Source: an uncultured Clostridia bacterium (GTDB taxonomy: Bacteria; Bacillota; Clostridia; Lachnospirales; CAG-274). Taken from it: a stretch of DNA of 43,861 nucleotides. The position numbers and the translations under genes were made by a program. The stretch is from NCBI GenBank assembly GCA_944383875.1, contig CALWRD010000174.1:1-43861 (forward strand), in the 5' to 3' direction. Below the pieces are notes generated by a model. It was not told the DNA's origin and did no database searches. It worked only from the letters and a program-made list of their open reading frames with translations. The first letter of the stretch is position 1, and each line of letters opens with the position of its first letter. Positions 1 to 43,861 of the stretch are shown in pieces.

Positions 1-74
1 TTATCCGATGAAAAGGCAAAGATAGTTCCCATTGTTATTATCATCAATATAAAATAAATAAGGGTTTTTCTCAT
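1..74 (-). CDS. Partial N-terminus of a membrane protein, possibly VanZ family
   Basis: Only the first 24 codons lie in the window; the gene runs off the left edge. It starts at ATG 74-72 behind an AGGAGG ribosome site and encodes a short basic start, one hydrophobic helix and then AFSSD. A first helix ending in FS(S/A) is usual for VanZ-like membrane proteins, so that is the best guess, but a signal-anchored protein of another kind would look the same over this length. A matching leftward promoter lies upstream (134-162). Confidence 0.4.
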   Translation of the reverse strand, partial: MRKTLIYFILMIITMGTIFAFSSD

Positions 75-133
75 GAAAAGCCTCCTTTGGTTACAGCGGA
101 ACGTTCATAAAGTTACTTTCGTTAATAATTCTT

Positions 134-162
134 ATAATATCACATACGATAATGGGGTGCAA
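134..162 (-). promoter_or_regulatory. Leftward sigma-A-type promoter
   Basis: On the minus strand TTGCAC (162-157) is followed after 17 bp by TATTAT (139-134). It points at the partial membrane protein gene at the left edge, about 60 bp from its start codon. Confidence 0.45.
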
Positions 163-191
163 CAAAATTAATTAATTGTTCCATACATTTA

Positions 192-221
192 TTGACAAGC
201 AGCAGCAGGCAAGTGTACAAT
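192..221 (+). promoter_or_regulatory. Promoter of the disrupted PH-domain gene
   Basis: TTGACA (192-197), 18-bp spacer, TACAAT (216-221), about 46 bp before the ATG at 268, which has GGGAGGG just upstream. It would now transcribe the N-terminal fragment into the left end of the prophage, stopping at the hairpin at 593-631. Confidence 0.5.
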
Positions 222-267
222 TAAGTAAGAAATTAAATAAAGGGCTTTTTGCCGGGAGGGAATTTTT

Positions 268-446
268 ATGGAGCTTGAAAAAATTAACTTTATCTGGACA
301 GATAAAAAACGTATTTTGGGCATGCCTATCTCTTTTACACGGTATTCCGTTACGGATGACAGGTTGTTTATTAAAACGGGGTTTTTAACTACTACACAAG
401 ATGAAATTTTGCTTTATCGCATCAGGGATTTAACCTACAGACAAAC
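268..446 (+). pseudogene. PH-domain protein, N-terminal fragment, split by prophage
   Basis: Encodes about 59 residues of a small bacterial PH-domain (bPH_2/DUF304-type) protein: a core reading SVTDDRLFIKTGF and ILLYRIRDLTYRQT. The frame runs a few codons into the prophage and stops at 492. The missing C-terminus is at 32836-33045. Joining 268-446 to 32841-33045 gives exactly 128 codons including the stop, with RQT-LGQRIFGVGSV across the junction, as expected for this family. This is the direct proof of where the phage inserted. The host probably lacks this protein while lysogenic. Confidence 0.85.
442..446. repeat. Target-site duplication, left copy (CAAAC)
   Basis: Five bases CAAAC immediately before the TGTAA terminus. 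The same five bases follow the TTACA terminus at 32836-32840. A 5-bp duplication is the Mu signature. Confidence 0.85.
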
Positions 447-473
447 TGTAATATCGCAGAGAGGATGTCAAAA
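447..473 (+). repeat. Prophage left terminus, transposase-end motif
   Basis: Starts TGTAATATCG and carries TGTCAAAA at 466-473, i.e. beginning 20 bp from the tip. The right end, read inward on the other strand, starts TGTAAG and has TGTCAAAA at the same offset. Shared, equally spaced motifs at both tips are what a DDE transposase end-binding site looks like. Confidence 0.65.
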
Positions 474-1012
474 AGGTTTGAAAAAGTGTTAGTGGGAAAA
501 AGTCCAAAAAGACGGGATTTGACGGGATTGTAGGATTTGTAACGAAAAATAACGCACATAATTGGCAAAAAAATATGAAAAAAACTAAAAAGGCGTGAGA
601 GTGGCTTAATAAGCGACTTTCACGCTTTTTTATTATTTTTGAGGGAAAATTGCAACAAAAGCAAAATTTTGTAACGTTTCAAGGTGTTACAAAGCGTTGT
701 TTATATTTGTCGGTGTAACGCATAGTGTTACAAGTGGCTTAATAAGCGGTGTTATGGTGTTTTGGATGCAGTAAATCACCTGTTTATTGTGTAACGGATG
801 CAGCTCTACATATTGTTTTTGAGGTGCAAAATAAATATGACAAATTAAAAAAAATGCAAAAAACGGACGTATTGAGCCATTTAAGCCTGTTACAAGGTTA
901 AAAAAATGATAGAAAATCCATAAAAGCAATACGTCCATTATGGCATTAGTTTCTACCTATTTTAATGTATTTCAAAAAATGATAGAAAAATACATCAAAA
1001 AGAGGTAAAAAA
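474..1012. promoter_or_regulatory. Non-coding left-end region with TGTAAC sites and hairpins
   Basis: No convincing gene in this stretch. It holds TGTAAC at 538, 670, 714 and 790 (plus) and GTTACA at 686, 727 and 889 (minus), two pairs being close inverted repeats (670-691 and 714-732). A 15-mer starting gtggcttaat occurs at 601-615 and 734-748. A 16-bp direct repeat with core aatgatagaaaa lies at 901-916 and 974-989. A 10-bp inverted repeat pairs ggacgtattg (865-874) with caatacgtcc (929-938). Candidates are transposase or regulator binding sites and the packaging start. Confidence 0.5.
593..631. terminator. Hairpin terminator near the left end
   Basis: GCGTGAgAGT (593-602) pairs with ACTtTCACGC (616-625), with a further palindrome CTTAATAAG in the middle, followed by TTTTTTATTATTTTT. 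An A-rich stretch on the other side suggests it may work both ways. It would stop host transcription from the interrupted gene entering the prophage. Confidence 0.7.
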
Positions 1013-1639
1013 TTAAAGGCTACACAGAACAATTCCTTCTATCGCAAAATCATCACGTTCATTAACTGAAATAGGAGGATATTCGGTGTTAATAGAAATA
1101 AGCGTTATTCTATTATTTTCATCAATATGATATTTCTTGATATAGCCTTCATTATTAAGGCGAAAAATGCCTATCTGTCCGTTTTCCAAGCAAAGTTGTT
1201 TATGTACAAGTATGATATTGCCGTCATTGTATTTAGGCTGCATACTGTCACCTTTGATGGTTATAGCCATATCGGCTTTTGGGTATGTATTGGCATCAAT
1301 TTCAAGCTCAGTTGGAGGCTCATCGATGATGTATGCCCCCTTACCGGCAGACACTTTAGACATAATAAAGGGTATTTTTACGATTTTTACAGGCTCAGGG
1401 GTAAACACTGGAGTTCTGTTTATTTCAGGATTATCTGTACGACCGAGTAAATAATCTGTTGATACATTGAATAAATCAGCAATTTTAGCCAAGTTATCGC
1501 ATTTAGGCATAGAGCCATTATCCATATGAGATAAGGCATTTCTACCCATATTTGCGGATTTTAAAATATCTTGAATGGCTATACTTTGTATTTTTGAAAG
1601 TTCCCTGATTTTATTTGCAATTTTATTTGATGAATACAT
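1013..1639 (-). CDS. Phage repressor, XRE HTH plus S24 LexA-like peptidase
   Basis: 208 residues. Residues 1-66 form an XRE helix-turn-helix ending in the usual VSTDYLLGRTD. Residues 85-208 form an S24/LexA autoprotease: possible cleavage pair A98-G99 (SAGKG), nucleophile S132 in GDSMQP, general-base Lys at 168/169 in YIKKYH. The expected role is to keep the lysogen silent by binding the operators between it and the early promoter, with RecA-stimulated self-cleavage on DNA damage. This differs from Mu, whose c repressor lacks a peptidase. It is the only confident leftward protein gene in the prophage, and is convergent with nothing because the left end is non-coding. Confidence 0.9.
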   Translation of the reverse strand: MYSSNKIANKIRELSKIQSIAIQDILKSANMGRNALSHMDNGSMPKCDNLAKIADLFNVSTDYLLGRTDNPEINRTPVFTPEPVKIVKIPFIMSKVSAGKGAYIIDEPPTELEIDANTYPKADMAITIKGDSMQPKYNDGNIILVHKQLCLENGQIGIFRLNNEGYIKKYHIDENNRITLISINTEYPPISVNERDDFAIEGIVLCSL

Positions 1640-1664
1640 ATAGTCACCTCATTTGTCAATAAAA

Positions 1665-1710
1665 TCTCCAAAAACGGAGAATAAAGCTTGACATTCTCCA
1701 AAAATGGAGT
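1665..1710. promoter_or_regulatory. Two repressor operators in the divergent control region
   Basis: Two near-identical palindromes: TCTCCAAAAACGGAGA at 1665-1680 and TCTCCAAAAATGGAGT at 1695-1710, centres 30 bp (about three helical turns) apart. The second fills the spacer of the early promoter; the first lies on the repressor side. Co-operative binding by repressor dimers would close the early promoter. Confidence 0.75.
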
Positions 1711-1715
1711 ATAAT
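1688..1715 (+). promoter_or_regulatory. Rightward early promoter (Pe-like)
   Basis: TTGACA (1688-1693), 16 bp, TATAAT (1710-1715). It lies 60 bp before the first small early gene and is overlapped by the second operator, so it is the natural target of the S24 repressor. Confidence 0.75.
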
Positions 1716-1775
1716 TATATATAGATAGAAAAATAAATCACATTTCTATCATATCACAAAAAAGGAGGCTGAGCA

Positions 1776-1922
1776 ATGAAAAAGAAAAAGGGCAACAAAA
1801 AAGGCAATAGGCACAACCAACAGCTCACAACTGACAAAATTGTACTTATTACCTTAATATTGAGCCTTATAGATAAGTTGGTGGACATAATCCAAAAACT
1901 CATACATATATGGCTTGATTGA
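1776..1922 (+). CDS. Small basic amphipathic protein, first early gene
   Basis: 48 residues from an ATG with AAAGGAGG seven to nine bases upstream. Lysine/asparagine-rich first 20 residues, then a hydrophobic amphipathic helix (KIVLITLILSLIDKLVDIIQ). No recognised family. First product of the early promoter. The hydrophobic helix suggests a membrane or protein-contact role, but no function can be assigned. Confidence 0.6.
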   Translation: MKKKKGNKKGNRHNQQLTTDKIVLITLILSLIDKLVDIIQKLIHIWLD

Positions 1923-1996
1923 TAAGCAGGGGAGGATTTCCTCCCCGTTGCCCTAATTATAATATACTCTGTAATGAATGTCAAGGAGGTGAAAGT

Positions 1997-2089
1997 GTGG
2001 AGGTATTGAGTATTACTGCAGACGTTATGCTTGCGGTAGTTTATATTGTAGGAATTATACTGATTATTAAAGAGGGCAGAAGAAAATGA
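1997..2089 (+). CDS. Small single-helix membrane peptide
   Basis: 30 residues from GTG 1997 with AAGGAGGTG just upstream. Almost the whole chain is one hydrophobic helix (VMLAVVYIVGIILII) ending in a basic tail EGRRK. The strong ribosome site supports translation. Function unknown. Confidence 0.5.
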   Translation: MEVLSITADVMLAVVYIVGIILIIKEGRRK

Positions 2090-2126
2090 ATGCCTTGTAT
2101 ATGATATTGAAGGCAGTGTAAGTTAA

Positions 2127-2411
2127 ATGGCGGTAGATAATTATGAATTAACAATAGATATAATCAAGTCAATTATGGAGTGGGTTGTCACAATAAATCA
2201 TAGCACAGCCGCTCGTGCATTTTTGGAATATTCGGGACATATTGCTCAGTTATCTGTGAGAGTATATAAGGACGGCAATTGGAGAGGTAAGCCTATTATA
2301 AAAGAGGAAATCAGGTTTGATGAAAGTGCATCGAAAAGGCGGTTCAGACATCTGCGGGACGATTTACAGGCGTTTTGGGTAGAGTTAATGTACAAGGAGG
2401 ACAGAAAATGA
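2127..2411 (+). CDS. Hypothetical early phage protein
   Basis: 94 residues, mixed charged and hydrophobic, no family recognised. The start has no clear Shine-Dalgarno site, so it may depend on translation of the short frame just upstream. Its stop overlaps the next gene's ATG (ATGA), showing translational coupling. C-terminal half is rich in Arg/Lys (SKRRFRHLRDDLQAF). Confidence 0.6.
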   Translation: MAVDNYELTIDIIKSIMEWVVTINHSTAARAFLEYSGHIAQLSVRVYKDGNWRGKPIIKEEIRFDESASKRRFRHLRDDLQAFWVELMYKEDRK

Positions 2412-2626
2412 ATTATAAGAACATTGATTACAAAGTAGTTGAGGAACGTGTACTTGAGGTTTTGGAGGAAAACGGCGTAAAGGATATTACAGGTATAGAT
2501 GAGGCGTTCATTTCCAATCTTGAGCGTGCCCCACTGATATACATTGGCATTGTGTTTAACTTTTGTGAGCGTTATGGATGTAGTATTGACTATGTTCTGG
2601 GTAGGACAGATAGGTATTGGCTGTGA
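2408..2626 (+). CDS. Small XRE-like regulator, degenerate HTH
   Basis: 72 residues. The start is set at ATG 2408, which has AAGGAGG upstream and overlaps the preceding stop; a longer frame from 2375 lacks such a site. The C-terminus reads CSIDYVLGRTD, the end of the fold seen in phage XRE repressors (compare STDYLLGRTD in the repressor here), and ISNLERAPL resembles the recognition-helix region. Probably a Cro-type early regulator or a protein that pairs with the repressor. The N-terminal helices are poorly conserved, so DNA binding is not certain. Confidence 0.6.
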   Translation: MNYKNIDYKVVEERVLEVLEENGVKDITGIDEAFISNLERAPLIYIGIVFNFCERYGCSIDYVLGRTDRYWL

Positions 2627-2640
2627 GGTGAAATTAAGTT

Positions 2641-2868
2641 ATGGATAAAATGTACTTAAAAAAAGCATCTTTTATAATGTTTGAACTGGAAAATTTGGTT
2701 AAAAAAATTGATGATAGAATCATTAAGCTTGTTGCCGTGCCAAAGGCAGCAGGTGATGATGTTGTGGCTGTTGATGTATGGTATGGAGATGGCTCAGGTT
2801 TCAAAGTCAATGTTGAGTGCGACAGCCTTTCGGCAATTGCGATTGATGTTATCAAGAAAATTCAGTAA
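2641..2868 (+). CDS. Hypothetical early phage protein
   Basis: 75 residues, acidic, no membrane segment: an N-terminal helix (FELENLVKKIDDRIIKL), then a small beta region (VVAVDVWYGDGSGFKVNVE) and a final helix. The weak site GAGGTG lies ahead of the ATG. In line with the early operon, 14 bp after the previous gene. No family recognised. Confidence 0.55.
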   Translation: MDKMYLKKASFIMFELENLVKKIDDRIIKLVAVPKAAGDDVVAVDVWYGDGSGFKVNVECDSLSAIAIDVIKKIQ

Positions 2869-2879
2869 GGAGGAAAATT

Positions 2880-3044
2880 ATGAAACATGGCAAAAAACCG
2901 ACACGCAGGCAGAAGATGCTCTTACGTAGGTACAGGCTTGACCCTGACAATTGGCTTATCATAAAGGATTGTTCGGAGTGCTTTGAGATTGTAAACAAGG
3001 TAAGTGGCAAGAGCCGCAGGATTAACAGGAAGGTGGAATTATAA
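2880..3044 (+). CDS. DUF6906-like small basic protein
   Basis: 54 residues behind AAGGAGG. The sequence MKHGKKPTRRQK...DPDNWLIIKD...SGKSRRI matches the pattern of the DUF6906 family, common in Firmicute phages and integrative elements, with unknown function. Very basic. Its stop overlaps the start of the next gene by one base. Confidence 0.65.
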   Translation: MKHGKKPTRRQKMLLRRYRLDPDNWLIIKDCSECFEIVNKVSGKSRRINRKVEL

Positions 3045-3187
3045 TGACTACAGTTGAGGCTATTTTAACATTTTTATTTTTTATGCTGCTTATTGAGATT
3101 GTAAGGGCAGTAAGGGCATGGTATGAGGCAGAGGTGAAGAGCTATGAGCTTGCTATTATAAGAGAAAGAAATAAAAAAAGGCAGTGA
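3044..3187 (+). CDS. Small membrane-anchored protein
   Basis: 47 residues: an N-terminal hydrophobic helix (ILTFLFFMLLIEIV) followed by a charged helix ending in RERNKKRQ. One-base overlap with the preceding gene. Its last codons lie inside a hairpin that is a perfect terminator on the opposite strand. Function unknown. Confidence 0.5.
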   Translation: MTTVEAILTFLFFMLLIEIVRAVRAWYEAEVKSYELAIIRERNKKRQ

Positions 3188-3231
3188 GCTGCAACCCACT
3201 GCCCGCTCTCTGATTGAGAGCAAAAGAAAGA
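3173..3231 (-). ncRNA. Candidate 59-nt leftward small RNA
   Basis: A leftward promoter (3266-3238) would start RNA near 3231. The transcript folds into hairpin 1, GCTCTC/GAGAGC (3221-3216 with 3210-3205, 5-nt loop), and hairpin 2, GGCAGTG/CACTGCC (3203-3197 with 3186-3180), followed directly by seven U (3179-3173), a textbook intrinsic terminator. It overlaps the 3' end of the 47-residue early gene in antisense. Promoter, structure and terminator are seen; expression and role are inferred. Confidence 0.5.
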
Positions 3232-3237
3232 CAATTA

Positions 3238-3266
3238 ATTATATCAAAAATAGTTAATTAAGGCAA
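3238..3266 (-). promoter_or_regulatory. Leftward promoter of the candidate small RNA
   Basis: On the minus strand TTGCCT (3266-3261), 17 bp, TATAAT (3243-3238). The region also contains TTAATTA/TAATTAA inverted copies around 3234-3260 and a TGTCAAAA copy at 3273-3280, the motif found at both prophage ends. No clear rightward promoter was identified here. Confidence 0.5.
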
Positions 3267-3310
3267 TATATTTGTCAAAAAAATATAAATTATAACAGGG
3301 AGTTGGTTCT

Positions 3311-3520
3311 ATGCGTAAGAAAAATCAGCTTACACCGTTTGGAAAAGCGGTTAAGAAAAAAGCGATAAGTAAGAGTCTGACACTGACAGAGGTCGCTGAA
3401 GCGGTTGGTACAAGCTCTGGGTATTTATATCTTATCATGTATGGAAAACGCAAAGGCTTAAAATATAGGAGAGCAATTGGTGATGTACTTGATATAGATG
3501 TTGAGCGTTATACTGCTTAG
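3311..3520 (+). CDS. Ner-like small HTH regulator
   Basis: 69 residues with one lambda-type helix-turn-helix: LTLTEVAEAVGTSSGYLYLIMYGKRKG at about 23-49, flanked by basic residues. It sits directly before the transposase gene, the position of Mu ner, whose product turns down early transcription. Assignment to that role is by size, fold and position, not by sequence match. The start has a GGGAG site (3299-3303). Stop and next ribosome site (AGGAGG) are adjacent. Confidence 0.7.
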   Translation: MRKKNQLTPFGKAVKKKAISKSLTLTEVAEAVGTSSGYLYLIMYGKRKGLKYRRAIGDVLDIDVERYTA

Positions 3521-3533
3521 AGGAGGCGTGTGC

Positions 3534-5594
3534 ATGATTAAAGTTTGGTTAAGTATTGAGCAAGCCGCAGAGCTTGAGGGAATTACTTATAATGCTATGC
3601 AAATCAGAACTCAGAGCAGTAAATATATAACAAAAGAGGAAAATGCAACATTTGGAGGGAAAAAAAGGGTGCTTATTGAATTAAGCTCCCTGTCATCCAA
3701 AGCACGCCGTTTATACCGTCAGCAAAAAAAGCTTGAGGTTAGTGGAATTGCTGACGAGGATAATGCGCCATGGTATGTGACGGCTGATGTGCAAAGCTAC
3801 AAGGAAAAATATCCTAAGCAGTACAATCAGGCAATCGAAATGAAGCGGTATGTTGAGGAGTGCATTTCCTATGATGAGGGCAAGGACAAAACCGAATACA
3901 TAAGCAGTTTTGCAGAGAGCTTAGGCATATCGGCAAGGACACTGCACAGGAAGATTAAAGCATATACTGAGGCGGCGGCTTGGGCATTGGAGCTTGGCGG
4001 TAGTGAAACTAACTTTGAATATATGAAAATACTTGCGTTATGTCCACAGCCCCCACAGCCGAAAGGGCGCAGAGCCTTAAACGCTGAAATGAAAGCTCTT
4101 ATTGAAAATATATGGTTTAATCCAATGTTTGCAACTAACCGTTGCAAATATGCAAAGCTTTACAGGCTATTTTGCAGTGAGGGGCTTGAAAAGGGTTGGC
4201 AGGAAGAAGATTTACCTTCTTACGATACGGTTGTAAGGTATGTACGGGACGATTTGCGACCCACGACAGACAATGCCCGTATTCTTGCAAGCGACGGCTT
4301 GAGGGAGTTTAAACGTGTAAGTATGGTAAAGGCAAGACGTGATCTAACACAGCTCAAGGTTATGGAGCTTGTTGTAGCTGATACACACACATTTGACTGT
4401 TTTGTAGAGGTTCAGAGCCAAAACGGAGCAAGGAGAGCGGTTAAGCCATGCCTTGTAGGTTTTATGGATATGCGAAGCAGGGCGTTGGTCGGCTGGAGCA
4501 TATGTGAAATACCCAATGCACAGGTAATTAAGGAAACACTTATACATATGATTATGCCGAAGAAAAACAAGGCTAATCCCTTTGAGGGTGTGCCGAGGGT
4601 GTTGCTGATTGACAATGGTAAGGACTATACAGCGGAATGTCTGACAGGCAGGAGTCGAAAGGTCAGAGTCAGCATTGACAGTGATACAGAGGGTTTTTAT
4701 GCGGAGGTAGGTATTGAACGGGATATGCGAAGCTTACCTTATCGGGCATGGACAAAGGGGCAGATTGAAAGATTTTTCGGTGGTGTTTGCGAAGATTTTA
4801 CCAAATCAATAAACAGCTATACGGGTACTCTGACGGGCAGTCTTACATCAAACAAGGTAAAAAAGGACATTAAAACAATGTTTGAAAAGGGGCAGCTCAT
4901 GAGCATTGAGGACTTTGCCGATAGGTTTGAATACTGGATACTTGAGGTGTACAGCAAGAGAAATCATAGTGGACTGCGAGAGCAAAAGGAACAGTGGAAA
5001 ACGCCACTGGAGGTATATCAAAATGCGGAAAGGTATTACAAACCCGCTCCGCCTATTGAATATCTTGAGCGTATGGCAATGGTTAAGGAGCATAAAAAGG
5101 TGTATGCAACAGGTATTCACCTCCTTGGCTGCAATTACATGTGTGAAGAGCTGTTCCCATATATAAACAGCAGCAAGGGGGTTACAGTACGGTATAATCC
5201 CCATGATGTCACAAGCATATATGTTTATGACGTGAAAACAGACAGGTTGATTTGCCGCTGCGGAAACGCTACTATATTAAATCCTCTTGCACCTGTTGAT
5301 GATAAGAGCCTTGAGGCACATATTAAGGCACAAAAACGTCAGGAACGGCAGGCAAGGGAAATAATTGCAAGGGCACAAATGCCATATGAGGAACGTATGG
5401 CAGCGGAAAACATTGCAGATAAAAGCAAGACTGTTGTGCTGCCTGAGCTGACACAGGACAAGCCAAAGGTAATTACTATGCCTAAGAGTACAACATATAT
5501 TAAAGATAATAATGATAAGGAAATTGCAGAGCGTAATGAATGGCTGCGTAAGCAGGCAGCTGATGTTATGCGTGAGCTTGGAATAGGAGGCTGA
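3534..5594 (+). CDS. Mu-type DDE transposase (MuA-like)
   Basis: 686 residues from ATG 3534 (AGGAGG 7 bases upstream; an earlier in-frame GTG-type start at 3498 lies before that site). N-terminal Mu-type winged-helix end-binding region (WLSIEQAAELEGIT), HTH linker domains to about 270, then an RNase-H-like integrase core: D283 in VVADTHTF, D360 in LLIDNGKDY, E412 in KGQIERFF. The spacing is close to MuA (D269, D336, E392). A C-terminal Mu transposase beta domain (VRYNPHDVTSIYVYD) and a basic tail follow, which in MuA contact MuB. It cuts and joins the prophage ends for integration and replicative transposition. Coupled by 4 bp to the ATPase gene. Confidence 0.95.
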   Translation: MIKVWLSIEQAAELEGITYNAMQIRTQSSKYITKEENATFGGKKRVLIELSSLSSKARRLYRQQKKLEVSGIADEDNAPWYVTADVQSYKEKYPKQYNQAIEMKRYVEECISYDEGKDKTEYISSFAESLGISARTLHRKIKAYTEAAAWALELGGSETNFEYMKILALCPQPPQPKGRRALNAEMKALIENIWFNPMFATNRCKYAKLYRLFCSEGLEKGWQEEDLPSYDTVVRYVRDDLRPTTDNARILASDGLREFKRVSMVKARRDLTQLKVMELVVADTHTFDCFVEVQSQNGARRAVKPCLVGFMDMRSRALVGWSICEIPNAQVIKETLIHMIMPKKNKANPFEGVPRVLLIDNGKDYTAECLTGRSRKVRVSIDSDTEGFYAEVGIERDMRSLPYRAWTKGQIERFFGGVCEDFTKSINSYTGTLTGSLTSNKVKKDIKTMFEKGQLMSIEDFADRFEYWILEVYSKRNHSGLREQKEQWKTPLEVYQNAERYYKPAPPIEYLERMAMVKEHKKVYATGIHLLGCNYMCEELFPYINSSKGVTVRYNPHDVTSIYVYDVKTDRLICRCGNATILNPLAPVDDKSLEAHIKAQKRQERQAREIIARAQMPYEERMAAENIADKSKTVVLPELTQDKPKVITMPKSTTYIKDNNDKEIAERNEWLRKQAADVMRELGIGG

Positions 5595-5598
5595 TTTA

Positions 5599-6543
5599 AT
5601 GGAAGTAAACAGAGAGGATTTGAGGAATTTTACTATACAATATCTTGCCGATACGGGAATGAGCAAAAGTGACCTTAGTCTTAAAATAGGATTGAGCAGG
5701 GCATTGCTTAGCAGGTATTTAAGTGATAAGTATGACAGTGATCCATCCAACATTGAAAATGCCCTAGCTGATTACTTTATGAGCATAGATATTGAGGCAG
5801 ATGAACAAACTGACCACGTTACAGAGGCTGATAACAAGAGTCGTAAAGTTGCTGATTTTTTTGCCAGTCAGGATGCAATGAATGTACTTGCAACTTGTGA
5901 TCTATGTCAGAAATATACAGGATTGGGCGTTGTTGTGGGACGAAGCGGTTACGGAAAAACCCATACACTTAAGCAGTATGCTAAAAGGGACAGGGTTTGC
6001 TACATTGAATGCGATGACAGTATGACTTGTAGGGATATGATTGAAGCAGTTGAAAGGACTATCGGAATACCACGGTGCAGCGGAACCATATGGACAAGGG
6101 TACAGGGTATTAAGGAGTTTTTCAACATTAATGAGGGCTATCTGCTGATTATAGATGAGGCAGACAAGCTGATGACCAAGTACAGTGCAAAGAAGATGGA
6201 AATACTTCGCACCATTTATGATCAGTGTGATGTTGGGGTTATCGTTGCCGGCGAGCCTAATCTTGAAATTATGCTTAAGTCTTATTTACCTCGATTTGCT
6301 AACAGGGCTGACTATTTTGTAAAGTTGGAGGGACTTACCGGTGATGAAATTAAACGCTACCTTGCTGAGGTTGATATTGATGAAAATGCACTTAATGAAC
6401 TGATATACAGAGGCTGTAACAATAGTACAGGCTGCTTCAGATTGCTTAACAGAACCATTAAAAATTTAATGCGTATGACAGACGAGAGCAAGCCTATAAG
6501 CAGCAGGGATATTAAGGTAGCGAGCAATATGATGATGTTATAG
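5599..6543 (+). CDS. MuB-like AAA+ target-DNA activator
   Basis: 314 residues. N-terminal XRE-type HTH (about 8-45: MSKSDLSLKIGLSRALLSRYL), then an AAA+ ATPase with Walker A G114-RSGYGKT and Walker B LLIIDEAD (D186-E187). MuB is 312 residues with the same HTH-plus-ATPase plan. It coats target DNA, delivers it to the transposase and gives target immunity near the prophage itself. Placed right after the transposase, as in Mu. TTTAATGG spacing with AGGAGG at the end of the transposase gene shows tight coupling. Confidence 0.9.
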   Translation: MEVNREDLRNFTIQYLADTGMSKSDLSLKIGLSRALLSRYLSDKYDSDPSNIENALADYFMSIDIEADEQTDHVTEADNKSRKVADFFASQDAMNVLATCDLCQKYTGLGVVVGRSGYGKTHTLKQYAKRDRVCYIECDDSMTCRDMIEAVERTIGIPRCSGTIWTRVQGIKEFFNINEGYLLIIDEADKLMTKYSAKKMEILRTIYDQCDVGVIVAGEPNLEIMLKSYLPRFANRADYFVKLEGLTGDEIKRYLAEVDIDENALNELIYRGCNNSTGCFRLLNRTIKNLMRMTDESKPISSRDIKVASNMMML

Positions 6544-6554
6544 GAGGATTTTAA

Positions 6555-6803
6555 ATGAAGGATTATGTGAAGATAAATAAAACCGGTGGGCTGCATATTC
6601 CGATTAAGCTTCGCAGAGAGCTTAACATTAATAACGGTGATGCGGTGGTTATTGAGCCTGTGGAGGGCGGCGGCATTAAGGTGCTGCCCTACCGCCCTTC
6701 CTGTGTGTTCTGCGGAGTACAGGAACATATAAGGGAGCTTAACGGCAAGGGATGTTGTGAAGAGTGCTATGAAAAGCTTACTCAAACAGAGGTGATGGTG
6801 TAA
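6555..6803 (+). CDS. AbrB/SpoVT-type protein with C-terminal Cys cluster
   Basis: 82 residues. Residues 1-48 look like a swapped-hairpin AbrB/MazE DNA-binding domain (KINKTGGLHIPIKLRRELNINNGDAVVIEP). Residues 54-75 hold CVFC...CCEEC, a probable zinc ribbon/knuckle. Proteins of this design occur in Firmicute phages and plasmids as early regulators. It overlaps the next gene by one base. Target DNA unknown. AGGAGG precedes the ATG. Confidence 0.75.
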   Translation: MKDYVKINKTGGLHIPIKLRRELNINNGDAVVIEPVEGGGIKVLPYRPSCVFCGVQEHIRELNGKGCCEECYEKLTQTEVMV

Positions 6804-7213
6804 TGGATAATGCACAGTGGACTGAGGTTGAAACCTGCCTTAGAAAACAGTATCACAGTGTAAAGCTGTCCATTGATGGATATGAGGTTTGCCTGATATT
6901 GATGCCATATAAAGGGATAAAACAATGTATAGCTGTTTATATTAACGGATTTATAAAGGGTGAATGGATATTTAATGATTGCGAAATAAGACGGCGTTTT
7001 TACAATAGGCACACTAAATCCCTGCTGCGTACAGCTGAATTTAATAGGCTGTCTGCCAAGATAAAAAAAGACCTAAAAAAAGACCTAAAAAAAGACAGAG
7101 CTAAATATGAGTATGAATACTTTGAGCCTTATTGGATGTCATTTAATCGTATGAAAAGTCACTTTATAAAGAACAACAAGAATATAGAGATTATAACAAA
7201 ACCGGAGGTATGA
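6803..7213 (+). CDS. Hypothetical early phage protein with KKDL repeats
   Basis: 136 residues. The N-terminal half is a compact domain (VKLSIDGYEVCLILMPYKG, VYINGFIKGEW) and the middle has three tandem lysine-aspartate repeats (IKKD-LKKD-LKKD), coded by a 12-bp repeat at 7061-7096. Similar proteins of about this length occur in Clostridia phages without known function. The basic repeat could bind nucleic acid. Translation is coupled to the preceding gene. Confidence 0.6.
   Translation: MDNAQWTEVETCLRKQYHSVKLSIDGYEVCLILMPYKGIKQCIAVYINGFIKGEWIFNDCEIRRRFYNRHTKSLLRTAEFNRLSAKIKKDLKKDLKKDRAKYEYEYFEPYWMSFNRMKSHFIKNNKNIEIITKPEV
7061..7096 (+). repeat. Three tandem 12-bp units with A7 tracts
   Basis: Unit (c/a)taaaaaaagac repeated three times inside the coding sequence at 6803-7213, one unit being four codons. 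Loss or gain of a unit would keep the frame, whereas slippage in an A7 run would break it. Confidence 0.8.
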
Positions 7214-7217
7214 AAAA

Positions 7218-7883
7218 ATGGCTGAGTTAATGAGTATGCTTAAAACATCAGAGATTATTGACAGACTTGTGGACATTGACAGAGATAAAAAGCAGATTAC
7301 TGATACAGAAAAAGTATATAAAGCGGAGCTGCAGAAACGAGGACTAAGATACATTGAGGATAAAAATCTTAAGCAGAAGATTTTTATGGGTACAGACGGA
7401 AACAGGGCAGAGTTTACACAGACACAAAAACTTGAAATTATCAACTGGTTTGCGTTTAAAGAGGTCATCGGTGATCTTGCGGAAGAAAAGGTACAGAGAA
7501 CAGTAAGCTATGATTACAAGTGGGACAGCAGGTTTGAGGAGGTTGTTAAGGCTATTTTTACCGAGGATTATAACAGTGAAGTAAGTCTGACTGAGCTTTT
7601 AAAGGACTGCTTTAAGGCTGACAGCGGACAGATTGCTTTGCTTGAAAAGAAACTTAAGGGTGATTACAAAAAGGACAGGGAACAGCTTATAGCAGTGCTT
7701 AAACTGCCGACAGGTGAAGACTTGGATGTTGAAATTGACTATATACATAAAATCATTAACTGGTCTAAAATCAAAATGTTTATACCGGATAATACCGAAA
7801 AAATCATTGAAGCTGTCAAGAAGTGTATTATTGTCACACAGACTCCAAAGCTTGCAATAAAGTACAGTGATGCAAATGAATAA
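7218..7883 (+). CDS. Hypothetical early phage protein
   Basis: 221 residues from ATG 7218 (GGAGG 9 bases upstream; a nearer ATG at 7210 stops after six codons). Rich in Lys/Glu, mostly helical, with an N-terminal coiled segment (IDRLVDIDRDKKQITDTEKVYKAELQKRG). No family recognised. Its place between the transposition genes and GemA is where Mu has its semi-essential early genes, such as the Gam nuclease inhibitor and DUF3164 protein, but I cannot show similarity to either. Confidence 0.65.
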   Translation: MAELMSMLKTSEIIDRLVDIDRDKKQITDTEKVYKAELQKRGLRYIEDKNLKQKIFMGTDGNRAEFTQTQKLEIINWFAFKEVIGDLAEEKVQRTVSYDYKWDSRFEEVVKAIFTEDYNSEVSLTELLKDCFKADSGQIALLEKKLKGDYKKDREQLIAVLKLPTGEDLDVEIDYIHKIINWSKIKMFIPDNTEKIIEAVKKCIIVTQTPKLAIKYSDANE

Positions 7884-8253
7884 GGCATCAACAGCGCAGC
7901 TCAGAAAGATATATGCTCTTGCAAGGGAAAAGGGTATTGATAATGAAAACCTACACAGCTTGCTCTACAATATTTGCAAAAAGGAGCATTTAAGTGAAAT
8001 CACAATAACAGAGGCGGTGAAGTTGATTGATAGTCTGTCAGGGAAAAAAGTCCCCGGCAGGGCTACCGGTCGTCAGATATTTTTTATTCAATCCCTTGCA
8101 AAAGAATTTGGTTGGAATGAAAAACGAATTGCAGGATTTGTGAAAAAAGTCGGCGGTGTTGACAATATACATTGGCTTACGAAGCAACAGGCAAGTGCAG
8201 TCATAGAGGGCATGAAAAAGCTTAAGGAAAAAGGAGTTGATGTGTATGGATGA
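7870..8253 (+). CDS. GemA-like regulatory protein (DUF1018)
   Basis: About 127 residues. Starts possible at GTG 7867, ATG 7870 or ATG 7876; none has a good ribosome site, and the gene overlaps the previous one by 14 bp, so coupling is likely. The pattern STAQLRKIYALAREKGID at the start and LTKQQASAVIEGMKKLKEKG at the end fits DUF1018/GemA of Mu-like phages, which affects host gene expression and DNA supercoiling functions in Mu. Two similar halves are visible (ATGRQIFFIQSLAKEFGW mirrors the first). Confidence 0.75.
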   Translation: MQMNKASTAQLRKIYALAREKGIDNENLHSLLYNICKKEHLSEITITEAVKLIDSLSGKKVPGRATGRQIFFIQSLAKEFGWNEKRIAGFVKKVGGVDNIHWLTKQQASAVIEGMKKLKEKGVDVYG

Positions 8254-8596
8254 GCTGCTTCAGCGTTACGGTCAAAGTGACAAGGTTGTTATAAAACAGT
8301 TCTTTGATTTTCTTGCTTTACGCACCCGCAAAAGCGGCAAAATCAGTGATGGCGTTAAGAAAAATCAGCTCGTAAAATGGCAAAAATACCCTGTTCCTAT
8401 TGTTATAAGGGCGTTAAATATATATATGCAAAAGGACGTAACGCTAACAATGAACGAAAAATATGTTTTGGGTATAATGCGTAATCTGGTAAAGGAGGAT
8501 AACGGCATTGGAGGGAGTAAACAGGGTATTGACGAAGGTCAAAGAATTGCAGCAAAATATGCGGACATTGGAGGCACCACAGAATGTGATTTCTGA
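8246..8596 (+). CDS. Replisome-organiser-like small protein
   Basis: 116 residues from ATG 8246, chosen because AAAAGGAG ends 9 bases upstream. The segment WQKYPVPIVIRALNIYMQK...NEKYVLGIMRNL resembles the C-terminal part of DnaD-like/phage replisome organisers, which bind origin DNA and recruit the helicase loader. A loader gene follows at once, overlapping it by 89 bp in another frame. The match is by pattern only, and the usual N-terminal winged helix is missing or unrecognisable. Last 20 residues are unconserved in appearance because they share DNA with the next gene's start. Confidence 0.45.
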   Translation: MDELLQRYGQSDKVVIKQFFDFLALRTRKSGKISDGVKKNQLVKWQKYPVPIVIRALNIYMQKDVTLTMNEKYVLGIMRNLVKEDNGIGGSKQGIDEGQRIAAKYADIGGTTECDF

Positions 8597-9341
8597 AAAT
8601 AGGACTTGCCCCTACGGGTTATGTGATGGCAGCGGAATGATTATCTATAACAGGTCGGGATATATAACTACAAAGCCCTGTAAGTGTGCAGAGGATGAAG
8701 TCCTGAGAAAAAGGCTGAAATTTGCGGAAATACCGCAGGAGTTTAAAGACCTGAAAGTAAATGATTTTGCAACGGATATTTATACCGAAAATAGGGACAG
8801 GCAGCTAGCTGTAAATGCTAAGAAGATTGTTATAGGTTATGTAAAAAATTTTAACAAAATGGCAGAAATGGGAAAGGGATTGTATTTTTACAGCAGAACT
8901 AAGGGCAGCGGCAAAACAAGGATTGCGGTAAGTATGGGTAATGCACTGATAAACAAATGCCGAGCTGTAGTTAAGTATACAACTACCATAAGACTGCTTA
9001 ACGAAATAAAAGACACATTCGATAATAAATCCGGCAAAACACAGGCGGAACTGATAGCCGATACGGTGTCAATACAAGTGTTGATTTTGGATGATATCGG
9101 CGTTGAAAAGCCCACTCCATGGGCGGAGGAAGTGCTGTATACTATCATCAATGAACGTATGATATGCAAAAAAATAACTATATTTACATCAAATCTGTCG
9201 GTTGATGAACTAAAACTGGATGAGCGTATACGTGACAGGATAAAGCGTATGGCAATGCCGGTGATGTGTCCGGAAGAAAGTGTAAGGCAGATTTTGGCAA
9301 GCAAAGAAAATGACGAGATTATGAAAAAGATATTTGAATGA
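8508..9341 (+). CDS. DnaC-like AAA+ helicase loader
   Basis: 277 residues from TTG 8508 with AAAGGAGG nine bases upstream. Residues 34-60 carry four cysteines (C34, C39, C58, C60), a likely zinc site. The ATPase has Walker A TKGSGKT (K136), with Arg where the first glycine normally lies, as in other Clostridia phage loaders, and Walker B VLILDD (D195-D196), then a sensor segment ITIFTSNLS and Arg-rich RIRDRIKRM. It would load the host replicative helicase at the forks made by transposition, a job Mu leaves to host PriA/DnaC-type proteins. Confidence 0.85.
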   Translation: MEGVNRVLTKVKELQQNMRTLEAPQNVISENRTCPYGLCDGSGMIIYNRSGYITTKPCKCAEDEVLRKRLKFAEIPQEFKDLKVNDFATDIYTENRDRQLAVNAKKIVIGYVKNFNKMAEMGKGLYFYSRTKGSGKTRIAVSMGNALINKCRAVVKYTTTIRLLNEIKDTFDNKSGKTQAELIADTVSIQVLILDDIGVEKPTPWAEEVLYTIINERMICKKITIFTSNLSVDELKLDERIRDRIKRMAMPVMCPEESVRQILASKENDEIMKKIFE

Positions 9342-9355
9342 ACGGAGGAATATAT

Positions 9356-10057
9356 ATGCGTATATGTTTAGATGCAGGACATGGAGGAAAGGACAGCGGA
9401 GCCTGCGGTGCTTACAGCAAGGAAAAGAATATTGCCTTAAAAGCTGTTAAATATTTAGGTGAATTGCTTACGGAGATTGGTTTTGAAGTAATATATACAA
9501 GGACAACCGATACATATGTAAATTTGCTTGACAGAGCAAAGCTGGCAAATGCAAATGCAGTAGATTTGTTTGTAAGCGTGCATTGCAACGGTGCAGCAAA
9601 CAGTGAAGCCAATGGAACAGAAACACTGTGTTATGAACGCTGCAAAGCCGGAGAATGTATACAGAGTGCCCTTATAAGCGAAACAGGTCTTAGAAACAGG
9701 GGGTTAAAGATACGTAAGGATCTGGCTGTACTTAACAGTACACGTATGACGGCTGTGCTTATAGAGCTGGCGTTCATAAGCAACAAAACAGAGGAAGCGT
9801 TGCTAAATAACGACAGTTGGATAATAAGATGTGCAAAAGCAATAGCAGACGGCATATGCCGATGTTACGGGATACCATATATAGGGGAGGAAGCTGAAAT
9901 GGTCACTGAAACAACAATGAATATCGGAGGTAGTAATAAAATCGTAAGACGTATATTAAAGGATGGCGAAAACTATGTACGTCTCAGAGATCTGGAAAGT
10001 ATTATTAATATCGGTTATGATGCAACAACCAAGAAAGTAAGTATATCAGCCAAATAA
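9356..10057 (+). CDS. Endolysin, N-acetylmuramoyl-L-alanine amidase (Amidase_3)
   Basis: 233 residues from ATG 9356 (GGAGG 8 bases upstream). Residues 1-178 are an Amidase_3 zinc amidase: H9 in LDAGHGG, E23, H76 in VSVHCNG, and catalytic E137 in LIELAF. It cleaves the amide bond between MurNAc and the stem peptide. The C-terminal 45 residues (RILKDGENYVRLRDL...) resemble a copper-amine-oxidase-N-type wall-binding module. There is no signal peptide, so export needs the holin encoded at 10566. Unlike many phages it lies before the Mor-like activator, still in the early/middle transcript. Confidence 0.9.
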   Translation: MRICLDAGHGGKDSGACGAYSKEKNIALKAVKYLGELLTEIGFEVIYTRTTDTYVNLLDRAKLANANAVDLFVSVHCNGAANSEANGTETLCYERCKAGECIQSALISETGLRNRGLKIRKDLAVLNSTRMTAVLIELAFISNKTEEALLNNDSWIIRCAKAIADGICRCYGIPYIGEEAEMVTETTMNIGGSNKIVRRILKDGENYVRLRDLESIINIGYDATTKKVSISAK

Positions 10058-10070
10058 GGATGTGATATAG

Positions 10071-10481
10071 ATGGAATTTATTGACAAGGAGGATTTAAGA
10101 GAACCATACAGCAGTCTTATTGATGTACTGGAGCCGGAGGAAGTATTAAAGCTGGAAGAGTTATGGCGTGGCAGACAGATTTTATTCAGCTCAGGCATTA
10201 AGAACAGCGATACATATGCTGAGTTGGTGAGAATTATCGGTGATGATAAGGCGGAGAAGGTAATACATACTTTTATGGGCGAACTGATATATTTTCCAAA
10301 ACTTAAAAGTTTGTCGGTAAGAGAAAAGATTTTACAGGATTTTACCGGCTATAATTATACGGAACTATCCCGTAAGTACGGTTATTCGGAACGTTATATA
10401 AGGGAGATTGTAAAATATCGTGCTAAATCAATTAAAACAGTGTCAGAGGGGCAAATAAGCCTTTTTGACAAAAACAATTGA
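10071..10481 (+). CDS. Mor-like middle/late transcription activator
   Basis: 136 residues. The C-terminal half has the Mor/C family helix-turn-helix: LSVREKILQDFTGYNYTELSRKYGYSERYIREIVK. The N-terminal half (EPEEVLKLEELWRG...) matches the Mor dimerisation region in layout. Mor-family proteins bind just upstream of weak -10 promoters and contact RNA polymerase to switch on middle or late genes. No second member (Mu C) was found, so this one may drive the lysis and structural genes. It is followed by an intrinsic terminator. Confidence 0.85.
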   Translation: MEFIDKEDLREPYSSLIDVLEPEEVLKLEELWRGRQILFSSGIKNSDTYAELVRIIGDDKAEKVIHTFMGELIYFPKLKSLSVREKILQDFTGYNYTELSRKYGYSERYIREIVKYRAKSIKTVSEGQISLFDKNN

Positions 10482-10517
10482 AATGTTCAAAAGAATATTA
10501 CAAAAATAAGTGCTATT

Positions 10518-10553
10518 ATAATCCTGAGGGGTGACCTTCGGGATTATTTTTTT
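10518..10553 (+). terminator. Terminator after the Mor-like gene
   Basis: Stem ATAATCCtGAGG / CCTTCgGGATTAT followed by TTTTTTT. The left stem arm itself contains TATAAT (10517-10522) without a good -35, so an activator-dependent start here is possible but unproven. Confidence 0.75.
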
Positions 10554-10565
10554 GGAGGGATTTAT

Positions 10566-10994
10566 ATGGAACAAGCTGTAAATTTATTGATGGATACTAT
10601 TGTAACGGGAGTTTTAAGTGTTGCGGCGGCATATGCAGCGTATTATATAAATCAGGCTGCCAAAAAGGTAAAGGCTGAAATTACCCTTAAGGCTAATGAA
10701 AATCAAAAGGAGATTTTTAATGCTGCCATAGATAGGGTAAATAAACTTGCTGAAATAACTGTTGCGGCTATTGAGCAGACAACGGCAGGAACATTAAGGC
10801 AGGCGGTTAAAGAAGGAAAGGTTGACAGACAGCAATTAATTGACCTTGGGAGAGATGCAGTACTGCAGATAAAGGAACTGCTGTCAGAAGAATATAAAAA
10901 TACGATTATTGACCAGTGCGGTGATCTTGACGCATACATAAGCAATGCTGTTGAGGCTAAGGTTTACGAGCTGAAGCAAAAGCAGGGAGCGTGA
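10566..10994 (+). CDS. Holin, LL-H family
   Basis: 142 residues: N-terminal membrane helix at about 9-30 (TIVTGVLSVAAAYAAYYI), then a long charged helical region (KVKAEITLKANENQKEI...AAIDRVNKLAEITVAAIEQT). Size and layout fit the phage holin LL-H family. It would form the membrane lesion that lets the amidase reach the wall. GGAGGG lies in front of the ATG, right after the terminator, so translation may be strong once the gene is transcribed. Confidence 0.8.
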   Translation: MEQAVNLLMDTIVTGVLSVAAAYAAYYINQAAKKVKAEITLKANENQKEIFNAAIDRVNKLAEITVAAIEQTTAGTLRQAVKEGKVDRQQLIDLGRDAVLQIKELLSEEYKNTIIDQCGDLDAYISNAVEAKVYELKQKQGA

Positions 10995-10998
10995 GCCT

Positions 10999-11325
10999 AT
11001 GGAAATAACAATCAGCTGGATTTTTAACATTATTGTTACCCTTGCCATGTCGGTTATCGGATGGAGCCTAAAGGAACAGTATAAACAGATAAAAAATGAC
11101 AAACAGGAGACACGGGAGTATGTAAAGGAGAACATAACCAAGCTTGATACACGGGTTGTTAAGCTTGAAGATAAACTGCCAAAGGAATACGTATTAAAAG
11201 AGGATTTTTACAGAGAGATAAATAAGCTTGATTTAAAACTTGACGGCGTGAAGGATGATATAGCAGAGCTTAACAAAAATGTGACGGCTCTGCTGACGAC
11301 CATACAGGGAGGAGTAGGCAAGTGA
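10999..11325 (+). CDS. Membrane-anchored coiled-coil protein (Mu gp25/DUF2730 position)
   Basis: 108 residues: one N-terminal membrane helix (WIFNIIVTLAMSVIGWSL) then heptad-like coiled coil to the end (YVKENITKLDTRVVKLEDKLPKE...). This design is shared by DUF2730 (Mu gp25) and by XhlA-type lysis accessories. Between holin and a gp26-like gene, so either reading is reasonable. Overlaps the next gene by 4 bp. Confidence 0.6.
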   Translation: MEITISWIFNIIVTLAMSVIGWSLKEQYKQIKNDKQETREYVKENITKLDTRVVKLEDKLPKEYVLKEDFYREINKLDLKLDGVKDDIAELNKNVTALLTTIQGGVGK

Positions 11326-11615
11326 ATTTTGATATTGACAACAAAAAGGAACGTGGCTGGGTGCTCAGGGTGCTTGACAAAGCATACCCTGACGGATTGG
11401 ATGTGGATACACTCAGGCGACAGCTTATTGACTTACGATTTTTAACAAGTGATGTTGATATAAGGGGCAATGTTGCCTATCTGATTGATAAAGGACTTAT
11501 CAAGGCAGAAACGGTTGGCAATTTTAACTTTAAGCGTGAGGTTATAAGTCTTACGGCTATGGGTAAGGATTTGGTTGACGGCAACATTGAATCTGTTGTG
11601 GGAGTTGATATTTGA
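11322..11615 (+). CDS. Winged-helix phage protein (Mu gp26 position)
   Basis: 97 residues from GTG 11322, overlapping the previous gene. It looks like a small winged helix: VLRVLDKAYPDGLDVDTLRRQLIDLRF, IRGNVAYLIDKGLIKAE, FKREVISLTAMGKDLVDG. Mu gp26-type proteins lie at this position between gp25 and the DUF3486 protein and have no defined role. One-base overlap with the next gene. Confidence 0.65.
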   Translation: MNFDIDNKKERGWVLRVLDKAYPDGLDVDTLRRQLIDLRFLTSDVDIRGNVAYLIDKGLIKAETVGNFNFKREVISLTAMGKDLVDGNIESVVGVDI

Positions 11616-12154
11616 TGAGCCGGAGAAAGCACAGCAAGATTGATCAACTGCCGCAGGAGATAATAACAGCAGTCAACGATGCCATAGTAAATAAGCGTAA
11701 GACATATAAGGAAATTGAACAGTGGCTAAGGGCTGACGGTTATGACGTAAGTAAAAGCTCCGTTGCCAGATACGGTCAGGCATTTTTAACCAAGTTAGAA
11801 CGCATATCCACCGCCAGGGAACAGGCTAAGGCTATTATTGAAACTTCAAGTGGTGTAAAGACTGAGATGGGTGAGGCAACAAGTACGGTTGCATTCCAGT
11901 TGTTAATGGATATGCTCATCAACACCGAAGCGGACAAAGTTGATAAGAACACACTTAATGCCATAAAGACCTTGGCAAGCCTTGAGCGCAGTTCAGTGAG
12001 CAGGGAAAAATTGAAGCTCAGTTTTGATAAGGGTGTGACAGCTGCTGCCGAAAGGATAAAGGAACAGCTTCGAGAGGAGCTTCAGGGGCATCCGGAAATT
12101 GTAAAACAGATGTGCGAAATAGCTGAAAAAGCAAAAAGTGATTTAAAGGGGTAA
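11615..12154 (+). CDS. DUF3486 protein (Mu gp27-like), small-terminase candidate
   Basis: 179 residues from ATG 11615 (a TTG three bases earlier is less likely). Opens with MSRRKHSKIDQLPQEIITAV and an HTH (RKTYKEIEQWLRADGYDVSKSSVARY), the recognisable start of DUF3486. The C-terminal half is a long helix. In Mu-like phages this family precedes the large terminase and is considered the small-terminase equivalent that recognises the packaging site. Here a 188-bp gap with its own signals separates it from the terminase genes. Confidence 0.8.
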   Translation: MSRRKHSKIDQLPQEIITAVNDAIVNKRKTYKEIEQWLRADGYDVSKSSVARYGQAFLTKLERISTAREQAKAIIETSSGVKTEMGEATSTVAFQLLMDMLINTEADKVDKNTLNAIKTLASLERSSVSREKLKLSFDKGVTAAAERIKEQLREELQGHPEIVKQMCEIAEKAKSDLKG

Positions 12155-12198
12155 AAAGACCATATTTGACTATAAAGATAAATAATTACAAAGGCAAA

Positions 12199-12240
12199 GA
12201 TTTGTAACGCAAAATAACGGCGAATAACGCTAAAATAACG
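12199..12240. promoter_or_regulatory. Phased AATAACG repeats before the terminase operon
   Basis: AATAACG occurs at 12213, 12223 and 12234, steps of 10 and 11 bp, so all on one helix face. They are preceded by gatttgtaacg (12199-12209). The first 24 bp match 534-557 at the prophage left end at 20 positions. A binding site for the Mor-like activator or the small terminase is the likely meaning. Confidence 0.5.
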
Positions 12241-12251
12241 GAGGATACACA

Positions 12252-12295
12252 GGGATGCAATGGGTGTGGTAATACCCCACTGCGTCCTTTTTGAT
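12252..12295 (+). terminator. Terminator ending the middle transcript
   Basis: GGAtGCAaTGGG (12253-12264) pairs with CCCAcTGCgTCC (12276-12287) and is followed by TTTTTGATT. It separates the DUF3486 gene from the late operon. Confidence 0.65.
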
Positions 12296-12319
12296 TCCGA
12301 CAAAAATGTTACCTATAAA
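12291..12319 (+). promoter_or_regulatory. Candidate late promoter
   Basis: TTGATT (12291-12296), 17 bp, TATAAA (12314-12319), about 24 bp before the GTG at 12343 and 50 bp after the phased AATAACG sites. It would transcribe the terminase, head and tail genes. Confidence 0.5.
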
Positions 12320-12342
12320 ATACAGGGAAGGAGCGGATATGT

Positions 12343-12639
12343 GTGGATTGGCATCAACAGGCGTTTGAAATGTATTTCAGCAAGCATATGGAGATTGTTG
12401 ATATAAGCAAAGAGGTAGGTATAAGCCGTCAGCATATATCAAAGTATTTACAGCAGTTTACCCAATTCAAGATTGAAAAGGAATGGCGTAAAAAGCAGAA
12501 CGGCATTAAACGGCGTGAAAGCAAAAGAGATTGGGATAGGGAGCATAGGAAAAGGTTAAATATACCGGAAGTGGATGCCCATAGTATACGCAGGGAACAT
12601 GAGGAAGCGGTGAGGGTGTTAAGCCATGAGAAGTACTAG
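12343..12639 (+). CDS. HTH protein before terminase, second small-terminase candidate
   Basis: 98 residues from GTG 12343 with GGAAGGAG nine bases upstream. Residues 5-40 are a helix-turn-helix (FSKHMEIVDISKEVGISRQHISKYLQQF), the rest a basic helix (KKQNGIKRRESKRDWDREHRKR). Small, HTH-headed and overlapping the large terminase gene by 14 bp, it has the layout of a small terminase or a DNA-recruiting partner. The prophage therefore has two candidates for that role. Confidence 0.6.
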   Translation: MDWHQQAFEMYFSKHMEIVDISKEVGISRQHISKYLQQFTQFKIEKEWRKKQNGIKRRESKRDWDREHRKRLNIPEVDAHSIRREHEEAVRVLSHEKY

Positions 12640-14077
12640 TATTATAAGTGAGCTGATTGGTGAGAATAATGGCTATATTGATGCTGCTAGAGTCAGCTTT
12701 TGGGAGTACTGTAAAATTATCAACCCATCATTTTATAAAGAAAGCCGAGCCTATTTAAGGCAGCTTTGCGAAGCCTTACAGGCGTTGATTGAAAAACGTA
12801 TTGTATGGACTGCGGGTGGTTGGTGCATATATGACAGATATATGGAACAGCCGAAAGGAACGAAGATTTGCCGCAAATTTATGCTGAACATACCGCCAAG
12901 ACATGGCAAGAGTTATACACTGACATTGTTTGCACAATGGCTTTTCGGTGTCAATCCTGACAGTAAAATAATAACGGTAAGCTATAACGAGACCCTTGCA
13001 GGTCGTTTTTCGGGTAACGTACGGGATGGCATAGAGGCAACTAAAATTGACAACAGCATTACCGTTTTTAATGATATTTTCCCAAGGGTACATATTAAAC
13101 ACGGCGACAGTGCAAGACAGCTTTGGAGTTTGGAAGGCAAATATTTTTCTTACCTTGGTACGGGCTTCGGCGGCACTATTACGGGTATTGGCTGTAATGT
13201 AGGCATTATTGATGACCCTATCAAAAATGCCGAAGAAGCCAATAACGAGTCTGTGCTTGATAAGCAGTGGAACTGGTATACTGATACATTTCTCAGCAGA
13301 ATTGAGGAAGGTGGTATTCAGATAGTTAATATGACACGCTGGAGTACTAAGGATATATGCGGCAGACTGCTTGATGCAGAGGATGCGGCAGACTGGTTTG
13401 TTATGCAGATGCCTGCCTGTCTTGACGAGGAAAATGGCATAATGATTTGTGATGAATTGCTGAGCTATGAAAGTTACCTTGATAAAAAGACCAAGACAAG
13501 CAGGGAAATATTTCTTGCCAATTATATGCAGCAGCCCGTTGACGTGGAGGGCAGACTATATGAATGTTTTAAGACCTACAGTGAGCTGCCAAGTCATTTT
13601 ACAGAGATATGTGCATACTGCGATACCGCAGATACCGGCAGTGACTATCTGTGTATGATAGCTTTTGGTATTTACAATCAAGAGGCTTATGTACTTGATG
13701 TCCTATATACACAGCTGTCAATGGAATACACAGAAAAGGCAACAGCAGAGTTGCTGGAACGTAATCTTGTAAATATGGCACGTATTGAAGCTAACAGCGG
13801 CGGCAGAGGATTTGCAAGAAACGTAAGAAGACTGCTTAAGACAAACAGGTGCAATGTAACTGCGTTTACCAATACCAAGAACAAACAGAGTCGAATACTG
13901 ACCCAAAGCAGCTGGGTTTGTAATCATATTTATTATCCTGAAAACTGGAAAGACCGTTTCCCCGACTACTGGAAGGCAATGGTCACTTACCAGAGGCAGG
14001 GTAAAAATAAACACGATGATGCAGCTGATGCAACAACAGGTGTTGCTGAAACAGTACAGCTGATTTGGAGGTCATAA
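12626..14077 (+). CDS. Terminase large subunit
   Basis: 483 residues. ATPase: Walker A PPRHGKS (K95) and Walker B VGIIDD (D196-D197) followed by a coupling motif near VNMTRWS. RNase-H-like nuclease in the C-terminal part: D333 in YCDTADTGSDY, E388 in RIEANSGG and HDDAADA (D464/D465/D468). It pumps and cuts phage DNA into the procapsid. In a Mu-like phage it should start at the left end and package by headful, taking host DNA at both ends. Confidence 0.93.
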   Translation: MRSTSIISELIGENNGYIDAARVSFWEYCKIINPSFYKESRAYLRQLCEALQALIEKRIVWTAGGWCIYDRYMEQPKGTKICRKFMLNIPPRHGKSYTLTLFAQWLFGVNPDSKIITVSYNETLAGRFSGNVRDGIEATKIDNSITVFNDIFPRVHIKHGDSARQLWSLEGKYFSYLGTGFGGTITGIGCNVGIIDDPIKNAEEANNESVLDKQWNWYTDTFLSRIEEGGIQIVNMTRWSTKDICGRLLDAEDAADWFVMQMPACLDEENGIMICDELLSYESYLDKKTKTSREIFLANYMQQPVDVEGRLYECFKTYSELPSHFTEICAYCDTADTGSDYLCMIAFGIYNQEAYVLDVLYTQLSMEYTEKATAELLERNLVNMARIEANSGGRGFARNVRRLLKTNRCNVTAFTNTKNKQSRILTQSSWVCNHIYYPENWKDRFPDYWKAMVTYQRQGKNKHDDAADATTGVAETVQLIWRS

Positions 14078-14078
14078 A

Positions 14079-15533
14079 ATGATATTTGGTAAAATCAAAA
14101 GGAAGATATTTGATATTTTCAAAATATATCCGGCTCAGAGCCGTACTCTCATTGTTAGTGAGGAGCTTACCCATGTTAACAACGTGCTAAAAAACAAGGT
14201 GCTTTATCGGGGAAACGCAAATGAGATTGAGCAGTTTTTTAAGCAGGTCACAAAGGGAGTGAATGATAAGACTGCGGCTAGGTTTTGGGCTGTAACCCCT
14301 GAGAATGGCAGAGTCAGGAAGATACACAGCGGTATTGTAAGCACAGTTATTGATTTTTATGCAAATATTATCGCCTCCGAATTTGAGGGTGTTGCCACCG
14401 ATGAAGCAGACACTGAGGAAAGAATAAACAATATATTTGCGGAAAACAATATTGAACGACTTATAGAAAAGGCGGTAACCGATGTATTGGTTACCGGCGA
14501 CGGAGCGTTTAAGCTCAGCATAGATAAAAAAATATCCGAGTATCCTATTATAGAATTCTACGATGCTGCAGATGTGGAATACACATATAATCGTGGCAAG
14601 CTGTCTGAAGTACATTTCTTTAATGATTACAGGAAGGACGGCAGAATATACAGACTTGAGGAAATCTACGGCAAAGGATATATAAGCTATAAGTTGTGGG
14701 ATAAGGGCAGGCAGGTAAGTTTGTTAAAAGTGGATGCTTTACGGGACTACGCTGATGTTACATACAGCAGTGATGTTATTTTTGCACTGCCACTTAAATT
14801 TTTTAACAGCAATATGTACCCATGTCGTGGCAAGGCACTTTTCGAGGGTAAGGTGGAGGACATAGACGCACTGGACGAGGTTATAAGCCAGTGGCTTGAT
14901 GCAATCCGGAAAGGCAGAGTAAAGAAGTATATCCCTGATTCCTTACTGCCAAGGGATAAGGACACAGGTATGGTGCAGTCCATCAGTGACTTTGACGATG
15001 ACTTTATAAAAATCAGAGGCAATCCGAGTGAAGAACAAAAGGACACAATAACAATGCTGCAGCCTGCCATTGATTATACCGCCTATGAAAACAGCTACAG
15101 AGCCTTTTTGGATTTGGTGCTACAGGGTATAATCTCTCCCAGCTCATTGGGCATTGATCTGAAAAAGACGGACAATGCAGAAGCACAAAGGGAAAAGGAA
15201 AAAATGACCTTATTTATGAGGTCTATTTTTGTGTCTGAAATAAAGCAGGCTTTAAGTCGGCTGGCGGAAACAGTCCTTGCGTGTGAGGATATTATGCAGG
15301 AAAAGAAAGTAGGTGACTATAGCATTACAGCAGATTTTGCCGAATATGCCGAGCCTACATTTGAAAACAGGGTGGAAACCATATCAAATGCTTACGCAAG
15401 AGGAGTTATGTCTGCATATATGGCTGTAGAAAGGCTGTATGGCAAAAATCTTTCCGATGAGGAAAAGGCAGCGGAGGTAAAAAGATTGTCGGAAGATACA
15501 GCAGACCTTGATGTACCGTCTATCGGTGGGTGA
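14079..15533 (+). CDS. Portal protein (SPP1 gp6-like)
   Basis: 484 residues behind GGAGGTC. LYRGNANEIEQFFKQ near residue 45 and the long helical wing (GKALFEGKVEDIDALDEVISQWLDAI) are typical of the SPP1-type portal family rather than the Mu gp29/DUF935 family. Forms the dodecameric ring through which the terminase pumps DNA and onto which the tail is built. The C-terminus is acidic. Followed after 4 bp by the MuF-type head protein gene. Confidence 0.85.
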   Translation: MIFGKIKRKIFDIFKIYPAQSRTLIVSEELTHVNNVLKNKVLYRGNANEIEQFFKQVTKGVNDKTAARFWAVTPENGRVRKIHSGIVSTVIDFYANIIASEFEGVATDEADTEERINNIFAENNIERLIEKAVTDVLVTGDGAFKLSIDKKISEYPIIEFYDAADVEYTYNRGKLSEVHFFNDYRKDGRIYRLEEIYGKGYISYKLWDKGRQVSLLKVDALRDYADVTYSSDVIFALPLKFFNSNMYPCRGKALFEGKVEDIDALDEVISQWLDAIRKGRVKKYIPDSLLPRDKDTGMVQSISDFDDDFIKIRGNPSEEQKDTITMLQPAIDYTAYENSYRAFLDLVLQGIISPSSLGIDLKKTDNAEAQREKEKMTLFMRSIFVSEIKQALSRLAETVLACEDIMQEKKVGDYSITADFAEYAEPTFENRVETISNAYARGVMSAYMAVERLYGKNLSDEEKAAEVKRLSEDTADLDVPSIGG

Positions 15534-15537
15534 TTAA

Positions 15538-17157
15538 ATGGCACAGCTTGACTACAATATTGAAAAAATATTTGAGGACATGGAGATTGAACTTATCCGC
15601 TCAATGAAAAAGAGCCTTAAGAACCATAAAAATGATGAAATTAATGAGGGCTTTGACTGGGAAATGTGGCAGAGTGCCAAGTTAAGAGAGTTGAGGGCAT
15701 ATCGAAAACGTAATTCAGCTATTGTGGGCGAATATATGAGCAATTTGCCGGAAGCGATAGAGAAGATCATTACGGAGCAATATAATGAGGGTGCGGATAA
15801 GGTGGATGCGGAGGTCAGAGCTGCCATTGATAAGGGATACATAACAAAAACGTCCCCTGATTTCGGCAAAGTGAATGACAAAAAACTCAATGCTTTAATC
15901 AATAGTGTTAATAGTGATTTTAAAGATGTTCAAAAAGCAGTGCTGAGAAAAAGCACGGATATTTACCGTCAAACAATTTTTACTGCCGGAATGAATCTTG
16001 CGGCAGGCGCAAAGACATTAAATCAGGCGGTTGATATGGCAACCAAAATGTTTCTTGCAAAGGGAATTGACTGTATTACATATGCTGACGGCAGAAATGT
16101 AAATATTGCAAGTTATGCAAAGATGGCATTAAGAACGGCACATACAAGGGCTTATTTGACAGGAGAGGGAGAACGCCGAAGAGAATGGAAAGAATGTCTT
16201 GTTGCGACAAGCCAGTATCTGCAGTGTTCTGAAACCTGCCTGCCATGGCAGGGCAGAGTATATGTTGATGATGTGTACAGTGGTGCAAGTAAAGAAGATA
16301 TAGCATACTATACAGCAAAAGGCTACAGAAAGCTCAGCACTGCCATTGCCAACGGACTTTTTCATCCCAACTGCCGACATACCCTTAGTACCTGGTTTGA
16401 GGGTATAAGTACTATTCCAAAGCCCCTAAACGAATCGGAGGTAAGGCATAACAGGGAACAGACTGCTAAGGAAAATCATTGCAGGAGGCAGATACAAAAG
16501 TATAGGCGGCTAAAGGAGGGCAGCTGTGATAATGATAACGTCAAGAAATATGATAAAAAGGTCAAGCAGTGGCAAGCTAAACTGAAAGAGGTAAAAAATA
16601 ATTCCAACAACTTATGGAATATCCAAAAACCTCCTGTTAAGGGGTTGTCTGCTAAAATAAGCGGTAAGGGTGTTCCTGAGCATGAAGAACCTGTTTTATT
16701 AAAGAAAATTGACATAAGTGATAAAACATCAGTCTCCGATGAGTTGAAAAAATTTGAGGATTATGCTATAAATGAAAACATAGAAACTGCTTGTGTAATT
16801 TCTAAGAACGGAGAGGTTTATAAATGCTTTGGCGTAAATGATGCTGTTTTTCCTGATTTTGATTTGGGAGACAAGCTTAATGGTGCTATTGTGTCACATA
16901 ATCACCCAATAGAGGAAACAGAGTTTTCGTTTAGTGATGCTGATTTACAATTGTTTATGGACTATGGTTTAGAAATATTACGTGGTTGTGATGAGAAATA
17001 TATTTATGAATTGTCACGTAACAAACATGACATTGATGATATGCCAAAACTAAGCATATTTGAGTTGGATGAAGAAAATTATCGGCATATTCAAATGATA
17101 CGAAAAGCCACGGAGTATAAAATTGGTTATAGGAGATGGAAAAATGACAAAAGATGA
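15538..17157 (+). CDS. Minor head protein (min_cap2/MuF) fused to a JAMM/JAB domain
   Basis: 539 residues. Residues 1-290 are a phage minor capsid protein 2/MuF head-morphogenesis protein: TAHTRAYLTGEGERRR, CSETCLPWQGRVYVDD and NGLFHPNCRHTLSTWF. After a lysine-rich linker (310-380) comes a separate C-terminal domain, about 390-539, with H454-N-H456-P, S464 and D467, exactly the HxHP-x6-SxxD zinc motif of JAMM/JAB enzymes, and a possible catalytic Glu at 416. JAMM enzymes are isopeptidases or are repurposed as toxins. MuF proteins with variable toxic C-termini form a known polymorphic toxin class in temperate Firmicute phages. Normal head proteins of this family end before residue 390. The last 14 bases overlap the next gene. 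Confidence 0.85.
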   Translation: MAQLDYNIEKIFEDMEIELIRSMKKSLKNHKNDEINEGFDWEMWQSAKLRELRAYRKRNSAIVGEYMSNLPEAIEKIITEQYNEGADKVDAEVRAAIDKGYITKTSPDFGKVNDKKLNALINSVNSDFKDVQKAVLRKSTDIYRQTIFTAGMNLAAGAKTLNQAVDMATKMFLAKGIDCITYADGRNVNIASYAKMALRTAHTRAYLTGEGERRREWKECLVATSQYLQCSETCLPWQGRVYVDDVYSGASKEDIAYYTAKGYRKLSTAIANGLFHPNCRHTLSTWFEGISTIPKPLNESEVRHNREQTAKENHCRRQIQKYRRLKEGSCDNDNVKKYDKKVKQWQAKLKEVKNNSNNLWNIQKPPVKGLSAKISGKGVPEHEEPVLLKKIDISDKTSVSDELKKFEDYAINENIETACVISKNGEVYKCFGVNDAVFPDFDLGDKLNGAIVSHNHPIEETEFSFSDADLQLFMDYGLEILRGCDEKYIYELSRNKHDIDDMPKLSIFELDEENYRHIQMIRKATEYKIGYRRWKNDKR

Positions 17158-17341
17158 AGCGTATGAAGAAATCATTAAGATAGTTGATGACAGAAACCGG
17201 AAGAGTACTGAGATTGTAACGAAAGCAAAAGCAAATGGGAGTTGGGAGCGGGGTCTCGATTCAAACAAACGACTGTTTTCTGAGCTGGATAAAATGGCTA
17301 GGGAAAAAATACAAAAAGTCATTGATATGATTGACGAATAA
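17144..17341 (+). CDS. Small acidic protein, possible immunity partner
   Basis: 65 residues from ATG 17144 with AGGAGA upstream, overlapping the MuF-JAB gene by 14 bp. Two to three charged helices (MTKDEAYEEIIKIVDDRNRK...LFSELDKMAREKIQKVIDMIDE). No family recognised. In MuF toxin loci the gene right after the toxin end is usually the immunity protein, which is the only reason for this suggestion. It could instead be a small head accessory. Confidence 0.55.
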   Translation: MTKDEAYEEIIKIVDDRNRKSTEIVTKAKANGSWERGLDSNKRLFSELDKMAREKIQKVIDMIDE

Positions 17342-17404
17342 TCTATGTCCTAAGCATGACACAAAAAGGCTCTTTTTTAGTGCAGCAAAGTGGGAGGTGC
17401 CAAG

Positions 17405-19645
17405 GTGCTTAAGTTTATAATAAAGGGACAGACAATAAAAAGAGTTGATACACATAAGCTGGTGCAGTATGCACAGGAGTATCCAACGGCTGAGTTTGAA
17501 TTTGATGAGGATTGGAACGGTCTTGGCAAAACCGTACAGTGGAATATGGCTGATGAAATTTATGATACGCCTATAGATTATGGTATGGCTGTTGTACCTT
17601 GGGAAATTTTAAGGAACAGAGGCACACTTAATGTCAATGTTGTAGGTATTACCGGAAACAAGGTCATTACCACAAATACCGTAAGCATAGATGTTATGGG
17701 CTGCGGCATTGTAGGGGGTATGGTAAGTGGTACGCCATCGGAGAGTTATTATAATAATATTGACAAAAGGGTGCAAATAAACAGTGACGATATTGCGGAT
17801 ATTAAAGAGAATGGTAAGCTGAAAGCTCTTGCTGTAGCTGAGGAGGCTGTTTTTGACGGTAAGGTTAAGCTTAAGGGTGGAATAAAGCTTGAAAGTAAAG
17901 AAACAGACGAAGATGAAAAACCATGGCAGGAAGTTGACATTAGTGATACGAGCGGCATAAGGATACTCAGTCGAAGTTCTGAAAGTGATTCTAAAAGGTA
18001 TATCCGAATAGGAAATCTAAAGGGCGGAGATGGTGCAGGTGCCGATGATATAGTAAGTGGATTGCAATTTTGTAATGAAAGCGATGACGGCGATTTTTAT
18101 GTAGTATGCGGTAAGAACGGCGATATATATCTTATTCGCCTAAGCGTAGATGCAGGAATTAAAAACGTAATAATGGGCAATGAAACCCTTGAAATACTGT
18201 CAGGGTTAAGTGGCAGTAACGGTTATATTTCATTTGATAGCAGTAGGGCGGGCATTAAGTACACGAAAGCCACATGGACAGAAGTTTTAAAGCAGCTTGA
18301 TGTAATTACCGACAAAGGCGTTAATATGGAAGCAAAAAATAACAGTTACTGGTGGGTTAATGCTGAAAAGAAAGCTCAGTACGGCAATAGTCTTAATAAG
18401 CTTGAGTTCAGAACAGATGGAGTTGCCAAGTTCAGCAACACAGTAAATGCAAGCGATTTGCAAATAGGCGGAAAACCAGTACTGGACACAGCGGAGGAAT
18501 CGTCAGAAGAGCTGGCAAATATTGCTGTGCTGGATTATATTTGCAATACATATGACGGCAATTCAAGCAATAAGGATTATATTTTAAATTATCTGCTTGA
18601 CGGTAAACTTGAAACGGCAGAGCAAATACAGATAGGCGAAAATGTGTATCTGTTGATTGGCAGTAAGTCAATGGTTGTAACGGGTAATGGTGCAACGTAT
18701 GATTTTGATTTTGACCCTTCATTTTCTGCTGAAACTAATTTAGCAAATGTAAAGAATATTTTGGTGTTAAATGGAGTAACTTATCTTGGCGAAAACCTTT
18801 TTACCAATAGCGATATGTCTCTTGGGTTGAATATTATTGATAAATTAATTATACCCCAATCTGTAGAAAGTATCGGGACAAGATGTTTCGTAGATGAAAA
18901 TTTAAGAAAAGCCATTATAAGGAGCAAACAAGTAAATGATAATGCTTTTAATGGGACTCCTATTGACGAATTAATATTTAAGACAGAGATAACCTTAGTA
19001 GGCGATAATGCCTTTGAAGGTGTTTCTGCAAAAAAATTCGAAATTGAAATTAATGGTACTGTTGGAAATGGTGCTTTTTATGGCATAAAAGCGGATAAGG
19101 CTGAAATTGACATACAAGGAACAATAGGAAGTGAATGTTTTCAAAATGTGGTAATTAATGAAGGTGTCATAAATATAAATACAACAAGCGATATAACCGA
19201 TTTTGGATATGGAACCTTTGACGAAGTAAATATTGAAACTGCCGGTACGATAGGCAACAATGCCTTGGGTGCTCATAATTCCAATCAGAGCATCAAAGCC
19301 AACAGCTTAACGATTACTGCTCAATCAATGGGACAATATGCCGTAGAATATGCAGAAATAGGCGAAATTACATTGAATGTGTCGGAGGTAGGTTGGTATG
19401 CATTTCAGTATGCACAAATTGAGAAAATAAATTTATGTGAGGGATTGAAAACCATACTAAGCGGAGCATTTATTCAAAATAAGGTTGTAGAAGAAATTAC
19501 TATACCGTCAACAGTGACATCAATTGCAACAAATGTTTTTGACGGCTGCACAGAACTGAAAACAATAACGGTAAATAAACCTGTCAACAGCTTAACAGGG
19601 GCTCCGTGGGGAGCAACGAAGGCGACTGTTGTATGGACAGGCTGA
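17405..19645 (+). CDS. Phage fibre: BppU-like N-terminus, BspA-type leucine-rich C-terminus
   Basis: 746 residues from GTG 17405 (GGGAGG eight bases upstream). N-terminus IIKGQTIKRVDTHKLVQYAQEYPTAEFEFDEDW is typical of baseplate-upper/BppU-like attachment domains. The middle has fibre-like repeats (KGGIKLESKE..., WTEVLKQLDVITDKG...). From about residue 440 there are LRR_5/BspA-type repeats: VESIGTRCFVD, VNDNAFNG, VGDNAFEG, VGNGAFYG, IGSECFQN, IGNNALG, ILSGAF, IATNVFDGC. Such repeats bind carbohydrates or proteins on cell surfaces. Its place in the head module, before scaffold and capsid, suggests a head fibre instead of a tail fibre. Confidence 0.75.
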   Translation: MLKFIIKGQTIKRVDTHKLVQYAQEYPTAEFEFDEDWNGLGKTVQWNMADEIYDTPIDYGMAVVPWEILRNRGTLNVNVVGITGNKVITTNTVSIDVMGCGIVGGMVSGTPSESYYNNIDKRVQINSDDIADIKENGKLKALAVAEEAVFDGKVKLKGGIKLESKETDEDEKPWQEVDISDTSGIRILSRSSESDSKRYIRIGNLKGGDGAGADDIVSGLQFCNESDDGDFYVVCGKNGDIYLIRLSVDAGIKNVIMGNETLEILSGLSGSNGYISFDSSRAGIKYTKATWTEVLKQLDVITDKGVNMEAKNNSYWWVNAEKKAQYGNSLNKLEFRTDGVAKFSNTVNASDLQIGGKPVLDTAEESSEELANIAVLDYICNTYDGNSSNKDYILNYLLDGKLETAEQIQIGENVYLLIGSKSMVVTGNGATYDFDFDPSFSAETNLANVKNILVLNGVTYLGENLFTNSDMSLGLNIIDKLIIPQSVESIGTRCFVDENLRKAIIRSKQVNDNAFNGTPIDELIFKTEITLVGDNAFEGVSAKKFEIEINGTVGNGAFYGIKADKAEIDIQGTIGSECFQNVVINEGVININTTSDITDFGYGTFDEVNIETAGTIGNNALGAHNSNQSIKANSLTITAQSMGQYAVEYAEIGEITLNVSEVGWYAFQYAQIEKINLCEGLKTILSGAFIQNKVVEEITIPSTVTSIATNVFDGCTELKTITVNKPVNSLTGAPWGATKATVVWTG

Positions 19646-19657
19646 AAGGAGGATAAT

Positions 19658-19819
19658 ATGCAACAAATTGAAATGGTACGTTTGATTGCCGATGAAGGTA
19701 AAGTGTTAATTAACGGCAGTCAGGCGGCAATATGCGTAGATACATTCATAGAAAACATAGCAGACTGGTCTGAGGTTGACAAAATTGAGGAAAACAAAGA
19801 GGTTTTAAAAGAAAACTAG
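19658..19819 (+). CDS. Small phage protein after the fibre gene
   Basis: 53 residues behind AAAGGAGG. Starts MQQIEMVRLIADEGKVLING, then an acidic helical tail. Small genes of this kind (XkdX-like) commonly follow fibre genes in Firmicute phages. Function unknown. Confidence 0.55.
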   Translation: MQQIEMVRLIADEGKVLINGSQAAICVDTFIENIADWSEVDKIEENKEVLKEN

Positions 19820-19905
19820 AGGAAAAATTTTCTGAATTTTTTTATGAAAATATGGGGTGGTATATATGCCGGTGAGATAGCGTTTATTATCTATACTGTT
19901 TAATT

Positions 19906-19933
19906 AAGACAGGGACATCTCCCGTCTTTTATT
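19906..19933 (+). terminator. Weak hairpin between fibre and scaffold genes
   Basis: AGACaGGGA (19907-19915) pairs with TCCCgTCT (19920-19927), followed by TTTATTTTAT. It could lower or reset transcription before the scaffold and capsid genes. The 134-bp gap around it holds no gene. Confidence 0.45.
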
Positions 19934-19953
19934 TTATACAAGGAGGACTATTA

Positions 19954-20433
19954 ATGAAAAAAGAATTTTTAACTGACTTTGGTCTTACAGATGAAGAGGC
20001 AGCCAAGATTTTGGCAGTTGTAAGGGATGAAAACCAGCAGCTTACTGAACAGGTAAAAGACCTTAAGCAGCAGCTATCCGATAAGGACACAGAGCTTACT
20101 GCCGCAAAGGAAAGCAATACCAAGTATGAAGCTGACATCAATGACCTTAAGACGACTACAGCCATCAAGCTTGCACTGTCCGGCACAGCACAGGATGTTG
20201 ATATTGCAGCAGCTCAGATTGATAGAAGCAAGCTTAAGTTTGCTGAGGATGGCACACTTACGGGACTGGATGATCAGATACAAAATCTTAAGGCAAGCAA
20301 GGGATTTTTATTTAAGTCTGAACAGCCTAAAGGTTTTGTAAAGGTAGGTGCAGGAAAAGACGAAACACAGGAAAAAGAAACAATGGGATTTAGGGAAGCC
20401 ATAGAGGCAGCTATATCCCCAAGCTTTAATTAA
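19954..20433 (+). CDS. Capsid scaffold protein (GP20-like)
   Basis: 159 residues, acidic, with an N-terminal long coiled coil (AKILAVVRDENQQLTEQVKDLKQQL...) and then a conserved-looking C-terminal part (KLALSGTAQDVDIAAAQIDRSKLKF). Fits the phage scaffold/GP20 family. It guides procapsid assembly and leaves or is degraded before DNA packing. AAGGAGG precedes the ATG. Next gene is the capsid protein, as expected. Confidence 0.85.
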   Translation: MKKEFLTDFGLTDEEAAKILAVVRDENQQLTEQVKDLKQQLSDKDTELTAAKESNTKYEADINDLKTTTAIKLALSGTAQDVDIAAAQIDRSKLKFAEDGTLTGLDDQIQNLKASKGFLFKSEQPKGFVKVGAGKDETQEKETMGFREAIEAAISPSFN

Positions 20434-20447
20434 AGGAGGAATTTTAA

Positions 20448-21440
20448 ATGCCGGTAACATTAGCACAGGTAAGTTTAAACAGTACAGATGCCCTTCAGAA
20501 AGGCGTAATTGATGAGTTCCGCAAGAGCTCTTTTTTATTGGACAATATTCCATTTGAGCCATGTGTATCTCCGCAGGGAGGCGGTGCAACTCTGACATAT
20601 TCTTATTTGCGGGTAAAGACGGAAGCGGCTGCAGCTTTTAGGGCTATGAACAGCGAATACACAGCAAGTGAGGCTGTTAAGGAGAAAATCTCCGCCGATC
20701 TTAAAATTTTCGGTGGCAGCTATGAGGTTGACAGGGTGCTTGCAGATTTGGGTGGTGCAGTCAACGAGATTGACTTTCAAAGTAAGCAGAAGATTAAGTC
20801 AACTGCTGCCCTATTTAATGATACATTTATTAACGGTGACAGCGGCACGAATACTAATGCCTTTGACGGCTTGGAAAAGGCGTTGGCAGGCAGCTCAACA
20901 GAATTTACCAATGACGGCACAGCAATAGACTTAAGCAGTGCCTCTGCCCTTGACAGCAATTATATGTATTTCCTTGATGCCCTTGATGAGTTCTTAAGTG
21001 AGCTGGATGCACCTCCAAGCTTTATTGGTGGCAACACTAAGCTTGTGGCAAAGCTCAGAGCCTGCATCCGCAGGGCAAGTATGTATACAAGCACCCGTAA
21101 TGAATTGGGGCAGCTTATCGAACAGTATGGTAATATTCCCATTATCGACTTTGGTGCAAAGAGCGGAAGCAATGAGGATATTGTTGCTACAAAGACTGAC
21201 GGCACAACAAGTCTTTATGCAGGTCGCTTCGGTCTTGACGGTGTACATGCCATATCCCTTTCAGGCAGTAACCCTGTAAAAATTATCTTACCTGACTTTA
21301 AAACTGCGGGAGCGGTTAAAAAGGGCGAGATTGAAATGGTGGCTGCCATTGCACTTAAGAGCAGTAAGTCTGCAGGTGTAATGCGCAATATTAAGGTAAA
21401 GGCGGCTGTCCAAACTGAAGATGAAGGAGGTACTGACTGA
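20448..21440 (+). CDS. Major capsid protein
   Basis: 330 residues starting MPVTLAQVSLNSTDALQKGVIDEF after AAAGGAGG. An HK97-type capsid by length and position: N-arm, E-loop region with FRAMNSEYTASE, P-domain helix region (FQSKQKIKSTAALFNDTFINGD) and A-domain (FIGGNTKLVAKLRACIRR). No protease domain is attached and no separate protease gene is present, fitting a scaffold-based assembly. The final base of the stop overlaps the next ATG. Confidence 0.88.
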   Translation: MPVTLAQVSLNSTDALQKGVIDEFRKSSFLLDNIPFEPCVSPQGGGATLTYSYLRVKTEAAAAFRAMNSEYTASEAVKEKISADLKIFGGSYEVDRVLADLGGAVNEIDFQSKQKIKSTAALFNDTFINGDSGTNTNAFDGLEKALAGSSTEFTNDGTAIDLSSASALDSNYMYFLDALDEFLSELDAPPSFIGGNTKLVAKLRACIRRASMYTSTRNELGQLIEQYGNIPIIDFGAKSGSNEDIVATKTDGTTSLYAGRFGLDGVHAISLSGSNPVKIILPDFKTAGAVKKGEIEMVAAIALKSSKSAGVMRNIKVKAAVQTEDEGGTD

Positions 21441-21784
21441 TGGCTAGGATAATAGCGCCTAATAAGGCGTATAACGGTATAAGCGCAGGGGTGAAGTTTA
21501 CAAATGGAGAAGCTGAGTGCAGCGATAAATGGACTGTTAAGTGGTTTAAGGAGCATGGTTACAAAGTTGAAGAGGCTGTTGGGGATAACCCCAACAGTAA
21601 CAATACGTCTGCCGAAGTCAAAGACGAAGATAATACCGACACAGCTGAGGGAGCTTCCAATGACAAGACGGCGTCTGAGCCTGAGGACAATAAGCAAGGT
21701 AGCAAGGCTGAGGCAGCGGCTGAGGTATCGGAGGAAAAAAGTGATACCGTGAAACCGAGAGGCAGGAGAAAAGCGGAAAAATGA
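21440..21784 (+). CDS. Acidic low-complexity head accessory protein
   Basis: 114 residues. First 45 look folded (IIAPNKAYNGISAGVKFTNGEAECSDKWTVKWFKEHGYKV), possibly a capsid-associated or decoration-type domain. The remaining 65 are disordered, rich in Glu, Asp, Ala, Asn and Ser with a basic end KPRGRRKAEK. Sits between the capsid and connector genes with one- and four-base overlaps. Function not known. Confidence 0.6.
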   Translation: MARIIAPNKAYNGISAGVKFTNGEAECSDKWTVKWFKEHGYKVEEAVGDNPNSNNTSAEVKDEDNTDTAEGASNDKTASEPEDNKQGSKAEAAAEVSEEKSDTVKPRGRRKAEK

Positions 21785-22077
21785 GTGAGGAAGAAAGAAG
21801 GAGCCTTGCCATAAGCCGATTGAATGAGCTGACCTTTGGTAGGCTTGAGGCAATAGGTATTGACAATCTTACCCCATATCAGCAGACAAAGGTGCTTGAG
21901 GCTATAGATTTGCAGATGCAGTATATAGCTGATAACGGTGACAGCGGCGAGCTGACAAGCATAAGTGTGCTTGATGTGAGCATGAGCTTTAAGGAAAATG
22001 AAGATGTGCCTGCCGGAATAAGCCCAGCAGCCTACAGTCTGATGAAGTCAACAGGATTAATGTGCAGGAGGTTATAA
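21781..22077 (+). CDS. Head-tail connector protein
   Basis: 98 residues, helical: RRSLAISRLNELTFGRLEAIG, LTPYQQTKVLEAIDLQMQYIADNG. This all-helical pattern is shared by gp15/YqbG-like adaptor proteins that sit under the portal. Position right after the capsid gene group and before the minor capsid genes agrees. Confidence 0.65.
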   Translation: MSEEERRSLAISRLNELTFGRLEAIGIDNLTPYQQTKVLEAIDLQMQYIADNGDSGELTSISVLDVSMSFKENEDVPAGISPAAYSLMKSTGLMCRRL

Positions 22078-22418
22078 TGATACCTGATAAACTGCCTAAA
22101 ATACCCGATATACTTTTCCGAACAACCGCAAAAATAGTACTGTACGACAATGAACTTAACGAAAACGGCGAACCGTTAATAATACACGATGCGGAACATA
22201 GGTGTATATGGAGTGATAAGCGCAGACGTACAGTTGATGCGGAAAAGCGGGTGATTGAACTTGAGGGCAGCATTATTGTTGACGGTGATGTTGCTCCGGA
22301 CACGAAAGCAGCTGATGGTTACGCTGTCATTTACGGAGAAAAGCTAAAAATATATAAGGTTAAGAGGGCAAGAAATCCTGATGGCAGCGTACATCACACC
22401 ACAATGGAGCTGGTTTAG
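22077..22418 (+). CDS. Minor capsid protein 1-like (head closure)
   Basis: 113 residues from ATG 22077, which has GCAGGAGG seven bases upstream and overlaps the preceding stop by one base. IPDILFRTTAKIVLYDNELNENGEP...VEL-type beta-rich fold (VDGDVAPDTKAADGYAVIYGEKLKIYKVKRARNPDGSVHHTTMEL) fits Minor_capsid_1, a head-closure (stopper) protein. Part of the usual minor capsid 1-2-3 run. Confidence 0.75.
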   Translation: MIPDKLPKIPDILFRTTAKIVLYDNELNENGEPLIIHDAEHRCIWSDKRRRTVDAEKRVIELEGSIIVDGDVAPDTKAADGYAVIYGEKLKIYKVKRARNPDGSVHHTTMELV

Positions 22419-22419
22419 T

Positions 22420-22791
22420 ATGGATATAAAAGTTACTATGGATAATGCAAAGCTGAGACAGATGGAGAGGGCGGCTGTCTTAGCCCTTGAAAAAACTGCC
22501 GAGGCTGTTAAGACAGAGGTTATAAATGCACAGGTTATGCCGTTGGATAAAGGTACTATGCAAAATACAAGTATGAGCGTTGTGACCGACAATAGTTCCA
22601 AGGGAGAGGTAAGCATAAATGTAGATACACCCTATGCAAGAAAAGTGTATTATCATCCTGAATTTAACTTCCAGAAAACAAACAACCCCAATGCAAGAGG
22701 CGAGTGGTTTGAACCTTGGATAGACGGAGAGCATAAAGATTTTGCGCAAGACGCTTTTAATAAGCTTTACAAAAGGGAGGCGGGCTTATGA
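22420..22791 (+). CDS. Minor capsid protein 2-like (neck)
   Basis: 123 residues from ATG 22420, set because the preceding gene stops at 22418. The sequence PYARKVYYHPEFNFQKTNNP and GEWFEPWIDG is very characteristic of the Minor_capsid_2 family, equivalent to HK97 gp10-type neck proteins. Overlaps the next gene by 4 bp. Confidence 0.82.
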   Translation: MDIKVTMDNAKLRQMERAAVLALEKTAEAVKTEVINAQVMPLDKGTMQNTSMSVVTDNSSKGEVSINVDTPYARKVYYHPEFNFQKTNNPNARGEWFEPWIDGEHKDFAQDAFNKLYKREAGL

Positions 22792-23165
22792 TGCTTTCCG
22801 ATGTAAGGGATTATATAAAATCTAATCTGCCTGATACAAAGATTTATATCGGCAGACTTGGCAGCAGTGAAGAAAACAGCATTGCCATATACAACAGAGA
22901 AACTAATTTGAACAGTATCGCTATAGGCGGCAAATCAAACACGACTTGCGGCGTAAAGGGAATAAAAATACTTGTACATGGCAGCAAAAATGCGGCTGAT
23001 ACAGAATTATTTGCCAATAAGGTGTATGATTTGTTTTACGGAACAGTACAAGGGGACTGGTGGTGCAATGTCAAAAATGATGCACCTGTCAGCCTTGGAT
23101 CTGATGATGAAAATATTTATGAATATGTAATTAATGTTGATATATGGTATAACAGGAGGGAGTAA
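22788..23165 (+). CDS. Minor capsid protein 3-like (tail terminator)
   Basis: 125 residues. MLSDVRDYIKSNLPDTKIYIGRLG at the start and YEYVINVDIWYNRRE at the end are typical of Minor_capsid_3/tail-completion proteins, which form the ring ending the tail tube and joining it to the neck. Directly before the tail tube gene. Confidence 0.78.
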   Translation: MMLSDVRDYIKSNLPDTKIYIGRLGSSEENSIAIYNRETNLNSIAIGGKSNTTCGVKGIKILVHGSKNAADTELFANKVYDLFYGTVQGDWWCNVKNDAPVSLGSDDENIYEYVINVDIWYNRRE

Positions 23166-23169
23166 TTAA

Positions 23170-23601
23170 ATGAGTGGAGTAAATCCCGTTTATGCCTTGA
23201 CATTTGGCATAAATACAAACGGAAGAACAGGGGAAGCTACTACAGTCGTTACGGATACGACGGCATTAAGTATAGCTATTGACGGTCACGTGGAGGAATG
23301 GACACCCCTTGACAGCGAGGGCTGGACACGCAGACTGATGACGGGCAAGTCCATTACTATCACAATGGGCGGCAAGCGTAATGAGGGAGATGCAGGTAAT
23401 GATTATGTTGCAGGATTGGCATTTAAGAACGGGCAGGATTGCAATAGTGTGTTCTCCATTATTTTCCCTGACGGTTCCAAACTTGTCTTTGACTGTGTAA
23501 TTAATGTAACGGCTCTTGGCGGCGAAAGCACAGCTGTCAGTGAGCTGGGATGGACGGTTATGTCTGACGGTAAACCTACATATACACCGGCATCGGCTTG
23601 A
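23170..23601 (+). CDS. Major tail (tube) protein
   Basis: 143 residues, beta-rich: VEEWTPLDSEGWTRRLMTGKSITITMGGKR and AFKNGQDCNSVFSIIFPDG fit the long-tail tube fold. Only one such protein is present and no sheath gene follows, so the tail is non-contractile. Last gene before the inserted moron. Confidence 0.82.
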   Translation: MSGVNPVYALTFGINTNGRTGEATTVVTDTTALSIAIDGHVEEWTPLDSEGWTRRLMTGKSITITMGGKRNEGDAGNDYVAGLAFKNGQDCNSVFSIIFPDGSKLVFDCVINVTALGGESTAVSELGWTVMSDGKPTYTPASA

Positions 23602-23605
23602 TATG

Positions 23606-23634
23606 TTGACAGCACCGCTAAATTGTTATATTAT
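23606..23634 (+). promoter_or_regulatory. Autonomous promoter of the moron
   Basis: TTGACA (23606-23611), 17 bp, TATTAT (23629-23634), starting four bases after the tail tube stop. A perfect -35 box inside the tail operon is unexpected unless the next gene is expressed in the lysogen. Confidence 0.7.
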
Positions 23635-23664
23635 AAACATATAATGATTTGAGGAGGTGCTATT

Positions 23665-24351
23665 ATGAAAAAGAAAATTATAATCATTGTTATATTGATT
23701 TTTATTTTCTTAATATGGTTCTGTAAAAGTTTTATGGTGGTAAAGGATGAAAACGGCAATGTAAAATACCAAGGGGATCGTGTCCAAAGTGTTGAATCAA
23801 CAACGGAGATTATAACTAATGCTGGGGAAGCAAGTAGTGTAATTCAAGAAGATACCACAGAGGAAGCTACAACAGAGGCAACAACAGAAGTTACATATGG
23901 ATTTAATAATCCTGCACCATTGGGTGTTGCTCAAACCGTAAGCACTAGCGGATTGTCTGGGGATTATACAGCAGAGATTAAAATTGTAAGCACTGTAAGA
24001 GGACAAGAGGCATTAAATATTATCATGTCGGAGAATTCTCTTAATGAGGCTCCGGAAGCTGGATATGAATATATACTTGCAAGGGTTAATTTTAAAAATG
24101 TTAAATGTGACGAAGGCAAAAGTGTAAATATTAATCCGTATGCTTTTGATGCTTTTACTGCTGACGGAACATCGTATGATGCGTTCGATTCGTTAGGAAT
24201 AGTTATTCCTGATGAGTTAAAGGGAGAGATATATCAGGGAGCAGAGAAGGAAGGTAATTTACTATTTACAACGAAGATAGGTGATCATCCGAAAATAAGC
24301 TATGGAACCTCATATGACGGAACCGGTGGAATATGGTTTAAACTTAATTAA
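23665..24351 (+). CDS. Moron: membrane-anchored DUF4352-like surface protein
   Basis: 228 residues behind GAGGAGGTG. Residues 1-22 form an uncleaved or poorly cleaved signal-anchor (IIIIVILIFIFLIWFCKSF). Then a Thr/Glu/Ala-rich linker (TTEEATTEATTEVT, about 63-76) and a C-terminal beta-sandwich (GYEYILARVNFKNVKCDEGKSVNI...) like the DUF4352/telokin-like domain of Firmicute surface proteins. No virion role is expected: it has its own promoter and terminator and interrupts the tail-tube/chaperone order. It is probably made by the lysogen and displayed outside the membrane, with possible effects on superinfection or on cell fitness. Confidence 0.75.
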   Translation: MKKKIIIIVILIFIFLIWFCKSFMVVKDENGNVKYQGDRVQSVESTTEIITNAGEASSVIQEDTTEEATTEATTEVTYGFNNPAPLGVAQTVSTSGLSGDYTAEIKIVSTVRGQEALNIIMSENSLNEAPEAGYEYILARVNFKNVKCDEGKSVNINPYAFDAFTADGTSYDAFDSLGIVIPDELKGEIYQGAEKEGNLLFTTKIGDHPKISYGTSYDGTGGIWFKLN

Positions 24352-24362
24352 ATTAATGTTTG

Positions 24363-24390
24363 GAGCACTCGAAAGGGTGCTCTTTTATAA
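24363..24390 (+). terminator. Moron terminator
   Basis: GAGCACTC, GAAA tetraloop, GGGTGCTC (8-bp stem, one G-T pair) followed by TTTTATAA. Located 12 bp after the moron stop and within the tail operon. Confidence 0.85.
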
Positions 24391-24412
24391 TGCAAAAAAG
24401 GAGAGATTTACT

Positions 24413-24727
24413 ATGGCAAAGGTTATAGATATTACAGGTAAGCTTACAAATGAAAAACCTAGGGTAAGAATATCAGAGGACTTTGAGTTCGAGGTAAACA
24501 CAAGCAAGAATGCTGTTATAAAGATGCAGATGCTTGCAAATGAAAATTTACCGGATATTGAACTGATGGATGAGGGCTTGAAAATACTTATGGGAGATGA
24601 AGCCTATAGTCGGCTTGAGGCAATGGACTTGACAGTTGACGGTTATAAAACTGTTTATACCGCAGTTATGGCGTGTATAAACAACGAAAGCTTTGAGGAT
24701 GCGGCAAAACGATTTCAAGGCAAATAA
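24413..24727 (+). CDS. Tail assembly chaperone, first frame (gpG-like)
   Basis: 104 residues from ATG 24413 (AAGGAGAG upstream; earlier in-frame ATG codons lie inside the moron). MAKVIDITGKLTNEKPRVRISEDFEFEVNTSKN and a helical second half (LEAMDLTVDGYKTVYTAVMACINN) fit the first of the two tail-chaperone genes that precede the tape measure in long-tailed Firmicute phages. It wraps the tape measure before tube assembly. The next frame overlaps its 3' end. Confidence 0.78.
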   Translation: MAKVIDITGKLTNEKPRVRISEDFEFEVNTSKNAVIKMQMLANENLPDIELMDEGLKILMGDEAYSRLEAMDLTVDGYKTVYTAVMACINNESFEDAAKRFQGK

Positions 24728-25067
24728 GAGACAACAAGAAACATACTTTGATATGTTTGAGGATTGGGGGCTTATTGAAGCCTCCTTTTCTATGCAATAC
24801 GGTATACGGCTTAGGGCTGAGGGTGATATGAGCTGGGATGAGTTTTGTACATTGCTTGGTGGTTTGGGCGAGGATACGCCACTTGGCAAGGTGGTTGCCA
24901 TACGTGCGGAAAAGAATGTTAAGGTCATAGAACGATTTACACCGGAACAGCGGTACATACGTGACAGCTATCTTTTAAAACAGAATGAAAAGCTTAAGGA
25001 GGACAAAGAAGCCTATAAGGCATATATAGACAACTTACAGGCAAGATGTAAGGCATTGTTTAGTTAG
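24693..25067 (+). CDS. Gp15-like tail chaperone, overlapping second frame
   Basis: The frame is open from 24681 (the preceding in-frame stop is at 24678). IEASFSMQYGIRLRAEGDMSWDEFCTLLGGLG and TPLGKVVAIRAEKN match phage Gp15 (PF06854). It lacks a credible ribosome site at its first possible starts (TTG 24693, ATG 24699) and overlaps the first chaperone gene, being offset +1 (equivalent to -2) to it. It is thus made either by coupling or by a programmed frameshift giving a gpGT-like fusion. It ends 11 bp before the tape measure gene. Confidence 0.75.
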   Translation: MRMRQNDFKANKRQQETYFDMFEDWGLIEASFSMQYGIRLRAEGDMSWDEFCTLLGGLGEDTPLGKVVAIRAEKNVKVIERFTPEQRYIRDSYLLKQNEKLKEDKEAYKAYIDNLQARCKALFS

Positions 25068-25078
25068 GGGGTGGTGCC

Positions 25079-27769
25079 TTGAGTACATCGGTAGGTGCTA
25101 TTGATTTAGGGCTGAGAATAAATAAAAACGATTTTGGCAGGGAGCTTAACGGTATTGGCAGCTTTGCAGCAGGCAAGGCAAAAACCGCATTTGCCGGTGT
25201 AGGCAAGGTGTTAGGATCTGTAATCGCAGTTGGTTCCGTTGCGGCGTTTACCAAAAGCTGCATTGATTTAGGCTCTGACCTTGCCGAGGTGCAGAATGTT
25301 GTTGATGTAACCTTCGGCAGTATGAGCAACGACATAAATACATTTGCCAAGGATGCAATAAAACAGTTTGGCTTGTCTGAAACCAGTGCAAAACAATACA
25401 GTTCCACCATGGGTGCCATGCTCAAAAGTATGGGGTTCACAACAAAATCTGCACTTGAAATGTCAAAAAGCATAACAGGTTTATCAGCTGATATGGCAAG
25501 CTTTTATAACCTTGACAATGAAACGGCATTTGAAAAAATTCGCAGTGGCATAAGCGGTGAAACCGAACCGCTTAAACAACTGGGCATAAATATGTCGGTT
25601 GCTAACCTTGAAGCTTATGCTTTATCAAAAGGCATACAAACGGCTTACAGTGCTATGAGCCAGCAGGAACAGACTTTATTGAGATATAATTATCTTATGT
25701 CGGCTACGGCAGATGCCCAGGGAGATTTTGCCAGAACCTCCGGCGGATGGGCTAATCAGGTCAGGATACTTAAAGAAAATTTCAACTCCCTTAAAGCAGA
25801 GTTGGGACAGGCTTTTATTGCTGTAGGTATACCTGTCATTACCACACTTAACAGTATCATTGAAAAACTGCAGCAGGCAGCGGCAGCATTCCGCAGTTTT
25901 ATTGATTCCGTAACCGGTAATAACAGCACTGACACTAATTCAATGGCTAATAATTTTTCGGCGACAGCAGATGCTGCAGGTGCTGCCGATAAAGCGGTTG
26001 CAGGTATAGGCGAAAGTGCAGAAAAGACCAAGAAGGCTCTTATGGGCTTTGATGAGATAAATATACTTAGCATTGACGATACGGGAACAGGCACATCTGC
26101 TGAAATACCAACGACAGTACCCACGGCAGGAGCAAATTCAGAAGCTGTAAATAAATCAATGTCTAGCATTGGTAACAGCGTCAGAACTACTCTTGACGAT
26201 ATAAAAAAGCGGTATAATGAACTGGCAGCCCTATTCAAAAAAGGCTTTAGTATAGGCATAGGTGGCAATTACAAAGAAAAGCTTCAGGAGATAATGGATA
26301 ATCTGTCAAGTATAAGAGCATCTCTTATTGATATATTTAACAATCCAGAAGTAAGGACTGCCGCAGATAGCCTAAGCAGAAGCCTTGCCATAGCTTTTGG
26401 TCAAATGTCCGGAGCAGGGGCAAGCATTGGTGCAACTATAGCAAAAAATATTACAGGTGGTTGGAATAAATATTTAGAGCAGAATAAGGGTTTCATATAT
26501 GAACGTATTGCAAGTATTTTCGGTAGCACGGAGGAAATTGCACTACAGGCAGGCGAATTTGCTACAGCCTTTGCCAAGGTGTTTGATGTTTTTGGCGGCG
26601 AAACAGGTCAGCAAATTACTGCAAATATTATTGGTATATTCAGCAATGGATTTTTAGGTGCTTTAGACCTTGGAATGCAGTTTGGCTCGAAGTTGTTTTG
26701 GAGCATAACGCAGCCATTTATCAATAATCAGGACGAAATACGGCTTGCAATAGAAAATACACTAAAACCCATTGAAACAATTACGTCTACATTAAAGCAA
26801 TCTGTAGATGAAACATTTGCGGCGGCACAACAAAATTATAATGAATACATAATCCCTATGTTTGACAACTTCGAAGAGGGTACAAGCAGAATGTCTAAAG
26901 CCATACTTGATTGGTATAATGAAGATATGGCACCGGTAATTAACAATTTAGCCACTGCTTGGAGCAATATGTATCAAGAGTCTGTTCAGCCGAATATTGA
27001 TAAATGTATTGAAGTTTTAGATAAGTTCGGATATGCTGTGAGCTTACTATGGAATAATATTATTGCACCGTTTGTGGAATGGTTTGTGAACACATTTGGA
27101 CCCGAAATTGCAAGTGGTATAGGAAGAACAGGCGATTCATTTATTGATTTTGCGGGAAAAGCAAATGATAATTTGGGCAAAGTCCTTGATGATTTCAATA
27201 AAATTATGGATGCAATAATATTGCTTTTAGAAAGCTTTGGAAACTTCAAGGAAAACTGGTCTACCGGTATGGATGTGATTATTAATGGGCTTAAAGGTGA
27301 TGCAATTAAAAGTGCTTTTTCGCAGTTGGGTAGTGATATTAAAAATGCCGCAAAAGACATGGTAAATGGCATAATTGACAATATTAATCACCTGATAAAT
27401 GGTTTAAACGATAAAATCAATTTTAAAATGCCGGAGGTTTTTGGTGGTGAAACAGTGGGATTTGAAATTCCTACAATCCCCAAATTAGCCCAGGGTGGTA
27501 TCGTCAAACAGCCTACTCTTGCCATGATAGGCGAGGCAGGGCGTGAAGCTGTTGTGCCGCTTGAAAGCAACACAGGTTGGATAGATGAGTTGGCGGCAAA
27601 AATAGCTCTTCTTATAATGTCTCAGAACAACACCGGCACAGGAAACAATTATGACAATACGCCTATTGAAATTGTAATTGAAATAGGTGGTGTCAGGTTC
27701 GGAAAGGTAGTGATTGACAGCCTTAATGCCTTGAAAAAGCAAAATGGCAGGTTGAAACTGGAATTTTAA
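25079..27769 (+). CDS. Tail tape measure protein
   Basis: 896 residues from TTG 25079, which follows GGGGGTGG. N-terminus (FAGVGKVLGSVIAVGSVAAFTKSCIDLGSDLAEVQNVVDVTF) is typical of TMPs. There is a short disordered region (270-350), long helical stretches and the usual C-terminal cap AQGGIVKQPTLAMIGEAGREAVVPLE. No peptidase or lysozyme domain was seen. By the rule of about 0.15 nm per residue the tail would be roughly 130 nm long. Confidence 0.9.
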   Translation: MSTSVGAIDLGLRINKNDFGRELNGIGSFAAGKAKTAFAGVGKVLGSVIAVGSVAAFTKSCIDLGSDLAEVQNVVDVTFGSMSNDINTFAKDAIKQFGLSETSAKQYSSTMGAMLKSMGFTTKSALEMSKSITGLSADMASFYNLDNETAFEKIRSGISGETEPLKQLGINMSVANLEAYALSKGIQTAYSAMSQQEQTLLRYNYLMSATADAQGDFARTSGGWANQVRILKENFNSLKAELGQAFIAVGIPVITTLNSIIEKLQQAAAAFRSFIDSVTGNNSTDTNSMANNFSATADAAGAADKAVAGIGESAEKTKKALMGFDEINILSIDDTGTGTSAEIPTTVPTAGANSEAVNKSMSSIGNSVRTTLDDIKKRYNELAALFKKGFSIGIGGNYKEKLQEIMDNLSSIRASLIDIFNNPEVRTAADSLSRSLAIAFGQMSGAGASIGATIAKNITGGWNKYLEQNKGFIYERIASIFGSTEEIALQAGEFATAFAKVFDVFGGETGQQITANIIGIFSNGFLGALDLGMQFGSKLFWSITQPFINNQDEIRLAIENTLKPIETITSTLKQSVDETFAAAQQNYNEYIIPMFDNFEEGTSRMSKAILDWYNEDMAPVINNLATAWSNMYQESVQPNIDKCIEVLDKFGYAVSLLWNNIIAPFVEWFVNTFGPEIASGIGRTGDSFIDFAGKANDNLGKVLDDFNKIMDAIILLLESFGNFKENWSTGMDVIINGLKGDAIKSAFSQLGSDIKNAAKDMVNGIIDNINHLINGLNDKINFKMPEVFGGETVGFEIPTIPKLAQGGIVKQPTLAMIGEAGREAVVPLESNTGWIDELAAKIALLIMSQNNTGTGNNYDNTPIEIVIEIGGVRFGKVVIDSLNALKKQNGRLKLEF

Positions 27770-27781
27770 GAGGTGATTGCT

Positions 27782-28132
27782 ATGATAAAAATAAACGGTG
27801 TTGACATGCCGACGCCAACGGAGTTGACATGGAGCAAAAGTGACATTGACAGCTCAAAGAGCGGTCGTGCGGCAGATGGTAAAATGCACAGGGACAGGAT
27901 AGGCAGCAAAGTAAAGCTTAATATTAAATGGAGTTTTTTATCTGATACGGATATGAGCAAGATATTAAAAGCGGTGCTTCCAACATTTTTTTCTTGTACA
28001 TATCCAGATGCAGAAACGGGTGCATCAGAGACAAAGACATTTTATGTAGGTGACAGGTCAACACCTGCATATGCTGCACAGGGAGGAAAATGTGGGTGGT
28101 CAGGTGTAGAAATGAACTTTATTGAACAGTAG
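27782..28132 (+). CDS. DUF6711-like distal tail protein
   Basis: 116 residues from ATG 27782, with AGAGGTGATT upstream. MIKINGVDMPTPTELTWSKSDIDSSKSGR and DGKMHRDRIGSKVKLNIKW are the recognisable pattern of a small Clostridia phage tail protein (DUF6711). It sits between tape measure and hub, where a distal-tail (Dit-like) protein is expected. Confidence 0.72.
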   Translation: MIKINGVDMPTPTELTWSKSDIDSSKSGRAADGKMHRDRIGSKVKLNIKWSFLSDTDMSKILKAVLPTFFSCTYPDAETGASETKTFYVGDRSTPAYAAQGGKCGWSGVEMNFIEQ

Positions 28133-28140
28133 GTGATTGT

Positions 28141-29994
28141 ATGTTTAGCGTATCGGAAAATGTGCTTAATGCCATAAATGCTTATGAACGTGAAGTGAGC
28201 TGCCGTTTGGATTTCGGTGATTTTGATATATCGGGTGCAGATATAAAAAGTGTTAGCATTTCACAGTCCATATGCACATCCGACTTTGAAATAGGGACAG
28301 CAAATTCGGCTAAGTTTGAGGCAAAAATTTCGGGAGTTTTAAATGAAGAGCTGTTTGAAACTTCCTTTAAAAATTATACTGTAATGGTATATCTGGGGAT
28401 AAAAACAGCAGACGGAACAACCGAAATCCCTATGGGAAAGTTTAAAATTGAAACATCTGACGTTGAAGATAAGTTAATCACAATTAAGGGATACGATGCA
28501 GTTGCGATGACAGATATATCCTTTGTACCTGCTGATATATATCCTAATACGGTTAGGGCTGTAGCCGAAGATATTGCTGCTTTTTGTGAGCTGGAAATTG
28601 CCTCCGGTGCGTTTCCTAATGAAGATTTAATGATAGAAAATATGCCCCAATGGGGTGACATAACCTGCAGAACGGCATTGGGATATATTGCAGAGATTGC
28701 GGGAGGATGTTGGATAGCAGACAGATATGGCAAGCTGAAGATTGTCAATTATGGCAGTCCGGTATGTACAATAGCACCAAATATGTATTATACCCTTAAA
28801 GTGGGAGAAAGCAATTTCAGCGGAATAAATACACTGTATATTCTATCCGATGATACGGAACTTGCATGGAGTGTAGACGGTGAAGAAGAATATTCTATTA
28901 AGAACAATCCCCTGTTGACGGATAAGGATGCAGCAGGAGATGCAATACTAAATATAAAATCGGCTCTAAGTCATACCTCATATCGTCCATTTGAAATGGA
29001 CTACATTTGCAACCCCGCATTGGACGTGGGTGACGGTTTAACCATAATCGATACAGATGGAAATACATATACAAGCGTTATATGTTCGAAAAATATAAGC
29101 TATGATGGTGGCTTAAGGGGTACGTTGGCAGCATATGCCGATGATAGTATAACAGAACGGGGCAGCAGTGGACAGTCATACGGTGATCAGGTGAAAAATG
29201 CTCAAAAAACGGCGGATGAGGCAAAGAGTACGGCAGATGAGGCTAAAAAAACGGCGGATGAAGCAAAGGCTACACTGGAAAATCTTCCTGAAATAGGAGT
29301 AACCATTGTAAATGAAAATGTAGTTAAAGCTGACACTATGCAATCTATATGGTGTTTTAGCAGGTACATGTTAGTGCAATTCCTTGAAACTAATTTTGAT
29401 GCCGTTGATCTAAATAATCCATATCAAGCAAAGAGAAAATACATCCGTATTTTTGATGATAACATTAAAGTTATTGAGGCAGATTTGAGTGAAACCGAAA
29501 CGGAGCCTTACAAGGATCCCGAAGGCAATAAACTATATTGGACAGCAGTTACAGGGGAAAATGCACATAAGTTTTTTACATATACAAGTCCCCTTACTAT
29601 TGCTAAATCGGAACGTCCGGAGGGACTCACAGATGATGAATTTGAATCACTTTATACAGTAAATGTAAGAAAAACTATAGCCGAATATGTGAAATGCAGC
29701 TTGGGATTTCCCACGAATTCATCGGGTACAGGCGAGCCTGAACTGGTGTTTGGTACAGGGGATGAAAACGGTAACGGAAAGTATTACTTTGTTAAGGACA
29801 GCGATAGCGGAAGATTTGTGTATACAAGTCGTACAGATGGCAGAGAGCTTGGATTTGCCATAAAAGATAATGGCGTATATCAGGTTAACGGAGATACAAT
29901 TACAAAAATGTATCCAATGGCGGTGATCAATGATTTATCGCAAGCTGATGATTTACCTATAGGCACTTTGGTTTTTGTTGGCTCAGTAACATAA
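28141..29994 (+). CDS. Tail hub/Tal-like protein with coiled-coil and C-terminal extension
   Basis: 617 residues. Residues 1-335 form a tail-hub-like beta structure (DISGADIKSVSISQSICTSDFEIG, GYIAEIAGGCWIADRYGKL, ICSKNISYDGGLRGTLAAYA). Residues 350-380 hold heptad-like tandem repeats TADEAKsTADEAKkTADEAK, a trimeric coiled coil. The C-terminal 235 residues resemble no known enzyme and may be a trimeric tip. There is no visible peptidase motif. It closes the tail tube and carries the receptor-binding proteins coded next. Confidence 0.78.
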   Translation: MFSVSENVLNAINAYEREVSCRLDFGDFDISGADIKSVSISQSICTSDFEIGTANSAKFEAKISGVLNEELFETSFKNYTVMVYLGIKTADGTTEIPMGKFKIETSDVEDKLITIKGYDAVAMTDISFVPADIYPNTVRAVAEDIAAFCELEIASGAFPNEDLMIENMPQWGDITCRTALGYIAEIAGGCWIADRYGKLKIVNYGSPVCTIAPNMYYTLKVGESNFSGINTLYILSDDTELAWSVDGEEEYSIKNNPLLTDKDAAGDAILNIKSALSHTSYRPFEMDYICNPALDVGDGLTIIDTDGNTYTSVICSKNISYDGGLRGTLAAYADDSITERGSSGQSYGDQVKNAQKTADEAKSTADEAKKTADEAKATLENLPEIGVTIVNENVVKADTMQSIWCFSRYMLVQFLETNFDAVDLNNPYQAKRKYIRIFDDNIKVIEADLSETETEPYKDPEGNKLYWTAVTGENAHKFFTYTSPLTIAKSERPEGLTDDEFESLYTVNVRKTIAEYVKCSLGFPTNSSGTGEPELVFGTGDENGNGKYYFVKDSDSGRFVYTSRTDGRELGFAIKDNGVYQVNGDTITKMYPMAVINDLSQADDLPIGTLVFVGSVT

Positions 29995-30007
29995 AGGTGG
30001 TGTTGTA

Positions 30008-30904
30008 ATGGCTATAGAAATAAATACAGCAGAACAATTCATGGCGTTAAGGATGCAAGAAGACAGGGGAACAGCATCCACACCGTTAGATGTAGTTATA
30101 ACACAAGATTTAGATTTTAGTAATATTAATGATTATCAAACCATGAGCACAGCCTTAAATGCTAACATAGACGGGCAAGATCATAAAATGAAAAATATAA
30201 CTTGTGTAAAAGATGAAGGGTTATCGTTTATTTGGATTGCAGATGGACGAATTTCCAATCTGACGTTTGACAATTGTTATTTTCATACGAACAGTTGGTT
30301 TGATTTAGTATCTTTAAACGGTACTACTATATCGGCTCTAGTAGAGAATATAAGAGTTAATAATAATTGTTATATTTCAACTTTATCCAATAATGGGAAA
30401 AATATAACAATTATGTATACAGGAACGAATGCAATCGTAGAAGTTAAAAATGTAATGATTTGCGGTAGGTATAATTCTGACAATCCGCACTATTTTGTGT
30501 ATTTAGCAAATCTTAGTTCAGCGGTACATTTTAAAAATTTTAGTGTAGACGCTGAATTGGTAGGAGATACAGACGCTAGTTTTGTACGTTCTGCATCAAC
30601 GGTTAATACGATGTATTTAACTAATTGGTTTTTTCGCGTAGATGGCGGAGGATCTATTACTGTCTTTCTGGGTTCTACTAGTTCTCGGAGATTAAACCTA
30701 TACACCTCTTACGGCTATGTGTCATTATTTAATTATTCAGGAATAAGTTCTGGAGCATCTGGTTCTATATATGGTAATAATAGAAATTTACTTTCAGAGC
30801 AGGGTTCTTTCAGTTCAGGTAGTGGCATGTTTACAGTGGTACCGACAGGAACCTTAAAATCTGCCGAAGAAATGCGAGCTTTGGGATGGGTGGTTAGTGA
30901 ATGA
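30008..30904 (+). CDS. Receptor-binding protein, parallel beta-helix type
   Basis: 298 residues. MAIEINTAEQFMALRMQED followed by VITQDLDFSNI...IDGQDHKMKNITC...ISNLTFDNCYF and more strands spaced at 20-25 residues: the GLUG/right-handed beta-helix layout common in gut bacterial surface proteins and phage tail tips. Ends in LKSAEEMRALGWVVSE, a motif also seen at the end of such domains. Overlaps the next gene by 4 bp. Confidence 0.7.
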   Translation: MAIEINTAEQFMALRMQEDRGTASTPLDVVITQDLDFSNINDYQTMSTALNANIDGQDHKMKNITCVKDEGLSFIWIADGRISNLTFDNCYFHTNSWFDLVSLNGTTISALVENIRVNNNCYISTLSNNGKNITIMYTGTNAIVEVKNVMICGRYNSDNPHYFVYLANLSSAVHFKNFSVDAELVGDTDASFVRSASTVNTMYLTNWFFRVDGGGSITVFLGSTSSRRLNLYTSYGYVSLFNYSGISSGASGSIYGNNRNLLSEQGSFSSGSGMFTVVPTGTLKSAEEMRALGWVVSE

Positions 30905-31572
30905 GTTATATAGATTTTACTTTCGGTTCTACAGATTGGGAATACGATTATAGTAACATATCTATTACTCTTACTCCCTTATTAGATTGCACTCCTGATA
31001 AAATAACCTTTACCATATCCTATCTAGGGGACGATGCTCTGTGTAGTATGTCTTGTATTGTAGTAGCGGGTGGACAAACACTTGCAAGCGTATCCGATAC
31101 CCATAAGGGGAATACTAAAACAGAAGTATATACTTTATATATGGGGCAAGGATTAACAGCCTTTACAAATATAACAATAACCTGGAAATTCACAAATGCA
31201 GGAATACAAACTGGTGATGCAGAATATAATGGTATTTTATATAAATCATCTGGAAAAGCCCCACGAATACAGTATACTGTTTACATAGATGACGAATATC
31301 TTTGGAAGATAGATGCAAATAATGACGGGTATCCGTGGTGTGGTGTAATTGCCGATCCCACACCATTTCAAGGCTATAACAATCCAAAACCTCTTGATAG
31401 TTGGAAAATAGATGCAAATAATGACGGGTATCCGTGGACGTGGGGATTTACGGAAATTGTTGCAGGGCAGAACATATTTTTAAAAACGACTGATGGGTTA
31501 GTACCACTAGTGGCATATTACAATGATGGGGAAGATAGATTAATTCCCTTGACATTTATTAAATTAACCTGA
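30901..31572 (+). CDS. Distal tail fibre with WKIDANNDGYPW repeats
   Basis: 223 residues. Beta-rich first half, then two nearly identical 12-residue repeats WKIDANNDGYPW at about 136-147 and 167-178, coded by two 36-bp stretches (about 31303 and 31402) that differ by one base. Asx/Gly-rich short repeats like this often bind calcium or sugar. Last structural gene. A tail tip or host-recognition role is inferred from order and composition. Confidence 0.65.
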   Translation: MSYIDFTFGSTDWEYDYSNISITLTPLLDCTPDKITFTISYLGDDALCSMSCIVVAGGQTLASVSDTHKGNTKTEVYTLYMGQGLTAFTNITITWKFTNAGIQTGDAEYNGILYKSSGKAPRIQYTVYIDDEYLWKIDANNDGYPWCGVIADPTPFQGYNNPKPLDSWKIDANNDGYPWTWGFTEIVAGQNIFLKTTDGLVPLVAYYNDGEDRLIPLTFIKLT

Positions 31573-31625
31573 TATTTGTTTCTCATTTTTATATATCCCA
31601 ATACATATAAAGGAGAAATAAACAT

Positions 31626-32372
31626 ATGAACAGTTTTATAAGTTGGATAGGTGGTAAAAAATTATTAAGAAAGCGTATAATCGAAGAATTTCCTGAAAAA
31701 TATGACAGATATATTGAGGTTTTTGGTGGTGCGGGTTGGGTGCTTTTTGGTTTAGAAAAACCTGCTTCCCTTGAGGTATTCAATGATATAGACAGTGAAC
31801 TAATTAATTTGTATAAGTGTATTAAACACCATCCAGAAGCATTACAAAAAGAGTTGGAGTATCCATTTGTGTCGAGAGAAATATTTAATAATTATCGAGA
31901 TATTACAATAAAAGGGCTTACTGATATACAGCGTGCGGCAAGATATTTCTATCTGATAAAGGTAAGTTTCGGTGCAGATAAAGACAGCTTTGGAACCAAC
32001 CGGAAAAACCTTTACACTTCAACAGAATATCTTTCTCAAATATCCGACAGGCTTAAAAATACTGTAATAGAAAACAGGGATTTTACTCAATTAATAAAGA
32101 CTTATGATAGAGAAACAGCTTTGTTTTATTGTGACCCCCCTTATTATGGTACGGAAAAATATTATGACAATAATTTCAAAGAGCAGCACATCCTTTTAAA
32201 AAATGTTTTAAGCAATTTAAAAGGGAAATTTGTGCTGTCATATAACGACTGTGAGTATATAAGAGAATTATATAAAGAGTACAACACCATAGTTGTGAAC
32301 AGAAACAATAATCTTGTTTCTAAAAACGGAAAAGGAAGAAAATTTGGTGAACTTATAATAAAAAACTTTTAA
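31626..32372 (+). CDS. DNA N6-adenine methyltransferase, Dam class (D12)
   Basis: 248 residues. Motif X ISWIGGKK at the start, motif I EVFGGAGWVLFG (31-42) for S-adenosylmethionine, motif IV DPPYYG at D170-Y173. The enzyme class methylates adenine, Dam-type members in GATC; the site here is unknown. No restriction enzyme is adjacent, so it is an orphan methylase. At the right end it mirrors Mu com/mom, which modifies phage DNA against host restriction. Preceded by AAAGGAG. Confidence 0.9.
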   Translation: MNSFISWIGGKKLLRKRIIEEFPEKYDRYIEVFGGAGWVLFGLEKPASLEVFNDIDSELINLYKCIKHHPEALQKELEYPFVSREIFNNYRDITIKGLTDIQRAARYFYLIKVSFGADKDSFGTNRKNLYTSTEYLSQISDRLKNTVIENRDFTQLIKTYDRETALFYCDPPYYGTEKYYDNNFKEQHILLKNVLSNLKGKFVLSYNDCEYIRELYKEYNTIVVNRNNNLVSKNGKGRKFGELIIKNF

Positions 32373-32379
32373 ATCATTA

Positions 32380-32441
32380 CGTATTTGGTAATAAAATTAC
32401 GAAATGGGTAAAAATATTCCGTATTTAGTATAATAAGTACG
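32380..32441. promoter_or_regulatory. Paired 22-bp palindromes before the XRE gene
   Basis: Two similar imperfect palindromes, 32380-32401 and 32420-32441, both cgtattt...tacg and 40 bp apart; the second contains TATAAT (32430-32435), so it overlaps a probable -10. A further partial copy (ttacgaaatgggtaa) links them. Likely autoregulatory operators for the HTH protein. Confidence 0.55.
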
Positions 32442-32453
32442 GGGTATGTAAAA

Positions 32454-32720
32454 ATGATAAAAACAAATTTGCCCGTGCTGCTGGCTGAAAGACGATGGAC
32501 ACAGGCTGATCTTGCAAGGCGAACAGGTATAAGACCGGCGACAATTAATCAATTATATCATAACTTGGCAGATAGAGTTAATCTTGAACATATTGATAGA
32601 ATTTGCGAAGTGTTGGAATGTGATATAGGTGATATATACCAGTATGTACCGAATAAAATCAAGAAAACAGGAAAAGATCTTATTTTAGAAGAGCATGGGA
32701 ACAGAAAAGAAAAAAAGTAA
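32454..32720 (+). CDS. Small XRE/Cro-type regulator at the right end
   Basis: 88 residues with a complete HTH: VLLAERRWTQADLARRTGIRPATINQLYHN and the C-terminal ICEVLECDIGDIYQYVP typical of single-domain XRE repressors. Basic tail KKTGKDL...NRKEKK. Its palindromic operators and own -10 suggest it is made in the lysogen. It may control the Dam gene, itself, or superinfecting relatives. Confidence 0.8.
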   Translation: MIKTNLPVLLAERRWTQADLARRTGIRPATINQLYHNLADRVNLEHIDRICEVLECDIGDIYQYVPNKIKKTGKDLILEEHGNRKEKK

Positions 32721-32724
32721 CAGA

Positions 32725-32780
32725 AATAATGTACCTGTTGATAGGTTTTGAACACCTAAAAGCAGGTACATTATTTTTTT
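32725..32780 (+). terminator. Strong terminator at the prophage right end
   Basis: 13-bp perfect stem AATAATGTACCTG (32725-32737) / CAGGTACATTATT (32763-32775), with a smaller inner pairing AGGT/ACCT, then TTTTTATT. Stops prophage transcription 55 bp before the end. Confidence 0.9.
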
Positions 32781-32786
32781 ATTAAT

Positions 32787-32835
32787 TTTTGACAGCATTT
32801 GTGCGGAATTTTGACAAATGCGTTGCCAGCTTACA
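32787..32835 (-). repeat. Prophage right terminus with two TGTCAAAA motifs
   Basis: Read inward on the minus strand, the end begins TGTAAGCTGG. TGTCAAAA lies at 32816-32809 (offset 20, same as the left end) and again at 32794-32787, 22 bp (two turns) further in. Likely transposase-binding sites. Confidence 0.65.
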
Positions 32836-33045
32836 CAAACACTCGGGCAAAGGATATTCGGCGTGGGCAGCGTTATCGTTCATTCGTCGGATAAGACCAA
32901 TCCCGAGTGCGAGCTGAAAAATATCAAAAATCCTTTTGAGGTAAAGGAGCTTATTCATAATCAGGTTGAACAGATGAAACGGGAAAACCGTATGCGTATG
33001 GGAGAGTTTCTGAATGGTGATGAAGGGGAAGATTTTGAGGAATAA
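32836..33045 (+). pseudogene. PH-domain protein, C-terminal fragment
   Basis: Starts with the second CAAAC copy and continues the frame broken at 446: LGQRIFGVGSVIVHSSDKTNP...FEVKELIHNQVEQMKRENRM and an acidic end. A reading frame beginning at ATG 32818 exists only because the prophage tip supplies a start; it has no ribosome site. The gene would be restored by precise excision, which Mu-type phages rarely perform. Confidence 0.85.
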
Positions 33046-33106
33046 ATGCAGTTAATAAAAAATCAGTTTGTAAAAAGAAAGTTGTTTTGATGTGCAGTAT
33101 ATAATG

Positions 33107-33149
33107 AAAAGGGGATATGCAAAAAGTTTCTTGGGCAATCCCCTTTTCT
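33107..33149. terminator. Bidirectional terminator
   Basis: AAAAGGGGAT (33107-33116) pairs with ATCCCCTTTT (33138-33147). A and T tracts on the two sides allow use from both strands, fitting its place between the PH gene end and the convergent HIT gene. Confidence 0.75.
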
Positions 33150-33190
33150 TATGTCATCGGTACATTTATTGTGTACAATGGGAATATATT

Positions 33191-33601
33191 TTATAATTCA
33201 GCCTTTATTTTATCCACTATTGCGGAAAATTCATCAGAAGAAAGGGATTTGCCTTCTTTATTAAGGGTTACGTTGTCTCTCTGATGGCGTGGTATTACGT
33301 GTATATGGTAGTGGCTTACGCTTTGTCCTGCTGCCTCCCCGTTATTTTGGAGTATATTTATGCCTTCGGCATTAAGGGCTGCCTTAAGGGCAGAAGCGAT
33401 TTTTTTTTCAATCTTATATACAATGCCCAAAAGATCAGAGTATATTTCAAATATATTGGTCGTATGTTTTTTAGGCAGTATAAGGCAGTGCCCGGGGTTA
33501 GCCGGTGCAATATCAAGTATTACCCTGAAATTATCATCTTCATACACGGTATTAGAGGGGATTTCCTCATTAGCTATTTTACAAAAAATACAGTTATCCA
33601 T
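33191..33601 (-). CDS. HIT family nucleotide hydrolase (HinT-like)
   Basis: 136 residues from the ATG ending at 33601, which has GGAGGTG upstream (an in-frame ATG 11 codons earlier lacks one). Zinc-type N-terminus with C4 and C7 (CIFCKIANEEIPS), and the histidine triad SHYHIHVIP (H97, H99, H101). HIT/HinT enzymes hydrolyse AMP-linked amines and phosphoramidates such as lysyl-AMP. Full length for the family. Separate from the prophage and transcribed toward it. Confidence 0.93.
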   Translation of the reverse strand: MDNCIFCKIANEEIPSNTVYEDDNFRVILDIAPANPGHCLILPKKHTTNIFEIYSDLLGIVYKIEKKIASALKAALNAEGINILQNNGEAAGQSVSHYHIHVIPRHQRDNVTLNKEGKSLSSDEFSAIVDKIKAEL

Positions 33602-33701
33602 GTTAAACACCTCCGAAAATTTATCTAAAATCAATTATAAGTCAAAAAATAATAAAATACAAGTGCATTTGGGAGTTAAGAAAAAATTCACAAATTAGAG
33701 G

Positions 33702-33760
33702 TTGATTTTTTGTGAAAAATACAATATAATTGTTAGGCTGCAAACAGTTAGTGTGCTAAC
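33702..33760 (+). promoter_or_regulatory. Promoter and MarR operator of the exporter operon
   Basis: TTGATT (33702-33707), 17 bp, TATAAT (33725-33730). Just downstream, GTTAG-TGTG-CTAAC (33747-33760) is a perfect 5-bp inverted repeat, with another TGTTAG at 33731-33736. A repressor bound here would block the transcript start region. Confidence 0.7.
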
Positions 33761-33778
33761 ATTAAAGGAGGTGCGGCT

Positions 33779-34222
33779 TTGAATGAAGATTATCACTATG
33801 GAGCATTGATAGGGATGCTGTCCAACGAAATCAAACGCAGTTTTGCGGGAAATAAAAATCATAGTCTGCTTACCGGCAGGCAAGGGCAGGTGCTCCATTA
33901 TATATTTGCACAGGCAGAAGTCAGAAATGTTTTTCAGCGGGATATTGAGATGGACTTTAACATCAGACGGTCAAGTGCAAGCAGTATGCTTGCAAATATG
34001 GAAAAGTTAGGAGTTATACGCAGGGAAAGCGTCAGCTATGACGCAAGGCTCAAGCGTATAGTCGTTACCGAAAAGGGCGAGGAGCTTAAGGCTATAGTAA
34101 AAAATGAGCTTGATGAAATGGAACGGCAGCTCGTAAAGAATATTCCGCAAAAGGATCTGGATGTCTTTGATGACGTTATGCACAAAATGATAGAAAATTT
34201 AAAGGAGGAAAATTATGCTTAA
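33779..34222 (+). CDS. MarR family transcriptional regulator
   Basis: 147 residues from TTG 33779 (AAGGAGG seven bases upstream). Winged helix: FQRDIEMDFNIRRSSASSMLANMEKLGVIRRESVSYDARLKRIVVTEKGEEL, the classical MarR core and wing. First gene of a MarR-ABC-ABC operon, overlapping the exporter gene by 8 bp. Expected to repress the operon by binding the palindrome at 33747-33760 and to release it on binding a toxic ligand. Confidence 0.9.
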   Translation: MNEDYHYGALIGMLSNEIKRSFAGNKNHSLLTGRQGQVLHYIFAQAEVRNVFQRDIEMDFNIRRSSASSMLANMEKLGVIRRESVSYDARLKRIVVTEKGEELKAIVKNELDEMERQLVKNIPQKDLDVFDDVMHKMIENLKEENYA

Positions 34223-35942
34223 AACGCTAATGGGTTCTATAAGAGAATACAAACGCTCGTCTGTTTTGGCAGCGATTTTTGTAACTTTTGAGGTTATCCT
34301 TGAGGTGCTTATACCCTATCTGATGGCTAAGATTATTGACGTAGGTATGGCTCAGGGCAGTATTACATATACCATACTTATCAGTTTAGCTACCATAGTG
34401 GCTGCCTTTGCATCTCTTTACTGCGGTGCCTCTTCCGGTAAGTATGCGGCAAATGCCGCTGCCGGCTTTGCCAAAAACTTAAGGCATGATATTTTTTACA
34501 GTATACAGGACTTTTCCTTTGAAAATATTGATAAGTTTTCAACCTCAAGTCTTGTAACAAGGCTTACCACGGATATTACAAATATCCAGAACGCTTATCA
34601 GATGATAGTAAGGGTGCTTGTACGTGCGCCTATTATGCTGATATTTGCCCTTATTATGGCAATCAACATCAATGCTAAGCTTTCTCTTACCTTTGCCGTT
34701 GCTATTCCAATCCTTTTTGTGGGTTTGTTTGCAATAGCAGGCAATGCTTTTCCATACTTCAGGACAGTATTTAAAAAGTATGACAGACTTAACTGTGTTG
34801 TACAGGAAAATGTAAACGCTGTTAGAGTGGTTAAGGCATATGTAAGAGAGGATCACGAAATTGATAAGTTCCACGGGGTTTCAAAGGAAGTATATGACAA
34901 GTTTAAGGCAGCAGAGAAAATAGTAGCTTTCAATGCGCCTCTTATGCAGTCTGTTATGTATGGAGCAATGATAGTTATGTCCCTTGTGGGCGGCAAGTAT
35001 ATTGTATACGGGGATATGCTTTCCGGTGAGCTTACAAGCCTTATTGTATATACCGTTATGATACTTTCTTCCCTTATGATGCTCTCTATGATTTTTGTAA
35101 TGATCCTTATGGCACGTTCATCTGCAGAGAGAGTTGTTGAGGTACTTAATGAAAAGAGTACCATGACTTCACCGGAAAATGCCGTTACTTCCGTAGCTGA
35201 CGGCAGTATTGAGTTTGATAATGTATCGTTCGGATACAGTGATGATGAAAACAAATACGTGCTTACCGATATTAACGTTAAAATCAAAAGCGGTGAAACT
35301 ATCGGTATTATCGGCGGTACAGGCAGTTCTAAGTCAAGCCTTGTACAGCTTATACCGAGACTTTATGATGTAAAAAGGGGTTCTGTTAAGGTAGGCGGTG
35401 TTGATGTAAGGGATTACGATATTGAGGCACTGCGTGACCAGGTTGCAATGGTGCTGCAAAAGAATGTCCTTTTTTCCGGTACCATTGCGGAAAATATTCG
35501 CTGGGGTAATGAAAAAGCAAGCGATGAAGAGGTTCAGCGGGTATGTAAGCTTGCACAGGCGGACTCCTTTGTGCAGGAATTCCCAAGAAAGTATGAAACT
35601 GTTCTTGATCAGGGAGGTACAAACGTATCAGGCGGACAGAAGCAAAGACTTTGTATAGCAAGGGCATTGCTTAAAAAACCTAAGATACTTATCCTTGATG
35701 ACTCAACCAGCGCCGTTGATACCAAGACAGACAGTCTTATAAGAAAGGCTTTCCGTGAAGAGATACCTAACACTACCAAGCTCATCATTGCACAGAGAGT
35801 AAGCTCCGTTGAGGACGCAGACAGGATAATTGTGCTTGATGAAGGAAGGATAGCGGGAATAGGTACTTCGGAAGAGCTTTTAAAGACAAATAAGATTTAT
35901 CAGGAAGTTTATTATTCACAGATGAAAGGAGCTGAGAAGTAA
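34215..35942 (+). CDS. ABC exporter half, degenerate ATP site
   Basis: 575 residues: six-helix transmembrane domain (about 1-310), then a nucleotide-binding domain. Walker A GGTGSSKSS (K373), signature VSGGQ (471-475), Walker B LILDDSTSAVD where the catalytic glutamate after D495 is D496. Loss of that Glu marks the non-hydrolytic site of a heterodimeric exporter. Its intact signature completes the working site of its partner. Probably exports drugs, peptides or lipids. Stop and next start overlap (TAATG). Confidence 0.92.
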   Translation: MLKTLMGSIREYKRSSVLAAIFVTFEVILEVLIPYLMAKIIDVGMAQGSITYTILISLATIVAAFASLYCGASSGKYAANAAAGFAKNLRHDIFYSIQDFSFENIDKFSTSSLVTRLTTDITNIQNAYQMIVRVLVRAPIMLIFALIMAININAKLSLTFAVAIPILFVGLFAIAGNAFPYFRTVFKKYDRLNCVVQENVNAVRVVKAYVREDHEIDKFHGVSKEVYDKFKAAEKIVAFNAPLMQSVMYGAMIVMSLVGGKYIVYGDMLSGELTSLIVYTVMILSSLMMLSMIFVMILMARSSAERVVEVLNEKSTMTSPENAVTSVADGSIEFDNVSFGYSDDENKYVLTDINVKIKSGETIGIIGGTGSSKSSLVQLIPRLYDVKRGSVKVGGVDVRDYDIEALRDQVAMVLQKNVLFSGTIAENIRWGNEKASDEEVQRVCKLAQADSFVQEFPRKYETVLDQGGTNVSGGQKQRLCIARALLKKPKILILDDSTSAVDTKTDSLIRKAFREEIPNTTKLIIAQRVSSVEDADRIIVLDEGRIAGIGTSEELLKTNKIYQEVYYSQMKGAEK

Positions 35943-37807
35943 TGTTCAGACCGACTAAATGGCAGGTTGCCAAGAGGCTTATGGGCTATGTTACGGGAAT
36001 ATACAGGCTGCAGTTTGTAATAGTGGTTATCTCCATTATAATCAGCGCCCTTGCATCCCTGGCAGGTCCCCTTTCGCTTATGTTTATACTTGATGATTTT
36101 GTTGTGCCTCTTATAGGCTCCCAGGATCCGGATTTCAGCGGTCTTACAAAGGCTGTTATTTTACTGGGTTGTCTGGATCTGGCAGGTGTAATTGCTACTT
36201 ATGTGTATAACAGACTGATGGTTAATATCGGTCAGGGTGTACTTAAAAAGGTCAGGGACGATATGTTTGAGCATATGCAGACTCTGCCTATAGGTTATTT
36301 TGACAGACGTGCCAACGGTGATATAATGTCACTTTACACAAACGATACCGATGCACTCAGGCAGATGATAAGCCAGAGTATACCTATGGGTCTCTCCTCA
36401 CTTGTAAGTGCCACGGTTACCTTTATTGCAATGGTCAGCATTAATCTGCCCCTTTCTCTGCTTGCTATCGCTATGATAGTGGTAATGACTTTTGTCACAA
36501 GGAAAATAGGCAGCAGAAGCGGTTACTTCTTCGTTGAGCAGCAGCTTGATATAGCTAAGGTTACGGGCTTTATTGAAGAGCATATGGCAGGTCAGAAGGT
36601 TATTAAAGTCTTTAACCACGAGGAAAAGACAAAAGAAGAGTTTGATAAGATCAACAATGAACTTTGCAACAGTGCGGATAATGCAAACCACTATGCAAAC
36701 ATAATGATGCCTATTATTGCTAACCTTGGTAACTTGCAGTACGTGCTTACCGCTATGATAGGCGGTATCCTTGCCATACTTGGTGTAGGCGGTGTTACCG
36801 TAGGTGTTATGGCGTCTTATATGCAGTTTTCAAAGAGTTTTAACCAGCCTTTTGCTCAAATTTCAAACCAGTTTAATGCTATCGTTATGGCTCTTGCTGG
36901 TGCTGAGCGTATCTTTGACATGCTTGATGAAAAGCCTGAGGTTGATGAAGGTAAGGTTACTCTTACCAGAGTTAAGGTTAATTCCGACGGCAGCATGACT
37001 CCTTGCAGTGAGCGTACAGGTACATGGGCATGGCAGATCCCAGATGATAAGGGCGGCTATACACTTAAGCGTATGATGGGTGATGTAAGGTTTTTTGATA
37101 TGAGCTTTGCATATGATGGTAAAAATATCGTACTTCACGACCTTTCACTTTTTGCAAAACCGGGTCAGAAAATTGCCTTTGTAGGTTCCACAGGTGCAGG
37201 TAAAACCACCATTACGAATCTTATCAACAGGTTTTACGATGTTACGGAGGGACGTATTGAGTACGATGGTATAAATGTTAATGATATTAAAAAGTCATCC
37301 CTTAGAAAATCCCTTGGTATAGTATTGCAGGATACTCACCTTTTCAGCGGTACTATTATGGAAAATATCCGTTACGGTAAGCTTGACGCTGCCGACGAGG
37401 AAGTATATGCGGCAGCTAAGCTGGCAAATGCCGACAGATTTATTGAGCTGCTTCCAAAGGGTTATGATACGGAGCTTACTTCCGACGGTGAGGAACTGAG
37501 CCAAGGTGAAAGACAGCTCCTTGCCATTGCAAGGGCGGCGATTGCCAACCCTCCAGTGCTTATTCTTGATGAGGCTACCTCAAGCATTGATACCCGTACC
37601 GAAAGCATTGTTCAGAAGGGTATGGATGAGCTTATGAAGGGCAGAACGGTATTTGTAATAGCTCACAGACTTTCAACCATCCGAAACAGTGACGCCATTA
37701 TGGTGCTTGACCACGGCAGAATAATCGAGCGTGGCGAACATGAAGAACTGCTTAAGGAAAAGGGTACTTACTATCAGCTTTATACAGGTGCCCTTGAGCT
37801 TGATTAA
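35942..37807 (+). CDS. ABC exporter half, catalytic ATP site
   Basis: 621 residues. Transmembrane domain (1-330), then an insert of about 45 residues (VNSDGSMTPCSERTGTWAWQIPDD) before the NBD that is typical of the longer partner. Walker A GSTGAGKTT (K421), variant signature LSQGE (519-523), Walker B LILDEATS with D543 and catalytic E544, H-loop IAHRLST. The canonical Glu and variant signature complement the partner's pattern exactly. Ends 30 bp before a terminator. Confidence 0.93.
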   Translation: MFRPTKWQVAKRLMGYVTGIYRLQFVIVVISIIISALASLAGPLSLMFILDDFVVPLIGSQDPDFSGLTKAVILLGCLDLAGVIATYVYNRLMVNIGQGVLKKVRDDMFEHMQTLPIGYFDRRANGDIMSLYTNDTDALRQMISQSIPMGLSSLVSATVTFIAMVSINLPLSLLAIAMIVVMTFVTRKIGSRSGYFFVEQQLDIAKVTGFIEEHMAGQKVIKVFNHEEKTKEEFDKINNELCNSADNANHYANIMMPIIANLGNLQYVLTAMIGGILAILGVGGVTVGVMASYMQFSKSFNQPFAQISNQFNAIVMALAGAERIFDMLDEKPEVDEGKVTLTRVKVNSDGSMTPCSERTGTWAWQIPDDKGGYTLKRMMGDVRFFDMSFAYDGKNIVLHDLSLFAKPGQKIAFVGSTGAGKTTITNLINRFYDVTEGRIEYDGINVNDIKKSSLRKSLGIVLQDTHLFSGTIMENIRYGKLDAADEEVYAAAKLANADRFIELLPKGYDTELTSDGEELSQGERQLLAIARAAIANPPVLILDEATSSIDTRTESIVQKGMDELMKGRTVFVIAHRLSTIRNSDAIMVLDHGRIIERGEHEELLKEKGTYYQLYTGALELD

Positions 37808-37835
37808 TAATAGGGGATTGCTGGTTTTATCCCAC

Positions 37836-37873
37836 AAAAGACTCATTCCGGCTAAAGGTTTGAGTCTTTTTTT
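37836..37873 (+). terminator. Terminator of the MarR-ABC operon
   Basis: AAAAGACTCA (37836-37845) pairs with TGAGTCTTTT (37861-37870), 15-nt loop, followed by further T residues. Confidence 0.85.
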
Positions 37874-37980
37874 GTTAATAATATTGTAATTGTATATCAA
37901 ATGTAATATAATATTATCTATGAAATAAGGCAGCAAATACTGCAGTATAATGAATACATCAGAGAAAGGTAAAAAATGTT

Positions 37981-40065
37981 ATGGAGAGAGTGTATGTGGA
38001 TAAGGTTATAAAACCGTTTTTGGTAATGTTTATTATTACTCTATTGCTGGAGATTTTTGTTTTTAATTTTCGCTTCTGGCAAAGCTTGGGATATGATTTC
38101 ACCCCTATCAGCGAAACCGCAATAGGTGAGGGACTTGTGGAAAATGAGGACGGAAGCTTTACCTTCAGCGGCAAGGCAAATTCCTACATTGAGTTTGGCT
38201 ATGTGAATATGGAGATGGACAACCTCTATTTAAGCATATCCCGCACGGATGGAGAACCCTACAGGCAGTATGTGCGTATTGATATTGCGGATGAGGGCAG
38301 TGAGGTATATTACAGCCTGCCTGAGCGTGAGGTGGTGTCCTCTGTTGAGCGAAGCAAATATATAAAATTCAATGCCAACGGCGTTGTTAAAAAAATGCGA
38401 ATTAATCTTGAGCCGGAGACCGTCTATGACCTTGGTATGAAGGCAGTGGGTACGAATGATCAAGAGTATAACATTAATATTGACAGTGTGCAGATCAATA
38501 AAAGTGTGCCCTTCTTTTTTGTACCCCTCAGGGTGCTTGGGATTCTGCTTGTGCTGATGCTTATTTACAGCCTCAGATACAATACCTATGCCTATAATTA
38601 CAGGCTTGACCCTGCCTCCAAAGGGCAGAGGGCAGCGTTTGCGGCTTTAATAGCAATTAACATACTTTTTGCTGTTTTTATTTACTTTAGCAATAAGTTT
38701 TATTTTTATTTGGACAGGGATGTTTATTCCAATCTGGCACAGGCACTTTTGCAGGGACATTTTGACCTGCCTATGCTGGAACCTTCCCAAGGACTTTTGG
38801 ATATGTCAAACCCCTATGACAGCAACTTAAGAGGCAGTCTGGGAGTGGAGTATTACTGGGATTATGCCTTTTTTGAAGGCAAGTATTACGTATACTTTGG
38901 CATAGTGCCCTGCCTGTTGCTGTTCCTGCCTGTAAGGGCGCTGTTGGGGATAGATCTGCCTGTTAATCTGGCGATGCTTATTTTTACGATTATATACATT
39001 ATTGTTGGCTTCAGGTTTATCTATGCTATGGCAAAGCGTTATTTCAAACGAATACCTTTTGTTACCTTTCTTATGATGGCGGAGCTGTTTGTATTCTGCT
39101 CAGGGCTCACCGCTGCTCTTTTCAGAAACGACCTCTATGCTATCCCGGGCATTACCGCACTTACCTTTACCATGCTTGGTATCGACCTGTGGCTTTCGGG
39201 CATTGATCGTCAGGGAAATGTGTTGAGCAGGACTAAACTGCTGCTTGGCTCCCTGTGTATGGCGCTTGTGGCAGGATGCCGCCCCCAGCTTCTGGTGGGT
39301 TCCTTCTTTGCAATATTTATCTTTATGAGGACTGTATTTGCAAGACGTGCCATGTTTGCGAAAAATAAGGACAGCCTTATAAATACCGTTGTCTTTGTGC
39401 TGCCTTATGTTGTGGTTGCCGCCTTCCTTATGTATTACAATTATGCCCGTTTTGGCTCGGTGTTTGACTTCGGTGCAAACTATAATCTGACTACAAACGA
39501 TATGACAGAGAGAGGCTTCAGGCTTGACCGTATTCCCTATGGTATCTTTATGTTTCTCTTCCAGTTTCCGAAGATTACAAGCCGTTTCCCTTTTCTTAAT
39601 CCTTGTGACAATTTTACCCGGTATATGGGTGTTACTATTTACGAATGTGTTTACGGCGGTTTGTTTGTTATTATGCCGGTGCTGCTGTGGAACTTTGCAG
39701 CCTACTTCGGTAAAACAAAGCGATTTTTAAGGCGCAGGAAGCTTTTTGGGGCTATACTTATTTGCCATATATTTGCACTTATTATTCTGGTTGCGGATAT
39801 AAATATGGCAGGCATAGTTTTCCGTTACGGTATTGACTTTACATGGCTGCTTATTCTGCCTGCCTTTGCCGTTTATCTCTGCCTTGATGAAAGGTATAAG
39901 GGGGATATGCTTAAAAGGCATAGGGTGAAGTTTGCGGCAGCGTTTATGATTTCTATGCTTTGTAATATACTTATCGTATTTATGAGTTATCGCAGCTACA
40001 GTATGGATTATTCAAATCCTACGGTGTATTATTCTATAATGTATGCACTGCAGTTCTGGATGTAG
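37981..40065 (+). CDS. Polytopic membrane protein, GT-C glycosyltransferase-like
   Basis: 694 residues. One N-terminal helix, an extracytoplasmic beta-rich domain of about 150 residues (FSGKANSYIEFGYVNMEMDNLYLSI...INKSVPFF), then around ten membrane helices (for example LRVLGILLVLMLIYSL, AALIAINILFAVFIYF, LLLGSLCMALVAG). An external loop holds YLDRDVYSNLAQALLQGHFDLP and YYWDYAFFEGKYYVYFG, charged/aromatic loops of the kind used by GT-C enzymes that transfer sugars from lipid carriers. No motif proves catalysis. ATG 37981 has a distant ribosome site; GTG 37996 with GGAGAG just ahead is an alternative. Single-gene unit. Confidence 0.6.
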   Translation: MERVYVDKVIKPFLVMFIITLLLEIFVFNFRFWQSLGYDFTPISETAIGEGLVENEDGSFTFSGKANSYIEFGYVNMEMDNLYLSISRTDGEPYRQYVRIDIADEGSEVYYSLPEREVVSSVERSKYIKFNANGVVKKMRINLEPETVYDLGMKAVGTNDQEYNINIDSVQINKSVPFFFVPLRVLGILLVLMLIYSLRYNTYAYNYRLDPASKGQRAAFAALIAINILFAVFIYFSNKFYFYLDRDVYSNLAQALLQGHFDLPMLEPSQGLLDMSNPYDSNLRGSLGVEYYWDYAFFEGKYYVYFGIVPCLLLFLPVRALLGIDLPVNLAMLIFTIIYIIVGFRFIYAMAKRYFKRIPFVTFLMMAELFVFCSGLTAALFRNDLYAIPGITALTFTMLGIDLWLSGIDRQGNVLSRTKLLLGSLCMALVAGCRPQLLVGSFFAIFIFMRTVFARRAMFAKNKDSLINTVVFVLPYVVVAAFLMYYNYARFGSVFDFGANYNLTTNDMTERGFRLDRIPYGIFMFLFQFPKITSRFPFLNPCDNFTRYMGVTIYECVYGGLFVIMPVLLWNFAAYFGKTKRFLRRRKLFGAILICHIFALIILVADINMAGIVFRYGIDFTWLLILPAFAVYLCLDERYKGDMLKRHRVKFAAAFMISMLCNILIVFMSYRSYSMDYSNPTVYYSIMYALQFWM

Positions 40066-40071
40066 TAAATA

Positions 40072-40319
40072 AATGAAATAATTATTGTAGGCGGCAATAT
40101 AAATGGCAATAAAATTATAAACAATAAAGATGAGAAAACCGTTTTAAGCATAATTCAGGAAAATCCTAAAATCACAGAAAAAACATAAGCAATAAATCGG
40201 GATTAAATAAACGTAAGATTGCCGGAGTTATAAAAAGACTGAAAGAAAAAGGCATCATTACTCATGAAGGCTCATCAAGAAGCGGGTATTGGAAAATAAA
40301 CGATTGCTCTTTGCCGTAA
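40072..40319 (+). pseudogene. Frameshifted winged-helix remnant
   Basis: Reads IIIVGGNINGNKIINN...EKTVLSIIQENPKITEKT, then stops at 40186; one frame away it continues SNKSGLNKRKIAGVIKRLKEKG and ...SGYWKIND to a stop at 40319. Joined, this is a standard winged helix of the kind found at the C-terminus of AlbA-type/RecG-like ATP-binding regulators. A one-base shift near 40185-40190 and no upstream body show a decayed gene. It lies between the membrane protein gene and a hairpin. Confidence 0.6.
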
Positions 40320-40397
40320 AAATTTACGCTTTGTCCACATCAACTATCCTGCGCAGAAATGCGTAACAGATCATTAATACTTTAATACAGTAAAAAC

Positions 40398-40441
40398 AAT
40401 AGGCTGCTGCAAAATAACTTTATGTTTTGCAACAGCCTATT
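40398..40441. terminator. Long hairpin, probable terminator
   Basis: AATAGGCTGcTGCAAAA (40398-40414) pairs with TTTTGCAaCAGCCTATT (40425-40441), ten-nt loop; T-rich tails are modest. It could end leftward transcription of the XRE gene or rightward read-through. Confidence 0.5.
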
Positions 40442-40547
40442 ATTTATAAACATACTTGCTTTAGGAATGCTTTGGTTTTTGCTTGGTTCTGTAATTATTT
40501 TATTGTTAAACGAATTGCATAATACAAAATTTGCTTTCAAACAAATA

Positions 40548-40874
40548 TTAAAATCCATAAAAATTTGGTTTCTTCATTTCTTTTATAATATTAATAAGTA
40601 TATCGAGTTGACCATCTTTAAGACCTTTTGATTCGGATAAAAGTTCGGATGTTTTAGAGGGGTCAAGACAGTCTGTATCAAAAAACTCCGCAGGTGTTAT
40701 CTCAAGATATTCGCATATATAAAAGAACATAGCCATTGATGGAAGATTAACGCCGTTTTCTATATTATTGATATAACCGGCACTTTGTCCTATCGAAAGG
40801 CTCATATCTCTTGCGGAAACGCCTTTATTAGTTCTTAGAATAGATAATCTTTTTGCGAATTCTTCTTTCTTCAT
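40548..40874 (-). CDS. XRE family transcriptional repressor
   Basis: 108 residues behind AAAGGAGGTG. HTH at 6-60: LSILRTNKGVSARDMSLSIGQSAGYINNIENGVNLPSM, followed by YICEYLEITPAEFFDTD, the standard SinR/XRE end, then a helical C-terminus (LKDGQLDILINIIKEMKK) that may dimerise. Divergent from the SLOG gene. Its own promoter is likely TTAGTT-17-TATAAT reading leftward (about 40937-40909). Confidence 0.88.
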   Translation of the reverse strand: MKKEEFAKRLSILRTNKGVSARDMSLSIGQSAGYINNIENGVNLPSMAMFFYICEYLEITPAEFFDTDCLDPSKTSELLSESKGLKDGQLDILINIIKEMKKPNFYGF

Positions 40875-40949
40875 GGGATAACACCTCCTTTATCAATAAT
40901 TATACTATATAGACTCTCCAAAACTAACTAAACCATTCATCAATTATTG

Positions 40950-40978
40950 TTGACATATCTAAAATAATTAGATAAAAT
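40950..40978 (+). promoter_or_regulatory. SLOG gene promoter with embedded palindrome
   Basis: TTGACA (40950-40955), 17 bp, TAAAAT (40973-40978). The spacer is a perfect inverted repeat TATCTAA-aataa-TTAGATA (40956-40974) that overlaps the -10. A protein bound here must block polymerase; the divergent XRE protein is the obvious candidate. Confidence 0.7.
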
Positions 40979-41018
40979 ATCCTTAAATATAAATTTGAAA
41001 TAGACAGGGGTTTTTTTA

Positions 41019-41495
41019 TTGAATGAAAAGTGTTGTTGCTTTACGGGGCACAGGAAGATAGACAATGATAAAAAGGAAAAAATAAGGGCAGAGCTTAAGA
41101 ATATACTTACAGGGCTTATAGAGGAAGTCTGCACCTGTTTTTATGCCGGAGGAGCTTTGGGCTTTGACACTATTGCCGCCTTAACCGTCCTTGAATTAAA
41201 AAAATCATATCCGGATATCAGGCTTATACTTGTTTTCCCTTGCAAAAGTCAGACTAAGGGATGGAATATAAAGGAGATTGCTATTTACAAGTACATAAGA
41301 CTGCGCTGTGATAATTATGTGTACACCTCTGAAAAATATACCTCGGGCTGTATGCACAAAAGGAACAGGTATCTTGTGGATAACAGCAGTATCTGTGTTT
41401 GTTATCTTACAGGCAGCAGGGGCGGAACGGTTTATACCGTAAACTATGCACGGCAGCAGGGTCTTAAGGTAATTAATATTGCCGATTCGGTTTAG
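41019..41495 (+). CDS. SLOG/DUF1273 (YspA-like) protein
   Basis: 158 residues from TTG 41019 (weak AGGGG site). CCFTGHRKI at the N-terminus, FYAGGALGFDTIAA at about 41-54 and RNRYLVDNSSICVCYLTGSRGGTVYTVNYARQQGLKVINI at the end are the signature of DUF1273/SLOG Rossmann-like proteins, thought to bind nucleotide-derived ligands. Free-standing members are of unknown role. Control by its own XRE repressor suggests a conditional response gene. Confidence 0.82.
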   Translation: MNEKCCCFTGHRKIDNDKKEKIRAELKNILTGLIEEVCTCFYAGGALGFDTIAALTVLELKKSYPDIRLILVFPCKSQTKGWNIKEIAIYKYIRLRCDNYVYTSEKYTSGCMHKRNRYLVDNSSICVCYLTGSRGGTVYTVNYARQQGLKVINIADSV

Positions 41496-41642
41496 GATTG
41501 TCACTGCAAAAATATGGTTGCAATCTCCTTTTTTATGGTATAATTAATTGATATAAATGAAAATAAGTTTTACATCCGCTGAAGTTTTCTTAACCCCAAA
41601 ACTTTTTAACGCAGATAAATTTATTTTTGAAAATTTCAATTA

Positions 41643-42496
41643 AATATAGGTTTTGGTAAAACCTATGTGTAAAATCTTTTTCTATGTTACCGCAACATAA
41701 ATATGCTTTTTCTTTTCCCTTAATCCCACAAAAGGGATTCCTACTTTTCTGCGAGAAAAGTAGGCAAAAGCACCGCTACTTCCGAAAGCGCGGAGCACGG
41801 CTTAGGGGCGGGAACGCCGCCCCTAAGAACCCTTATTTCATCGTTCAGGCATTTGCCTTAATTTTTTTAACGCCGCCTGTTTTATAGGCGGCTAAAAATT
41901 GCGGCAAATGCTTTTGTTGGAATTTTAAGTGGTTGTTTTTGTTAGGTAGATTTCTTTTACCGATAGGAGGGGCATTAAATTATAAGTTTAGTTGTTATTG
42001 TTAGGTAGTTTTCTTTACCTGTAAGTAGTGTAATAAATTATAAGTTAAGTTGTTTTTATTGAATTTAACTCTAATAAAAAAATAACAGTTATCTGTTGAT
42101 AACTATTTTATACAAATATTCAGGATAAACTAACTTAACAGTAACCTTTTGCCTAAAAATGATATATGAACTTCGGGCAAACTAAAACAAGCTAACAATA
42201 ACAACCAACTAAAATCCCAACAAAAGCATTTGCAAAGATTTTTAGCCGCCTATGCAACAGGCGGCGTCAAGAAAATCAGCGCAAATGCCTTAGGGACAAA
42301 ATAAGGGTTCTTAGGGGCGGCGTTCCCGCCCCTAAGTCGTGCTCCACGCTTCGAAATTAGTGGCGCTTTTGCCTACTTTTTTCGTAGAAAAGTAGGAATC
42401 CCATTTGTGGGATTTAAGGGAAAGTAAAAGATAGCAGATTTATGTTGCGATAGTGAAAAAAAGATTTTACCCATAGGTTTTACAAAAACCTATAAT
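41643..42496. repeat. Long imperfect inverted repeat of nested hairpins
   Basis: Left arm about 41643-41946, right arm about 42191-42496, complementary along nearly their whole length with scattered mismatches and small gaps, around a 244-bp spacer. Each arm itself contains hairpins: ATAGGTTTTggTAAAACCTAT, AATCCC/GGGATT, CCTACTTTTCt...AGTAGG, CTTAGGGGCG...CGCCCCTAAG and GCCGCC...GGCGGC. The sequence is non-coding; a 67-codon frame at 41684 lies wholly inside it and is not a gene. No transposase is between the arms. It looks like two inverted copies of a chromosomal intergenic repeat. Confidence 0.8.
41932..42048 (+). repeat. Two tandem copies of a 58-59-bp unit
   Basis: Unit 1 (41932-41990) and unit 2 (41991-42048) both run gttgtt(t/a)ttgttaggtag...aaattataagtt; a third copy begins at 42049 and fades after about 20 bp. 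They lie at the left-arm/spacer border. A small hairpin AGTTATC-tgtt-GATAACT follows at 42087-42104. No gene is visible in the spacer. Confidence 0.7.
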
Positions 42497-42530
42497 CTAT
42501 TATCATATACAAAGGAGATTTTTTTCTGAT

Positions 42531-43754
42531 ATGGATAAGCTTAGCTATGCAAAGGAATTAATAAATTTTATTGACGGCAGTCCCTGTACCCCATGGGCGG
42601 CTCACAATGCAATTAATATGCTTAAGTCAGCAGGTTTTGAAAAGTATAAGGGTGAGCTTAAGCAAGGGGGAAAGTATTACTTTACACGTGGCAATGGGGT
42701 AGCTGCGGTTATTGTGGGCAGCGGTGGACTGCGTATCGGAGCGGCACATCTTGACTCTCCTGCCCTTGTGCTCAAGCCTGCTCCCGAACTTATCTCGGAG
42801 GGGCATTATGTACGGCTTAACTGTGAGGTATACGGTGGCGCAATACTCTCTACATGGCTTGACAGACCATTGGGAATTGCAGGCAGGGTGGCTGTTGAAA
42901 GCGGTGGTCTTATGCCGGAGGTGAGGCTTTACAAAAGCAATCGTCCTCTTTGCATAGTACCGAATTGTGCTCCACACCTTAACAGGGAAATAAATTCGGG
43001 TTTTGCTTACAACAAGCAGAGGGATATGCTGCCGATTTTTTCACTTAATCCCGAGGAACGTATTTTGGACACTGTGGCAGCCGAACTTGGTGTATCAACG
43101 GAGGATATACTTGACTGTGAGCTGTATTGCTATGAGGCGGACGGCGGCTGCCTTATCGGTGAGGATATGTTAAGCTGCGGCAGACTTGACGACCTTATGA
43201 TGAGCTATGCTTTGCTTAGAGGTATATGTGAGGCTGATGGCGGCAATACTTCCGTTGTTGTTCTGACTGATAATGAAGAGGTGGGCAGCCTTACTATGGG
43301 CGGAGCAAGAGGCGGCTTTGCTTATGAAGTGCTTAAGCTTGTACTCGATGGAGATTTGCGTACTTCCCTTGAGGGTACTGTGGCTATCTCCGCTGATATG
43401 GCACATGCCGTCAATCCTTCCCATCCGGAGCTGCACGAGCCTGTTTCAAGACCTTATCTTAACTGCGGTATGACACTTAAGCGTGCAGCGGATAAAAGCT
43501 ACAGCACCGATGAAATAAGCGGAGCAGCATTTAAGCATATTTGCCGCAGCATCGGCATAGAATATCAGGAGTTCCTGAATCCATCGGACAAGCGGGGAGG
43601 AACTACCATAGGTCCTATGTTAAGTGCGGCTTTGGGTATACACACGGCGGATATAGGTGCGCCTCTCATTGCCATGCATTCAATCAGGGAGCTTGGTGGC
43701 ACTGGGGATGCATTGGACGTCTATAGGCTGTTTAAAGGTTATTTTGAACTGTAA
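42531..43754 (+). CDS. M18 family zinc aminopeptidase
   Basis: 407 residues, full length. Metal and catalytic residues: H73 (AAHLDSPAL), D220 (SCGRLDDL), E249/E250 (TDNEEVGS), D289 (ISADMAH) and H383 (IAMHSIREL), in M18 order. Removes N-terminal acidic residues (aspartyl aminopeptidase type) from peptides in the cytosol and assembles as a dodecamer in known members. AAAGGAG lies 13 bp before the ATG, a long gap. The gene is next to the inverted repeat, with TATAAT at 42491-42496 where the right arm ends. Confidence 0.93.
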   Translation: MDKLSYAKELINFIDGSPCTPWAAHNAINMLKSAGFEKYKGELKQGGKYYFTRGNGVAAVIVGSGGLRIGAAHLDSPALVLKPAPELISEGHYVRLNCEVYGGAILSTWLDRPLGIAGRVAVESGGLMPEVRLYKSNRPLCIVPNCAPHLNREINSGFAYNKQRDMLPIFSLNPEERILDTVAAELGVSTEDILDCELYCYEADGGCLIGEDMLSCGRLDDLMMSYALLRGICEADGGNTSVVVLTDNEEVGSLTMGGARGGFAYEVLKLVLDGDLRTSLEGTVAISADMAHAVNPSHPELHEPVSRPYLNCGMTLKRAADKSYSTDEISGAAFKHICRSIGIEYQEFLNPSDKRGGTTIGPMLSAALGIHTADIGAPLIAMHSIRELGGTGDALDVYRLFKGYFEL

Positions 43755-43774
43755 TTAAACTAATAATAAAATGG

Positions 43775-43803
43775 TTGTATTAATCAGGCTTTAGTGTTAT
43801 AAT
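43775..43803 (+). promoter_or_regulatory. Promoter of the next, off-window gene
   Basis: TTGTAT (43775-43780), 17 bp, TATAAT (43798-43803). Downstream are the palindrome GGTGA-TTTG-TCACC (43816-43829), a possible operator, and a GGAGG site at 43849-43853. The ATG at 43855 is too close to that site to be sure of, so the real start may lie beyond the window. Confidence 0.6.
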
Positions 43804-43861
43804 CATAAAATAAGTGGTGATTTGTCACCAAAAACAGTGATAACCATTGGAGGAATGGCTA

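Follow-up and report, generated by a model that had tools for sequence, protein, structure and literature searches.

Within the window (the whole 43,861-nucleotide stretch of DNA analyzed here), a YpsA (SLOG-family) ORF at 41019-41495 and an M18 aminopeptidase ORF at 42531-43754 flank a palindrome of 846 bp (41647-42492) with a TA on either side. No ORF of at least 80 aa is listed within 41647-42492 and hairpin structure fills the interval, in agreement with the gene-free interval of the original prediction. An inverted-repeat search recovered three segments (41786-41961 with 42176-42351, 84%; 41706-41786 with 42350-42430, 86%; and 41626-41681 with 42458-42513, 82%) that join into a single palindrome, the arms of which are 82-86% complementary and separated by ~214 bp. 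When one strand of the element was folded as RNA, its energy was -461 kcal/mol versus -200 ± 8 kcal/mol in shuffles (z = -31), and folding with DNA parameters gave z = -27. The predicted inverted repeat of ~850 bp with internal hairpins is thus real, and its earlier boundaries were correct to a few bases; by the logic of the flanking TAs, the element proper is 41647-42492. We refer to this unstranded, two-armed palindrome with the ends TAGGTTTT...AAAACCTA as a family A element, which is defined by its sequence, its inverted repeats, its recurrence in the genome and an empty site in a congener (G001).

The terminal inverted repeat, hairpin TAGGTTTTGGTAAAACCTA, is present at both ends of the element, and a terminal-motif scan of the genome placed it at 41647-41665 on the plus strand and at 42474-42492 on the minus strand (as a minus-strand match at 42474-42494). 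Inverted repeats and covariation then define a series of hairpins in the left arm, all on the plus strand. Hairpin 1 (41740-41764; CCTACTTTTC...GAAAAGTAGG) is followed by CAAAAG, hairpin 2 (41770-41796) pairs CCGC with GCGG, hairpin 3 (41801-41827; CTTAGGGGC...GCCCCTAAG) is followed by AACCC, and hairpin 4 (41849-41911) consists of an outer stem and an inner GCCGCC/GGCGGC hairpin at ~41872-41893. The right arm (42221-42396, minus strand) carries four hairpins as the reverse complement of the left, with hairpin 1 at 42372-42396 and hairpin 3 at 42310-42336, as determined from the inverted repeats and an alignment of arms.

A sequence search for other copies revealed that the element family occupies ~30 distinct places dispersed over the window's own genome (G000), and the genes adjoining the copies differ from copy to copy. 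The terminal motif TAGGTTTTGGTAAAACCTA, with up to three mismatches allowed, was found at 36 genome sites versus 1 for a reversed-pattern control. Copies come in several forms, which we describe from 24 of the ~30 stretches: a two-armed form of ~740-910 bp; a one-armed form of ~400-500 bp (found at L030-L037), which usually includes an additional ~75-nt hairpin unit and has a right end of another kind; and a short form of 79-170 bp made of outer parts only. A solo end, TATAGGTTTTACAAAAACGTATA, is present at L070. One copy (L037, 1950-2415) lies between ORFs resembling dnaA and dnaN, where the congener has no insertion. These results bear out the proposal of a chromosomal repeat family, and dispersal together with orthologous empty sites in the congener bears out that of a non-autonomous mobile element.

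By manual count, TA lies immediately outside 29 of 35 clear ends, and the other six have probably drifted. A genome search of the congener found no copy of the family, and its counterpart of the window locus is an empty site. In the window the order is TTATGGTA-TA-[small element B]-TA-[element A]-TA-ATCTATTATC, and in the congener it is TTATGGTA-TA-ATTTATTATC (empty-site sequence TTATGGTATAATTTATTATC), exactly one TA standing in place of TA-B-TA-A-TA. Because the congener's site has a single TA, elements A and B both entered one TA, each duplicating it; base by base, this duplication is read from the one empty site that aligns well enough. The original target TA (41541-41542) falls within GGTATAAT, whose congener counterpart is the intact GGTATAATTTATTATC; the TA common to B and A is at 41645-41646, and the duplicated TA of the right flank is at 42493-42494 (all unstranded). 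Counterparts of four further loci (dnaA-dnaN, hpt-ftsH, the L035 pair and L030) are likewise uninterrupted in the congener. The target TA sits within a TATAAT that has been re-formed on both sides of the insert and that, by its position, looks like a possible -10 box of the M18 gene, for which it may serve as promoter; promoter-like sites in the element are otherwise at chance level. In a second congener (G002), a one-armed element lies between ~40-bp direct repeats (CCCATAATTGCAGAGGAAAATAATAACTC; L044, ~1960-2045 and 2355-2410), unlike the TA duplication seen in G000.

The neighboring family B element (41543-41644, unstranded) is a small, TA-flanked inverted-repeat element of ~100 bp (ATTAATTGA...TTTCAATTAAA), delimited by copies elsewhere, sequence comparison and the empty site. 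Its outer part recurs in 14 elements or fragments elsewhere in the genome, and at six places families A and B are joined via exactly one common TA. Family B (TA-CTTAATTG...CAATTAAG-TA) is also seen at L026 (5562-5699), L029 (1938-2072) and L030 (2456-2539).

A third family, family C, is a ~63-nt unit with three hairpins, a GCA/TGC closing stem and a constant AAAAAAGTAAT loop. It occurs within the arms of some family A copies (L019, 2659-2720; L033, 7280-7341; and L036) and, inverted, inside hairpin 3 of one G002 element, so that in this genus elements built of hairpins serve as insertion sites for further hairpin units. Roughly twenty free copies (e.g., at L292, L299-L302 and L305) are present in each of G000 and G002, some in tandem. 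Across the three hairpins and the closing stem, family C is 99.5% paired, with changes on both sides in 9 of 19 pairs, and it has no Rfam match. In many one-armed copies, part of hairpin 2 has given way to a second insertable unit, GTGCGATTTTTTCTGAAAGAAAAAGATCGCATCCCTACGGGATTTGAATTTATTTCATAAATTCAAACTTGCAC, likewise composed of three hairpins and closed by a stem, which is seen at L034 (2168-2245), L026 (2310-2395) and L033 (7160-7240). A broader and rather doubtful proposal is that mobile hairpin modules exist as a class in this genus; the element arms, the ~75-nt unit GTGCGATT...CTTGCAC and family C (~63 nt) would be examples. Such closed multi-hairpin units would insert into each other's arms or stems with the fold kept, would be maintained by structural selection and perhaps by a structure-recognizing mobilization other than a classical transposase, and would have relatives of the arm grammar recurring in scattered Clostridia.

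In wider searches, the arm grammar is real but scattered rather than universal. A covariance model of the arm had matches in 12 of the 391 genomes searched from the class, with several copies in some of them, and the better matches keep the order hairpin 1 - CAAAAG - hairpin 2 - hairpin 3. Of 148 genomes from the class searched for the pattern of hairpin 1 plus CAAAAG, 8 contained it, several of them many times over, versus 2 control matches. The hairpin 2 loop GCTACTTCCGAAGCG was at chance level (3 matches versus 4 in the control) among 398 genomes of the phylum. We rejected a pan-bacterial conserved cassette: among the matches listed, the hairpin 3 pattern appears in many phyla, but this pattern picks up any family with that stem. 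GC-rich hairpin chains, each hairpin followed by ACCCC, occur in Synergistaceae, Treponema and Oscillospiraceae genomes among the matches listed (L099-L204) and could be related or convergent. A phage origin was also rejected, as no similar DNA was found in a phage collection. Elsewhere in the window, a long, tightly packed run of ORFs on one strand (3498-31572) looks, by layout alone, like a phage or prophage block.

Each of the 10 two-armed copies tested consists of one T1 arm and one T2 arm. Arm identity is 84.6% within a copy, 84.5% between unlike arms of different copies and 92% between like arms of different copies. Because the T1/T2 pairing is universal and identity within a copy equals that between unlike arms, the palindrome predates dispersal and moved whole; the same two values (84.6% versus 84.5%) indicate that the arms of one copy have not been converted by each other since dispersal. 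Judged from these sequence comparisons, the ancestral form of the mobile unit is the palindrome with both arms, and one-armed copies, which have a right end of their own, represent a distinct form. The original prediction had suggested an element inserted twice in opposite directions, and one-armed copies (L030-L037) from which such a pair could be built by independent insertions do exist. However, they have another right end in common, all 10 two-armed copies have an identical T1/T2 pair and the same joined centre, and the arms within a copy resemble each other no more closely than unlike arms taken from different copies. Two opposite insertions may have given rise to the first two-armed element; for this family they are otherwise contradicted, and we consider them highly improbable. 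We aligned 25 arms (22 from G000 and 3 from G002) over 44 pairs in five helices and found 98% pairing, which dropped to 42-53% when the partner was slid by 1-3 columns. Compensatory changes occurred in 14 of the 44 pairs (47 cells, many of the both-side changes being inherited by several arms), versus 1-5 pairs in slid controls and none as high in 500 shuffles, so neither of the two outcomes that would have counted against the original prediction, a lack of other copies and a lack of compensatory changes, was observed. Both-side changes affect 3 of 11 pairs in helix 1 and 7 of 9 in helix 4, CCGC/GCGG of hairpin 2 becomes CCAC/GTGG in six arms, and hairpin 3 is 99% paired and almost invariant. 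The elements of G002 have the same arm grammar and architecture with diverged sequence, and the outer stem of their hairpin 4 is a different sequence that still pairs. Long palindromes are substrates for quasi-palindrome correction, and the covarying stems are just the palindromes on which such correction acts; compensatory changes could thus reflect a mutation process (i.e., replication strand switching that corrects imperfect palindromes) and not selection on hairpins. However, the long arms within a copy, which form the larger palindrome, have not been homogenized, unpaired flanks and loops drift while the stems stay 98% paired, and G002 stems are outright different yet paired. These arguments do not reach short local hairpins, and we regard strand switching as unlikely but by no means negligible.

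The hairpin content, intergenic location, copy number and inversely paired arms of the element would also fit a single-strand hairpin element of the REP/REPIN type, mobilized by a Y1 (RAYT or IS200/IS605-like) transposase, and hairpin 3, with AACCC behind it, is reminiscent of hairpins that have a conserved flanking sequence. The TA target with its duplication argues against this, since IS200/IS605 chemistry is not known to make a TA duplication. Moreover, Y1 (PF01797) was not found in G000 or G002 and gave a single broken match in G001. REPs are defined as palindromes of 20-40 bp with a GTAG or CGTC tag on one end (PMC3733652), whereas the element is ~40 times as long as a REP and its ends, TAGGTTTT and AAAACCTA, carry neither tag; a REP/REPIN-like origin is accordingly quite improbable. 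If the element acted on adjoining genes as a terminator module or as a cis-acting RNA regulator, this would account for its terminator-like sites (3 versus 1.0 expected) and for a window copy placed in the apparent -10 box of the M18 gene with TATAAT restored on both sides. Yet neighbors differ at every copy, the congener does without the element at the same locus, and promoter-like sites are no more frequent than chance. Rfam 15 yielded no family above the gathering score in the window or at five other loci, with sub-threshold matches at chance level, and we consider a regulatory module of this kind improbable.

We conclude, with a probability of roughly 80%, that the element is a non-autonomous, TA-targeting, MITE-like DNA transposon that is large, modular and conserved in structure. 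A trans-acting transposase would recognize the palindromic ends TAGGTTTT...AAAACCTA, move the entire palindrome, insert it at TA and duplicate the TA. This enzyme would be of the DDE type and supplied in trans; this genome may no longer encode it, or its gene may have escaped assembly. Searches of G000 for DDE_3 (IS630/Tc1-mariner), Y1 (IS200/IS605) and DDE_Tnp_1 found none of them, nor did any element turn up that carries a gene between such ends; with 189 contigs and 92% completeness, absence from this assembly is not proof. Repeated insertion sequences are typically lost from fragmented assemblies. The DDE_Tnp_1 of G002 was rejected as a source, as its two places lack these ends. The hairpins would be kept for the element itself, either in transposition or in insulation or processing of crossing transcripts, and such a role is likelier than one for a single host gene because the hairpins are kept at unrelated loci. 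If correct, this reading widens the range of bacterial MITEs to include a large and modular form with two arms and demonstrably conserved internal structure. Filled and empty sites in congeners would then provide dated insertions with which to ask why hairpins persist in a parasite-like element, and nested hairpin units (family C in particular) make the spread of short structured DNA without an evident transposase testable.

TA-ended bacterial MITEs (Correia/NEMIS, RUP and ERIC) have been reviewed, with a size below 200 bp that is descriptive there (PMC2229807). Like these, the element is non-coding, multi-copy and mostly intergenic, has terminal inverted repeats and long stem-loops, bears TA at its ends with TA target duplication and presumed mobilization in trans, and holds no transposase gene (PMC2229807). 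Bacterial MITEs are also recognized by ends that match a full transposon with a trans-acting transposase, a match that the element lacks in its 189-contig, 92% complete assembly. At 846 bp, as against 100-200 bp for TA-type MITEs, it exceeds the published range of <200 bp and is therefore not an ordinary member of that class, though short forms of 79-170 bp exist. It differs further in its two-armed palindromic build, each arm being an ordered chain of hairpins with covariation, in its several size classes and in the other hairpin units inside its arms. REP/BIME/REPIN sequences with RAYT (PMC3733652, PMC3116915) resemble it as intergenic hairpins in many copies, often in inverted pairs; unlike them, it is far larger, has no GTAG/CGTC tag, duplicates a TA target and comes without a Y1 found. 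Literature searches for the element sequences returned nothing relevant. Mitochondrial mobile hairpin modules (double-hairpin elements and yeast GC clusters) belong to another genome and another size range, and a mechanistic link would be by analogy alone; like the units described here, they are small, are made of hairpins and have their insertion sites between genes. They also insert into one another.
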